Notes under the pieces: model-generated
Told to the model about the DNA's origin: nothing
Seen by the model: only the letters and a program-made list of their open reading frames with translations
The model's database searches: none
From: Cladophialophora immunda
Taxonomy: Eukaryota; Ascomycota; Eurotiomycetes; Chaetothyriales; Herpotrichiellaceae
Assembly (NCBI RefSeq): GCF_000835495.1
Contig: NW_015622546.1
Coordinates: forward strand, 3,962,955 to 4,026,954
Direction of reading: 5' to 3'
DNA length: 64,000 nt
Position numbers and translations under genes: made by a program
Shown: positions 1-64,000 of the stretch, piece after piece
Position numbering within the stretch: the first letter of the stretch is position 1
Layout: the number at the start of each line of letters is the position of its first letter

Positions 1-220
1 AGACGTCGCCGGCGTTCTTCTTCTCGAGGAATGCGCCGACTTTCTGCAGCTTGTTGCGGCGAGTGGAGGCATAATAGAGCAGGTAGCTGAGCTCGGAGGA
101 CATGGGCTTGACTTCCTGAACATTCTTCTGGTATTTGGGATAGCATTTCAGGACAAGGACTTGGTGTTTGGGGCGGCATTTCTGCTTCGCGCTGTGAATA
201 GGGTTGAGTAGGGAGCTCAT
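1..220 (-). CDS. efr3: EFR3-like plasma-membrane scaffold protein, 5' end only
   Basis: The first 73 codons of a gene that runs off the left edge, read leftwards from the ATG at 218-220. The peptide contains KCRPKHQVLVLKCYPKYQ, SSELSYLLYYASTRRNKLQK and VGAFLEKKNAGDV, the characteristic N-terminus of fungal EFR3. EFR3 is a palmitoylated or basic-patch peripheral protein that anchors the Stt4 phosphatidylinositol 4-kinase complex at the plasma membrane; the N-terminal cysteines and lysines seen here fit that role. No intron is visible in the part present. Only the N-terminal end of a protein that is normally around 1,000 residues can be judged. Confidence 0.9.
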   Translation of the reverse strand, partial: MSSLLNPIHSAKQKCRPKHQVLVLKCYPKYQKNVQEVKPMSSELSYLLYYASTRRNKLQKVGAFLEKKNAGDV

Positions 221-1813
221 GGCGACGGTGGCAAACGTCGGAGTGGGAGATTGACGGAGCTCTCATGGGGGGTTTGTTGGACCAAATTGTCACCGGATAT
301 CGCGTAGCATGATGACGGGACAGTGGGATGGACGTTGTGGGAGCATCTTGGTGAGACCTGGATGTGAACACGGAGGCGGGCCAGTCGATGCCAAAGCGAA
401 AGCGAAATCTTCTGCAAGATGACGACGAGGTTTAACGAGGTTTCCCCGAACGGCCAGGGAAGGTCGCTGCGAGCCACGGCGCAGTCTGGTGCCCAGTGTT
501 TGCTCCACCACTACCGAGTACTGTGGAATCACCAGATACACAGAGAGCGACCTCGCTCGCTCGCTACCTATCTCCTTGAAGCTGTTCAGGTGGACTCAGA
601 TTCTTCTCCACGCGGCATCTCCATTCCAGACCGTCAATGGAACATCTCTTCCGTTCCCATCGCTCGGACTGCAACCTCTCCACGGATGATCCCATCCCGC
701 CTCTGCATAACCACGAATGCACTTTGAATGCAGTCTGCTGCACGTGGCTTTGTGCAACCACTGGGAATGTTATGCGAGAGCAACCTCTCTCCAAATCCCC
801 AGTACCCTTGCTCAAACCTCAATCCCATGTGGACTCTCTGGCGCGCTCCTTCTTCATCCGCGTTTTTGATGTATACCGGATGGAGCGCTAGGCTAGTCGT
901 TGCACTCTGCCTTGCCGATGCAATTGCTGTCGCAAAAGATGGATGGGACGTTGAATGCTTGACTTATCTACGTAAGTGGAAAAGGCAAAGAAAGACGCAG
1001 AAAACCCCACTGTCTGCTCTGAGAAGGACACGGTCGGCTGTCGTTATGATAAAGTCCACCACACCTTATAGGACGCGATTCTAGACGAGCAAGATCGTGT
1101 GAAGGTGAAGGTGTCTTGCTGGACTATATACGCCTGCATTGCCCCAACAGGAGGCGAGCACTGGGCATCCGTGGGAGAGCCTTTCGAACCCGGAAATGAA
1201 GTAAGACGTCCTTACGCTGGTTACGGGACTCTGGGAATGTTGCTATGGAGTAGCTTCATGGAATAATGCCGCAATATTCGGCTTATCGCCAGCCTCCCAG
1301 GACACCAAGGGAAAAAAAGAGACTGGCCCTGGGAAATCCGGATGGTTTGCACAGCATTGGCCATTGATTACCACGTGTCTTTTTCATCTTCTATGCCGAA
1401 GTCTATCTAACCCCCAAGATACTACAGATTCGTTGAGCAGGCTCATAGATTCCAGTCAGAGATCCGGGCAACCGTCTCATGAGTGAAAGGGCAGTGATCG
1501 AATATCAGGCAGAGGTGACAAGAAGAAAGGGACAGCTTGCTCCTGCTCCCTGCTTGCTACAGCTGTTATACAAATCACATCATCAATCCCTCTGGTTTCA
1601 TTGAAAGCATCCAAATCTTACCGGCACTTCGCGAACACGTCACCGTCACCTCTTTGTTTGCTTGTGTGTTCTCACTTGTGTAAAGGTAGCTATCATAGGT
1701 GGGTTGCTATTCTATTTGATTCTTCTAAGTGACAGGATCAATCACCAGTATGTCGCTGGTTGTGGATATCAATCAACATTCACGCACGATCTTCACGTCT
1801 GCCTCCTCCATGG

Positions 1814-1821
1814 TATAAATA
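1814..1821 (+). promoter_or_regulatory. TATA box of the small secreted protein gene
   Basis: TATAAATA lies 152 bp before the ATG at 1973, in a pyrimidine-rich context. The same kind of spacing recurs for several other small or low-complexity genes in this window. Confidence 0.6.
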
Positions 1822-1926
1822 TCTCCTTCCACTGCTTCAGAGCCCTTCTCTCTAACAACAACACAACAATTTCGCTTTCGCTTGCAACAGTCCACAGTCG
1901 AGACTCTTGTCAACAATCGCCAATAC

Positions 1927-1950
1927 CATCAACATCAACATCAACATCAA
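1927..1950 (+). repeat. (CATCAA)4 hexanucleotide repeat in a 5' leader
   Basis: Four perfect copies of CATCAA, followed by a partial fifth, in the presumed 5' untranslated leader 22 bp before the ATG at 1973. An upstream ATG at 1907 would translate the repeat as alternating Asn-Ile but cannot join the conserved frame without another splice, so I treat it as leader. Confidence 0.8.
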
Positions 1951-1972
1951 TACCACTGCAGACGTCTTCAGA

Positions 1973-2451
1973 ATGCAGTCCAAGATGATGCTCACTGTTG
2001 CTTCTCTCCTTGCCCTCTCGCCTGTCTCTCTTGCTGGGCTCATGCCAAAGTCTCCCAACCCCGAGATCGCCATGGAGATCGGCTGTGTGAGTCCCATTTT
2101 CTCCCTGACAGAGTCTCCGGCTTCGCAATCTGTCCCTCAAAGCTAACACATGCTTGCAGTACCCTACCGGAAATGCAGCCAACCCTGACACGGCCATGGC
2201 CTGGGACCTTGCCACCTGTGACGGCCAGCTGAACGGCGACAACTGTCTTCGCTTCTGCACCTGGTAAGACTCTCCAGACCACTTGTAATACCACTGAACA
2301 GAGACTAACCGCGTTATATAGCAACGAGCAATCCCAGATCGTGTGCGACAGCAGTGCCATGAAGGGTTGCAGTGACAAAGAGATGGCGGCTGGTTGCTCT
2401 GCCACTGGCAACAACCACTGGTACTGCAGCTGCTGGCCCGCTAAGGCTTGA
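1973..2451 (+). CDS. Small cysteine-rich secreted protein, 115 aa, three exons
   Basis: Exons 1973-2086, 2160-2263 and 2322-2451. Both introns have good donors (GTGAGT, GTAAGA), branch-like CTAAC motifs and AG acceptors, and joining them keeps one frame of 115 residues. Residues 1-21 form a signal peptide (MQSKMMLTVASLLALSPVSL then AG). The mature part holds ten cysteines at about 38, 58, 67, 71, 73, 81, 88, 97, 107 and 109, including CTC and CSC pairs, so five disulfides are likely. I recognise no named family. Size, export signal and cysteine density are those of apoplastic effector-like or surface proteins, which is inference only. It is convergent with the SnoaL-like gene downstream. Confidence 0.8.
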
Positions 2452-2927
2452 ACGCCCAACGACACGAGAGGCAGTCTCTTGCAAGTGCTTTGGAACATGT
2501 GACAATACTTTCCTCTCACGGGCTATGACACCCTGTGACCATGTGCAATCTGCCGAACCTTGGATGATTACCAACAACACCTTTGACAGAGTACATCAAA
2601 ACAGAAATCGCCGTTTGACGCGAGCACATCCTGTGCCGAAGGGTGCCAGTGAGCTGGTGCATGCGAAGGTCTTGAAGGCTACTTGAAAAATCGGCAAAGT
2701 CGCAAATCGCGTGGCTATCGGACAGACTGGTGGAAAGGTGCGACTGGCAGCAATGCCATGAGCGACCCGCCCAACCGCAGCAGATAGACCAAGCCATAAC
2801 AATCCCCAAAAAATGAGAAAAGTTCCTACATTCACAAGAAGGGTGCCTTTCCTTTACGTTTCTCTTCCTTTCGTTGACACGACAATATGTACCGGTTCTG
2901 GGGACAGACACACTGCGTTCGACACAT
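2452..2927. other. Intergenic between convergent genes
   Basis: Shared 3' region of the small secreted protein and the SnoaL-like gene. Nothing else supported. Confidence 0.5.
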
Positions 2928-3332
2928 TCAGGCTTTGGAATCGGTTACACCCTCTATGATGACCCAAAAGGTGCGGACCTTGCCGTGGTCCACCAGCAGG
3001 ACGTCTGCGCCCTTGACCTTGACGTCCACCTCCCCCGTGGCCTCGTCCTGCGGGCCGAACCCCCACGCCAGATAGAGCATGTTGTGGTTCCTCTGCACAT
3101 TGCCCACGGGGACGAAGCCCCAGCCTGCTCTCTCCCGGAGCAGTCCTTCGGCCTTGCTGTTGACGCCGTCGTGGCCCGTGGCGACCGAGTCGGGCTCGTA
3201 GAAGGTCACGTCGGCGTGGTACGTCTCTTGGACGGCGCGGAGGCGCGACGCCTCGTCGCGGTTGCTGAACACCCGGAGCAGGTTGCCGTAGGCCAAGTTG
3301 TGGGCGACCTCGGCGGAGACGATTTCGGCCAT
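2928..3332 (-). CDS. SnoaL-like / NTF2-fold protein, 134 aa
   Basis: Single exon beginning MAEIVSAEVAHNLAYGNLLR. The pattern of an N-terminal helix, the segment TYHADVTFYEPDSVATGHDG, an aromatic strand WGFVPVGN and a late strand KVRTFWVIIEGV fits the cone-shaped alpha+beta barrel of the SnoaL-like (NTF2) superfamily, whose small fungal members are mostly of unknown substrate. Length is normal for a one-domain member. The frame continues upstream without a stop to about 3578, but that stretch is Arg/Ser/Ala-rich and crosses a TATA-like box at 3478-3485, so I place the start at 3332. There is no signal peptide; a cytosolic enzyme or binding protein is likely. Function is not determinable here. 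Confidence 0.75.
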   Translation of the reverse strand: MAEIVSAEVAHNLAYGNLLRVFSNRDEASRLRAVQETYHADVTFYEPDSVATGHDGVNSKAEGLLRERAGWGFVPVGNVQRNHNMLYLAWGFGPQDEATGEVDVKVKGADVLLVDHGKVRTFWVIIEGVTDSKA

Positions 3333-4198
3333 GGCTTTTCGGATGCTGCTGCGTTGTGTTTTGGCCTTGAAGATGAGGGCAGGATGTGTGTTTGTTTTTC
3401 TTCTGGCGTTTGCTTTTGAATGCGAGGCGGGGCAGGAGGGGGGTAGGGCGTGGCACAGCATCGCAGGTTCGCTCACCTTTATATACACATTCATCCGGCC
3501 AACACACCTTGCAGTAACTTTCGATCTAGCCGGCTTACTGAAGCCAAGGTATCGCATGGCCCCCAGGCCAAGTTCCAATCTGCTAGCGAAGGAATAATGT
3601 CGAGAGGGCTGAGAGAGAGAGAGATAAAACCTCCTTCATTGGCCTGTAACTCCATAGTAGCACTAAAGGAAAGATTCCGCAGCGGGCGGGAGTGGTATTT
3701 CCAATAAGAGGTAATAGCCCAGAAGGCCTTGCATCTAATTATTAAGACGATGCCTCGAGGGTCTCTGGGGTGCGTCTCTGTGTCGGTCGAGAACAGTGAT
3801 ATAGAGAGGTTTAGGTTCAACGTTACTCTGGAGGCAGGGCTCCACCACTCGGACGACAGACGCACGAGCCATAATCAGCCCGTAAGCCAGTGTCTCCAGA
3901 GGAAAGAAAGTGTTGGCAGCCTCGATTGGCACTGTGTTTACCCCTGTTGTAATGGATAGATGATAGCTTGAAGAGGTAGGAAGGATGTGTGTATCTATTT
4001 CAGCGCTTTTGGAACTGTCCTCCCGCCTCTTGTCCATACATGTACCCATGATAGCTTATGATAACCACATCCTGGATCCAGAAACGCCTATCCCTACCTC
4101 TGTTCAGCCGCGTTAACACGGCCCAAGCAATCGGCTTTTCCAAACCTGTCATATTCCCAGAACGGCAACCCGGAAACCCAACTGTCCATCCCAACCCG
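3333..4198. other. Intergenic; promoter of SnoaL-like gene and 3' region of the NADH dehydrogenase gene
   Basis: No supported gene. Contains the minus-strand TATA box listed separately and a short GA run near 3612-3626. Confidence 0.5.
3478..3485 (-). promoter_or_regulatory. TATA box of the SnoaL-like gene
   Basis: TATATAAA on the minus strand, 146 bp before the ATG at 3332. It supports the shorter start. Confidence 0.5.
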
Positions 4199-6033
4199 TT
4201 AGAATCGACTGACATCCCTCCCAAACACCTTGACAGCCACCCACTGCACCACGACAAGGAACTTGTTCCTCCAACTCAGCGTCATCGTGAGATAAGCTCC
4301 TCTCCAAATGAGGTACGCGGCCAGCCCTTTGATCCCCTTGGCGGCACCACCACTGCTGCCGTTTCCGTTTCCTCCCTGAAGAATGGCCTTGGCTCCGCCG
4401 AGATATGTCAAGACGCCCAAGTTCCTGAATGTGAAACCTTTCTGCTTGCCAAACTCCTCAGGTGAAGGGTGCTTGTTGAGTGTCTTCCCAAGCCAGAGGG
4501 CCTGCTGGTTCGCGACTTGCGCCGTCGCGGGCAGGGCTCCTGACATCAGTTTACTGGTATCGCCCAGTGCAAAGACATTTTTCATATACGCTTTCGGCTT
4601 TTCATCTTCCTTCATGCCCTCGGCACACTCTGTCGTAAGATGCACCCGAAAGTGGTCGTCCACCAAGATGACGCCGGTTCTGGCATCACGTTGGATGATC
4701 CATTGTCGTTGCATCGGGTCGCTCACCTTACCCTGGGTGATCTGTGCCGACTCTGTTGGGAACCGACGCACATGATTGAGCGCCTTTACGACAAACGGGT
4801 TGTTCATGTTCCCTGTGGACCACACGCACATGCCAATGCCGACGTCGCCTTCTTCTTTCGTGTGGATCGTGTATACTCTTCCCTTGACTTGACTGGCCTG
4901 ATCCTGACGGGCTTTTTCGTCGTTGGGGAACCCCTTGCGGAGTTCTTCAACGTGGTGAGAGGTTTTGATCTCAATGTTCTGACGTCTGTACTGTCTGACG
5001 GCGTAGTCGGCGAGTGAGGCATCGAACATGGGGAGGACCTTGGGGGCAACGTCGTATAGGCTGATGCGGACGAATCTCATCAGCTCCGGGTGGATTTTGG
5101 ACAGGTCATCTCTCAGCAGATCCGACAGGCAGGCGGCGAATTCCATGCCCGTTGGACCACCGCCAACAACGGCGAAGTGCAAGAGGTGCTTTTTGGTTTC
5201 TTCGGGGATGATGGGCAATCGTGCGAGTTCGAACAACTCCAGGATGCGACGGCGTATGGCAACGGCATCCCGGACATCCTTTAGGAACCATGCATTTTCA
5301 CGCACACCCTTGGTGCCGAACGTCTGGCTATAGGTGCCCACGGCAATGATCAATTTATCGTAGTGTATGGGAAATGTAGGAACTTCATGGGAGCCCGTCC
5401 CACCCATCTGCACCTCCTTTTGCCACGGTCCATGAGGGAAGACGCCTTTCACAGCGTACCCGCTGGACGTCTGCTGTTCATTCGGTTTCCTTGGCCCGGT
5501 CATCGCGTGGCCTACATCCGGATCCAGCACTGAAGGTTCGATGGTAACAGTCCTGTCCGCAAAGTTGACGTCGTCTGCCCAGCCCTGGATGTACTCCAAG
5601 CCACTCTTTCTCTTTCTCACGGACTCGAGCACGTTTCGGAATTCGAGGGTCCCAACGGTGGTGTCGTTGAGGAGAGGGGTGAAGACAAAGTAGGAGCGAG
5701 GCGAGACGATAACGACGCGGTATTTTCTCTTATCCAGCTGGCGGCCCAGGACATAACCTGATCACACCAAGTAAGTATACTTCTTGGATCGCGGTCGACG
5801 GGTACCGTACCTGCCCAACCACTACCTAGAATCACCACCTTTTCCCTAGGGTCGGCCGAATCTTGATTTGCAGCCTTAGTGATGTCGACAGGCGTAGCGA
5901 ACCAGCGCCTCTGCAAACAACCTCCCGAGACCTGATCGGTGCGTGACCCAGCCTTTTTCGACCCGTATGTGGCAGCTCGAAGGTGCCTTTGCCATTTTGG
6001 AAGCATTGAACAACGCAGCGTGATCGGTTTCAT
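4199..6033 (-). CDS. Type II (alternative) NADH:ubiquinone oxidoreductase, mitochondrial, 593 aa
   Basis: Exons 6033-5811 and 5757-4199 (53-nt intron, GTACGG..CAG). It oxidises NADH and reduces ubiquinone without proton pumping at the mitochondrial inner membrane. Residues 1-45 are rich in Arg/Lys/Ser with no early acidic residue, as in a presequence. The FAD-binding GSGWAG is at 70-75, with the intron inside its last Gly codon; the NADH-binding Rossmann motif VVGGGPTG is at about 271-278; the quinone-side segment ALGDTSKLMSGALPATAQVA and the membrane-anchoring tail ending FGRDVSRF are present. No EF-hand insertion is seen, which argues against the calcium-binding external class. Whether it faces matrix or intermembrane space cannot be settled. 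The start was chosen because the presequence begins at that ATG. Confidence 0.92.
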
Positions 6034-7327
6034 GGTATGAGCCTGGCTGGCCGCCGGAAGATACACACTTACCGAAGAGACACAAAGCAAAGCATTGCAA
6101 CGGCCACCTGGGCGGAGAGGATAGTCATATTCTGCGTGTTGGGGCCGCCATAGGTTGATATCAACCACGGCCCCGATGGATGAGCGGAAGTTACCTTGGG
6201 CGTTGAGACCCCAGCCAACGACAAGGCCAACGGCTTCCCCGAAAAGAACTGCGGAGTGTGCGTCAATGTGTACGAGGTATTTCCCTACGTCATTTTGACA
6301 TCCAGGCTCCCGAAGACGATACAGATACGGCGGACGGAGGCCAGGGAGTGACCAAACCCATGGCGTAACGCTGCCGTCACCGAGCGCCAGACTGACGGAT
6401 GGAAACGAAAGATAAAATGATGCGCCGGAGGCCGAAGTTGATGATGGCTCGATGGAGCAACTGGCTCAGCTCCACCGCCATCTCGTTCGCCGAAAAGGGG
6501 CAGCAAAACATGGTTGGCCTGGAGCGCCGCGGGCACTCAACACGCCCCCCTTTCCCAACTGATAACCACCCGGCTACAAGTGTATCATAATAGTCCCTGA
6601 GATGGAGTATCTGAATCTGCCAGTAGGGCTAGTGAGGCTCAACAAACTTATCCTACTCGTGTACAAGGTACTCCGTACAAGACACGGAATCCTCCTCCCA
6701 CCCGGCCTCCCGCTATCGCACCCCTATTAACTCGGCCTGGTCAGGGGCAGATCACCCGAATGCCTGGCACTGCCTACGAGCACGAGCTATTCGCACAGAA
6801 GATCCAATACGAATAAAATACGCTAAAAGCCTTGCCGTGGCGGTTCTTGAAGCTCGTATCATCATTTCATGTTAGCTCGCTGGACTGGACTCGTCGGACC
6901 TTGTCTTAGCCTCGAGGGCCTCGAAAAAGAGCAATAAGGCTGACAACAATCCTAACTCGACGTGCATATATACATGACGCCTATCCCGCCCAGATCTTTT
7001 TCTCATGCATTCCATGACCAACGCCTCGCCCACAATCTGTTTGCTGGTTTGCTGTGGCCTCAGCCATGAAGATATTGACGCTCCATTTTGACACATCTTT
7101 GACGCCGTGCTCCGCGACCATTTCGACATGGGCCTGTGTATGGCCCCCAGCCGAACATGGGCAGTATCTCCGCCCTTGGAACTGAGTCTGTCCATTTCTA
7201 ACGCCACGCCCGATACCATGCTGGAGAGAAAACGAGTGAGACTTGGGGCACCGATGACCCGACTAAAGAAATGAAGGAGGTAGTATGTCCAACGAAATGA
7301 AAATCCCGGTTTTCTTGCGTCGATGCG
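6034..7327. other. Intergenic; NADH dehydrogenase promoter and FHA-gene 3' region
   Basis: No supported gene. An open frame at 6872-7219 on the minus strand has no recognisable features and is more likely 3' untranslated sequence of the FHA gene. A TACTCCGTA 9-mer lies at 6669-6677. Confidence 0.5.
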
Positions 7328-9583
7328 TCATCTCTCCGACTTTTGCCAGGAGTTGAGATAGGCCATTAATCCAACTCCAATCAGGACCACCCCCAGCATA
7401 GACACATATGGTGCTGACTGAGCAATAGCGTCTGAATTGCCGCCTTTGTCCCGTAGAACTGTTGCCACGGCCCGTTCAAGATGCTCAGGTAGCCTTGGTG
7501 CGCGGACGTGCCCATTCGCTTGTGCAAACTTGACCACGGGTTTCGAGCTCAGCTCCTCGACTTCTGCCCCAGTGCCCTCGGCGCTCTCATCCTCCTGGGC
7601 GTCTGATTGTCGTTCATGAGACTTCCTTGCGGACGATTCTGCTTTCTCATTCTCTTCTCGGATCTTATCAATCATCTCGGCGAGGCTTTTCCGGGCGTTG
7701 GCTGCATCGGCTTCCGCTGTCTCTGCGCGACGCTGAAATTGGTCCACGTCTGCTTTTAGTCTCTGCATCTCTCCTAAGACTTGGTCTAGATTCTGTTGTA
7801 GATTCTTCGTTCTTGCATCAAGCTCGCCGTCCGTGTCATGTCCTGCCTCCTCTTCAACAGCCTTTTTGTCGTGATTGGAATCTATCGGTGTCTCTGATTC
7901 CTCTTCAACGGCTGAGATTGGTCGTGATGCCGCATGTTGTTCGAGCTTCCGAGCTCGTTCCTCAGCATCCTCTCTGGCAGACCTTTCCTGCCTGAGCATA
8001 TCTTCCAGTTGCTTCACGCGAGCTCCCTGAGAGTCGAGTTCCTTTTTGGCAATAGATAGCGCCTCAATGAGAGACAGCATTTGACTGTTTTGAGCATTGG
8101 TAGGAGAATGTGACGCATTGTTCGCTTGTTTGGCGGTTTCGCTGCGCTTCAGAAGATTCGTGAATGAAGTTGCGACAGGGCTTGCTTTCGAGGTGTCTGG
8201 CTTCTCCGGGAGCGGTTGTTGTGGCGGTGGTGCTGGGGGATCGGCGAAGCGGGCCATATGCTCCATCTTGGGGGCTTTCGCACGTCCGTTGGATTGCCGT
8301 TGAGGAGCAACTTCTTTTGACGTGGGCTGAAGCCGAGGAGCCTCAGCTCCTGGTGTCAACAACGAGTTCAGAAAAGCGCCAGCCTGGTCGAGTTCCTCCG
8401 CCTGCTGTCTTGCTGCCCGCATCTCCATCTAGCACTCAATGTCAGTTTCTGGTGTGCCTGATAGCTGCATGAAGTAACTTACGGCGAGTGTCTTGACCAG
8501 TTGTTCCACATTCAACGGCGTGGCCCCCCACATGTTCATCCGTTGCTGCGCAATCGAACTCATCTGGCTGCCTGCAACGCTTGAAGGTGCCGAAGCCCGT
8601 CCATTCGTAGCCGGTCCCCCGGGCCGGCTTCGACTGTGAAGCATTGGTGAACTTACAGGTGATGGCAATAGAGCACCGCCATGAGAAGGATCCAAGTCGC
8701 CAAAAGTAAGGTCGAGCACGTTGTTGGTCGTCCCAGGCAGACCCACATATTCAACCTTGGCTGAGACTTTGTGGTGAACAATGGTCTTTTGATCTTCACT
8801 GACGATATCAATGCCTAATTCTAGTGTGTCGTGTTGGCGGAGTTCATGAGGCTCAGATTCTCGATTTTCTGGTGAAAGTCGCTGTCCGTTGACAAATGTG
8901 CCGTTTGATGATTTGACATCTCTAATGAACACCTTCCCACTCCGGTCGGCCCACACCTCAGCGTGTTGTCGTGACAGGACCTTGGAGTCGAAATATCCGT
9001 TCACCGGAGTTGGAACAGTCTTCGCATTCGTTTGTCGGCCTATCCGAAGTACTTCTGGATAGAAGGGAAGATTGATTTGTTTCCTCTCGAACGTTCCATT
9101 CATCGGTAACAGCGCTAAAATTGCCGCTGGCTCACCAGTGACCGCTCCATTCACGATCCTTGTCCCATTGACTTGAGCAGTAGGGCTTGGGTTGGGCAGC
9201 GCTGGCTGTACTGGACTCTTTCCTACCAAAGAGTTTCCAATAGCGGTCTGAAGCGACCCGTTTGCCCGCGCATTGGAGACACTCGCTGTCGATTCCGATT
9301 TTGAAACAGGCCAGAACCCTCCCCTTGCCTTTTTCTTTGGTCCGTGAGCGGGTTCTGACGAGCCGTCATTCTGGGTAAGGGTGACCGTTGACCCAGAAGA
9401 ACTTGTGGATGAGAGTGATGAAGACGAATTGCTCCTCTGCACAGTCTTACGCTGAGGTAAAAACATCCGAGACACTTCGTCAGTGCTCATTGCGGAAAAC
9501 CCACCTCCTGTGCCGCTTAGACCATTCCAATTGAGCCTGGATATATTTGGGAAGCTAGGGGGCGACGCCACAGCGGTCGTCAT
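7328..9583 (-). CDS. Tail-anchored FHA-domain coiled-coil protein (SLMAP / Far10-Vps64 type), 733 aa
   Basis: Exons 9583-8483 and 8428-7328 with a 54-nt phase-0 intron (GTAAGT..TAG). The order is: Ser-rich N-terminus; FHA domain at about 178-262 with LRIGRQ (179-184), LSRQHAEV (203-210) and SSNGTFVNG (225-233); low-complexity linker; two coiled coils at about 485-540 and 570-635; and a single C-terminal membrane segment (SMLGVVLIGVGLMAYL) followed by a short basic tail. This architecture is that of SLMAP/Far9/Far10-type STRIPAK subunits, which bind phosphothreonine peptides and tether the kinase-phosphatase complex to ER or nuclear envelope. The FHA residues needed for phosphopeptide binding (R, S, H, N) are intact. 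It is divergent from MGR2. Confidence 0.88.
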
Positions 9584-10381
9584 CGGGAGGTAAGAGGACG
9601 GGGGTTAATTCGTAGTCGATAGGGGGCGTGTTCTATGATCTTGCGATGGTTCGTATTGGCAGTAGGCGGGAGGGAGAAGTGACGGGAGCGGAGAAAAACA
9701 GAGATTCGGTGTTGTGCCTGGCCGTCATGTGTCGGATCTCGAGAAGTCAACAGGTGAGTCTGGTTTCTGAGGGATACAATGTCAATCGATATGCCCATCC
9801 CACGATGTTCAAGCCACATATGGAGAAGAGGAGGATCATGTCAAGTGTATCGAGGACATACAAGAGATGTAGACAGAGTCCAAGGAGGGAAGAGGCTGCT
9901 CGCGTGCAGTGGTCTCGACAGCGAGGGGTCTGACGGGAACAACCTGGGGCTGATCACTGAGCTCCGGCAATTCAAGAAAGAGTCGAATTCGAGGTCGGGG
10001 AAGCGTCACAGTATGTCAAAGAGATGCCATTGCCATCACGCGGTTGGTTGCAGGCGACTGGTTTCGGTCTGGGGTTGTTTTTGATGTTCACGAGGATGCG
10101 ACTCGTGGTTCTGTAGCAGTTCAGATTGACGCTCTGGAACTTGTGGAAAGTCTCCCCGAACCAAACGGCCGGAGGATCATCACGTGCTCATCGTGCTCAT
10201 CGTGGCCGGCGGCAATTTTACCGGCTCCGATTGGCATAGATGGGGCTTCCATCGTCACACCCACTACTGCACCCTATGAGTTGCTGCATTCACCCTCACC
10301 TTACCTTCTCCAATTCGCTCTCTGTTTAGTAGCCACTGCGTCGCGCAAGAACGCAAGCACAAGGAAAACACCAGCAGCGAC
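9584..10381. other. Divergent promoter between FHA gene and MGR2
   Basis: No gene. A CACGTG E-box core (10181-10186, within TCACGTG) overlaps a tandem CGTGCTCAT x2 (10183-10200), about 195 bp before the MGR2 ATG; bHLH factors of the Cbf1/Pho4 kind bind such sites, but binding here is inference. Confidence 0.45.
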
Positions 10382-10945
10382 ATGCCTCCAATTCCACCTT
10401 CCGCGCAGCGGCGTGGGCCGTCGTGGATTGATAAAAGTATGTGGTCCTCCCTGTCATTCTGTTGCTCGTCTGAAGCTAATGTTGCTTGCAGTGAAAATGG
10501 GGATGTTGATGGGCGGAAGTCAGTCAAACAATGACAACAACAAAGACAGAGATGATATTACAGAAGGACTGACTGATTCACAGCTGTCGGGGGCATTATG
10601 GGCTTTATCTACGGTTTGTCGCGCTCGGTGCAACCGTCCAAAAGGTCCACACTAATTACACTGCAAAGGTACCGTGACGATCTTTCAATACGGCGCAGGT
10701 CAAGCTGGTGTAATGAGGACGCTGGGGAAATACATGCTGGGGTCGGGCACTATGTTTGGGTGTGTATCGCGGCTCCTCTCTGTACAGGAAGGTCTCTGAC
10801 AATCTGGTCCAACAGGCTCTTCATGGGTATTGGAAGCATCATTCGAACAGACTCACCTCAAATGGCATCAGCAGTATGGGCACGATCACGATACCCGCCT
10901 CTTGTTCACCCACGACGAGATCAACTGTCAATCAAGTCCCGATGA
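10382..10945 (+). CDS. mgr2: Mgr2/ROMO1-type TIM23 translocase subunit, 110 aa, five exons
   Basis: Exons 10382-10436, 10492-10518, 10584-10613, 10669-10759 and 10816-10945. Spliced, it reads MPPIPPSAQRRGPSWIDK, KMGMLMGGTVGGIMGFIYGG, TVTIFQYGAGQAGVMRTLGK, then YMLGSGTMFGLFMGIGSIIR. This is the family pattern: two Gly-rich GxxxG transmembrane hairpin helices with an Arg-Thr-Leu-Gly-Lys loop between them. Mgr2 couples the TIM21 and motor modules to TIM23 and gates lateral release of presequence proteins into the inner membrane; the animal homologue is ROMO1. Exons 2 and 3 are only 27 and 30 nt, and four introns lie in 110 codons. The C-terminal tail after the second helix (to SIKSR) is basic and low in conservation. 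Confidence 0.9.
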
Positions 10946-11561
10946 TTCAAACTGCGGTAATGGAGAGAGACAAGAGTATGGCGACGACTCATTGTACATA
11001 CCCATAATGAAGAGAACTGGACTTGGAAAAGTTGATTGATCACGGACGAGAGCGATACCCATTACTGACATAATAAACGGTGCAAAGGCCACCAATTTGC
11101 CATTTCTGGCCACGACACTGAGATGAATACATACATTTGCTGGCTTAAGCTCTCACTCCCAACCACACTCAACAACGTCGGGTGGCAGTCCATGATCACT
11201 CGCACCTCATTTTACATCGACGCTAAAAGGCATCCCGTGCCGAGTCTAGGTGAAATTGCTCCTTTCTAATGCCTTTTTTGTCTCGAGTGACACTCATGCC
11301 GGGCCATTGCTTGAGCTACGATGGGCTGCATCTCCAGAGAGGTATTTTGAGGATCGTTGCATTTAGTCGTCTTGGATGTTACAACAGCCACTGGCATCTT
11401 CCGCTGAAGCTGACGCTCAGGGTATGGACGCTTAAAGCATCAAACCAGAAACAATCGCTCGCAACCACTCGCTGTTCCAGTGGGACGGCTGTCATTATCT
11501 AATCTTGAAACTCAACAAAATGATTGTACATTGGCCCGTGGATAGCATTACTGCTACCCAT
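10946..11561. other. Intergenic between convergent MGR2 and SED5
   Basis: Shared 3' region; no supported gene. Confidence 0.5.
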
Positions 11562-12706
11562 TCAGCCCGATATCAACACCCAAAGTAAGAAGAATATCTG
11601 GGATCGTTAGACGTCAAGCTGAGACAACCGGGGGGGATTGCTAACTCACCATGAGAACACCAAACATTTTAGCAACCAGCCATCTATTCCCTTGTACCCG
11701 GTTCCAATATTTCAGCAGCTCTCTCTGTGCGCCCTGGACGTTGTCCACCACATCCTCGGTGTTTGCATCTATCCGTTGCAACATCTCTCCCTGTTCAGAC
11801 ACCATCGTTGCAAGTTGGCCGAAAATGGAGCCCAGCTCGTTTATCGTCCTTTCGATGGCTTCGATGGCTTGTCCACGTTCCTGTATATACGTGTTGGTTG
11901 GTTGTGCTTCCTCCATTAGCAGCAGTTGATGGTCGGACTGAGGGGTATGCTTCATGAGAGTCGAAGTATTTGAAGGCTCAAGGGTCAAAAGATCGGTCGA
12001 AGAGGCCTGGGGAGTTTTTTGCCGACTACTTGAACCCTGGTAGAGCGGCGATTGTGACCTTGAGTCATCCAGATGGGGTTGTGATCTTGCCGACACCGAC
12101 GACACAAAGTTCTCGGTCCTCGATCTGGACGCCTGGATATTCTTGGTGCGCACTTCTAACACATCTTTAAAATTGACGGCGACATCCGTGACCTTGTTTT
12201 GCAACATTAACACCACGTTTTTGTTGTGCTGCCCTTCTTGGTCCGCCGATCGGGGTTGGGAAGCGGTTGGGTGTTGCGAGTGCGTGAGCTGTTGCAGGGC
12301 GGATATTTGTGCGTTAAGCCCAGCTAAGTCTTGTTTGATAACGTATGTCAGCTCCGCGATCTCGACAGGTCGATCGTCGAAGATAGCCTTTCTTTTGGCG
12401 ACTGTTCCTTGTCAGCAGCTTTGTTGCGCGCACCGAACACCGGGTTCTCGACGTACGCTGCGCAAGCCTCTCCAATTTGCCCATGGTGGCAGTAATCCCC
12501 CTCCCTATCTGGGCTGCATTGCGAGCGAATTCCGACCTCGAGCCTCTTGAGGTGCCATTTGCGGCTCCATTTGCTTCTTTTCTTTGCGAATCGCTGAGGA
12601 GGGACTGTCGTTGTGGCCCGCCCTTGGTTGCGGTTTGCCGCTTCTGTGCCTGCGCGAGGATTGTGCGGAACTCGTTCGTTCGGTCTTGAATGCTTGTGGA
12701 AACCAT
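11562..12706 (-). CDS. sed5: Syntaxin-5 / Sed5 Golgi Qa-SNARE, 345 aa
   Basis: Exons 12706-12457, 12401-11650 and 11597-11562; introns of 55 and 52 nt. The N-terminal peptide SIQDRTNEFRTILAQAQKRQ is the short motif that binds the SM protein Sly1. The Habc region follows (MGKLERLAQLAKRKAIFDDR, PVEIAELTYVIKQDL). The t-SNARE helix (IQERGQAIEAIERTINELGS, FGQLATMVSEQGEMLQRIDA) carries the zero-layer Gln in FGQLA. The last exon supplies only the end of the tail anchor (IFFLLWVLISG), so omitting it would truncate the membrane span. Sed5 drives ER-Golgi and intra-Golgi fusion. Length is normal for fungi. It is divergent from the long disordered-protein gene. Confidence 0.95.
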
Positions 12707-13784
12707 GGCGGTCTAAATTTCAGCACAGTGGCATTAAAAGAGTAAAAGTGGTGGAACTCGGTGTTCGCAATCGGAACAGTGCTGCAGTTATGAGGGAGTA
12801 AGTGGTAGTGGGCTCATGCTAGGTCCGTGGTCTATGAAATGAGTATCGTGGGAGATGTGCGGTAGTGGAAATGTTATTACATGTGGCTCGACGGTATTGC
12901 GTCCAGGCAAAAGACTCAAGTTAGTATGTACAAGCTCCGTGAAATGAAAGAAACGAAACTGAACTCCAGATCCTCGTTCGAGGCGCCGCAGCCGGAAATG
13001 TCCAGGTGTCTTTGCCGCCACAACGAGCCACCTGCCACAACAGCCTCATCACAGCCACAGGTCAGATCGTAATTGAAGAGGGTTTCGCGTTGCACCGAAA
13101 GCCAGGAAGCGGAGAACAATTTCACGAACGGGTGATGCATGATGCGGCAATGTATGAAACTTGCAAGCGGCGTCCAACTTGCTCTGTCAAACTCAACAGC
13201 CCATATCCCACCGTCCTCCATCATCACCAGAGACCATACACACCCTCTGTGTCTGCCGCATTCGATTTATCGAGATCTGGTCGCGAAAAAGTGTGGCGCA
13301 GCCGTTCTTGAGGTGACGCATGGTTGAACTCTCCTACTGTCTTCTCCAATCAAGTCCGCAGCCTCTTGTCCCGTTCGTAGGGCAGAGTGAGGAGAGCAAC
13401 GCAGCAGCCCTTCATTTCTTGCCCGCCATTCCTCCAGCATTGCGCGGCTGGCCTAATAGTCCGCTCACATCTCCTTCACATCCTCTTATTCGCATATGCT
13501 CTAGGTATCCTCGGTACTTCTTTGCCAATTGATCAGTTGCTCCAGCCTTTCTTCTACCCATCTTGCGCAATAATAGTCTTCCCACATCCGTCTGTCGCGT
13601 GCAACAAGCATCCCTTCGGACATAATAACGCCAGCTGCTCGACTGCTCCTGCATACTCGGAAAGAGTCGAAACATATGCCGTGGCGCATAGCCTGCGAAA
13701 TGTGTTACTTCGTACCTTGACAATCCGCAACTTCTTCTCCTGCTATACTTGGACAAGGCCAATCGACCCCCAGGTCCGCTACAG
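12707..13784. other. Divergent promoter between SED5 and the 2,417-aa protein gene
   Basis: About 1.1 kb with no supported gene. A CAG immediately before the ATG at 13785 could be the acceptor of a 5' leader intron. Confidence 0.45.
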
Positions 13785-16700
13785 ATGGCGACCTCCAACC
13801 CTTATGGTACTGGGAAATACAAGACCAATGTGGGAAGAGCGATCTCGAAGAAATGGAAAGATCTCCGCCAGGTGAATTATGAGGGCTCAGATTGGGGAGA
13901 GGATGAAGAATACGATGAGCCACAACCCGTGTCTGCGGACAATCCTCGACATCCTGCTTGGGGCACCCAGTCCAACGTCTATCCATCCAATCGAAGCTTT
14001 ACCAGCCCTTCCCCTTCTCGAGCCGACCAGAGACCGTCATTTGATCGCGGCGATGAAAGAAGACATCTCTCTTCCTCTATTGGCTTTGAATCGGCATACC
14101 CCACGACCCAGCGTTCGCCTTTCCCAGAGCCTCAACACGATGACGAATCGTCTGCTTCAAACTATGGGATGCAGGCTCCTCTTCGCCTTAATACCCAGGC
14201 ACAGGCTCCTATGCATCCAGGTGGCTTCCGACCAGGTTCAAGAGGCAGGCAATATCCGGCATATGAAGAAGTGCCTTTCTCGGCTCCAGGAAGCTTCCCA
14301 CAGCAAAACATCTCCGGCCTCGGGGGTCGCCCTCCTTTTGGTGACGTCTATCAGCGCCGAGAAAGTCCCATGAGGCCGGATAGCCGTTCTTCCAATGCAT
14401 CTCACCGACAATTTCCTCCGCGCAAAGCAAGCTTGAGTCAACAGTCGCCTCAGCCAGATCTCTTGCGACGCAGCGAGTCTCCCGTGCGTTCTTCATCCCC
14501 AGGACCTGGTAATAGCATTTCTATTGATGATCGTCCTCCACCAGTGTTCATTCGGCCATCAGATATCTACAAGCGTATGCCTGAGGAGATGGAGAAAGTA
14601 CGCAAGTCACAAGAGTCGTCCCGTCCAAGCGTCGATTCGGCCACGAACCCAGCTAGAGAAGGTTCTATTGGTGGTCGCTCGACTTCCTCAGATCCCAAGG
14701 AACCTACGGGCCCTATGCAGATGACAGCGGAGGATTCGGATTCTACTCGTCGCCTGAAACCTACCTTGGATACCGTGCCGGAGCGTAAGAGCGAGTACGG
14801 GTTCGACAACTTAATCAAGATACCAAGCGACGACAACCAACAACCGAAAGAGATAAAGACCGAGTCTGACGCCGTGGGGGTATCTAGACATGATACTACT
14901 GCATCATCGGTCTATACCGATCGTCCAGACCCCGTATCCGCCTCCCCCATCTCTCGTAATATTTCAATCACTGAAGGCATTCCTGAGACGGATCATCGCC
15001 TGCCAAATGCGAAGGAATCCTTTGGGCTACCCCTCGTCCACAGAACATCTGGGTTTGATGTGGATCTTGGTGCACTGGCAACGCCGGTGCCGGAACCTAC
15101 ACCTCAGATGTCGCAGTCATCAGGCAATGGATCACCGCCAGGGACCTCTTCAAATAACACTATTGACGATGCTGGCTCTGAATCGAAGAGGCAAGGTTTG
15201 CAGCACCAGCCTACTCTTGGCTATAGGTCAGTTGTCCAGCAGGCCTTCGATCAAAGCGAGAACCAGTCACCCTTTTCTCCCACCTCCACAGCAGGGACTG
15301 TTGGTCGTTCAAACAGCGCCTCAACGACAGACATTAGCCCTATAATGAGTCACAGGCATGATCCAACCCCGTCTACTTCCTCCATCCAGACCGTACAGGC
15401 CGCAATTCCTGAGGAGTCGGCGCATTCAGAGTCGCGACCAACATCAACCAATACGCTGAAGGCTGTTGAGATGCAGCCAGCTCAGGACGAAGTGCTTTCT
15501 CCGCCACCTCCAATTCGTCCTGGCTATCGACGGGACATTACTCCCCCAAGTCGAGATAATAGTCCTGCAAAGAAGCCTCGTGAGGTTGGACCTCGGGAAT
15601 TTCTACAACCACAGCATGGCTCCCTTGTGGATGACGAGACCAGACAATCTGTACCAGAAGAACCAGCTCGTGGCAGGGTGTTAGGTGATAAACCACTTCC
15701 TGCAGAACTCAAACAAGAAACGGGTCCTGCATCTACAGACCCAGCCCTGCCGAGGTCAGGTACTCCATCACTAACTGAAGTCCACGATCCTACAACCAGA
15801 TTAGAATCAAGTCCCGTGAGATCTGCTGTTACCATTGCAACGGCGCAGCCTCCGCCATCGAATGACGTCCAAGGGCGCCCATCACCCCAAATGCGACTAG
15901 AGAGCTTTCGTCCTGCAATTCCTGGGGGATGGCAATCATATGCCTCGTCTGCAGGCTCAGCCACTCCTGGCACAAGTACGCCTTTACAAAGTCAGAGGAA
16001 TATCCTATCACCTCAGCCCCCATTTTCTCAAAGTCGAGTCGATAGCACTGAGAGCATACCTACTGCCCGTGCTCCTGTAAATCTCACTTCTGATGGAGAT
16101 GGAGTCACCCAGAAGGCTTTCGCCGCAGCCGCTTCCGCTGGAAGTGCTCTTGCTGGGGCATTGGCTGGCCATCGACTGGCCGAACAAGCGCAAGCCTCTG
16201 GCGAATCATCATCAGAAGACAACGCAAATGAATGGGACGCGTCGAGTTCATCTAGTGGGGAGGAAGCACAGCCAGCAACATCTGACATGGGGCCAGAGAG
16301 TCAGAGAAATAAGCAAATGGCCGAGCCTGGACAAGAGAGCATAGGGAAAAGAACAAGTTCTGAGCCAGTGACCAAACCGGTCCGAAATCCATCTGTGTCG
16401 AGCTCAACGCCTTCATCAACCAACAATTCTGCCGAGGCTGGGAAGTCCCCTCAAGATGTTGACTACATACCGGCGCCTTTGCGCACTAGCCGACTTATCG
16501 ATACCTCGAGCCCTCGTCCACCGATCCCTAACGTCTCAATGCCGCAAGACACTCCCACCGAGAGTGACAATGAACGATTACAACAGGAAATTGTGAAGAG
16601 TTTAACTCCAAAATCTTCAAATTTGGACGGCCAAAATGCACAAGGAAGTAGTCCATCCGGCACGATTCCGCGAGGGACCATACATCAGAACGTCGATGAT

Positions 16701-19700
16701 CCTGAACCTGGACCCAAGACTTTAGCACCTCTACATGTGATCACACCACGACCAATAGAGCCTACCACCTTGACCAACGATGGAAATTTGAGCAATTTTG
16801 ATCAGCCACGGGCTGAATCCACGATGTTATCTTCACAAACTTCGACTGCGTTTCCTCGGGGAGCGACTATATCGCCAAGTGTCGACACAGATATGGCCGG
16901 TACTAGCCAAACAGAAGCTCCGGTCGAAGAGAGAATGGTTATGGGCGGTAAACCATTCCTCCAACAACGATTTTCCTGGGAGACAGGCAGCTCACAGCCG
17001 CCCTCTGCGTCAACGCCCAAGCAAATGAGCCCGCCTTCAGCAAGTTCTCCGGATACGATTACAGCCCAAGTCCCATTGGCATCTGGCTTAGTTGACAAAC
17101 CCCAAATGGACGTGGAGGTCGATCAGCCTATTGCTAGGCAAGCAACTCTGTCGTCACATGAGCCCATTCAAGTGGTGCAGCCCTCCAGAGTCCCTACGGC
17201 CGCTGGAGAGGTACCCCAATCTCCACGACAACACGACGAGCCACCGACTTTCCGTACAATTTTGAATCTTGGTACCCCAGCAGAACGCATCAAGGCGTTC
17301 AACGACAGTCGGCAATACTATGCCACGCCAGATGAACAGCTGGGAAATTGGCTGATGTCAATGAAGACGCCTGAAAACTCGGAGCTGTTTGCCACGAATG
17401 GTCGGCTCTCACTAGACAGGGCCGAGAGCATCAATATACACAAGCCATCGCCCCGACGAATGTTGACAGAATCAGCTGGACACATGCAGGAGGACGGAAA
17501 GAGGCTAATGGCGGCCGCTGGACGATTCGGTGGCAAAGCGGGAACTGCCGCCAAAGGTCTTTTTGCTAAAGGAAAAGAGAAGATGCGTCACGCGAGCTCT
17601 GGTGAAAAGGTAGTCCGTTGATCTCCCCCCTTTCCTTTGCCGCGCCTGTAATACATTTCATTACAACGAAGGGAATGTATGTGATGCTATGGCGGGAATT
17701 TATTTGTTCAGGGACCCCAGAACCTGGCTCGGACACCTTCACGGCGTTTCTCCTCTGGCACCTTCAAATAGTAATGAATGGAAAACCACATTTTTCAACA
17801 TGTCTGTCTCTCCTGAGCGAGCCCTTGGTTGACGTTTTGATTTTAGGGGACACTGGCCAGCCGACGAAAGTCTACCGGACCTCTTCCAGACGAGCCCGAA
17901 GACGTTGCATCTCCTTCCCAGCCACGAGATTCCACATCACTTGACGGTCCACCGCAAATTCCATTGAGCATCACGCCGGCCTCCCCCATTGATTGGTTCT
18001 CGAATCCCGAGCTTAAGAGGTCACGGACAAGCGATCTGGATCAGATTCGGCTGCCACAAACATCCACTTCACCCACGGTTCCAGAAAGTCAAGTTGGCAC
18101 ACGGTCACAGTTGCAGCACGCCAATGTGGTACCTGGCGGCGACGGCACCTCTTCCATTACTCCTGTCGGTCCTGTGCTTGCTCCTAGTCCCGCGATTTCG
18201 GCACTGGATAGCGAACAAGAGCATAACGAAGATGATGGACTGCCTAGCCGTTCAATCAGCCAGTTGACCCGACCTACCGATCAATCACCTATCGAATCCC
18301 CACACCAAGCTCTTGAACGAAGCAAGAGCCACAGAGAAGACTCTACAGTTCAACCGCAGGTCGCCACCACGGAGTCTCGTGGTTTGGACCCGAATGCTCT
18401 CGCCGCACCAAAGCCTTTCACGGAGCACCACGAAGGATCAGCATCTGAGGGGCACTCCAGTGATAGGAGCCTGCAAGTGCCACAGCTGCGACGACGATCT
18501 GTCATCTCAGATGTATCCAGTGCTAGTCCCAGTCCTGGCGCTGGCGCTGAACGGCAATATGCCAGAAGGAGTGTGTCTCTATCACCCGCCGACGAAGCAC
18601 CAATTGATCCGATAGCTGCTCCATATGGAGAACGGGTAACCCAGCCTGAAAAACCATCCCAACTCATGGCAGCTGAGGCGGCCATAAAACAACCATCCTT
18701 GGACACTGAGCAACGCCCAGTAGAACCTCCAGCGGCGGTTGCCCCTTCGACGGCAACGCAGGACGAGCTCCCCAATATGCAAGACTCGAAGCCACGTACT
18801 GGGGTGATAGAGCCAGATTCCGCAGGCGAACTACCAGACCAGCAGCCGGCTTCGCACCATGAGCAAGAACGCGAACAATATCTGCCTGGCCAACGTCGAC
18901 CCTTCTCATTTGCTGGCATTGAAGGTATTGGTGCAATCCACCAATCAGAGCAGATGCAGGAGCCGGATCTCAGCAGGATACCCTCCCAGCCACTCAGTCC
19001 CATAAGTCAGGGCCGAAGCAGCGCAGGACTCAGCAAAGAGATGTCACAAGTCAGCGTCGAAGAGATTACGGATCAGGCAAATGCACCAGGGCAAAGGCAT
19101 TCAAGGTCATATTCCAGACCTTTCGCTGTTGATCCGAACATCGGCAACCATCCGGCTTTGCGTGCAGCGGAGCCTGAGCAGCCACCACTGGATCGTGCTC
19201 AGATGTACTCTACTGAGAGTCCTTTACCTAGTGCCAGACGGCCTCAAGAAGAGCTTGATCGTCTGCGCCAGCAAAAAGAACAGCAACAGGTTGCCATCAT
19301 GCAACAACACCAGCCGTCGATGGAAGAGGAATATCGTATCCCTGGCCCGTACGTGCAGGAATATCGATCACCAAAACAAATCTCCGCGCCCAGGAACGGT
19401 CGAAGCAATGTTCAAGTACTCGCGAGCGGGAAGCCACTGCCCAGTGCGCTCCGATCTCAGCAATATCCCAGTCAGATTCCTCCCCAGCCTCATCCCGGAC
19501 CGGCCTCAAACGTCTCAGTGGAAGGACCAAATCGCCGGAGTTACCAGGAGCAGCCTTCTTACAAACCTGGCCCTGCTGCTCACATTGAATATGATACTAA
19601 GTCTGGAAACATCCCGACCCATCCTGCTGCTCAGTCTTTGCAGCATCATCGTCAGTCAATGAATGCATCCCCCGCTCCAGCTGTGCAACCAGAATCTTCA

Positions 19701-21275
19701 CAACCAGCATTCCCTGGCCCACAAACAGAGCGAAAGAAGAGTATGCTTGGAAAGCTCTTCGGTGTCGGCTCCCAGTCGCGTTCGAGGCTCCACAAACAAG
19801 GGAGAGTCGGGAGTCCAATCGACAATACAGAAATAATACACAAGGAGAAGCGTGGTAGCTTCCTGCGCCGGAATGACAGTATGTCATCAGAACATAGCGG
19901 CCAACACGGCCGCCAGGACCACCTCGGACAACTTCCATCGTCGAATATTCAGTCCCACTCTGCAAGGCGGCAGTCTAAGGATGTCCTGCGAGCTCCTACA
20001 CCAGAAACCGGGGAGAGGGTTCCAGAGGGTAAGAAGAAGAGGTTCTCAGGATTTGGAGGCAACCTATTCAAGAGCAGCAGCAACAACACACGGGCCGCAA
20101 CGGCACCCACTCCTCCTTCACGGACGACCCAAGGGCAGCCCATAACTACCCAACGTGTTATTTCCCCCGACCCCTACTCCGCGCAGAGCCAGCGGGTTAT
20201 GTCTCCAGATCCATATTCTGCACAGACTCCTTATGGCCAGTATCCCGCTGGACCCGGGGGCTACTTCCACCAAGGGCCCGGACAGTCACAATACCCTCAG
20301 TCTACATACCCATTGGTTCCATCTCAATCTCAACCATCTCAGTATCCAAAGGCGCCCTCTCCATATCAACACCAGTCTGAACCCACCAGATATCCATACC
20401 CGGGACAAATTGCTCAGTCGCCTCCGCCAGGTCAGCAGCAAGCAGTGGGATCATATCCATCCACTGCGTATCCCTACATGAATCCAAACCAAAGTCGGCC
20501 CTCCGATCTTCGCATTGATACAAGTAGCGGAAACCGTAACCAATATTACGCCCCTGCTACTGCCCCAGCACAAGGCTATTCGCGTCCGTTGTCATTCGCT
20601 TCGGCTCCGTATAATCCAAATCCAAGCCCTGGGATGACAAACACGGCCGGACCAACCTCTGCTTCTCCTGGACAGCCTACAGGTTCAACTCAACAGGAAG
20701 CTCGTACCCATGTCATCGACCTCCACAAACGATCACGCTCACCGCGACTTGGACGTCCGGCCTCTGATGACCTAGACTCCAACCAAGAACGAGGCACTCC
20801 GAACATTGGCGTTAACAACATGCTGGGTACATTCAGTTCCAAGAAGATCAGCCCTGTGGGTGGCATCGCGCGCCCGGACGATGATCAAGAACGGCCCTTT
20901 GCAATCACGGTGCCGGGGCTCGAAGACGAAGGAAACGAGCGGCGCAAGAAGCAGCTCCTGCGGGAGCGGATTGAGGGTGGAACAGCAAGGAGTGAGACGC
21001 CTGTCAGTGTCGAATCCGGCAGCCATGCTGAGCATATGAACACCAGCACAGGCCAGGGGCTAGAACGCAATGTTTCCGTTCTAGAGGGATCCCATGTTCC
21101 CACATCCCCACGAGAAGCCCGTCGTTCCAGTGCGAGAGACAAGAACACGCCCGGCATAATTGCAGAATTACCAGGATCAAAAGCAGAGGGGTATGAATCG
21201 GAAGAAGAGATCCCAATGAGTGCCACGGCGTACCCGGGACAGGAATGGATGCCGGTTTTTGTGGGCGACGATTGA
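13785..21275 (+). CDS. Very large intrinsically disordered protein, about 2,417 aa
   Basis: Exons 13785-17609 and 17847-21275 (237-nt intron, GTAGTC..TTTTAG). The start MATSNPYGTGKYKTNVGRAI is followed by an acidic WGEDEEYDE patch; this opening and the segment PVFIRPSDIYKRMPEEMEK resemble uncharacterised Pezizomycotina proteins I have seen, but I know no name. Almost everything else is Ser/Pro/Gln/Thr-rich and predicted unstructured. Small ordered islands: a Gly/Ala-basic stretch just before the intron (FGGKAGTAAKGLFAKGKEKM), KKSMLGKLFGVGSQSRSR, KKKRFSGFGGNLFKSSS, two copies of an SPDPYSAQ repeat, a Tyr/Pro/Gln region, and the end EEIPMSATAYPGQEWMPVF. The second exon has no suitable early ATG, which supports one joined gene rather than two. 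Function unknown; a scaffold is a guess. Confidence 0.7.
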
Positions 21276-22347
21276 TCTTGAAGCCCGAGAGAGTTTTAAT
21301 GTCTTAAGCTACCATGGCACAGCAATTATGCAGAGCAGAAAACTGATGCCTTCATAGAAGTTGTTCAAGTGTGTTATTGGACGGCCGGAATGTCGGACTA
21401 TGGACGGGCGAAAAGCCGTGATGGATTTTGGACTATGGTCTTTCATCTTGTCCGGTGTACATAATTTCTACCCTATATTTGCGTTTTGGTGATTGAGCGG
21501 TTAGCAAGCAAGCGGCCTCTTGTGGTGTTTTAACAACTGAGTCGAACTTTTCTTCAAAGGCTTCAACGAAGATAATTATCCCTTTTACGGCCTGGCAATG
21601 TTCTGTGAGAGGTTGGATCCATGTAAGCGAGCAAGTGGCACGCGGGAATGGAACTCAACGAACAAATGGATGACTCTAATGTGGTATGGCAATTCAATGA
21701 GGGTGGGTATATCCCCAACAGCTAAGGCAAAAAAACATGCCACTCTTTCCTTTCAGTCGACTATGGTTTCCAGCATCTTCCGGACTATTGGTTTGCGTCC
21801 AAATATACTCGTATGCCGGCGAGGCTGAGCATGAGGAGAGGAGACCAGCCAATTGATGGGTTTCTCTCCTTCAACTTCCTCCGCCTTTCGGATCCGACGT
21901 GCAAACACTCAGGACATCCTGTGAAATTTGTGTGAGCTCCTGACTCTCCGCTTTCCTGGCCTTAGCCTGGTCCATATCCTCTCGGTCGGACGGGGAACAG
22001 GAATGAAGGCAACAGCGGCCCCAGACCTCCATCTTGATATGATAGCGAATGACGTCAATTTCAGGACCGGCACGGACGGTGGCCGGACACGGTTTTCGTT
22101 CGTTTCCCTTGTAAGACGATAGTGAGTGGCGGAAGCGTGGTTAATGGCTTCTTGAACCCCGGGCATGATATATATATGGTCGGAAACGCCGATAAGGACT
22201 CGAGATCAAATGTCTCCCTCTCGGGTGGAGATGCTCGAGAGCAGGTGGCCTTCCATATCGTCCCGGCTCAAGCATCAGGATTTGATCTCTGACACGGGCC
22301 CATGGCTCAATGCTTTCGTGGCCTTCACATCGTTCCTCTACGGCGAC
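21276..22347. other. Intergenic 3' of the 2,417-aa protein gene
   Basis: No gene I can support alone. An open minus-strand stretch near 21890-22130 could be a second exon of the candidate gene at 22348-22722, but no acceptor joins it convincingly. Confidence 0.4.
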
Positions 22348-22722
22348 TTACAATTCAGTCATCGTAGCAGGCGAAGGAGACTCTCTGGTGAACCGCACGT
22401 GCAGGGAACGGTCGACAATGGTGCCCAAAGACTTTCTGAAGAGGCTGATGAAGCGGGTGCGGAATGCTGAAGTGTCCAGAAGGGGAAGCATCTTCCCCCA
22501 GTCCAGGTTGTGGCAGGCGAGCGAACATGCACCGACTTCCACCACCTCCCGTTCTGACATGGCCATTTTGGGTGCCCTCGTGGTGTCACATCTCTGCGTG
22601 GCCGGGTCGATACATATAGCGCAAGGTTCATCCTTCAGGATCTCTTCGCTGATATAGGCACATATGGCAACCCCCAACGCACAGGCCGCGACAGCGACCA
22701 GACGAAGGACCAAGTTGAGCAT
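22348..22722 (-). CDS. Putative small membrane or secreted protein (first exon, weak candidate)
   Basis: An ATG-initiated frame beginning MLNLVLRLVAVAACALGVAI, a hydrophobic signal or anchor, followed by CAICIDPATQRC and later CSLAC, so some cysteines are paired. A TATA-like element lies about 100 bp upstream (22821-22826). The frame ends at a stop inside a good donor (GAATT then GTAAGT at 22351-22346), so the true gene probably continues in another exon that I could not place. No family is recognised. It may instead be a chance frame. Confidence 0.35.
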   Translation of the reverse strand: MLNLVLRLVAVAACALGVAICAYISEEILKDEPCAICIDPATQRCDTTRAPKMAMSEREVVEVGACSLACHNLDWGKMLPLLDTSAFRTRFISLFRKSLGTIVDRSLHVRFTRESPSPATMTEL

Positions 22723-24352
22723 CGTTTTGTATAACAACAAGCTGTGTGCTGGAGCCAACGACCAGAAGGCAATCGTTGAAGAGGGTTTCCGGAACCCTTG
22801 TCAGCGCACATCCTCTGGTTCTTATATTCACGAGGTATATCCTTCCGGCTCAACATTTTCCCCCTGCAGGATATAGCGTACTTTGTCTATGCGCAGCCTC
22901 GTCAACCAATCGCAACGATCGCACGGTAATATGGTCTGCCATGTAAAGCATATATCGACTGGGCTGGGCTGGCGGAGGGTCGATCATCAAGAGACGATCA
23001 TCTGATTGACGAGGGGCTGGTGCTAGTCGATATAAGGTTCGGTGGCTGGCGAAACTTACATCCAACTAGATGTACTCCGTAGTCAGAAGATATATCTCGA
23101 GCCTCGCTGGGGTCCGTGAATATGGGCAGTGGTGGTGGTAAAGGAGGGTCCAAGCGTCGCGTCAGATGAGAAAATACAAGCGGATTGTGGACGAGCTTCG
23201 GATTTGAGCTTTTCTCACCGAAAGTGTCCCAGTGGGTTGACCCCTCGACATACCACTGTTTATAGGAATGTTCACACTTGTCCCGAGTCAATATTTGAAC
23301 CATTATCATTATCAGCCTCGAAACCTGCATGATCAAGATCCTCGGAAACCGCAGCCCGACGTTTCATCCACGCACTGACAACCACGATACCAGCAGACCT
23401 CCAGGAAGGTGACCTGTTTGAGCGGAACAACGCAAGGGTCAGCAGCAACGCCTGGTCAGCTGAACACATGTGGTTGACGGTGTTCCAGGGTTGAGTCACG
23501 TCTTTCCAAACTTTTTTCGCAATTATTGCTAGCCAGTTTTCAAATGCCACATGAGCCCGGCAAGTTGGACCGTGCCCAAGCAAAAGCACGAGCATTTAGT
23601 GCAACCCAGTCAGAGAAGATCAAGAACCCGAAAGAGAGAAAGTTTGGGTCGAGTATCCATTTCAGCAGGCCTGTGTCGTACAACATCAGAAAGGCGTAAC
23701 GAAGTATCGATAGGCAAAGTCTGGAATGGGCTTGAACATTTGTTGATTAGAGCAAATGTGTCAAGTCACATAAGAGACCAACCGAACCGAACCGCAAATG
23801 GTATAATTCTGGCTCGTGCTGTCACAAACAACTCCTTCAACGGAATGTGGGTGTGTTCTGTGCTATCGTCGCTTGGTAAGTAAGTGATAATTTCATAGTG
23901 AAATAAATTTGTATGAAGCTCACCTCAACGATAGGCACAGCGAATATCTGACGTGCAGGATTCATCCTTGGATAGATGTTCCCTTGGGTGGCAGCACAAC
24001 GGTTCCGATGATTATAGCCGCGAACTGAATAAGCCGCTGTATGGAATAACTACCTCAGCATATTCCGGCTGGAGTGGAAACCTCCCATCGGCTCGACCAT
24101 GAAGCGCCTTCCAACATCGTCCCGTGCTCTCTCCGGCAGTGTCGATGGGTATCATGCAAATCCGCCTTTCGGGATAGAGTCTGCATTCTTGATGGAATGC
24201 CTTGTCGATCAAAATATTCGACGAGTAAAAGGCTATGAGGGAATGGGACACGCAGCGATGTTTTCTACCAGGCCATCTGCGGTAGGATCATATCCCGGTG
24301 AAAGTGCCGCGGCTGCCAACGAATACGGTCAGCCTGTTGTAGAAGCAGCATT
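22723..24352. other. Intergenic, about 1.6 kb, no supported gene
   Basis: Only short overlapping frames without motifs. Contains a TATA-like element at 22821-22826 and a TACTCCGTA 9-mer at 23073-23081. Confidence 0.5.
22821..22826 (-). promoter_or_regulatory. TATA-like element before the small candidate gene
   Basis: GAATATAAG on the minus strand about 100 bp from the ATG at 22722. Weak on its own. Confidence 0.3.
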
Positions 24353-25196
24353 CTAAGTTCGTTTCGTCTTCTTTGTTGCCTTCTTGGACATCTTGTTTCC
24401 TGCGGCCGGCTGCGCTTGATCCTCATTCCCTCGATCCTGGACATCGGTTTCTCTCTTTCTTTTTGTCCTCTGTGGCTTGCTTCTGGATCTATTTTTCCGC
24501 TTTTTGCCCTCCTGCGGCTGTGGCTGTTCCGTTGGATCTGTGCTGTTGTCGTCGCCATCAGAGTCGCTGTCAGCCAGGGCCTCCGAAGAGGGCGTATCTT
24601 TCAATGGGACTGCGACTAGTTGAGCAACTTGCTCTAGTACATCAGTGGCATCGGATGGTTCGCCTGCGCTCGCATTTGCCTCGGCTTTTGCCTTCATAGC
24701 AGCCTCGAGATCCTTTAGCCTTTTATTTGCGAGGACTCTCTCTCGTGCCTCGCGCTCGGCGCGTTGTAGATCGTATTTTTCATTCCCCGCCTAGAGCGTT
24801 TTAGCATTTCGCTGAGAGCGCGTGTTTCTCAGAGCAACATACCAGAGCATGCTTGATGAATCTTCCGGCAGCATCTTTGTCCAGCGAGAGAGTTGGCCGA
24901 GAACTCTGCTGTGTGGCTTCGCTTTGCTTGATCTTCTCAAAATACTGCTTGACTCTTGTCAACTCTTTGAAGACAGCATGCTCTTTCGCTTGGACACCAT
25001 GCAGCCTGAGGTAGGAGAAAATCAAGGACTCGATCGAGTAGACAAGGAGGACATTGAGTTTTGCGCGGTCGAGCAAGGGCAGCTTTTTCGTGGTGGCGGA
25101 AAGAGCGCCGCTAAGGACTGGTTCGAGGTTATCTTCAAGGTCCTCCAGATTCTCCTGTAACTCGTCAACGAGTTGTACCACAGCCTTGGTGTCCAT
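24353..25196 (-). CDS. lrp1: C1D / Lrp1 (Rrp47) nuclear exosome cofactor, 263 aa
   Basis: Exons 25196-24843 and 24790-24353 (52-nt phase-0 intron, GTATGT..TAG). The N-terminal Sas10/Utp3/C1D domain spans about residues 5-90: helices VVQLVDELQENLEDLEDNLE and AKLNVLLVYSIESLIFSYLR, then LHGVQAKEHAVFKELTRVKQ. This is the fold that binds the Rrp6 N-terminus and RNA, supporting 3' processing of 5.8S rRNA and snoRNAs. The second exon encodes a helix rich in Arg/Glu and a Lys/Arg tail (KKATKKTKRT) suited to RNA binding or nuclear import. I start at MDTKAVVQLV because the residues before it look like leader. Its ATG is 64 bp from the ATG of the gene on the other strand. Confidence 0.9.
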
Positions 25197-25260
25197 CTTG
25201 TCGCGATGGTGCAGGGGAAAGTGTGGCTGGCAGGGCAATGCTCCGTGAACTTAGAGAAAA

Positions 25261-27108
25261 ATGTCGCAGTCGACCGTGAATTGGAGTAGGAAATTGATAT
25301 TCTTCCCCGCATCAAACCTGCGCGTCTGTTCGCATTCTCCGACTGCGACGCACTCGACCAGCTTAGTTCCTCTGCCATCACTCGCATCACGGTTCCTTAT
25401 CTCTCTTCTCACCAGACGGATCGATGTCCAGTGGCCTTATCAGGATGGTTACGGTGTCTTGAACTTGATAGAGCATATCCCGCGAGGTAGAGTTGCGCAA
25501 TCTGCCCGCCTACCCCAATCTCATTCTTTGGTGAACCCCAAACCAACCTTCAAGCTGTCGCAACGACTCCTTCTTCGCCCACTCTCTCGGGCAGTTCGCA
25601 GATGGCCAAAGGCTCTGAGCTCAGGCTTGTGGACGCAGAGCACCTTTTGTCTTAGACAACCGCCTCGCAGGTTCGGAACCATGACTGAAGCTCTCTCTTG
25701 GTGGAGAGATCCGCCTTCGCCTGAGCCCTCTGGAGACTCTCCCACATTCGAGTCCAAACCACTGGAAGAATCAGCACTACTCAACACAGATAATGAACAG
25801 CTGCTTACAAGACGTGTACACATCCTCGGGCTCGGGAGTATCGGAACTTTGGTCGCCCATTCTTTGAGATGTTTACCCAATCCTCCTCCGATCACCTTAA
25901 TGATCCACCGGCAAGAGCAGTATGAAGTATTCAAAAGAGGTGGCCGTACTATCAACTTGATAAACAAACAAAACGAGATCAACGATGAGCAGACTGGGTA
26001 CGATGTTGACCTGTTCAGCGGATATACAGAGGACGGCAAGGCGCGATGGGACTTCATTCCGGACAAGCCTTTGAATCGACCACAGACCAATCCTCTCGAG
26101 GAAGGAGAGCAGATGCCGTCCGGCGAGCTCTACATCTACACCTTGGTAGTTGCCGTCAAGGGTCCTACAACTGTTGCTGCCCTCCGCTCTATCAAACACC
26201 GTGTCAACGCAAAGACAACCATATGCTTTATGCAGAATGGGCTCGGCCAGATAGATGAACTCAATCAAGAGGTCTTTACCGATCCTCAGACGCGCCCGAC
26301 GTATATGCTGGGAATTGTTTCTCATGGCGCGTACATGTCGCAGCCTTGTACAGTCGTGCATGCTGGATATGGTACAATAGCTCTGGGCATATGTCGAGAT
26401 ACCGATCGTTTCCCGCTCCCTCCAAAGGCACCAGTTCAGCATTTGTGGGAGTTGTCGGAGGAAGAGAGGAAGAAGCATCACCCTACCGACAAAGAACTTT
26501 TTGCAAACCTATCTTCGCGGTATCTTCTCCGCACCTTGACTAGATCGCCAGTGCTGGCATGCGCGGCGTTCCCATACTTGGACCTACTGCAACTGCAGCT
26601 CGAAAAGCTGTCTTCCAATTGCATCTTGAACCCTCTCACTGCCCTCCTCGATGTTCCCAACGGGGCACTGCTGAATAATGAGGAGCTACTACCCGTCCAG
26701 AGGCTGCTCCTTGCTGAGATATCTCTGGTCATCCGAGGTCTACCTGAACTGGAAGGCATCCCCAATGTTCAGCACCGGTTCTCTTCCAGGCGACTTGAGC
26801 AGCTGTTCGTGGGCGTGACCAAGCGGACGGCGCAGAATTCGAGCAGCATGCGGGAGGATATCCGCCATGGCAAGAAACCAGAAATCGACTACATCAACGG
26901 CTACATCATCAAGCGGGGCGAGCAGCAAGGCATTAAATGTGCTTTAAACTTCATGCTCATGCAGCTCATCAAAGGCAAGAATTCGTTGAGGAGTGGCGCA
27001 GGCCTGCCCTATGGCACAACACAAATCCAGAGCGAGGTCGACGCGCATCGCCCCGAGTCGGTCACCATCACCGACATTAGCACTCCGCGGAGAGACAGCA
27101 TAGGGTGA
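25261..27108 (+). CDS. 2-dehydropantoate 2-reductase (ketopantoate reductase) family protein, 615 or 475 aa
   Basis: The family enzyme reduces 2-dehydropantoate to pantoate with NADPH in pantothenate/CoA synthesis. The Rossmann motif HILGLGSIGTLVAHSL, the segment VKGPTTVAALRSIKHRV, CFMQNGLGQIDELN, and the C-terminal helical domain with CILNPLTALLDVPNG and EIDYINGYIIKRGEQQG all match. Key Asn and Lys residues are visible. Two starts are possible. From 25681 (MTEALSWWRDPP) the protein is 475 aa, the usual size. From 25261 a further 140 stop-free codons precede it, rich in Arg/Ser/Leu and poor in acids, like a mitochondrial targeting extension. I report the long form because so long an in-frame extension is unlikely by chance. 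The promoter would then be only 64 bp long. Confidence 0.82.
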   Translation: MSQSTVNWSRKLIFFPASNLRVCSHSPTATHSTSLVPLPSLASRFLISLLTRRIDVQWPYQDGYGVLNLIEHIPRGRVAQSARLPQSHSLVNPKPTFKLSQRLLLRPLSRAVRRWPKALSSGLWTQSTFCLRQPPRRFGTMTEALSWWRDPPSPEPSGDSPTFESKPLEESALLNTDNEQLLTRRVHILGLGSIGTLVAHSLRCLPNPPPITLMIHRQEQYEVFKRGGRTINLINKQNEINDEQTGYDVDLFSGYTEDGKARWDFIPDKPLNRPQTNPLEEGEQMPSGELYIYTLVVAVKGPTTVAALRSIKHRVNAKTTICFMQNGLGQIDELNQEVFTDPQTRPTYMLGIVSHGAYMSQPCTVVHAGYGTIALGICRDTDRFPLPPKAPVQHLWELSEEERKKHHPTDKELFANLSSRYLLRTLTRSPVLACAAFPYLDLLQLQLEKLSSNCILNPLTALLDVPNGALLNNEELLPVQRLLLAEISLVIRGLPELEGIPNVQHRFSSRRLEQLFVGVTKRTAQNSSSMREDIRHGKKPEIDYINGYIIKRGEQQGIKCALNFMLMQLIKGKNSLRSGAGLPYGTTQIQSEVDAHRPESVTITDISTPRRDSIG

Positions 27109-28043
27109 TGGTCGAGTGTGCTTCTTGGGCTCGGGAGAAGCAGGACCTGGATGCAAACCTATGACACAGACAAATCCTACTGTAACTCGAGCACGCGCTG
27201 AAGGATTAATGACAGATGACATCGTGTCAGCGCTTGGCCACATAGTATGCTTTCCTGAAGCAGAAACAGGACAGGTCCCGTGTTCTATTCTGGACCAGGA
27301 CTGACAGCTCGATTGCGTCGCATATTGATCTGCGGTGTCTCTGCTCTGGCACTCGTGACCACTCCAGACTGCCCAGAGAAATTAATCGACCTGGCTGGGG
27401 AACCTTGACCAGTCCTTGGGGGAGATCAATAATGGGTCCAGAATGAAAGCCCTCATGGCGATTACCGAATCCAGTACCCCCAGGCGACGACGTCTTGCGG
27501 GGACCCAGTTCGGCCCTGCCTGGCGCATGAACCATGGCTCAAACCATGGCCGTTTGATCCAGACCATGCCAGCCTGGATTCCGTGAGCATCTGGGCAGTC
27601 GATGAGTGGCTGAGGGAAAAGGCTAAGCTTCTCAGCGACGGGCTCTTGATCCAAGGCTGGGGCGAGGTTGGTCTAGCCCAAAAATACCTCGACTATCCTG
27701 GAAATGGGCTGACGCCTCTGCTAGCCTCAAACATCAGTGGCTGAGATAAACGAAGAGGAGGCGCTATCGACAAACCTAAATCCTCAAATCCCCATCCATT
27801 ATCGGTTCTACTGCAGGGGAACATGTTGATCTTGGCGCTATCCACGACACGAAGATTGCAGTCACCTGGTCGCCGTCGGTCGTCTGCGAGCTAAGGTTGC
27901 GAGATAGGCTGGTCCCCACCGAGAGAAGCGGCGTGCGTCTTGGTCCCATCACCCCAGTTGATCCAGCACCTGGACCTTGTGGCGGGAGGTGGGCCAGCTG
28001 CGACGGTCGCTCCCAAGGTTTGGGGCCTTTCGGTTGCCAGAGT

Positions 28044-28067
28044 TGGAGCTGGAGCTGGAGCTGGAGG
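28044..28067 (+). repeat. (TGGAGC)3-TGGAGG hexanucleotide repeat
   Basis: Three perfect units and one with a single change, about 310 bp before the ATG at 28376. Confidence 0.75.
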
Positions 28068-28216
28068 TGGTGACGGTTGCGTCTGCTCGCTCGAGGCTGA
28101 GTGCGAGGGCGATGCAGGATCTCAAACGACATGGCTGGCTTGCCGGCCAGTCCCTGACCTAGTCCAGGCTCTCTCCGTACCAACCTTTTTCCGGGCTGGT
28201 CAATGGCATCAATTTC

Positions 28217-28223
28217 TATATAA
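28217..28223 (+). promoter_or_regulatory. TATA box of the secreted NTF2-like gene
   Basis: TATATAA 153 bp before the ATG at 28376, followed by a pyrimidine-rich leader. Confidence 0.65.
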
Positions 28224-28375
28224 CAATCGCTTCTCCCTCCTCTGGACCCAGCCTGTCACCCAGTTCCGCAGAACCATCATTCGTTACCTCCTTCTCAGCA
28301 ATTTGCTCCTCGCTCGTTGCAGACCCAACCCAATTACATTCTTTTCTCTCACAAAGGCCTACGTAATCCATCACC

Positions 28376-28912
28376 ATGCGTTCATTCACCATCGCTGCCG
28401 CCGCCGCCCTCATCTCCTCAGCCTATGCTTCTCCATGGACTATGGGCGGCCTCTGGGGAGGGAAGTACGACCCGACCAAGTGCTTGACCCAGGCCACTGT
28501 TGAGAGCCTTGTTGATGGGTTTGGCAAACTTATCTCAGCCTACACCGACGCCGACGCCGAGAAGATCCTGGCGGACAATCTGACCGACTATTCTGACTCG
28601 ATCAACTCCCTCATCGGCCAACCAGTGGGCACCGCGACCTTCCCAAGCAAGGCAGCCTTCATGGCCGGCCAGGGCTCTCAGCCCCCAGTCCCGTTCCAGC
28701 TCCTTGCCATTGAGGCTTTCAACTGCGACACCATCTCCCTGCGATGGATCGGTGGTCTCCAACCTCAGCCCGTCAAGGGCATCACGGTCTTGAAAGCATC
28801 CAACAGCCAAGGCCAAAAGGATACGTGGCAGATCAGCACCATCTACACCGAGTTCAACAGCATTGCGTGGTTGGAGGATATCGGTGGCAACGTGACCTAC
28901 CCAAGCCACTGA
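28376..28912 (+). CDS. Secreted NTF2-like domain protein, 178 aa
   Basis: Single exon. Residues 1-18 are a signal peptide (MRSFTIAAAAALISSAYA) and the mature protein begins near SPWTMGG. The arrangement C-L-T-Q-A-T-V-E-S-L-V-D-G-F, a helix, AEKILADNLTDYSDSINSLI, a loop, then strands FQLLAIEAFNCDTISLRWIG and TWQISTIYTEFNSIAWLEDI is the NTF2-like fold found in a family of secreted fungal proteins of unknown ligand. Two cysteines could form one disulfide. The ATG has a good context (ATCACCATGCG) and a TATA box 153 bp upstream. Role is not known; an extracellular binding protein is the simplest inference. Confidence 0.85.
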   Translation: MRSFTIAAAAALISSAYASPWTMGGLWGGKYDPTKCLTQATVESLVDGFGKLISAYTDADAEKILADNLTDYSDSINSLIGQPVGTATFPSKAAFMAGQGSQPPVPFQLLAIEAFNCDTISLRWIGGLQPQPVKGITVLKASNSQGQKDTWQISTIYTEFNSIAWLEDIGGNVTYPSH

Positions 28913-31900
28913 GACCCCTGAGGCTTCATTTATCTGATACCCATTTGACATTTGGGCCAGGGGCATAGCGTTGGCGCCGGGAAAATGATGCGTGGATGGG
29001 GCTTTTCCGCGACTGAGATTTTCAGCAGCGAGGCACACGACATCAATGGGGGTGGCACTACAGGAGACCCCGAGCATATATTGGATCTTGTGAAACGTTA
29101 TGCGGCATCATTTCGACGGCTGACCCTTGACCTGCAACTGAATTGGCATTTTAATGGCTTCCAGTACATAGCAATAATACAGCGTGCTCCTTGCGCGACA
29201 TTCCACACACTCGTGTGACTCGGACTGTCCATCTCCTCGTCCCACGCCGGCGGCGATAGCGACCGGGACTCGGGTCCAGAGTTATTTCGCTTAAGCCTCC
29301 TCCTCCCCCGACACCCGGATAGGGCTCTATTCGGTTATACCAACCGAAGTTGGCTTTTCCCACTGCAACGCTCGTCAAACACTTGGACTGGCTGTTCTCT
29401 GGGAGTAGCAATCTGGCACCCTCGCCCTCGTTTTGAGTGCTGCAGCATGGAGTGAGACTGGAATCTGATGCCAGCAAGCACCCTTCGTCCGGCGAAAAGG
29501 ACGATCCTCCTCTTTGGGACTGTTTAGTGTGTAATTGTGGATTCTCTCGCTGAAGATCATCGGGGATTGACATGCTGTTACTGGCCCAACAGGCCGGAGA
29601 CCAAGCGCCAGTAGCCTCGAGCCCAAACAAGCCCGACTGGAGCATTCAATCATCTTGTCTGGCGACTGAGGGAATCATGCGCAATCACGTCTCGGCCCGC
29701 GCACACTTTGCGACGACACGTTGGAACTACGAGAAGCTCGTCGCTTTGAAACCGCAACTGTCTCGACCCATCGTGCCAGGTTTTTCTCAGAATCTAGCAA
29801 GCGAGCCAGCAGCAAGCATTGCCTGGTGAAATTGCGCGGGGGGCCAAGATGCCATCCCCGGATTTTGCGTCGCCTTATTTTTCTTCCCAGGCACTGGACC
29901 AGGCACTGGACCATGAACCATGGCACTGGCTCAACGGTCCACCAGAGCTTGCCTGCTGCTTAGACGTTGGCCGACCACGGGCGAACAGCATGCTAAACAA
30001 GAGCCATCTTTGACTGGTGTGCGATAGCTCTCTGCCTTGTCCCACCATCGCACAACGCCGGGGCTGCTTCGTGCCAGTCTGGTTCTCTGCTCGTACGAGG
30101 ACCCGAGTCGACTTCATTTCGCTTTCTTATCGTCGACTACTCGAGGACTGGACTTGCCGTGGATGGTCTCGATGGGGGAAAGCCGAATGGAGATCCGCAG
30201 GAAGCAATTATATTACGAGTATGTCCCAAGTTCTTGCTGCCGCTCTCACCCTGCTAATAGAGCTATCCACATCGACCACAACCTACCCTAGGGCGAATGT
30301 AAATTGACCGCTGCAAAATCACAGTTTGTCGGGCGCTTGAGAAGCCCTTTTCTTTGGGGGCTACTCGTAAACCTTCTCGTAATAAGTTTCCCAAGCTTTG
30401 CTAAGCTAGCGGCACGGCGCAAGAGAATTCCAAACGGTTTGATGATCCTGCACCCAAGGAGGCCCCCCTGACTTCAGATTCCCTGGCTCTGTCAAATCTT
30501 GGAAAAGACACTCCTCACCATCAGCCAAAAGAGATGGACAAAAGATGGCTGGCCAACGTTTCAATCACTGGTGTGGACTACGTGTACGGAGTACTCGGTG
30601 CTCGGTACGCAGCCCCTTTCTGCTACGTTGCATTTGTCCCCTACAAGCCGCACACATACATAGTATACTTGCCACCCACTTTGGAAAGGGCACAGAATAA
30701 GGGGAAGATCCGCCATCTGTATCCCATCGCGGGAGAACTGCTGCCTAATTACTGCTACCTGAACGGCTCTCTCACTAGTCTGGGTCACCTGTGTCGATCT
30801 TGCATGGACAGTTGCTTCCTGGGCCAACTTGAACGGGCGAAAGGAGGGCATCACAGATAGACATGTATGCGATAGGCTCCCCAATACGCTCACTCTCTTG
30901 CCGCAATCCTTCTTCCTATCTTGATCCTCGAAATTACCGTTGGGTGGGTTATTACCTCCGCTCTGTGTTGAGGGATGCTGTGCCTTCGGATTCATATTCA
31001 CGTCTTGTATGATTTGGCCGGATCTGCTTGCTGAGCAGTACGCTGAGCCTGCATCCGCTTTCTCAATCAGAAAGGTCGTTCCTGTAGGTATTAGTCCGCC
31101 GCAAGCCTCCGCCACAGGTCATCCCTCGAAGATAGGGCCTTGAGATGCGCTCTGAGTGGACCGGGAAGCAGCAGAAAGGGCGAAAAGGAAGCGGGAAAGG
31201 ATTGGACTATCTTGTGGAGACGGCCCTTTGATCATTCCTTCAATATGTCCTCGCCTCATGAGCATTCTCGTCTCTCTCTGTGTGAGCGCTCAGACAACCG
31301 AAATCTATCCTTTCCAGGTTGACCCTTTGCCCTCCTCCGAAGCCAAGCGCCTCCTCTCCTGATCTGGGTCCTCTAGACTTGCTATATCCGCTCGGTCTCG
31401 TGCTCTGCTCACACCGCTGCCTCTGCTGCGCCTGCACGGATCAGGAGAAAAACACCTTTCCTGCAGAACCCAAATGCCTCGGAGAAACACGACGAGAACG
31501 ACGTCTAGGCTCTGAGCTGCTGGCACGCACGGATGCGTCCGCGCACTCAAGGTCAACGGCCCACGTGCATACACGCTTCTCTCTTTTCGCATCGGTCGCC
31601 CGAGAAGGGACCGCATAGCGGACTCAGCGATCGCGGTAGGGGGGACGAGCACCAGAGAACCGTTGACTGGTTTTGGAGACGTTGCCGAGTCAAGGGCGAG
31701 GTCCGGGGAAACACTGGTCCAGAAAGAAACAGACAAACCCAAGCAAGGAGACTCGGCGGCGCACGAGCCAACGTCTTGAGCGTGGCTCTCGATATTGACC
31801 CCTCCGTTCCTCAGGGCCTGGAATGAAAGCCCTGACCTCGCGAGTTCAGACTTGGGCCTTCGACATGTTCTCAAGTGCCCTGCGGAGCGCGCGTGACTGG

Positions 31901-32688
31901 GTTCTGCAGCAAGGGGTTGCGGAAGATCGAGATGCACGACTGGCAAAAATGACGACGACGGGGACGAGAATGCAAGAGTGCGCGAACACACCGTCTCGCG
32001 GGTCCTGGTCCGGCCGCTGCCCGTCATAGCCACGAAGGCCGGAGATGGACGAACCCCAGAGGTAAGACATCGGATACGAAATGTTAGATTGGTGTATCGA
32101 CCAGTGGCCTGTTTGCGGCTGTTCTTGGTAGGATCTTTCAGCACTGATACTGCAATTGCGAAGCTTTCGGGATATGCAAGAGAGCTGGGGCTTGGGAATC
32201 AAAATCAAGTCATTGTAGTTGTCCACATCTCGACTTTGAGCTCTGAAGCGTCTTCGCGTTTGTCGACCACGCTACTTTATTCGCCCTTGCTCTCGCATAT
32301 CATGCCGGTGTGTCGAGGACCATCCCCAAATCAGTCAATCACTCTAGTTATCATGCCCCATATCGTATCCCTCAGAAGGATCTCTAGGTCTTTACCCCGT
32401 CATTCAGCCGTAATCGTTCACACATCATGTAGAATGCCGGGTGCTTTCAAGAGTCCGTTCCACGAGCAAGACGAACCTCTCGTTCCTCACCAAGCCTCAC
32501 CCATGCAACCTGCTCCAAATGCTCGGAATGCCAAACACCAATTCGAAAGCCTCATCCGTCACTTTTGGGACATATAGAACCGAAAGATTTCCTGCCGGTA
32601 TCCCAAAGACGCCGTTGGACTACAGCGTTGACCCCATCCCTACTGCCAGCGTCTCTGTTCGGTTGAATATTAAAGACAAAATACTCCG
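28913..32688. other. Gene-poor intergenic stretch, about 3.8 kb
   Basis: Many short frames on both strands but none with a domain, a signal, or spliced continuity. A 12-bp tandem (GGCACTGGACCA x2) lies at 29890-29913, echoed as GGCACTGG at 29931, and a TACGGAGTA 9-mer at 30585-30593. A 279-codon minus-strand frame at 31305-32144 looks like chance: Ser/Arg/Pro-biased with no motif. Confidence 0.5.
29890..29913 (+). repeat. 12-bp tandem direct repeat
   Basis: Two perfect copies of GGCACTGGACCA. Non-coding as far as I can see. Confidence 0.8.
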
Positions 32689-34212
32689 TCAACGCTCTCT
32701 CTTGGACACGAGAAGTCGCGTCACCAGCTTCCCGACAACACCAAGCTTGACCTTCTTCTTCTGCACTTCCCTCGACCGCTCGGATGTCATGGTATTGGCG
32801 CGTTTCCTCTTCCCCGTCGAAGGTGGTGTTGGAGGTATAGCGGTGTCTCGTGGCGGCGCTGACAAAATACCATCCGACCGTGTGCTTTCAATCCCTTTGT
32901 CAGCTCTCTGTTGTGACATCCCCACCAGAGCTGTTACTCTGGGTTGACCGTGGGAGCGGAAATTGGCGTTGGGCCTTTTCCGCAGCTTGGACGAAAACCG
33001 GGTCAGACTGTTCTCTTCCCTCACCGGCAAGGGCGTACTTTGAGCACTGTGGGTGGGTTGCCGATGGCGTCCAGATATCTGGTATGCGTCATATGCTTCA
33101 TGGCGTTGCGCGTTGGGAACGTCCCATTTGGCCTCTTTGCGTTGACTCAAATTGATTCTCATGCGGGCATTGGCGTCCGCGATGAAGCGTTCGGCGGCAC
33201 GAAGATCAGTAAAACTTTTCTTAATCCGCAAGAGCGGTGAATAGTGGCGTCTGCGGTCGTCCTCGTCGTCCCAATCAATGTAAGACACTTCTTTATGTCC
33301 TTCAAAACCTTGAGGCAACTGGGTCGTGGTAGTACTATCGTCTGAATTTGGCAAATGCTGCGCTGGTGGGTATTTGGAGCCACTCGAGAGATTCGTGGGC
33401 TGAGGTGTCCAACAAAGCTGGCCATCCTGGAACAGGCGAGGATTTGATTGCGGCGGCGGGTTGATGCTGTAGATGCCAGAACCGACGCTGGCCTCATATG
33501 TCATCTTAGGAGATGCCACAGCACCGTGAGAATTGTGCGGCAGAAAACTTTCAAAGTAGTTCTTGGGAGAACCGGCAGCTGTGCAAGGGGAACCTTCAGA
33601 TATGGAAAAGGATGAGCGAGAATGACGCGAATTCGTCAGAGACGGAACTAGGGTGATTGGACTTGTTGGAACCGTGGACAGACCCTCGGGTTCTATTGAG
33701 ATATCTCCAACTTGCGCAGTCAACTGCTCCAGCAATTCATTCTTCGCCGTCGAGGTCGAGTTTGTATTCATTTCCTGATACAAAGCCGATGGCTCTGGTG
33801 ATAATAATCGACATTCGACCTTGCATGTGTTTGATGGGGGCCGAACTAATTGTGGTGCCGGTGGAAGCAGTGCTGGGGGGTGAAGACGAGACTGTTCAAA
33901 GAGCCAATCACCATATTCTATTGGCGAGGGAGCGGAGCGGCGTTCAGGCTCGATCATGAAGTGAATTTCTTCGTCGATTGCGTCTGCATAAATAAGGGAT
34001 GGCTGAAAGAAATTCGAGGCCTGCTGCATCAGCATCTCCCCAGAATATAGTGACGCAGATGGTACACGGTGTGGGAGAAGTCCATGGAAGGAACCAGGAT
34101 CCGAGCAGGAAGGCCGTGGATGAGAGGCATCCTTTCCACACTTGTAATGTGGATTGGTATGAGGTTCTCCCTTTCCCAATGGTTGAGGCATGTTCCAGAA
34201 TTCGTGTGGCAT
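32689..34212 (-). CDS. Hypothetical protein with basic nuclear-type tail, about 507 aa
   Basis: A long open frame read from MPHEFWNMPQPLGKGEPHTN. The frame opens a little further upstream (to about 34257) without another ATG, so the 5' end may involve an upstream exon. Content is Ser/Pro/Asn/Thr-rich and largely disordered. The better ordered parts are SLIYADAIDEEIHFMIEPER, YGDWLFEQSRLHP, and a helical stretch LLRIKKSFTDLRAAERFIAD followed by NARMRINLSQRKEAKWDVP. The end is strongly basic with GKRKRANTM and REVQKKKVKLGVVGKLVTRL, resembling a bipartite nuclear signal. I recognise no family. A nuclear regulatory role is a guess from the tail alone. Confidence 0.6.
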   Translation of the reverse strand: MPHEFWNMPQPLGKGEPHTNPHYKCGKDASHPRPSCSDPGSFHGLLPHRVPSASLYSGEMLMQQASNFFQPSLIYADAIDEEIHFMIEPERRSAPSPIEYGDWLFEQSRLHPPALLPPAPQLVRPPSNTCKVECRLLSPEPSALYQEMNTNSTSTAKNELLEQLTAQVGDISIEPEGLSTVPTSPITLVPSLTNSRHSRSSFSISEGSPCTAAGSPKNYFESFLPHNSHGAVASPKMTYEASVGSGIYSINPPPQSNPRLFQDGQLCWTPQPTNLSSGSKYPPAQHLPNSDDSTTTTQLPQGFEGHKEVSYIDWDDEDDRRRHYSPLLRIKKSFTDLRAAERFIADANARMRINLSQRKEAKWDVPNAQRHEAYDAYQISGRHRQPTHSAQSTPLPVREENSLTRFSSKLRKRPNANFRSHGQPRVTALVGMSQQRADKGIESTRSDGILSAPPRDTAIPPTPPSTGKRKRANTMTSERSREVQKKKVKLGVVGKLVTRLLVSKRER

Positions 34213-36837
34213 ATGTGGTAGGTGTAGAGCATTCCTCTTGAAGATCCACGCTTTCACAGAGAGGGTACAAACAGTTCAACCATTCGACTTCCTCTTGTGA
34301 CAAAGGAAATCTGGCCGGAGCTTCTGTCTCGACGAAAGATTCGGATTGGAATGAGTGGGCGAATTTATCAATTTATACTGACAGTTCCACGTGCTGAGGA
34401 GATTCCTCAGAAGAAGATCCTGGCTGACTGGAAGTAGGCTCAAGCTGCAGTTTGAAGGAGAAGCAAACCTGGGTCTTGCAGGCTCTTAGATACCATGCAA
34501 CCCGTGGAGATTCTGGCCTCGCGGGATTTAGGCACAGGCAGTCTGAATAACAAGATGGGGGCCTCGACGTGGGTGTCAGGAAAGCCGGTCTTTCTTTCGC
34601 AATATGCCGCGCCAAAGCATAGCCAGACCATCAGCAGCACAGATTGTGACCCTGCATCGATCACAGGCACAGCGGGGTCGAGCTGGAAGCGGAAGTATGG
34701 GCCTGGAGCAGTAAAAGCGAATTGGCTTTCAGGTAAAATCCGTCCGAGTTCTTGGCCAAAGCTCTGTTCATGTGGTCTAGGAGGGTAAATCGCTTTGTGG
34801 TCATGAATAGCTGCTGCAGGGTGAAGAAGGGGCACATCTCGGTTTTGCAGGAGGGCACAGGACCATATCATTTCGATACAGTCTGCTTCTCTTTTGAGGC
34901 AAGGCGCCTCAGAATGATACGCTTAACGACCCTGAACGTCAATGTTTGCGCCATCAATATTGGAGATTGAGCACGGTGAAAGAGAGGGGCCAGGTTGGCT
35001 CAAGGGGTGACAGCCTCACCAGTCTAGGCACGCATACCTTTCCGCACACTTGGGTGCGATGGGAACTCCACCAGCGACATTCTCTTGGCTGGACAGCAAC
35101 GGCCTTCTGGCTGAATATGTGAGTTTGGACGCGTTCACAGGAGTTGGAAACCAAGGTACAGTTTGCTTTTCAGCAGGATTCCAAACTCCTTGGCCGGGCC
35201 CTGGGACCACGAGACAGAATGCGAATTTGCTGTTTACCAACAGCAAACACAGTGGTTGGAGATCAATCAATGACGACGCCCCAACCAATATGACCAATCT
35301 TGTGAAGGACAGAAATTCCATTCTGCTTTGCTTGGGGGAAGTAGCAGCACACCCTCGCGCAAGACACCTCAATCTCACCAGGGTAGTGGTGTGTTGCAGA
35401 AATAGCTTAAACCGAGAAAAGTGACCCTGTCATTGACATTCGCAGGCAGTCAAGGTTGACAAGAAATAGACCCTGCATCCAAACAAGAGATAAGCGAACG
35501 ACAGCCGTACACCCCGCGCCCCATGCACACAATTTGGGAGTCCAAGGTCATTGATCATGGAAGCGAGGCTTGCCCAACAAGCAAGGTGATGGTCAGCAGA
35601 GAAAGAGTAGGCACTCAGCCTCAGTGGTGGCGACAGATATCCGGGAAGCTGGTCTCATGGCAACTAGGCTTTCGCTTCTGCCCGGGCACGGCAAGAAAAG
35701 GTACGGATCACGCAGGGAGGCTTGCAAGCCTCTCGTCTGTAGGTGCGGTGATTCGCTCAGGGCGAAGGGACGTTGAGCCAATCCGCTTCTGAAAGAGGTG
35801 GTGGACAAGTCGAGCAGCATCTTTGTCCCTGGTTCCTGGATGACTCCTGAGTAAGGATGGTGGGGCAGAAACGAGGTCTTCCAACCCGTCCAGCATTGTT
35901 CTCCAAGCTCTTGATCTTAATCTCTTGTCCCCTGCAGAACTTGCTTCTTGAGACTCGACGAAGGCTGTCGAAAGATGGGCGGCCGGCTATGAGGGCGCTC
36001 GGGCGGTGACGACGCAGCTGAAACTGTGGCTCGCGGGACCAGGGGTTGAAGGAGCAGACGGCGGTGGCCGTAGATCGCGGCGTTGGGATGACGATGCTGC
36101 CAGCTCATCGCTCCACATCTGGGCTCGACGCTTTTGTGAGCTTGCGCCCAGCCTCTCTAATATCGCACCACGGCCTCACTCATACCGAGTTTCACACAAC
36201 CGTTGGGTGCCCGAGCAAGGAAAAATAGGAGATCATGGCAAACACGTTGTCGAGGATTGTTCCAGGCAGCCCTTCAAGTATCCAATCCAGGCATCTGGTC
36301 TTGGACCGCCGGTAGCGATCCGCAGTCCGCCGTTTGTCCTCCCGCAGTCTGCAGTTGATGTCTTGCGACCCGCCAGTTCCAAATCTGAATACTCGCTACG
36401 GGACAGGTCAATATCAGCATCAACTCAGAATACCACAAAGGCTCCAAGAGGGTCACTCATGCAAAGTTGGGAGCTGAGGTTTGACTGACTGCGCTCATAG
36501 CTGCGCCCAGAGAGTTCGCCGCAGCCACCGCCTGGTGATCGGCCGAGCTTCAACACCACACAGTCGAACAAAATTCGCTGCTTGAAGGGAAGAATACCTT
36601 TGATGTCTATATCGAGTAGTAAATTGTCTCAGCTCACTCACCGATTCCAAGGCGCGACTTCGCCGCACTTGTGGACACGCGACTCTACACTGGAAGCTGA
36701 AGGCCCAACCTCCATGATTTTAAGTGACCAGCCACCAGCACAACCACGCGCACTTCTTCCACCTCACCACGTCAATGCCTCCGTTACTGTTACTGTTCAG
36801 TCCCTCTCACATCTCGTTTGGCTCCAACCCTGTTTAG
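34213..36837. other. Intergenic, about 2.6 kb
   Basis: No gene I can support. Several 60-140 codon frames (for example 34440-34871 minus and 35050-35424 plus) carry no recognisable feature. The right end must contain the promoter and probably the missing first exon of the coiled-coil protein gene. Confidence 0.45.
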
Positions 36838-36909
36838 TCCTTTCCCTACCACCCTCCGAGCTTTTACTACCAACTCCGTCACCGTTGCGCTTCAGGCGCA
36901 GTCCCCAAA

Positions 36910-39681
36910 TTGTCCCAGGATCCCTCCCTCGTCCCCCAGCAGCCAGCAGTCGAAGTGTCGCTCCCCCATCAACCCGCTCTTGACGACCTTTACGAGTACT
37001 ACGACCCGGAACGAGATCCCATACCCCAACGCCAGCAACAAATAACCACTCCAATCTCGCAGAGGCGTCCTCAATCCTCGCAGTCCGGCGGTGCTCGATC
37101 GCTACGGAGAACCCCAAGACTACAAGAGCGACGGGCGACAACAAGGTCTCCTCTGCGTGCGAGAAGGTCTCAACCCCTCTCTGTGACACCGCCAGTCCAA
37201 TTTGACGAGTCCGGCTCTACCACCCCTAGCTTTTTCCAGCGACTGGTCTCAGACGACTTTTATCAGCCTCGGAGGACCCTCCACATCTCTCGACATACCC
37301 ACGACGCTATCCTCTTCGCCTTGGAGGCCATCAGAAGAGGGGATGGTGTTCATGCGCAGCCATTAACTGCCGATACACTCGAAGAAGAGGCTCGAATGTC
37401 AGATTTGGTAAGGGGCACTGCGCCCGGTACCGCTGCTGTATCGAGCCGAACTCAGAATGGCGGAGCAACTCGGGCGGCCGCGGCTGCTGGGACTGGTCCA
37501 ACACCCACCGAACCCCCTCGATATCGTACTCCTACAGATGTTATGCGAGACCGACGAGCACGGGAAGCTCGAAGAGCCGAGGAAGCTGCGGCTAGGCTCC
37601 GTCAGGAGGAGGAAGCTAGAAGATTACAAGAAGAACAAGTTGTTGGCGTTGGGGAGGACACCTCACGAAGAACGACTGCCAGGCCCGGTGCTCAGCCTCC
37701 TCAAACCTACAACATAGGCGGAGCCATCCCTCAACCTGCTGGCCCGGCGACACGGCGGCAAGAGAACATACAACCCGCTCAACCCAGTTCCTCTAGGACG
37801 ACTGGGAGGCCCCTTGAGCCCGCTGCAAGAGAACCCAGGATTTCTGCAACCGCTCAGCGGAATCGGACTGAGGCCTATGAGCAGCTCAATATTCCTGCAC
37901 CAGCCAAACCGGCAGAACAGGTGCCACGACCCACTCAGCCGCCGCAACCACAATCTCGAGCTCAACCTGTTCCCCCATTTGGCTCTCAGCCTGTTCAACA
38001 GCCTTCGGCTCAAGCTTCGGGTGCGGGGGGTCGAAGCCGCTTTCCCAATGCATTTGAACGCTGGGAAGATCTTTCTGCCCGTTGGGAGGGCATCGTATCA
38101 TCTTTCATCCATCGCATGGAAAACAATGCCGATGAATTAGCTGGGAAACCCCTCGACCGACAGATGGCTCGACAGATTGATGATTTGTCTCGGGCAGGCG
38201 CAAACCTGTTTCACGCGGTGGTCGAACTGCAACGCCTTCGAGCGTCGTCCGAGCGAAAATTTCAACGCTGGTTCTTTGAAACTCGGCATGAGCAGGAACA
38301 AGCTCAAGAAAGACAGGCTGAGCTTGAACGTCAACTGCGCGCAGAAAAGGAAGCTCGGACGCTCAGTTCCACCTCGATCGAACAAGTGCGGGCAGAAAAG
38401 ACCAGAGCTGAGGAGCTTGTCAAAGAGATGCGCCGCGAATTACAAATTAGCAAGGAAGAAGCTCGTCGTGCCTGGGAAGAACTGGGAAGAAGGGAACAGG
38501 AGGAACGCGAGAGAACCATTGCGTTAAGGAGTGGAGAGCCCACCCTTATTGGTGGTGTCCAAGTTGTGCCCATGCAAGGTCTGCCGAGTAGGCAGGTGAG
38601 TACGGCTCAACGCCCACAAACAAGAGATGGGCCGACAGGTGGTGCAGGGCCAACAACCATGTCTGGACAGCAGCAGCAACAACGACCTCCCTCCCGTCAA
38701 ACAACGACAACATCTCTCGACTCGCCTGGGGAAGAAAGCCGACAGTTCACATATCGTCCCGACACCGGTAATTCCTCAACCATGACAGACCCATTCACAG
38801 AGTCATCCCGGCAGCGAGAACAACAAGCCCAGCTGCGTCGTGAGCCAGATACGCAATTCTACACTACCCCTCCTCGGCCCACGCAGCCTGCAACAAGTGG
38901 TGCTGCAATTGCTGCTGCTCGTGCTGCGGCGGCCGGAGGGCAATCGCCTGGGAGGACACCTGGCGAATCGAGGTACTATCCAACTGCCACCAGCGATGCT
39001 CAAATGTCTGGTGCTTTGCCCACGCCTGTTCGCCAGGGTACGGGAGGGACAGAACAGTCGTATATCCCATCTAACGCGTCACTGGCACCATCCGAGGAAG
39101 AATACCATATCAACCCCGACGGCAGCTATACCCGGGACTCGCAAGGCCGGCGCATCCCTTATCGCCAACCACTTGCACCAGGGACATCAGGTTTGGCTGG
39201 AGAGATTAGCGATGACGAAGGTGAAATACTGGAAGAAATATCAGAGGATGACGACGATCATACGGCCGATGCCGAGCGTGAGAGAATGTACGCTGCACAA
39301 TATCGCCAACCTCAGTCTTCACAACAGCCACCTACCACATCCGGGGGTATTCCTCGTACTACGGCTGGTGCCCTTCCACCTATTCCGCAAGGACGAACAT
39401 TGGATCCTACATCTTCACCTTACGAAGGCCAAGTCTACGATCCAAGTGTGCCACCCGCAGTAACTCAAGCCATGACAGGCTGGGAGAGCTTGCAGACCCG
39501 CAGCCACCACCATCCGACCAGGCTGAGTGATATCATTGAAGAACAGACCGCAAGGACGAGTCCCAGTCGGACCAGCTACGTCAGTGGCTCAGGTGTTCTA
39601 CCTGGCGATCTGGGGGTCGGCCCTGGAACTGCGGGAGCAGGGACAGGAAATGGCGGTGGAAATTCCTCCACCCGGAGGTGA
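36910..39681 (+). CDS. Long coiled-coil, partly disordered protein, about 920 aa; start unresolved
   Basis: Continuous coding frame ending in a TGA at 39679-39681. The frame is open back to 36838 but contains no ATG before codon 163 of the listed span, although residues upstream of that look coding (LDDLYEYYDPERDPIP; RTLHISRHTHDAILFALEAI). A short first exon upstream is therefore likely; I found no strong donor, so the start is unknown. The middle holds a conserved-looking helical domain, AFERWEDLSARWEGIVSSFI then GANLFHAVVELQRLRASSER and KFQRWFFETRHEQEQAQERQ, running into a long Glu/Arg/Gln coiled coil of about 90 residues and GEPTLIGGVQVVPMQGLP. The ends are Gln/Pro/Thr/Ser-rich, with a C-terminal acidic patch (DDEGEILEEISEDDDDH). 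No family name is known to me. Confidence 0.7.
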   Translation: MSQDPSLVPQQPAVEVSLPHQPALDDLYEYYDPERDPIPQRQQQITTPISQRRPQSSQSGGARSLRRTPRLQERRATTRSPLRARRSQPLSVTPPVQFDESGSTTPSFFQRLVSDDFYQPRRTLHISRHTHDAILFALEAIRRGDGVHAQPLTADTLEEEARMSDLVRGTAPGTAAVSSRTQNGGATRAAAAAGTGPTPTEPPRYRTPTDVMRDRRAREARRAEEAAARLRQEEEARRLQEEQVVGVGEDTSRRTTARPGAQPPQTYNIGGAIPQPAGPATRRQENIQPAQPSSSRTTGRPLEPAAREPRISATAQRNRTEAYEQLNIPAPAKPAEQVPRPTQPPQPQSRAQPVPPFGSQPVQQPSAQASGAGGRSRFPNAFERWEDLSARWEGIVSSFIHRMENNADELAGKPLDRQMARQIDDLSRAGANLFHAVVELQRLRASSERKFQRWFFETRHEQEQAQERQAELERQLRAEKEARTLSSTSIEQVRAEKTRAEELVKEMRRELQISKEEARRAWEELGRREQEERERTIALRSGEPTLIGGVQVVPMQGLPSRQVSTAQRPQTRDGPTGGAGPTTMSGQQQQQRPPSRQTTTTSLDSPGEESRQFTYRPDTGNSSTMTDPFTESSRQREQQAQLRREPDTQFYTTPPRPTQPATSGAAIAAARAAAAGGQSPGRTPGESRYYPTATSDAQMSGALPTPVRQGTGGTEQSYIPSNASLAPSEEEYHINPDGSYTRDSQGRRIPYRQPLAPGTSGLAGEISDDEGEILEEISEDDDDHTADAERERMYAAQYRQPQSSQQPPTTSGGIPRTTAGALPPIPQGRTLDPTSSPYEGQVYDPSVPPAVTQAMTGWESLQTRSHHHPTRLSDIIEEQTARTSPSRTSYVSGSGVLPGDLGVGPGTAGAGTGNGGGNSSTRR

Positions 39682-40828
39682 ACAGAATCGACACCTCGTG
39701 CTGTTCCTGACGAAGAAAAGAGACACACTATCTCTGGTCGTCGAGTCTTGTGTTAACGGGGCCGGTTTTCCCCTCATCTTGCTCATTTCAGCGGCGACCA
39801 CCACCTTCCAATCTTCACAGGAGATCCTTGTCATATCGGATCTGCAAAAAGAAAGAAAAAAGCGTTCTCCAAACCCGCTAATCAATGGGTGGCTTCTTAC
39901 TATCAGGCTCAATGTACAACACAAAGTACAATACGGATTTAATGAATGCACATACGGAAGCTCGACCTCATTGAGCGGGTTAATTGATTCTATGCCTCTA
40001 GCGACGCAGTACCCGATTTATCCGAACTTCTTCAATCTCTGCTGGGATGCACTTGGAAAGCGAGTCTCGGAGAGGCGGAAGGGCCCACAGAAATAGCCCA
40101 ACGGTCGACCACTCTCAGGGAATAAGACAGCGGTTTGGTGGGCGAGGAAGAGCGAGGACATTTTGCAAGGTCCTCAGCTGAAAATCAACCGCGTCGCCAA
40201 AAGAACAACTTCAGAAGGAGGGCAAAAGGCTGAGGTTCAAAACAGGATAAGAAGAGAAACAAGGGAAGAGTTCAGAGCTTCCTGTTTCTGTCGGGTCGAG
40301 TTCTTTTCTTTTTTGGGTTCATAACTTAATGTTCAGACTGTTTTCATAGCAAGCGAAGGCGTGATGGGCGAGTTGTGTCACGGTCCCAATAAAATACTAC
40401 AACTTTCGCTGTTGTCGGTTTTGTGAAGCTCTAGGGACAAATGCCCGTGCAAAGCACCGAGAATGCAGAGAGACATTTCCAACATTTTCAATTTGGCTTT
40501 CGCTCGGTCGGCGTTCATTCTCGCTTCGTCCAGGGAGGACTGGTCATCCGATCCGATCCTTCTTGGGTTGCTCATTGACACCAGCTACTCCTTTCACACG
40601 TCTCGCAGCTGCACACTTATCCAAGTGTGCGACAATGTTCTGATTCATTCCACTTGCTCATACCAGGTCGCATGCCGAGTTCTCACAGAAAGTTATTATC
40701 ATCGACCGGACACTCATAAGCCCGTACCGCCTCAAATCCAAGAAAGCCACCGTTTCGTGTTTGTACAATTTTGATGCGTCACTACCACGTCAATCCCTTC
40801 ATATTCCTTCCCACCACAGCTGACTCAA
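39682..40828. other. Intergenic between convergent genes
   Basis: 3' regions of the coiled-coil gene and of the cysteine-module gene; no supported gene. Confidence 0.5.
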
Positions 40829-42152
40829 TCAAGAAGATATCGGTGCAGACGAAGGACTCCAAGCGTTTGGGTTGGATTCGATGTATGGTTGTGTGACACA
40901 CCAACAAGTCCGTTGGAAGGGATGAAAAAGCGCCGGAGTCGCATCGCCTCCATCGTTGAAACATGTCATGGCAGCACAAGCTTCCGCAGTCATCTTTGCA
41001 TTGTAGAGGTCTGGCTCAACCAAAGTCCGGGCGTCCAGTGTTTTGCCTACATCGTTAAACATGCAACCGCAATATCCATCGGTGCCCTTGATCTTGTTCA
41101 TGTACTGGAAAGGGCAGGCCCGGTCACATTGAACACTCCAGATTTGTCGTCTTTGTGGTTCAACATACACAATGTCGCGGTCAAAGCTGCGTTTGTCGGC
41201 TCCCTGAGATACGGCGGTGAGAGTCAAAGCCGTACTCTGGGTCGTATTCATCTTGTCGATATCCGCAACCACATTGTTCCCAAGGACTGAATAGACGCTG
41301 CCATCGTTTAGTTTCTGGATCCAGTACGTGGCGATGTGTGGATTGTACATGTTGATAGCGATGCAATGACAATCAGCAACCGCCGTCTGAGGCTGTCCTT
41401 GGCCTTGGTTCACCACCAGGGGTACCAACGCCAGATTGGGTTGAGGGTTGACCAGTCCAATTGTGCCACAGGGTAAAGAAGTACTGCAGTTGACCACAAG
41501 CGTTGTTGGCACCGGACCGTCTAATTGCAGGTAGATTTGGATGACGCCGTCTAGAAGATAGGGGACCATGGAGCTAACTATTGCCGTGTTCTGGGGCTGG
41601 ACACTCAAGGATTGCTGAATCAACTGTTGTGTGATGTCTTGGTTAGGTGGAGGGATGAATGTCGGGACTGCAGTATCAATTCCCGGTGCTGGGCTCGTTT
41701 GTGTCTGCCGTCGGCGCAAGTCTTTTACGGGCTGTTGATATTTCTCTGAGAATGAATCGTAGGCTTCATTCGCCTTGTTGGACCAGTCTTCCATTGTGCC
41801 ACAGTAACACGAATCTGTCATCACCGAGTAGAATGTCTCCTTTCCATTTTCACATTCCAAGGCACCGCATGGCTGAGGGAACTGAACAAGGACTGATTAG
41901 CAACGGCCACACAGCTGAGGCGTATTTAGAGTCCGAACTTACGGGCGTCCCGGACCACAGGGGACATGAACAAGAGAATGTTGACAGGTCGAATATCGCT
42001 TTCCCAAAAAGACAACTTTGAGATGAACATAGTTGGTCAAGAACAGCAAAGACCCGGCTTTGCAGAACACCAAGCGCGTGATCCGTCCTCGTTGGAGCCG
42101 CACCTGACAGCCCAACAAGCCACATTGTGGTGACAAGAGCTGTGAAGATCAT
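40829..42152 (-). CDS. Secreted protein with five repeated four-cysteine (C..C..CxC) modules, 420 aa
   Basis: Exons 42152-41943 and 41881-40829 (61-nt phase-0 intron, GTAAGT..TTCAG). Residues 1-18 are a signal peptide (MIFTALVTTMWLVGLSGA). All 20 cysteines fall into five modules of the form C-x(3-5)-C-x(13-32)-C-x-C, ending SCSC, SCYC, DCHC, YCGC and TCWC. Modules 1 and 2 are adjacent, and the intron lies between them. A dibasic DLRRRQ site and a Pro/Gln linker separate them from module 3, which has the longest inner spacing; modules 4 and 5 end the protein. Several NxS/T sequons are present. I know no named family with this pattern; CFEM domains have eight cysteines but different spacing. 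A wall or extracellular role is inferred from the export signal. Confidence 0.82.
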
Positions 42153-43220
42153 TTCGATGGCCAGCCTCGCAGCTTATCACAACCTTCAAATGAGAGGGAT
42201 GTAGTAATGATGAAGATGAACAGGCTTAGATGTGTACCAAGGGATAGAGAGAGCTAGGAAGACGGAGTGGTAAGGGTGCACAACAGTTCACTGAATAAAC
42301 AACGAAGAATTGGGACTGCCGGACCTTGTGTAAAGACCAGGTCCGCAGCGCACCTACCTGACCACAGAGTCTTCACTACACAAGCAATCAATTGCCAACC
42401 GAAAACCGTATCAAGCAGGAGCGCTGTTCACCCTGTGCAAGACATTGGCACCTTCTAAAAGATTTGAAATATGAGCATTGGAGAAGCAAAAGCTGCTTCA
42501 TAGGTTGACAGTCACATAGCTTTGCCCAACAGTATGTTCTTCTGGCAGGACATGATGAGCCCAACAGTGGCATTTCGCTCACAATGAGTGATGCACACCA
42601 GACTGACAAGGCTGGGCTTGTCCCAAAACAATGGCAAGGCTGGCCATAGCACTCAAAATCAAGATTCACGTGGCGCACCTGTGCCAAGACGCTAAGGCAA
42701 GAGCGGCATTTCCTTTATTCCGATCCGAAGCCCAATGTGGAGCAGTCTTACGTATCTTGGCTAACGGGCCCAACGGCCAAAGGCCAGCATCTGCGTCAAA
42801 CCTCCATCCTCCCAATGCGACTTGTGTCTACACGTACAAGTCCTGAGGCATGTAAGGCAGCAATCGCTTCAGACGGCTGGTGCCGTGGACGCCATTTGCC
42901 AGCTCAGTGAATACATGCCCTGCTTAGTCCAGGTTTCGCTTCCGCTTTCGTGATGTGTTTCACTCTGGTTGCTCAATGCTGTTGCGGGAGGCTGGGAATC
43001 TTCAGCGGTGTCTGCCCGCACCCACCAACCACCTCACCATCATCCACGAGCACAACCAGCTCAATCCCAGCCTCGCATTCAACGCTCTCTTCTTAATTCT
43101 CCGATCGCCTCATTAACTTTACTCCCTTGCTTTCTTTCCGTGTCGTTAACGTGCGTCTCTTGAGTTTTCCGCTCCTTTTGGGTTTTGCGCATCCTTTGCT
43201 CACTACCCTTCCCCAAAGTG
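42153..43220. other. Divergent promoter between cysteine-module gene and DUF3433 gene
   Basis: No supported gene; a pyrimidine-rich stretch precedes the DUF3433 start. Confidence 0.5.
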
Positions 43221-45686
43221 ATGAACTTGGTCACTGATCCCGACGCTCACATCCAGACAGTCAAACGAACCACCCCTCAATATATCAAATCCGACTCTCT
43301 CAAGTCCTCTTCGGCTACGAACGAGTACTTTTCAGACTATGCCTCCGAAGTTGCCAGTCAAAAGTCGGACGATTCCAAAGCGAGCTATGAGACGCCTCCC
43401 TCACGCATCTCTACTCCGCTACAAGTGCATCACAACCCTATCGATTCCGAGATGACACTCCCTTCAAGACCTGGCGCAATTCAGCCGGCTCCCTTGAACA
43501 TTCGACACAGCCAACCTGCAGGTGCACAGTCGACGGTGCGGATGCTGTCTAGTTTCGACGAGATGAGCCCTCCGACTCCTGGGGTTGACGATACACCGTA
43601 CATCCGATTTGCCATCGAGCAGTTAACAAGAGACGAGGATGTCATTGGTCGAGGCAGGGATAGTACATTTCCTGCTCCGCAGGTGCCTCTTCCAGCGCCC
43701 CTACCTCCCATCGAGCCTGGCTTTGACGAAAGCCCTCATGCGCCAACTCCGTCTCCTCCGCCGACTCCACCCCCCCAGCCTGCCTCGCCTCGTCCGCCCT
43801 CTCGCGCTCCTTCACAAACAGGCCTCCAAGAGGTTATGATCCCAGTTGATCTTTCGAAAGACCTTCGTTTACGACTCGGCTTTGTACCACTACCTTTACG
43901 ACTTCCAATTCTTGGTCTATTCTTCCTCCTATGCCTTTTAATGATCGCCGCCCTGATATTCAGCCTGGTCTTCGCAGGCACGAATCATGCACTCTTCAAC
44001 TATGATGGAAATACGACGCCGCGCTACTTTGTCTTCCAGTATCTACCACAACTGGTTGGCATTCTCTTGATCCTGTGGCTTTTTGTGGTCGAGGCCGCAG
44101 TGTATAGATCCCTGCCTTATTACTGCATGGGCCCAGGTCGCCGCAATCACTGGGTTTTGCAAAACATGCGAATTCTTCCAGCAAACTATCTGCTGCCAGA
44201 CCTCACGTTCTTCCGGAATGGCGAGTCCTTGTTGGGAGTTACATTCTTGATCTTCTGGATGACGAGTTTTACGGTCCCGCTTCTCGCATGCGTCTTCCAG
44301 ACACAATGGATCACAGATGACGGGCCGGCACGTTTCCGATGGACGGCTGTTAGAGGCGTTGGCTGGACTCTAGTGGCGCTATATGTCCTTCTTTGCCTTG
44401 GACTCTTGTATTGCGTCTTTCGCTTTCGGCGACGGAATTCCAACTTACTCTGGGATCCCTGCTCTCTCGCTGATCTGATCTGCTTGTTCCGGAGGTCAAA
44501 TGTGGGTCCAGACTTTGAGCAATCCGAGATATCACCACAACCGAACGTGCAGATCCCACCCAGAAATCTGCGCCTAGGTTTCTTCACCACGTCTGAACGC
44601 CCCGAAGTATTCCATGCCGTGGGAGAGGAGTACGCCCCTGTCAAACGCCTATCATTTCCACCCGAGAAGCCGAGAACTGTCTATGGCCCCAACGACCAGG
44701 TTGATCTTGAAGCTCAACGGCATTCTTATGGCTCTGCGTTCTCTCGCAACATCCATTCGCCTTTTGTCCGGTACCGGTGGACGCCTTGGTTCCTCCGCGA
44801 CTCATTCGTCTTGGCATGGATTGTGGCTGCCGTTCTGCTGGTCATCGCCTTTTTGGTCGTCAGCTTCGTCAACAAAGCGGTGCAAGATGGCTTCCGCCCT
44901 CTCCTCCCGTCTTTGACGGATTCGAGCGGCTTCTCACCCGCCAACTTCCTCTACAGCTTCCTGCCAGCATTTCTTGGCATGGTGCTGTTCCTCGCTTGGC
45001 AGCCGATTGACATGTATTACAGAGCAGTCCAGCCGTTCCGCAATCTCTCCCAGCCAAGTGGTGCCACAGCAAGGAAGTCACTACTGCTCTCATACCCTTC
45101 CTATGGACCTGTGCGAGTCGTTATCCGGGCCCTGATCAATCGCGATTACAAAGTTGCATATATTGCCTTCATCTCGATACTCTTGCTCTCTATTCCGGTG
45201 CTGGCTGGTGGAGTGTTCACTGCAGTGTTCTTCTCCTCCGATAACCAAGTCAGAATTGTCGCCAGCTTGCCTGGGTACATCGCGTTGAGCGTGCTGGTCA
45301 CTATCTATGCACTCTCGTACCTGATTATCTGGCCGACCAGGAAGCGGTACCTGCCGCACAGTATTGACACCATTGCAGCACTTCTGAGTTGGCTATATGC
45401 CAGTCCATTGCTCGGTGATGTCGCGCTACAGAACATTGGAACGAAATCTGAGTTGATCGAGAGATTGACAGGGTCAACTATTACTCCAGCGCCACTGACC
45501 GGTGACGGCGAATTGGAGGAAAAAGGTCGTCGATCACGGCGTGCTGTCCGCCGTCTAGCACATGACGTTGGGATGAGGTACGCATTCGGAATCTTCGTCG
45601 GTCGAGACGGGAAAGAGCACCTTGGCATCGACCGCTTGCAGAGGCCAGGTAGTCGAGAAATGCTGGTCGTGCCGACTTCGCGCTAG
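43221..45686 (+). CDS. DUF3433 multi-pass membrane protein, 821 aa
   Basis: Single exon from MNLVTDPDAHIQTVKRTTPQ. About 210 residues of Ser/Pro-rich cytosolic sequence are followed by eight likely membrane spans: LPILGLFFLLCLLMIAALIF, QLVGILLILWLFVVEAAVY, VTFLIFWMTSFTVPLLACVF, VGWTLVALYVLLCLGLLYCV, AWIVAAVLLVIAFLVVSFV, FLYSFLPAFLGMVLFLAW, VAYIAFISILLLSIPVLAGG and YIALSVLVTIYALSYLIIW. The segments LLWDPCSLADLICLFRRSNV and AVQPFRNLSQPSGATARKSL, with LLSYPSYGPVRVVIRALINR, are hallmarks of fungal DUF3433, which usually occurs as two half-units, as here. These proteins are large, fungal-specific and of unknown function, probably at the plasma membrane. The in-frame codons before 43221 lack an ATG. 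Confidence 0.88.
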   Translation: MNLVTDPDAHIQTVKRTTPQYIKSDSLKSSSATNEYFSDYASEVASQKSDDSKASYETPPSRISTPLQVHHNPIDSEMTLPSRPGAIQPAPLNIRHSQPAGAQSTVRMLSSFDEMSPPTPGVDDTPYIRFAIEQLTRDEDVIGRGRDSTFPAPQVPLPAPLPPIEPGFDESPHAPTPSPPPTPPPQPASPRPPSRAPSQTGLQEVMIPVDLSKDLRLRLGFVPLPLRLPILGLFFLLCLLMIAALIFSLVFAGTNHALFNYDGNTTPRYFVFQYLPQLVGILLILWLFVVEAAVYRSLPYYCMGPGRRNHWVLQNMRILPANYLLPDLTFFRNGESLLGVTFLIFWMTSFTVPLLACVFQTQWITDDGPARFRWTAVRGVGWTLVALYVLLCLGLLYCVFRFRRRNSNLLWDPCSLADLICLFRRSNVGPDFEQSEISPQPNVQIPPRNLRLGFFTTSERPEVFHAVGEEYAPVKRLSFPPEKPRTVYGPNDQVDLEAQRHSYGSAFSRNIHSPFVRYRWTPWFLRDSFVLAWIVAAVLLVIAFLVVSFVNKAVQDGFRPLLPSLTDSSGFSPANFLYSFLPAFLGMVLFLAWQPIDMYYRAVQPFRNLSQPSGATARKSLLLSYPSYGPVRVVIRALINRDYKVAYIAFISILLLSIPVLAGGVFTAVFFSSDNQVRIVASLPGYIALSVLVTIYALSYLIIWPTRKRYLPHSIDTIAALLSWLYASPLLGDVALQNIGTKSELIERLTGSTITPAPLTGDGELEEKGRRSRRAVRRLAHDVGMRYAFGIFVGRDGKEHLGIDRLQRPGSREMLVVPTSR

Positions 45687-46276
45687 CCTCCAGAGAACGT
45701 CGACAACAACGAGTTGGAGGCGATGATATGATATGATGGCGATGTACAGTATGATGGACAACGCGGATTCTGATTCTGATGATGACGATATTCACACTAC
45801 GACATTTAATGCTTAAACATAACGGAGTCCGACGCATCTGTGCGGACAAGGTGCCCAAAAGTGCCTTCTTCGGTATATTCGAGATGGTTCCCACTTCTCA
45901 GACATATGATGCGGAATATTGAACAGGAGGTTAGATGGGACAACGAAGACATGTTGGTTCACACCATAGATCCGTGTACAGATACAAATAAGATACCCAA
46001 CCCTGATTCTTCAGGTTTATCTCTCTGGATGGACTGCTTTTCTATCTGCTCGATTTCTGTTATGGGATGTACCTGCCATTCAACCTGACACAACTACTCC
46101 GTAGATCTCTTTCTGCACACAGTGGTTGTAAAGCTACCAAACCAGCAAGCCATGGGCCGACTATGGAAGTGTATATCACCGCATACGGTTGGCTGGATAT
46201 ACCCTACCTACCTTGGACGGGCCGTAACTGAGAGACTAGCCTCTTGTACAAGCCACTGTCAACCAACATGGCCTCC
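45687..46276. other. Intergenic between convergent genes
   Basis: Holds a TACTCCGTA 9-mer at 46095-46103. No supported gene. Confidence 0.5.
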
Positions 46277-47242
46277 TCAGCTCTTGGAAGCAGCTGCTAT
46301 GATGAATTCGACCACCTGTCGACCCCAAGCTTCTTCTTTGGAGATCCCCGTCCCTAAGGCTAAGACGGGGCTGATGTGGTTGTGGCCTTCAATTTTGAGC
46401 ACCGTTAACTCATTGGCCACAGCATCCGTTTCAATCCACTCCTTGACGAAATCATTCTTTGGGGTCAAGATTTCGTCTTGTGGATCAAGTCCGCCATAAA
46501 GCACCATAGCCGGAACCGCTTTCAGATCATCAATGGATCCGTCTTTCTTACAAGCTCTCAGCAGCCCCAGCGGGGACCGGTCGCGGACATTATTCCCGAA
46601 ATATGCTTGAAGAGTTTGGGCTCTCTCTGCAATTGCCCGATCGAAGTGGAAGGGGGCTGCCAGGAATATGACACCACTCAATTTCAAGGCTGGAGCATCT
46701 CCTTTGAATTGCTTCTGGCGATTGCCGCGAAAGTCAGGGGCAAAGAGATACGTTGCCAAGTGAACACCCCCAGCGGAGTTACCCATGATGAAGAGGTTGG
46801 TAGGACTTGATGCATCGTGGCCCATGTGCTCCTTAGCCCATTCAATGACTAGCTCTAGGTCCTGGCCTCCAGAAGGAAACGTCGCATCGTGTGAGATAAG
46901 TCGGTAGTCGGGGATGATGACTTTGACGCCTAGGTTTTCCGCAAAGAAATGGCCCACGTTCGCGTACACCAAGCCCTCTGGAAAATTCGGGTTGATCTTG
47001 TCGCCTCGCACGAATCCTCCTCCATACAGGAATATCAAGACCGACTTGCCAATCTTGGAATTTGTCGTCTTCGAGGGAGTGTAGAGATCCAAATGCTGAC
47101 GCGGATGTTTACCATAGCTAAAGGTCTGACGTGCGGTCGACTTGATGGTGTCGGCTTGCCTGAGCAACAATGGCGTGTATACCTGGTAGGTCGGCAATAA
47201 GACTTGAGCGATTGCTTTTCCAAGTTGTGGTAGACTCTCCAT
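46277..47242 (-). CDS. Alpha/beta-hydrolase, esterase (BD-FAE / HSL-like) type, 321 aa
   Basis: Single exon. The order is strand SVLIFLYGGGFVRGD with the oxyanion loop YGGG at 73-76 (family HGGG with Tyr for His), VIIPDYRL, then the nucleophile elbow GNSAGG with Ser156, Asp253 or Asp256 in LYGGLDPQDE, and His287 or His289 in EGHNHIS. This is a full catalytic triad arrangement. Members hydrolyse carboxyl esters, from feruloyl esters to small acyl esters and N-formylkynurenine. No signal peptide is evident, so it is probably cytosolic. It is divergent from a FAD monooxygenase gene across 323 bp, so co-regulation is plausible. The exact substrate is unknown. Confidence 0.87.
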   Translation of the reverse strand: MESLPQLGKAIAQVLLPTYQVYTPLLLRQADTIKSTARQTFSYGKHPRQHLDLYTPSKTTNSKIGKSVLIFLYGGGFVRGDKINPNFPEGLVYANVGHFFAENLGVKVIIPDYRLISHDATFPSGGQDLELVIEWAKEHMGHDASSPTNLFIMGNSAGGVHLATYLFAPDFRGNRQKQFKGDAPALKLSGVIFLAAPFHFDRAIAERAQTLQAYFGNNVRDRSPLGLLRACKKDGSIDDLKAVPAMVLYGGLDPQDEILTPKNDFVKEWIETDAVANELTVLKIEGHNHISPVLALGTGISKEEAWGRQVVEFIIAAASKS

Positions 47243-47565
47243 CGTGGCCTCACTGAATGCTGGCTCAATGATGGAGGCAACAGGGCCAGTTGATATCAGG
47301 TTTGTCTCTGCGAGCCGCCCGACCTCTGAGCATGTCAGGGATGATCGGTAGTTAAAGGTGTCTAACTACCGAGAGATCGACCCGTACCCACCCAACCACT
47401 CAATGTTCCCCTCGCTTCGTGTAGCGTCGGTGATGTTTGGGACGGGGCTGACAGGATCGGAATAGCACAAGAGCATTCCGCTCTGGCTTCAAAACCAACC
47501 GACTGTGGTCGCTCTCTGCGAAACAGGCCAAGCAAGGCTTCCGAAATATCCACCTTGCGATATCT
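47243..47565. promoter_or_regulatory. Divergent 323-bp intergenic promoter region
   Basis: Lies between the ATGs of the hydrolase and the FAD monooxygenase, so it must carry both promoters. A CTCGGTAGTTAGACA-like inverted element around 47345-47372 (GGTAGTTA and TAACTACC) forms a short palindrome that could bind a shared regulator; this is inference. Confidence 0.45.
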
Positions 47566-49025
47566 ATGGCGACTGCGATGCGGAGTGGCTCGGCACCTGA
47601 GCCAGCTGACGTCTCTAGATACCTCATCCCTTTGAATATTACAATTGTAGGGGCGGGGTTAGCAGGTCTGGCCGCCGCCATCTCCTGTGCTCTTGCAGGA
47701 CACACAGTTACAGTCTTCGAGGCCGCCAAAGAACTGGCCGAGATTGGTGCTGGACTACAAATCACGCCCAATGCCTCGAAACTGTTGCGGCAGTGGGGAC
47801 TGGAAGAATCTGTGAGGGCCTGTGCCGCGGTACCGACCGTCCTGGCCGTGCACAGATACACGGATGGCAAGATTCTGGCTGAGGAAAGGGACTTTGACAA
47901 GAACCTTGAGGGAAAATACGGTCTGCCTTTCCTTGATATTCACCGGGTGGATTTGCAGAAGATATTGTATAACAAGGCCATCTCGCTTGGAGTGACTGTG
48001 CGGCTTGATTGTCGAGTGTCCTCGGTTGTGAACACAACAGCGGGCCCAAAAGCCATTCTCAAATCGGGCCAAGAGATCCAGAGCGACCTGGTCGTCGGCG
48101 CTGACGGATTGTGGTCCAAGTGCAGAGAGAGCATGCTGAAAACCGCGGACCAGCCATTACCGACTGGGGACTTGGCTTATAGGATTGTCCTGCAACTTGA
48201 CAAGATCACTGATCCCGAATTGAAGGAATGGATTGCTAACCCGCAGGTTCACTTCTGGATTGGTCCCTACTCCCATGCCGTGGCATACTCGATCAGGAGC
48301 GGCACCATGTACAACATAGTCCTGCTTTGCCCAGATGACCTTCCACAGGGACTTTCACGGACGACAGGCTCGGTCAATGAGATGCGGGCTCTGTTTGCCG
48401 GCTGGGATCCCATCCTGACCCGTTTCCTCGAGCAGGTCGAACAGGTCGACAAGTGGAAACTCATGCACCGCGAAGAGCTGGAGTCGTGGACGAACAAGGA
48501 AAAGACCTTCCTCTTGCTCGGGGATTCCTGCCATCCAATGCTGCCCTATCTGGCGCAGGGCGCAAATTCGTCCATCGAAGACGGCGGCGTGCTGGGGAGA
48601 CTGCTGTCCCACGTCGGGTCCAAGGAACAATTGTCGTGGGCGATCACGCTGTACGAACGTCTCCGCAAGCCGCGAAGCGAGAGGATCGCGCGCGAGACGT
48701 TCCATCAGAGAGAGGCGTTCCATATGCCTGACGGTCCCGAACAGCAAGCTAGGGACAAGCTGTTTGAATCGCAATTGGGTCAAGAGATATCCGGCAAGTT
48801 TCCTAGTCGCTGGTAAGTTGTCGCTCTTATTACCCCCCCCCCCCCCCCCCCCCCCACCACCCCCCAAAACCTCCACCCTTCCCCCCCCCCCCCCCCCCCC
48901 CAACAATGTGGAGCGGCACTGACAATTACTGTAGGACGTGTCCAGAGGTCCAGCCTTGGCTTTACGGCTACGATGCATATCGAGAAGCTGATGAGGCGGT
49001 AAAGTCGACGCCGTTTGGGCCTTGA
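47566..49025 (+). CDS. FAD-dependent monooxygenase, salicylate-hydroxylase type, 445 aa
   Basis: Exons 47566-48812 and 48935-49025. The N-terminal FAD Rossmann motif GAGLAG is at 29-34, with the FEAAKELAEIGAGLQITPNA segment after it; the DG motif is in VVGADGLWSKCR; the second FAD motif is GDSCHPMLPYLAQGANSSIEDG-like (GDSCHP and AQGANSSIEDG). This is the group A flavin hydroxylase family, which hydroxylates aromatic acids with NAD(P)H and O2. The intron (48813-48934, GTAAGT..TGTAG) contains two long C runs. Reading through it adds one Trp codon then a stop, so the 29-residue end (from TCPEVQPWLYGYDAYREADE) depends on correct splicing. The neighbouring hydrolase may act in the same degradation or tailoring route. 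Confidence 0.9.
48833..48855 (+). repeat. 23-base poly-C run inside an intron
   Basis: An uninterrupted run of 23 C in the intron of the FAD monooxygenase gene, followed by ACCACCCCCCAAAA and then a second run. The exact length could be affected by sequencing. Confidence 0.85.
48881..48901 (+). repeat. 21-base poly-C run inside the same intron
   Basis: Second uninterrupted C run, 33 bases before the splice acceptor. It may act as an unusually strong pyrimidine tract or disturb splicing. Confidence 0.85.
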
Positions 49026-49467
49026 TCCTCCAAGGCGCAGAAATCCCAAATGTTTCAACATGTTTCGACAGCTGGCAAGCACTGCGAAGGATTAAATTTA
49101 GCTTACTGAGTTGACGAGACCTTTTACGTATCTTTAGCTGAGCGGCTTATATCGGAGGGTTTGAAGGATTGTTGTCTACAGGGCTAGGGTTGAACCGATA
49201 GATACTTATTGATGGCAAGCACATTTTGCACAGTATTGTCTCGGAGCAGAAGGCTGTCAACTCCTCCTTCTCAAGCCTGGTCCTTGCGTAGACGTGAGAG
49301 TAGGATTGAGAAAAGTATGAAGCAAAGGAGATCTGCCCATGGAAGTCCTGGGGTATATATAACAATGTGCATTCCTCCTACGATTATCCAAATGCAAATC
49401 CTTTCTCCTAGCGCCGACAGACGAAAGCCATTCACCTGATGTTTGAGAAAACAGGGACGCTACACCA
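49026..49467. other. Intergenic between convergent genes
   Basis: No supported gene. Confidence 0.5.
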
Positions 49468-50655
49468 TCACTGTACGGTAACTCCAATCCTCGCACCGGG
49501 AGGCTGGTGAGGGAACGCTGCGCTGGGAGTTGAACCGCCCGCATTCCCCAGGGCAGTAGCATTGCCAGAGTAATCATCATCCGCAGGTGATTCTTCTGTG
49601 CTGTCAACGTCGGTCTCACCCTGGACTCCCAAGTCGTCGTCATCGTTGGAAGCTAGGTAGTCAGGATCGGCGTCATCATAGTCGTAGTCTTCGTCCTGGG
49701 GGTCAGGATTCTCGTAGGTCTCGTCATCCTCATATGTCTCGTCATCGTCCTGGTATGCGCCATCCTCGTTGTCGACGTCGGTGTTCCCGCCCACGTTCGT
49801 ACTCTGGTCGGCGTCGACGTTCGTGTTGGGATAGCCATCTGTGGTCGCACCTGCGTTGCCATCGGTGGCTGTACTTGGATACGCATCGGTGCTCGTGTCC
49901 GGGTAGGTATCCGTGGTTCCCTCAGGAATGTTCTGAGCTACTCCTGGATCGTATTCCCCGTCATATCCTCCCTCGCCAGAGTAATCGTCGTAGCCCTCAG
50001 CTCCGCCTGTCTCGCCGTACGGTGGGTACTCACTGTTGTATGGATTCTGGTTATGGAAGACCGTGTTTTGCAATATCATCTGTGGCAGACCGGATTGGCT
50101 GATTTGGGCTATTCCATCAATGTAAGTACCTAGATCGCTCCCTTGTTGGCCACTGGGCTGCTCGCCATAGTTTTCGTTTGACGGATGCACTGTTGTACCG
50201 AGGCCTGGGCCAGCGGGTTGGTTGAAGGGAAACGATCCGGGGGTGTCGCTCGGTGGTTCTGTTTGGGAGTTGGATGGGTGTGAGGGTAAAGTAGCGGATT
50301 CGCCAGAAGTGCCCGTTGCAGGATTATGAGGCTCTGCCGCATGGGTATCCTCTTCTGAATTGCCAGGTGTTGTATGCGTTGCGGGGTTATGAGATTCTGC
50401 CGGATTAGGACCGGCTTCGCCAGAAGTGCTGGGTGTTGAGTGTGTTGCTGGATTAGGATCTGTCTCGCCGGAGGTACTGGTTGTTGGTGGTGTTGGTGGT
50501 TTTGCGGGAGTCGGTGGTGGTGGTGGTGGAGGAGGCGAGGGTGGCTTTGGTGGCTCCGCTGCAGTCGGCGGTTTAGATGGAGGGGGTTCAGGAGAAGCCT
50601 TGGGCTTCGCCTTGGAGCCGCTTCCACCGCCAAAGTGAAAGTTGAGCTTACCCAT
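49468..50655 (-). CDS. Low-complexity protein, proline-rich then acidic, 395 aa
   Basis: Single exon from MGKLNFHFGGGSGSKAKPKA. About residues 20-60 are almost only Pro with Ser/Lys (a run of eight Pro occurs); 60-130 carry irregular repeats of the kind STSGE.DPNPATHS and HNPAT; the middle has one ordered-looking patch, LGTYIDGIAQISQSGLPQMI then LQNTVFHNQNPYNSEYPPYG; and about 225-380 are Asp/Glu/Tyr/Thr-rich (DDDETYEDDETYENPDPQDE). No signal peptide or membrane span. A TATA box lies about 110 bp upstream (50764-50770). No family recognised. Codon use is that of a real gene and the ATG context is good, but sequence of this kind drifts fast, so homologues may be hard to find. Confidence 0.7.
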   Translation of the reverse strand: MGKLNFHFGGGSGSKAKPKASPEPPPSKPPTAAEPPKPPSPPPPPPPPTPAKPPTPPTTSTSGETDPNPATHSTPSTSGEAGPNPAESHNPATHTTPGNSEEDTHAAEPHNPATGTSGESATLPSHPSNSQTEPPSDTPGSFPFNQPAGPGLGTTVHPSNENYGEQPSGQQGSDLGTYIDGIAQISQSGLPQMILQNTVFHNQNPYNSEYPPYGETGGAEGYDDYSGEGGYDGEYDPGVAQNIPEGTTDTYPDTSTDAYPSTATDGNAGATTDGYPNTNVDADQSTNVGGNTDVDNEDGAYQDDDETYEDDETYENPDPQDEDYDYDDADPDYLASNDDDDLGVQGETDVDSTEESPADDDYSGNATALGNAGGSTPSAAFPHQPPGARIGVTVQ

Positions 50656-50763
50656 TGCAGTGTGATGGTTTGGGTGATATGGAAAAGGCTGAAGTGTTAT
50701 TTACTCGTCTTCGTGAGAGCTTGCTTTTCTCCCACGGAAATATTTAGGTTTACATACGGTCCA

Positions 50764-50770
50764 TTATATA
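50764..50770 (-). promoter_or_regulatory. TATA box of the proline-rich/acidic protein gene
   Basis: TATATAA on the minus strand about 110 bp before the ATG at 50655. Confidence 0.55.
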
Positions 50771-51737
50771 GCAATTCTTGGGTCCTACTGGGGCTGTACC
50801 CTCTGAGCGCTACAGGTGCAACCGCCGGCCTCTCTCATGATCATCTAGACCGCCGTTTGGCGAGATCTTAGAGGCTCAGTGTCGAAACCGCCGTGGTCTG
50901 TACAAGGATCTGTTCTATTTAAGTCGAGCGAGCATCGAGTTGAGTACACACTTGCGGTGTTGCAAGAACTGATTACTCCAACGGCCAAATTAGTGCGTTA
51001 TCGGCCTCCCATTAAGAGAAGGGGCAAAGGCCTTTCCATCTTTATCTTGGTGATAAGTTGCTGGAGGATTGGCTTGAACGTAACGGGAGGCTTTAAGTGG
51101 CAGTGGGTTTGTTTGAGGTATGAGTAAGCATAGCCCAGCATATTGATATTGATGGGCTGTGTACGGAGTAAATTACAGGTCATTTTAAAAGTCATTGTAA
51201 ATGGCGACGATGTATTGGTGGGCCTTGTGTGGAGGCCTTGTTGCGCCCCTGCTCATTACGGATGTATCCACTTCTCTAGCTGGGGCTCTTTATCCACTTC
51301 TCCCACTACGGGGCCAGTGCGACCCTCGACGGACCGCCGATATCTACCCTCGTACACTATGCATAGTGCATAGCGCTTATACTGTCACTATTTCCCGCTC
51401 TCTATGGGACGTCAGGGACAATGCTGTTGACGCCTGTTGTAATCAGTACCTCCTGTAATCAGCAGATCGGCCCCTTTCGTCCGACAATATACTTGGGTCT
51501 GTGCCATTCGTAGAGCTGAGTTGATGGATATGGAAAGTTTTCGGCTCCATTTTTGTGGCTCGTGGCTTTACCTGCCGTCAAAATAACCCCATGTAATGTG
51601 GTCCTCGCGACGGAACAGCCCCAATCCTGCTAGAGACTTTCGCTGAAAGGTCGAAGCTTTTACTCAGCTGCGGTGTCTTTAACAACTCTTGCAATCGGGT
51701 TACTATTTTTGCGCGAGGTCAGTTGAGAAGTCGACGA

Positions 51738-51743
51738 TATAAA
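51738..51743 (+). promoter_or_regulatory. TATA box of the His/Asp-rich protein gene
   Basis: TATAAA within GATATAAAGG, 150 bp before the ATG at 51893. Confidence 0.6.
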
Positions 51744-51892
51744 GGAACCAAGTTCGCCTTGGCAACTGCACAAAACCAGAGCAGCAGTACCAGTCATCAT
51801 CAAAAGCAAAATCTTCCAAGTCACCAGTCCCAGAATAATCTTCCGCTTGTATCTGTTTCAAGCAATCCTCGACATTACACATACTCCACAAA

Positions 51893-52465
51893 ATGGGTCT
51901 CGGCCACATCGCAAGTCTTGCCGAGCACGGATTCGAAGACGTCGTTGACGGTGTTCATGACATTGCTGATGCCGTTGAAGATACCTTTCATCAGGACAGT
52001 TACGATGGGGAGAATGACGACGGATCCAACTACGACGAGAACCATCAATATGACGAGCAAGGGGGAGACGACGGTCAATGGAAACACGGACAAGATGGTC
52101 AAAATTATCACCACAACAACTACGGCAACTGGGACCAGTCGCACGACGGAAGCCATCATCAGCCGCATGATGAATCCATGAATCACTGTAAGTTGCCCAA
52201 CCAAAGGACACACCTGCGTCCGCGGCATTGCAATCTAACCATTCGAATTGCGTTAGACCAGGATGATTGTCAGGATGACGGACAGCATGGATGGGATCAC
52301 AGCGGTCATATGGGTGGCCCCGAAGCTCATCATCACATGGGATCCGGCCATGATGATGACGGCCATCAACAGCACCACGATGAGGATGAGGATTGTCACC
52401 AACAGCAACATCATGACGACTGTCATCAAGAGCCGCACCATGACAGCGCATGCCATGATATGTAA
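51893..52465 (+). CDS. Histidine/aspartate-rich small protein, 167 aa (190 if intron kept)
   Basis: Exons 51893-52187 and 52257-52465. The 69-nt intron has a consensus donor (GTAAGT), a CTAAC branch motif and a TTAG acceptor; because its length is a multiple of three and it has no stop, keeping it gives a 190-residue form. Residues 1-33 look like an amphipathic helix (MGLGHIASLAEHGFEDVVDG, VHDIADAVEDTFHQD). The rest is His, Asp, Gln, Asn and Gly, with HHDEDEDCHQQQHHDDCHQE and a few cysteines in the last third. Such composition commonly binds Zn, Ni or Cu, which is a reasonable but untested guess. No signal peptide. No family recognised. Confidence 0.7.
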   Translation: MGLGHIASLAEHGFEDVVDGVHDIADAVEDTFHQDSYDGENDDGSNYDENHQYDEQGGDDGQWKHGQDGQNYHHNNYGNWDQSHDGSHHQPHDESMNHCKLPNQRTHLRPRHCNLTIRIALDQDDCQDDGQHGWDHSGHMGGPEAHHHMGSGHDDDGHQQHHDEDEDCHQQQHHDDCHQEPHHDSACHDM

Positions 52466-53731
52466 TTCCCTGGTACTCCAGGAGTGAAAGCGCCAACAGT
52501 GGAGGTGTGTGGGAACAGTAGATGGTCGGGATGGTGGTGGGAAGTATTCTGTTGCTGCAGATGTTGTTGTTGCTGTTGGATTGGATGCTTGGTTCAGCAC
52601 AATCGAGCGGGATCTTAGTGCTTTTTGGATATCAGTCATCTTTTTGCGAAATTGGCATTGCGCAATCATTACTGTTTCGTCTCATGTCTCAAGATTCTCA
52701 CTCTACTGCCTGTGGATTTTATGTAACTTCAGAGGCCTCAGGTGAATGTCGTACTCATGTACTCTTCTTGTAGGAGTCATTGGTGCCCCAGTTTGAAAAT
52801 ACTCCTCCATTTAGAGAGGCCCAGAGGAAATTGATATACAAGCGTTTGGTCACGTAGGGTCTTGCAGAAATCGCGACATGGGTCACTTACTGCGGCTTCG
52901 TTACGTACTGATACAATAGCCTTCAGTACCTGACCATGAAGCTTAGTAAAGCACCCCCTTCCCCCCCAATGGGCATGCCTCCCCAGATGAGAAGCATTGG
53001 CAGCAATCAACTTTGCCAGACTGCGCGGTACCTTTATGAGAGAAATCGACATGATATCCACAGCATCAAGGGACAGGATATGGTGTGGAAGCTTAAGATA
53101 CTCTGAGTCGAAATCCCCAGCTACACCATCATTGAAGTCGTCTCGTCTGCTGGTAGGATGCGAGAGGCAACTCACGGCCGGCAGTGCATCTGACTGCTGC
53201 TCAGATCTGAGCATAAGAAGTGGCTATGATCTAAGCAAGCTTCCTGATATAGATGGAAGCTGCAGTCCAATGGTGGGAAAGGCTGTAAATGACGAGACGG
53301 CCAGCCTGGTGGATCGGGACCCCATGCGCAGCTCGGCCCTCAGGGGGTCCTCGGCAAAGAGGAGGCACGGAGTCTTAAGTTAGCATGTGGAGAGCGCCCC
53401 GTGCCGGTTACTCCTGTTAATGATTTCAATCTGAGAAGACTGTCAGTTCTGCAGAGGGGCAAGGCTGTCCAAAGCTGTAGGGCCCTTCGGGTACTAAAAT
53501 TGGTCGGGCTCAGCCTCCGGTACTAGATTCCCCCCATTCAAGAAGCCATATACAGGTCGAGTGTCCAGGAATAAGAATAAAACTCACCTGTCACTATCCT
53601 TTACTGCAATCGCACTACTATTGAAATTCACTCGTTAGCATAGTACTTCTCGGTTTTGTGTCAATCTTTACATTTCCCTGCTCTACCTGGTGACTCTCAT
53701 TTCTATCTCCTAGTCTACACATTCCCTCAAA
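52466..53731. other. Intergenic, about 1.3 kb, with one weak frame
   Basis: Nothing strong; a possible small protein on the minus strand is listed separately. Confidence 0.45.
52777..53214 (-). CDS. Possible small protein, 145 aa (weak)
   Basis: ATG-initiated single frame beginning MLRSEQQSDALPAVSCLSHP with a globular-looking middle (YLKLPHHILSLDAVDIMSIS, LIKVPRSLAKLIAANASHLG). There is no signal, no domain I know, and no TATA element. It may be a real lineage-specific gene, a gene remnant or chance. Confidence 0.25.
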   Translation of the reverse strand: MLRSEQQSDALPAVSCLSHPTSRRDDFNDGVAGDFDSEYLKLPHHILSLDAVDIMSISLIKVPRSLAKLIAANASHLGRHAHWGGRGCFTKLHGQVLKAIVSVRNEAAVSDPCRDFCKTLRDQTLVYQFPLGLSKWRSIFKLGHQ

Positions 53732-55020
53732 ATGAATTCAGTATCAAGTATGGGAGCTGGTATGGGCTCTATGGGCTCGGGGATGACGCAGTACTGGAAA
53801 AAGCACATAGCGGGTATGTCGCGGACCGTTCTCTCACCAACTGAAACCTTGCTAACCTTTACACAGACAGTGTCTGGCTCCGCCTTTTTGTGTATCTTTT
53901 GGCCGCCTTGGCTATTCTGTTTCAAAGTCAGTATACCTTTTGCTGTTCCTTCGTTGGGATGACATCCTGCTAACTGGCTCCGTAAAGGTCTTGTTATTCT
54001 CGGAGATGTACCCGGGGCTCAAGGATCAGGCAGTGGTACATCGGGGTACTATCTGTTACAGTTCAATTCTGTTGATGGCCAAGCAACAACCCGGCTCAGA
54101 ATAGGGTACACAGGTTGGTTATCCTTTGATGCAATGTCAAGAGAGAAATGGGGGCTCATCATAACTTAGCAATGTGCTGTTCGCTTTCGGGTGGACCCGA
54201 ACATTGTGCCATCACCGTGGGTAAAGATCACGCTGCAAGCATTCGATATCTGTCCATTGGAAACAACAACATATACGACTTTGAGGCATTACCTGCCAAT
54301 CAAACACTTAACTCCGTGCTGTTTGAGGTGGCAGCATCTCTGCAAAACGACGTCTTCATTGTTTTCCCCGCAATTCCTGGCATGTTCTTGGCGCTCGGAG
54401 TTATCATGTTCGCCTTCTACGGCGCCTTAAACAAGCCTTGGGTTGGCCCAGCGTCCTCATGGAGGCAGTCGCAAAGGAATCGCCGACTCGACATCTTGCG
54501 GGTCGTCATAATTGTGCTTATCGGACTGTCGGTTGTGTTCGCTTTCGCCGCAGCTGTGTCGAACTCGCAGATGTTCGCGGCAGTCCAGCTCGCCACAAGC
54601 CACAACGCGGAAGCCCCTGGGATCTTCCAGGTTACAAAAGGCAGTGCTGCACTAGCGCTGCACTGGCTGGCAGTGATTTGGACCATTGGCTTCCTCATCG
54701 GCATTATCCAGACACACGTTGAAATCAGCGCCGTGAAGATCAAGGTCAACCCAACCGACACGGCCGGCACGACGGGTGGCAGCCAATTCCAGGCCAACGG
54801 CAGCACAATCGAGAGAGCTTCGCTCCTGAAGGATGCAGAACCTATGGCGATAAACCCAGCGGGTCTGGCTCCACAAGTTCCCAATCCAAACTCGAGCACA
54901 GGGGGCCCTGGTGGAGCCATGGGAGCGCGAGGAGGGATGAGAGGGGGCGCAATGGGTGCTCGTGGAGGGATGGCAATGCGGGGAAGAGGCGGTGCTGCGC
55001 CCCGAGGACGAGGGATGTAA
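53732..55020 (+). CDS. Tetraspan Fig1/claudin-like membrane protein with RGG tail, 372 aa
   Basis: Exons 53732-53813, 53867-53926, 53988-54113 and 54170-55020. Four membrane spans: VWLRLFVYLLAALAILFQSL, VFIVFPAIPGMFLALGVIMF, ILRVVIIVLIGLSVVFAFAA and ALALHWLAVIWTIGFLIGII. The first outer loop holds GYTAMCCSLSGGPEHC, the G-x-x-x-x-C..C signature of the claudin/Fig1 superfamily. Fig1-type proteins assist calcium influx and membrane fusion in fungal mating and polar growth; assignment to that family is probable, not certain. The N-terminus is Met/Gly/Ser-rich (MGAGMGSMGSGM). The cytosolic tail ends in two copies of GGAMGARGGM plus RGRGGAAPRGRGM, an RGG-type RNA- or G-quadruplex-binding composition seldom seen on a membrane protein. 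Confidence 0.78.
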
Positions 55021-56597
55021 GAAAAGGTATAGGGACCGACGATGTTATCGTATCTTTTCCGCGGGTGATTTTCAGGTCAGTGGTTCGGACGGTGCAAAAA
55101 GCGAAAGTACATTAGATCAGCTTCAACAAAGACCCGAAGCTTATACAGGCTCCGAGACAGACAGTATATTCAAGCCTATTTTCTTCGTGGAATATGTCCT
55201 TTCCCAATAGTCCTGCACCGCAGTTACGGAGAGTTCTCGCAACGACGTTGTGTTTGGAGAAGAAAAGCATTCCAAGATTCAGCTGCATGCTACGGAAAGG
55301 CACACTCGGCTACTGCTTCTAGCCAAATGCTCTGACGAGTCATTCGAGGGAGATATTGATATCCGGAGGTCTGACGTTGAATTTCCAGGCCTGCATGCTG
55401 CCCTAACACCAGGTAATCAGAAAGGGAACTGGCCCCTTCCTGCGCTGGAGAATAGAAAGTCCATTAGACAATCTGAATATGACTGGGAGAACTTGTTCCC
55501 AATGGAGTTATTGGTCTAAGGTTGGCGGCGAGGAGCAGGGCGGTCAGATACTAAGAGAACAGTCTATACTCGGAGGTATGGGACGAACCGGTGCCCCGCA
55601 GTGGCATTATTGTAGCTGTCAGATGTGGATATAACTGTGGTTTGCTGACAGAGCAGTTACTCGTAGATAGAACCACGCCGCACTCTCGACTGGGTCGGTT
55701 ACTTCAGTGGATCCTGCGGGCCGTTGCTGTTCATCGCCTCCATTGGCAAGTCGATGGCGAGGCTGCGGGGCCACGAACCCTACACCCTGACCGCCAAGGC
55801 CTTAGCCCTGTAATCACGGCGGGGCAACGGACTCGTGCAAGTAATCAAAAACGCCAAAAAAGAGTCGACACAATAAGGCCTGGCCGAACCAGGAAGGGTT
55901 CTTGACTGGCCGATCGAGATTGTGGGGTGCAGTCACAGCTTCAGATCAGCCAGGCCTGCGATGCTTGCGTGAGCTTAGCCTCCTACTGACCGATGCCCAC
56001 GAGCCAGATGAGGCCGCCGGAGGATACTTTTCATGTCACATGTACTGATTACTCCGTCTATGAAGAAGATGGCCAGTCTTTGCGCTCCTTGAGCCGCTGA
56101 TCTTATGCAATGCACCACCTCCGATCGACTCCACCCTCAGAACGCCAGGCTGATTGAGGCAGCCGGCCAGCCGCTGTCCGGTGCTTTGATATGGAGACTC
56201 CCCACATCTGGTGGTTTTCGTGTCCTGCATTTCTTACCGTTGACATTGAGACTTGCAACTTCGCAGAAAACATGCTCCTTATAGAATCTACCCACTCCGC
56301 CTTGTCGGAGCCCGAAGATTTACCTAAATCTTTGAGGGAAGCATGGTGGAAGCGCCCAAAAATTGGACGCCTCATTTCTACCTCTATTCTGAGACGAAGA
56401 ATCTCGGCCCCTCGTCTCGTCTTTGAGGAACGCGGGGTTTCCCCGGCCACTCTTCGAGGTGAAATGTCAAGACTTTGGCGCGTGAAGATATGAGATAACG
56501 AGTTTCATTAACAAGCGGCGAACTTTGCCATTAAATGGAAGGCTAGCTTATCCTGGCTAGTCCAGCACATATTAAACCCCAACTCTGACGATCGACG
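55021..56597. other. Intergenic between convergent tetraspan genes, about 1.6 kb
   Basis: Short frames only; no supported gene. Confidence 0.5.
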
Positions 56598-57750
56598 TTA
56601 TCTGAATTCGTCGCCGTAAGTGTAATATTCTTCCTCCCGCGGATCCACCAACATTCTTCTGGACGAGAATGCATCCCAATAGCTCGAGTCGGGAGGTTGC
56701 ATGTAATACGGCGCTTGCTTCCGTTTAAGCATTACCGGTGGCATGTCATACCCTTCTTGTCCTCCCAATCGGGCATGCGACCTGCGGCTGGGTCCAACAC
56801 AAAGGGTGGCACTTGTTGTCAAAGTCGAGATGAAGAGGAGCGCGACAGCGATCCAGATCAAGGCCAGAAACACGTTGCCTTGTTGCGCGGACACACCAAT
56901 CTGCTCTCCATTGGCATTGACGCCGTTGACAACGATCGTAATTATAGCCGTTGTAATGCCCGCACAAATTGTGAGACTTAGTAAAGCAAGCTGAAATCAT
57001 GGTTAGCATTCTGTTTGGAGATGCGAGAATAGCAAGAAATCCAGTGACTTACCACAGAGGTAATGAGGATAAGTTTTACAGCAGTCCGGTTCGTTGTAAA
57101 CAAACACCAGAGCGCCGCGAGTGACGCAAGGATCAAGCAGGACAGTCCAATGAGAAAGAAAACAATCATGGCCGAGCCGGCAGACTGTACGTAGACGAAC
57201 GCGCTCGTGATTCCACTTGGCCAGTCCAGGTCGTCGAGAGAAATGTCCTCCCCGAGGGCGTTACCAAGCCGCGTCATGGCTGTCTCCATGATGGTAACAA
57301 GATCAAAGCGCCGCGAGAGTGAGGGAGTCTCGCAATGGGTGATGACGGCACTTGCGTGTGCATCCTGGTATGACGGAAGATAGTTGCCCTCACAGTAGTT
57401 GATGGGATAGACCGAGTAGTATTCGAAGAGATCAAGTTGGGCATATCCCACTGTGAGTGTTCCGTTGACAACGGCCGTGCCATTTATCGTCAGCGTACCA
57501 TTGACAAACTCGACACAGTTGCATCCGTTGCCAGTCCCGTTGTTGAATTTCGTATTTGCTATTTGTGATACGTTAAGCTGGTTCAAGCCAGTCAACCATG
57601 TGAAATAAGAAAAATGGAAGATGTTTGACTTACACTAAACATATCGATATTCGTAAGGGTTGTTGTTGAGTAACCCCCGAGGAGACATACAAATGTCAAG
57701 GCAGTGGCAGCGAGTGCCGAAAGCAGCGTCAACAAGGGAGACACTCTCAT
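56598..57750 (-). CDS. SUR7/PalI-family tetraspan plasma-membrane protein, 344 aa
   Basis: Exons 57750-57634, 57577-57053 and 56990-56598; introns of 56 and 62 nt, both with GTAAGT donors. Spans: LLTLLSALAATALTFVCLLG, SAMIVFFLIGLSCLILASLA, LTICAGITTAIITIVV-type and LALIWIAVALLFISTLTTSA. The first outer loop is large (about 130 residues) with GCNCVEF, YYSVYPINYCEGNYLP and an HCET cysteine, as in SUR7/PalI proteins, which mark eisosome or cortical membrane domains or take part in pH sensing. Four NGT sequons are packed into about 30 residues of this loop. The C-terminal tail is Tyr/Pro-rich and ends EEEYYTYGDEFR. It is convergent with the Fig1-like tetraspan gene. Confidence 0.85.
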
Positions 57751-58805
57751 GGTAAACTTAGCAAACGCGCGCAATAGTTTTGAGTGGGCAGCCGGAATGA
57801 ATCAAATGGGTTCAAGCCTGTAAAGAGCGACTGAAGTGCAAGGAATGCCGCAAAATCTCGTAAAGAGTGACTGGTCTGCAAGAGAGTGTGAGCAACGCAA
57901 GAAAATGGACAAGACTGCACCCGAGCGCGATAAAACTTAAGAGACGTAGGACCCAATATGCCCTGGAGGCCCTGGGCTATGTAAACAGGAGGAAGGGCGT
58001 GATATGTGTACAGCCTTGGGCGGCTACGGGGTGCAGCCAAATGCCCGGTATAGATGTGTCCACTTGGCTTGCCGCAGAGGGGCCAGGGCCCTGTGCCACA
58101 CGAAGCTTTGCTCTCCCCGCTTCTCCCAAAAATATATCGCCGAACTAGTAATCGATATGGTCAGCTTCCTGATTCAAGTTTAGCCTGTTTATCCAGTGAG
58201 ATGGGCGTACGGGTGGAAGCTGTTTCTAAACGAGTCGCAGCGCTGCGCCTGCTTTTGAACGAACCCTCGACAGCTTGCGCCACATATGATCTTCTAGTAC
58301 ATTTTAAAGTATCAGAATGCTGTAGGCACAGACATAGAGCAACTCTGCTTAGGAACGAAGGTTTCTTGAAAAGGTCAGTTGAAGTTGGAGTATTCGGAAT
58401 GGCTTGTGTCATGATACAAGTTCGCAAATCTGCACAACCGAGAAAATGTGGACTAGATCAATAATCGAATTCAATCGATAACAGTGGTGGTTCACAGTCT
58501 GGAGTTTTATGGTGAATCTTCGTGTCGAGACCCTGGCATCTGCTCAGCTATTCATGCATCTTACACTATTTTTCATCCTCCAAACCGCGTGACTAAATCA
58601 TCGAATATGTGTCTGTGTATAGTTCCAACATAATTTATATCACATATATTTGATACCAAGCTTTGTAACGGAGAGCCCTCCCTCCGTGGCATTTTATAGA
58701 ACACAGAACTTCCTCGAACATGACCAATTTGAATGTTGAGTTTCCCATAAACATAGAACACCAGTGACAAAATACATACCCCATTATCCCGCTTTGCTGA
58801 AGTCC
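57751..58805. other. Intergenic, about 1.05 kb
   Basis: No supported gene; promoter of the SUR7-like gene at its left. Confidence 0.5.
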
Positions 58806-59752
58806 TTAAGTCCGTTCAGGAGTCGGAGCTAGAAAACCTATATCTGTTCCCCTCGACGCATCATATCCAGCTATTGGAGGGCTACCGGTAGCTGACAGAG
58901 GCCTGTTCAATGTACTGGCGGTTAAATTGGGACTGTGAAGCATTTGTCTCGAGTTTGGTGGGGCAACTGGCGTGCCCGGTCGTGTGCGTGCTCGGCGCCT
59001 GACCGGGCTTCTCCAAAAAAGATTGTGGAAGAAAGATTCTGTCGGAGTCGGGGTGCGAGCAGATTGCGTAGACTGTGAATGTATGGGCTGCACGCTCAGG
59101 CTCTGGTTGCGGTTGATGTCAAGGGCCCGCGATACGGTTGGGAAGCCAGCGGGGAGCAGAGGTGTGCCTGTGCGAAGGACCGAAAGAGCTGAAATATCTC
59201 GAGGGTTTGGAGATACAGGAGGTACTGGAAGTAATGGAGGCATTGGAGAGGCCGTTAATGCTAGTGTTGCAGCCTTCGAGGCGTGATGGTCGACGGCGTG
59301 ACTGTCGGAATGATGTGTTGAAGAGACACTCCTGACACCAGCATTAGGGTATAATTGATCAAGCTTGGTCGCAATTCCCCACCTTACCAGGAGTTGCTCC
59401 CATAGTAGTGGTGTTGTCGTTGATTGGACTGAGTATGCATTGCTTCCTCTGCGTATTGGTAGTTGCCACTGTGAGAGTATCCTTGATTGTACCCGTTATC
59501 ATGATATCCCTCAACTTGGTCTCCATATTGTTCTTCAGCGGCAGCAGCGTAGCTGCGATGGCCGCCGTCATAATCCTGGCCCTCGTCATACTGGTGATTG
59601 TAGTACTCTGGAGAGTCTTCGTCGTACCAGTAATCGTCATACCAATAAGACTCGTCGTAGTCATAGTCGTCTCCTCCATACTCCCCGTCCCATCCGTTAT
59701 AGTCATGGTAATCGTCGTAGTAGTAGTCGTGGTGGTAATAGTCGTAGTCCAT
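58806..59752 (-). CDS. Tyrosine/aspartate-rich low-complexity protein, 296 aa
   Basis: Exons 59752-59388 and 59331-58806 (56-nt intron, GTAAGG..TCAG; the join changes the frame to the downstream one and removes a TAA two bases after the donor). About one third of the first 51 residues are Tyr and nearly another third Asp (MDYDYYHHDYYYDDYHDY). The next 70 are Tyr/Gly/Gln/His-rich (YNQGYSHSGNYQYAEEA). After the splice the composition switches to Ser/Thr/Pro/Arg (SVQPIHSQSTQSARTPTP, FFHNLFWRSPVRRRARTRPG). No signal peptide, membrane span or known domain. The antisense strand is also open and codes for a Val/Ile-rich string, an artefact of Tyr/Asp codons. Splicing is well supported by frame agreement; function is unknown. 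Confidence 0.68.
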
Positions 59753-60776
59753 GGTGATTAGAACAGGATGGCCTGTTGAGCAATCTAGACCTTTCCTCAG
59801 AATGATGGTAATTCCTTGGATTCAGGTAGAGTTGTGCTTCTTCAATGACGTATATGAACTGTTGCTTTCCCCTGGCGGCGTCTCCCACAAAGAAGAGAGT
59901 GATTATTATGCAAAGTTAAATGCTCGACATAGGGCTGGTCAAACTTCAATTGGAGATGATCTATTTTCTACCGGCGTAGATGAGTGTTGTTGGGTTGACT
60001 GAATCCAGACGTCTAAGCCCGTTGAGGCAAAGGATACAGCCAAGGATTCACGATGAATGACAGAAGGCAGTGTGGCTTGCTGTCTATTCCTGCTCAGCCT
60101 AAGCACCTACGGCCGCATTCGAGCAGCTCCAATATTAGTGATATTGGGCGGAAAATACGCCCATAATAAGCTGGGCAAAGTCCCCGGATCCCGCGATAGA
60201 GTCGCTTTAAGATTACAGATTAAGCTTTTGCCCCAACAGGGGGGAGCCTTGCGCTATTTCGGGGGTTGTTTATTATCTCATCGCCGAAACCCCGGTGCTG
60301 ATACATATCAAACTTGGACATAACAAGCGAGGCCAGGGCCCCTGGAACTGCCAGCGGATAGCCAACGAACAGGCGTTTGGGGCCGGATGGTCATTACATC
60401 CAATTTCAAGGGTACACTTCTTGGCATGTTGGAAGTAATTCTTATCGATGTAGTAGATTCTGTAACTCGGCCGGACCACGGAATGACATCGAGTCCATGT
60501 CATCGTGCCGTACTTCCGACACCCACCTATCCTGCTTGCTGATGATCAAAAGCCTATTTGAGTGGTTCTCTCTTTACAGCGGGCCGGTCCCCGGAAGTCT
60601 ACCATGTGCCAAAAGCATTGGACGAGATCTTGGTGAAAGTGGGCGTCTACTCTGCCGGTCTCGAAAGACCCTCGAAGTCAATCAGTACTGCCCTCGATAT
60701 TTCCTCCCGGAGACTTGTTCTGACTGTCAAACAGACTTGAATTGGTGGTTCTATACAAATATACTTGTGCCAAGCT
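59753..60776. other. Intergenic, about 1.0 kb
   Basis: No supported gene. Confidence 0.5.
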
Positions 60777-62153
60777 CTAACGCCTGTTTCGCTCCCAAAC
60801 TACATTTGGCTGGCTTGATTCAATAGTTGGTAGGTAGAGGAAAGGGTCCGGTCTCCGTCCAGGCATGCCCCTCCCGTATTGATGACTGAAAGGATTGAAG
60901 TGGAGGTCAGAGTGAGTGGGTGATGGTGGCGGCCCTATGCTCTCATCCTCCTCTTCGCAAGCCTCGTCCTCCCACTCATCCTCCTCAAAGTCAACTAGAT
61001 CGGCATTATTGCCAGCGCCGAATCTATCTCCATGACTCTTGACAGGGATTTCAGTCTCCCTGATGTCTCTGTCTACTCCTGTCAGCTCGTTTAGCCTCGT
61101 ATGAGCGTACTGTGTCTGCTGAGTGTGATTGACCTCGTAGCGTGGAACCGCAGAGTATTCCGGAGGTGTGTCTTTCGTTGGGGGGTAGAAAGGGAGGGCA
61201 TCTTCTGGATAAGGCTGGTGCAAATTCGTTTGTTCAGAATGATAACTTGGAGGCACGTCGTCGTCATTTGGACGTGCTTGCTCTTCCGGACGCGTGCGAT
61301 CGTCGCGGGGGTGCATCTGGTCCTCCTCAAAGTATTCTTCTCCTGGTTCGTTGAGAGCGGCTTCATCGACGACCTCCTGGATTTGGTCATCTGAGACAAG
61401 CCCGTGATCCGACTCTTGATGCCACTCACCTCCTACTTCGTCTGCGCTATGCTGATAATGATAGTTCTCTCCACCCTGATTCCAATCGTTATACGTCCCA
61501 TCCACTGCTTGATCGTAATATTCTCCGCCGTATTGTTGGCCTTCAGGATATGAATGCGTCCCGTAACTGTTGCTGTTGGATCCATCATAGGTTCCAAGTG
61601 CATAGCTCATATCGGCACTCTCAGGTTCTCCCATTGTGTATGTCTCGTTGCCATAAGCGGAGGGATCAAGGCCAGAGTAGTCATCGTATGGTTCACCATC
61701 ATATGTATCAACCCCATTCTCTGGTTCATTGTATGCACCAGACATGTAAGGGCCTTCATAGTAGGTCTCGGCTGCTCCTGAGACACCGTACTCAGTAGGT
61801 ATATTCTCGTCATAGTCATTGTCGTATTGATATTGGCCGTCCTCATAGTCCAGATCTCTTCCCTCCCCTGTGTACATTCCTTCTTGGTCCGCAGATTGTG
61901 TGCTCGTCCCGGCATACGGGTCGTTATATGCGTCCTCTTCATAATATTCGTAGCCATTTTCCTCCTCTTCGGGGTACCCCCCTTCTTCTCCTTGCGGTTC
62001 TTGGTCGTTCAGCTGTGAGGCTTGGTTCCCTTCCTTCTTGCCGAGAATATAATCTGTCAAATGTTTCACGACTCGAGATCTGTCGCCGCTGGCAACTGCG
62101 TCTAGAAGGAGGGCGTATTCCTGAATTTCGTCACGCCAATCCTCGTCTGGCAT
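60777..62153 (-). CDS. Acidic tyrosine-rich protein with two PPxY motifs, 458 aa
   Basis: Single exon. Residues 1-40 form a probable helical domain (MPDEDWRDEIQEYALLLDAV, ASGDRSRVVKHLTDYILGKK). About 50-250 are Glu/Asp/Tyr/Gly-rich without repeats of fixed length (YEYYEEDAYNDPYAG; YDNDYDENIPTEYG). Residues 255-290 are acidic and helical. Two PPxY motifs follow, PPSY at 301-304 and PPEY at 330-333, the kind bound by WW domains of Rsp5/Nedd4 ubiquitin ligases; their use here is inference. The C-terminus is acidic (VDFEEDEWEDEACEEEDE) and then ordered-looking (FSHQYGRGMPGRRPDPFLYL). No signal or membrane segment. The family is unknown to me. Adapter for ubiquitin-driven endocytosis of membrane proteins is one speculation consistent with the motifs. 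Confidence 0.72.
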   Translation of the reverse strand: MPDEDWRDEIQEYALLLDAVASGDRSRVVKHLTDYILGKKEGNQASQLNDQEPQGEEGGYPEEEENGYEYYEEDAYNDPYAGTSTQSADQEGMYTGEGRDLDYEDGQYQYDNDYDENIPTEYGVSGAAETYYEGPYMSGAYNEPENGVDTYDGEPYDDYSGLDPSAYGNETYTMGEPESADMSYALGTYDGSNSNSYGTHSYPEGQQYGGEYYDQAVDGTYNDWNQGGENYHYQHSADEVGGEWHQESDHGLVSDDQIQEVVDEAALNEPGEEYFEEDQMHPRDDRTRPEEQARPNDDDVPPSYHSEQTNLHQPYPEDALPFYPPTKDTPPEYSAVPRYEVNHTQQTQYAHTRLNELTGVDRDIRETEIPVKSHGDRFGAGNNADLVDFEEDEWEDEACEEEDESIGPPPSPTHSDLHFNPFSHQYGRGMPGRRPDPFLYLPTIESSQPNVVWERNRR

Positions 62154-63110
62154 TGCTCATTTTGTTAAATTCGAATCTCGTGCATAGCTTCTGGCATGAA
62201 TATTAGCAGGTTGGAGCCTTTTGCAGGGATAAGAGAGATTCTCACGCCAGGGTTCTGTTCGTAGGGTTGGAAATCGTTGATGCGAGGCACAAATGCAGGT
62301 GGGTAAGATTGGATTCTCAGGCAACTCGTATAACAAGCCTAAGAAATAGTTTGGTAAGAATCTACTGTCACCTCAAAGGTTAGACTTCAAGGGCGTAGAT
62401 TAGGATTACAGCCCATCTCTCAGCCTCGTTTGAAAAGAGATTCACATTCTCCAACTAAAGATAAAGAGACGTGCCGCCAGCAACTTAGTAAGCCCATCAT
62501 CAACGAAGGTGAAAATAGACGCCCAAAAGCCACAGTCCTCCAACGTTGCTTGATCAAAAATAGCTGGTAGCACAGCCTAGATACAACCGCCATCTCATAG
62601 CGAGTTGAAGATAACCTCGAGGCCCACAATAATACGCTATTACTGAGGGGCACGCTAAAGTGTGGGCCATACTCTGACAGGACTATCCGAAGCGGTATTC
62701 CTTCGGGGCTGAAGAGACTCTCCTCTTTCCTGGATGCGGACACCCAGCCTAAACCTGGGCCCTGTGACTGAGGCAAGCTGGTAATCAGTGTGGCTTGTAT
62801 CATTACAGAGAAGTAGACGTTGGCACAATTGAAGCTAAAATTGGTCGCCGTTTTTCGATCCATTCAAGCCAACGGAGAACACGGGTGATAATTCTAGAGT
62901 CGGGCCTTCAATTCATCTTCTCAAGTAGTGCCCGATTTTAGAACATAACTTAGCTATAAGGATTCGAAGAGCTCGTGTTTTTCTGTTCTCCCTCCATGCT
63001 TCAACACAACAACATTTGTTGGGCTTAATACTCATTTGATTCAAACTACTCAAACTTTCCGAACAATCTCTAAATCACTCTTTCTATTAACTCAGCCAAC
63101 TACGTACACA
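62154..63110. other. Divergent promoter region
   Basis: No supported gene. A 148-codon minus-strand frame (62420-62863) has no features. Holds a TATA-like box at 62955-62960. Confidence 0.45.
62955..62960 (+). promoter_or_regulatory. TATA-like box of the Gly/Gln/Tyr-rich protein gene
   Basis: TATAAG within GCTATAAGG, 156 bp before the ATG at 63111. Confidence 0.45.
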
Positions 63111-64000
63111 ATGTCTTTCCTTGGAGGTCTTGTCGGGGGTCTTCTAGATGGTGGTTCCTCTCCATCAACCACCAACAACAACACGGCCGATGCCAGCGCC
63201 AGCTCCAGCGCCGACTCTTCAAACTCAAACCAAAATACCGCCACAACCGGGGACAACACTGGCGGCAACACTAGCAGCACCAACGCGAATGAGGGCGGAA
63301 CGGGAGGAACGAGTAGCAGCAGTGGAAACTCGATTGGGTCTGTCTCAGGTAAGTTTCTCACCCGAAGACGCCTACCCGCGCATCTGGGGGACTTCTGTAC
63401 GGCCCCGTTCGCGCAACGGTTCTAAAACCGCAACAGGAGGGACTACCACTGGAAACAGCGTCAGCGGTATCACAAGCGACAGCTCAGGGGGGAACACATC
63501 GCTGGGCCCTGTCTCCGGCGGCAGCGTTGGACCTATTGACGGTGGAAATACCAACATCGGCCCGGTCGACGGTGGAAACACCAGTATCGGGCCTCTCGAG
63601 GGTGGAAACACCGACGTCGACGACAATTTCAACCCGACCTTCAACCCGAACATCACGCTCAACTTGCAAGGGCTCCAGGGTGGAGATTGTTACGGTGACC
63701 CCCACGGCCAAATGCACGGGCAATCAATGGGGGGCTACGGCGGCCACCCGCAGCAGCACGGTGGACAACAGCAATACGGCGGGCAGCAACAGCAGTACGG
63801 TGGACAAGAGCAGTACGAAGACTACAATGAGCAGGAAGAGTATCCGCAGCACCAACAAGACGATGAGGAGGGAATGTATGACCAAGAAGATGAAGATGGG
63901 GGCTACTACAACCAGCCGAGCCAGGGGACTGCAGCCTCTACTCATATGTCAGCAGCAGCGGCCCACCCAGCCATGCAAGGTGGAGGGATGATGGCCGGAG
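63111..64000 (+). CDS. Gly/Asn/Gln/Tyr-rich prion-like protein, incomplete at right edge
   Basis: Exons 63111-63348 and 63437 onward; the 88-nt intron (GTAAGT..ACAG) interrupts a Gly codon. The coding frame is still open at the window end after about 267 residues. It begins MSFLGGLVGGLLDGGSSPST, then Ser/Asn/Thr/Gly. After the intron comes a tandem of three 10-residue units, GPIDGGNTNI, GPVDGGNTSI and GPLEGGNTDV, then an Asn/Phe/Pro strand-like segment (FNPTFNPNITLNLQGLQGGD). The end is rich in YGGQQQ units and acidic Tyr/Gln. This composition is that of prion-like, phase-separating domains. There is no signal peptide; the first 15 residues are mildly hydrophobic. No family recognised. Confidence 0.72.

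What the first reader, a model, noticed from the sequence alone, without database searches (positions are those of the whole stretch)
40829..42152. Five tandem C..C..CxC modules account for all 20 cysteines of a secreted protein
Every cysteine fits a module C-x(3-5)-C-x(13-32)-C-x-C, with inner spacings x4/x13, x4/x14, x5/x32, x3/x14 and x4/x18. The first two modules and the last two are adjacent; an RRR site and a Pro/Gln linker follow module 2. I know no named family with this arrangement, so it may be an undescribed extracellular cysteine module, possibly cut by kexin.
Basis: partly seen in the sequence, partly recalled or inferred. Interest (0 to 1): 0.75.

Follow-up and report, generated by a model that had tools for sequence, protein, structure and literature searches.

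The report
Kex2-cut fungal protein with four-cysteine modules
A black-yeast-type fungus gene encodes a secreted-looking protein, probably cut by the protease Kex2 into separate pieces, whose end pieces carry small four-cysteine units, one of which resembles the core of known cell-wall WSC domains; it looks like a lineage-specific variant of a known kind rather than something wholly new.

Summary
In detail: a two-exon minus-strand gene encodes a 420-residue protein whose 20 cysteines fit five C-x(3-5)-C-x(13-32)-C-x-C sets; 0 of 200,000 random placements do. Homologues change the reading. Module 3 is not a module: C208 and C241 are in 56 of 56 sequences, but C202 (12 of 56) and C243 (31 of 56) vary independently; it lies in a central beta-rich domain. 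Modules 1, 2, 4 and 5 are inherited in fours with few exceptions, and a distant homologue has four N-terminal sets and one C-terminal set. Modules 1, 2 and 5 are related beyond cysteines; module 4 is not. Module 5 resembles the WSC-domain core, where C-x3-C by a helix is bonded to C-x-C on a strand. So the spacing is not without a named parallel, although no Pfam cut-off is reached. Three conserved dibasic sites would release an N-terminal pair, the central domain, a 12-residue peptide and a C-terminal pair. Best reading: a Kex2-matured extracellular protein with minimal WSC/PAN-core-like modules, probably binding wall or matrix glycans (inferred). New variant of a known kind.

The parts
40829..42152 (-). 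whole gene: 420-residue secreted-type protein, two exons
   Evidence: spliced translation; database models of relatives read across the same junction (P0014, P0015, P0018)
41943..42152 (-). exon 1: signal peptide, module 1
41882..41942 (-). intron, 61 bases (GTAAGT..GCTAATC..CAG), between modules 1 and 2
42096..42152 (-). probable signal peptide, residues 1-19
   Evidence: highest 19-residue hydropathy window of the protein starts at residue 1; helix 2-15 in the model of relative P0018; no signal-peptide program was run
41964..42029 (-). module 1, C42-C63 (x4/x13/x1)
   Evidence: as a family related to module 5 beyond cysteines
41801..41869 (-). module 2, C75-C97 (x4/x14/x1)
   Evidence: related to module 5 beyond cysteines (not seen by hhalign)
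41708..41716 (-). Kex2-type site 1, L-R-R-R|Q (residues 126-128)
   Evidence: [KR]R found in 47 of 56 sequences, Leu at P4 in 26 of those 47
41201..41629 (-). central beta-rich domain (residues about 155-297), the best conserved part; one invariant cysteine pair C208/C241
41363..41488 (-).
   Evidence: C202 12 of 56, C208 56 of 56, C241 56 of 56, C243 31 of 56; all four in 7 of 56
41189..41194 (-). Kex2-type site 2, K300-R301|S
   Evidence: [KR]R in 54 of 56 sequences
41153..41188 (-). 12-residue spacer peptide SFDRDIVYVEPQ between sites 2 and 3
   Evidence: spacer with its final KR/RR is 13-15 residues in 37 of 42 sequences, YVxP in 19 of 42
41147..41152 (-). Kex2-type site 3, R314-R315|Q
   Evidence: [KR]RQ in 42 of the 54 sequences examined
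41063..41128 (-). module 4, C322-C343 (x3/x14/x1)
   Evidence: complete in 48 of 56; no similarity to other modules beyond spacing
40898..40978 (-). module 5, C372-C398 (x4/x18/x1), WSC-core-like
   Evidence: complete in 54 of 56; WSC-core profile matches it better than 399 of 400 column-shuffled profiles

Best explanation
This is a secreted precursor, found at one place in this genome. Kex2 in the late secretory pathway probably cuts it at three conserved dibasic sites into an N-terminal piece (modules 1-2), a central beta-rich domain with one disulfide, a 12-residue peptide and a C-terminal piece (modules 4-5). At least modules 1, 2 and 5 are minimal WSC/PAN-core-like units: a C-x4-C segment, beginning in a helix in modules 1 and 5, is bonded to a C-x-C strand at the end of a beta-hairpin. 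The predicted pairing is first-third and second-fourth cysteine, without the outer WSC disulfides. By analogy with WSC proteins the released pieces most likely act outside the cell as cell-wall or matrix (glucan) binding proteins. Shown here by computation: gene structure, cysteine conservation, module relatedness, conserved sites. Inferred: secretion, cleavage, cystine pairing, glycan binding.
For: Cysteines change in fours outside the centre: P0049 has four N-terminal sets and one C-terminal set, and five homologues (P0049, P0051-P0054) lack module 4 but keep module 5. Module 5 profile against modules 1 and 2: 12 and 2 of 300 Cys-fixed column shuffles reach the real mean; the reverse comparisons give 3 and 3 of 300. 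hhalign of modules 1 and 5: 3 of 300 shuffles. WSC-core profile (16 WSC domains of the same genome) against module 5: 1 of 400 shuffles. Whole WSC profile against 45 C-terminal pairs: mean 8.9 bits, against 1.5 for Cys-fixed sequence shuffles, 2.6 for the reversed profile and 1.0 (maximum 7.5) for 30 column-shuffled profiles; CFEM and PAN profiles give 1.4 and -1.8. In the AlphaFold model of P0018, modules 1 and 5 are helix, strand, strand with C-x-C on the last strand, and the three dibasic stretches lie in or beside low-confidence linkers. Kex2 sites: 47 of 56, 54 of 56, and 42 of 54 examined. A proprotein-convertase P-domain gene is present, one match. Wsc1 pairs C49-C69 and C53-C71, and some WSC proteins bind glucan (PMC9024836 and PMC9252488 passages).
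Against: No protein reaches the Pfam WSC cut-off; the best of 44 members gave E 0.011, and with my own WSC profile the best whole-protein E, for a library of Pfam's size, was 0.22 among the rows printed. hhalign of WSC with single modules was weaker than the profile test: module 5, 24 of 300 shuffles; module 2, 29; module 1, 250; module 4, 206. WSC against all 45 C-terminal pairs by hhalign: 21 of 400. In the profile test module 1 (377 of 400) and module 4 (330 of 400) do not match the WSC core and module 2 only weakly (30 of 400). On the N-terminal pair the WSC profile scores less (mean 1.8) than its reverse (3.5). Module 4 matches no other module. For the window protein alone the 1-5 relation is not visible (101 and 69 of 300). 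A few sets are broken or have odd extra cysteines (P0048, P0051, P0052). Model confidence is moderate (pLDDT 69 and 68), and the structure searches gave no support (see Tried and rejected). Site 1 was not found in 9 of 56 and site 3 in 12 of 54. There is no expression, cleavage, disulfide or binding data. Sequences in each comparison are related, so shuffle counts are not probabilities.
Confidence: 0.5

Rival explanations
1. The N- and C-terminal cysteine pairs are propeptide-like or chaperone parts. The central beta domain, the best conserved part, is the mature working protein (for example a lectin-like domain), as in Kex2-processed pro-domain proteins.
Confidence: 0.25
2. It is a divergent CFEM protein, as automatic-looking names in UniRef say ('Extracellular membrane protein CFEM ...').
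For: The N-terminal pair shares the segment C-x-C-x11-C-x4-C with 8 of 12 CFEM matches of the same genome (list); hhalign 9 of 200 shuffles.
Against: No Pfam CFEM match. CFEM profile against N-terminal pairs: mean 0.95 bits against 0.34 for shuffles, and the window protein's score is reached by 92 of 200 shuffles; this profile is rough (8 of the 12 matches, with translated flanks). One cysteine of the CFEM order is missing between the second and the C-x-C and one is added at the end; the model shows beta-hairpins. P0049 has four such sets in its N-terminal part.
Confidence: 0.06
3. The four-cysteine sets are unrelated small disulfide knots that converged on similar spacing, and the WSC resemblance of module 5 is chance.
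For: Module 4 matches nothing beyond spacing; WSC does not match modules 1 and 4; hhalign of WSC with module 5 is weak (24 of 300); no Pfam family and no solved relative was found.
Against: Modules 1 and 2 each match module 5 against Cys-fixed controls in both directions; the WSC match to the C-terminal pair is specific against reversed and shuffled profiles and against CFEM and PAN profiles, and to module 5 alone against shuffled profiles.
Confidence: 0.19

Closest known systems
WSC domain (PF01822), e.g. yeast Wsc1 CRD (7PZ2)
   Same: C-x3-C with C-x-C after 13 or 15 residues in 11 of 12 WSC domains of this genome, near the spacing of modules 1, 2, 4 and 5; profile match to module 5 and to the C-terminal pair; in Wsc1 these four cysteines staple a helix to a strand (PMC9024836 passages)
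   Different: No WSC-type C-terminal cysteines or CGG loop after module 5, x4 instead of x3 in the first gap of modules 1, 2 and 5, no Pfam match over cut-off
PAN/Apple domain (PF00024, PF14295) and fungal Ss-Sl2
   Same: PAN shares the two helix-to-strand core disulfides with WSC (PMC9024836 passages); Ss-Sl2 is a secreted fungal wall protein with two putative four-cysteine PAN modules not seen by Pfam (PMC3338822 passages)
   Different: PAN matches of this genome have a further cysteine soon after C-x3-C and mostly no C-x-C; the PAN profile does not match either pair
CFEM domain (PF05730)
   Same: Eight cysteines per pair and shared C-x-C-x11-C-x4-C segment in modules 1-2
   Different: No Pfam match, rough profile at shuffle level for the N-terminal pair, cysteine order differs, beta-hairpins predicted
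Kex2-processed proteins: K2PP effectors and KEPs
   Same: Kex2-type sites, often with Leu, another aliphatic residue or Pro at P4, between pieces
   Different: KEPs need at least three repeats of 8-100 residues between sites (PMC7329392 passage); K2PP proteins have an N-terminal pro-domain (PMC8528282 passages); here cysteine-rich pieces lie on both sides of a central domain

Membership tests
WSC domain (PF01822) | score over the Pfam curated cut-off | tested here: not met
   no WSC match for the protein at E up to 10 (filters drop most weak matches); best of 44 members E 0.011
WSC domain (PF01822) | eight conserved cysteines in WSC order, with the C-terminal C..C..CGG loop | tested here: not met
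   no cysteine after C398 in the window protein; WSC alignment covers only its first 54-56 columns
WSC domain (PF01822) | core C-x3-C-x(13-15)-C-x-C with sequence resemblance beyond cysteines | tested here: inconclusive
   module 5: 1 of 400 column-shuffled WSC-core profiles reach the real score, but its gaps are x4/x18 in the window protein; modules 1 and 4 fail, module 2 weak; hhalign weaker
WSC domain (PF01822) | PAN/Apple-type fold with C1-C3 and C2-C4 core disulfides | tested here: inconclusive
   helix, strand, strand order for modules 1 and 5 in a moderate-confidence model; coordinates and disulfides not seen
CFEM domain (PF05730) | Pfam match and CFEM eight-cysteine order | tested here: not met
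   no match; cysteine order differs; rough CFEM profile at shuffle level on the N-terminal pair
PAN/Apple domain (PF00024, PF14295) | Pfam match or profile similarity | tested here: not met
   no match; PAN profile (8 sequences) below the shuffle mean on both pairs
Kex2-processed repeat proteins (KEPs) | three or more tandem repeats of 8-100 residues between Kex2 sites | tested here: not met
   pieces between sites differ in length and cysteine content
Kex2-processed secreted proteins in general | actual cleavage at the dibasic sites | not testable with these tools
   only site conservation and a convertase-type gene could be shown

The most novel reading that the evidence does not exclude
A lineage-specific extracellular polyprotein in which a stripped-down WSC core (four cysteines, two disulfides, about 25 residues) has become a free-standing, countable module. 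Kex2 frees tandem pairs of it from a lectin-like centre, together with a length-conserved 12-residue peptide (often YVxP) that could act as a secreted signal.
Probability: 0.2. Interest if true: 0.6.

Novelty: new variant of a known kind. Interest (0 to 1): 0.38.

Why it matters
If true, the smallest autonomous unit of the WSC/PAN fold is about 25 residues with two disulfides and can be strung together or lost like a bead. That would help explain orphan cysteine-rich secreted proteins which domain libraries miss or name inconsistently (CFEM and WSC names both occur here). It would also add a Kex2-cut multi-piece extracellular protein to the black yeasts.

Tried and rejected

Module-against-module hhalign found only the pair 1-5 above Cys-fixed shuffles (3 of 300). 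Pairs 1-2 (225 of 300), 1-4 (51), 2-4 (28), 2-5 (36) and 4-5 (279) were not. The later profile test also joined 2 and 5. By hhalign the two whole pairs matched each other through modules 1 and 5 (1 of 200 shuffles), CFEM against the C-terminal pair gave 94 of 200, and WSC against the N-terminal pair 33 of 200. A larger hhalign of WSC against 45 C-terminal pairs gave 21 of 400, weaker than the 6 of 200 of the 13-sequence set; that script then crashed before its CFEM control. In some searches my module 5 set was wrong for 2 of 54 sequences (P0010, P0052: an N-terminal module was picked); one search repeats the test with a corrected set, and only its numbers are used. One search's high module 5 to module 2 score came from that error.

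Rows dropped: P0001 and P0050 (pieces of the window protein) from the counts; 4 of 12 CFEM stretches from the CFEM profile; 3 duplicate PAN stretches of 11, leaving 8, one of them (L043) below the Pfam cut-off; P0039 and P0042 from the second fold alignment. WSC domains used: 12, later 16, of 20 matches. The CFEM stretches included translated flanks, so that profile is rough.

In print: searches for Kex2 with cysteine-rich and Chaetothyriales, four-cysteine fungal modules, cysteine-rich secreted proteins of Cladophialophora and Fonsecaea, Herpotrichiellaceae with secreted proteins or CFEM and WSC with PAN, four cysteine and Kex2 listed no paper that I recognised as describing this family. Only the open-licence library was searched, the lists were cut to 6-20 papers, and I read listings only, except passages of PMC3338822.

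Not done: no signal-peptide program, no expression data, no search of other fungal genomes by profile (the own genome has no relatives here).

Full report
The gene. The minus strand carries two exons (42152-41943 and 41881-40829) separated by a 61-base intron with GTAAGT, a GCTAATC branch-like site and CAG. The 420-residue protein starts with a hydrophobic signal-like stretch. Near its C-terminus there is no membrane-like stretch: the best 19-residue window starting after residue 380 scores 0.09. It therefore looks secreted and not anchored. In the own genome (42.2 Mb, 39 contigs) searches with exon 2, with the C-terminal pair and with the distant relative P0049 found only this locus; those searches score only the best candidates.

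The observation.

Homologues. The first search returned 44 proteins, the second, with their alignment, 40, and the third, with P0049, 9. The sources that name an organism give Fonsecaea, Cladophialophora, Exophiala, Capronia and an unclassified Chaetothyriales species. I checked the lineage of two of these and place the other genera in the same order from recall. Many other entries are unnamed contigs. For the counts below I used 56 sequences: 55 returned proteins plus the spliced window protein, leaving out P0001 and P0050, which are pieces of the window protein. P0039 and P0042 have no usable C-terminus. Many database models begin inside exon 2, so modules 1 and 2 are covered in fewer sequences.

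Cysteines. Module 1 is complete in 17 of 56, absent (uncovered or lost) in 36 and partial in 3. Module 2 is complete in 23, absent in 25 and partial in 8. Module 4 is complete in 48, absent in 6 and broken in 2. Module 5 is complete in 54. The partial cases are mostly models that begin within the module; in P0053 and P0054 a single complete set was split by the alignment. Real exceptions to the rule of four are P0048 (second cysteine of module 4 is Ser), P0051 (one N-terminal set reduced) and P0052 (one odd cysteine more), and a few N-terminal parts have a stray extra cysteine. In the centre, C208 and C241 are in 56 of 56, C202 in 12 and C243 in 31; all four occur together only in 7. C202 and C243 show no tendency to occur together (7 both, 5 and 24 single, 20 neither). 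So module 3 is not a unit: the centre is one domain with one conserved cysteine pair. Whole sets of four do move. P0049 reads 4-13-1, 5-22-1, 4-12-1 and 3-14-1 at its N-terminus, two central cysteines, and one C-terminal set 4-15-1. Five sequences (P0049, P0051-P0054) have no module 4 but keep module 5.

Are the modules related? Profiles of each module were scored on the others, with controls in which the non-cysteine columns of the profile were shuffled while cysteines stayed in place (12 sequences each for modules 1 and 2, 45 for module 4, 54 for module 5). Module 5 to 1: 12 of 300 controls reach the real mean; to 2: 2 of 300; to 4: 215 of 300. Module 1 to 5: 3 of 300; to 2: 145; to 4: 137. 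Module 2 to 5: 3 of 300; to 1: 201; to 4: 209. Module 4 to 5: 276; to 2: 168; to 1: 209. For the window protein alone the signal is clear for 2-5 (2 and 6 of 300) but not for 1-5 (101 and 69 of 300). So 2 and 5, and in the family as a whole 1 and 5, are related; 4 shares only the spacing. hhalign agreed for 1-5 (3 of 300) but not for 2-5 (36 of 300).

WSC. WSC domains from the same genome were used, 12 at first and 16 later of 20 matches. The core spacing C-x3-C-x(13 or 15)-C-x-C occurs in 11 of the first 12. The WSC-core profile matches module 5 (54 sequences, mean 5.0 bits; 1 of 400 controls; window protein 7.3 bits, 1 of 400), module 2 weakly (30 of 400; window protein 14 of 400), and modules 1 and 4 not at all (377 and 330 of 400). 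The full WSC profile against 45 C-terminal pairs gives a mean of 8.9 bits. The controls are 1.5 for Cys-fixed sequence shuffles, 2.6 for the reversed profile and 1.0 on average (maximum 7.5) for 30 shuffled profiles. Against 12 N-terminal pairs it gives 1.8, less than the reversed profile (3.5). hhalign is less clear: WSC with module 5, 24 of 300; with the C-terminal pair 6 of 200 and, in a larger set, 21 of 400. The alignment runs in register through 'YxGC..R-L...MTxExC...C....CyC'. In yeast Wsc1 the helix is fixed to strand beta4 by C49-C69 and C53-C71, shared with PAN/Apple domains, while C27-C86 and C90-C98 are WSC-specific (PMC9024836, passages). Module 5 has counterparts of the four core cysteines and lacks the outer loop. 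I therefore read it as a minimal WSC/PAN-like core, not as a WSC member: the Pfam cut-off and the eight-cysteine order are not met.

Structure. AlphaFold of P0018 (50% identical to the window protein; 44-row alignment) gives mean pLDDT 68.7. By blocks of ten residues the N-terminal pair (41-110) has 77-92, residues 171-300 have 70-91 except one block of 56, module 4 (321-350) 72-82, module 5 (371-400) 70-80, and the linkers 121-150, 301-310 and 351-370 are under 50. Helix 37-47, which holds the first cysteine, and strands 56-58 and 63-65 fit module 1. Helix 372-377, again with the first cysteine, and strands 389-391 and 396-398 fit module 5. Modules 2 and 4 show a hairpin ending in C-x-C. I could not read coordinates, so disulfides were not measured. 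Neither model has a convincing match in the PDB.

Cleavage sites. Site 1 ([KR]R before the central domain) was found in 47 of 56, with Leu at P4 in 26 and Ile, Val or Ala in 11 of those 47, and Gln after the cut in 36. One of the nine without it, P0049, has RRQ further upstream. Site 2 (KR after the central domain) is in 54 of 56. Site 3 ([KR]RQ before module 4) is in 42 of the 54 that have site 2, with Pro at P4 in 33 of 42. Leu or other aliphatic residues or Pro at P4 are what Kex2 favours (PMC8528282, passages). The spacer between sites 2 and 3 with its final dibasic pair is 13-15 residues in 37 of 42, with YVxP in 19 of 42. A proprotein-convertase P domain matches once in this genome.

Function. 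WSC proteins include a glucan-binding lectin and a glucanase (PMC9024836 passages), and WSC proteins are enriched in the extracellular polysaccharide matrix of one fungus (PMC9252488 passages). A fungal wall protein with two putative PAN modules is needed for sclerotium development (PMC3338822 passages). Found at one place in this genome and in many Herpotrichiellaceae, this gene looks more like a standing wall or matrix component than a fast-changing host-directed protein; this last step is inference.

After the required check I corrected the WSC spacing (13 or 15, not 14 or 16), added the weaker hhalign and N-terminal WSC results, named the exceptions to the rule of four, and lowered one membership row to inconclusive.

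Noticed in passing
[not shown]
   Followed up: partly
P0044 (Chaetothyriales sp. CBS 132003), residues about 271-298: The stretch after site 2 is expanded into four tandem copies of KREQGNQ, a row of Kex2-type sites.
   Followed up: no
window 43164-45686 (+): Neighbouring open frame of 840 residues with DUF3433 (Pfam E 9e-33).
   Followed up: no
G000 C2:38974-40632 and C7:2820613-2823336: Two large open frames (941 and 1498 residues) with at least five and six WSC matches in a row.
   Followed up: no
homologues P0015, P0018, P0020, P0021, P0035, P0039: UniRef names differ among relatives: 'Extracellular membrane protein CFEM ...' (five, some cut short in the listing), 'WSC domain-containing' for P0021, otherwise uncharacterized, though no Pfam cut-off is reached; probably machine names.
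   Followed up: yes
window residues 322-343 (41063-41128, -): Profiles pick the BMP receptor 1B ectodomain (E 0.003 to 0.13) over 'C..CP...TDGYC'; judged chance.
   Followed up: partly
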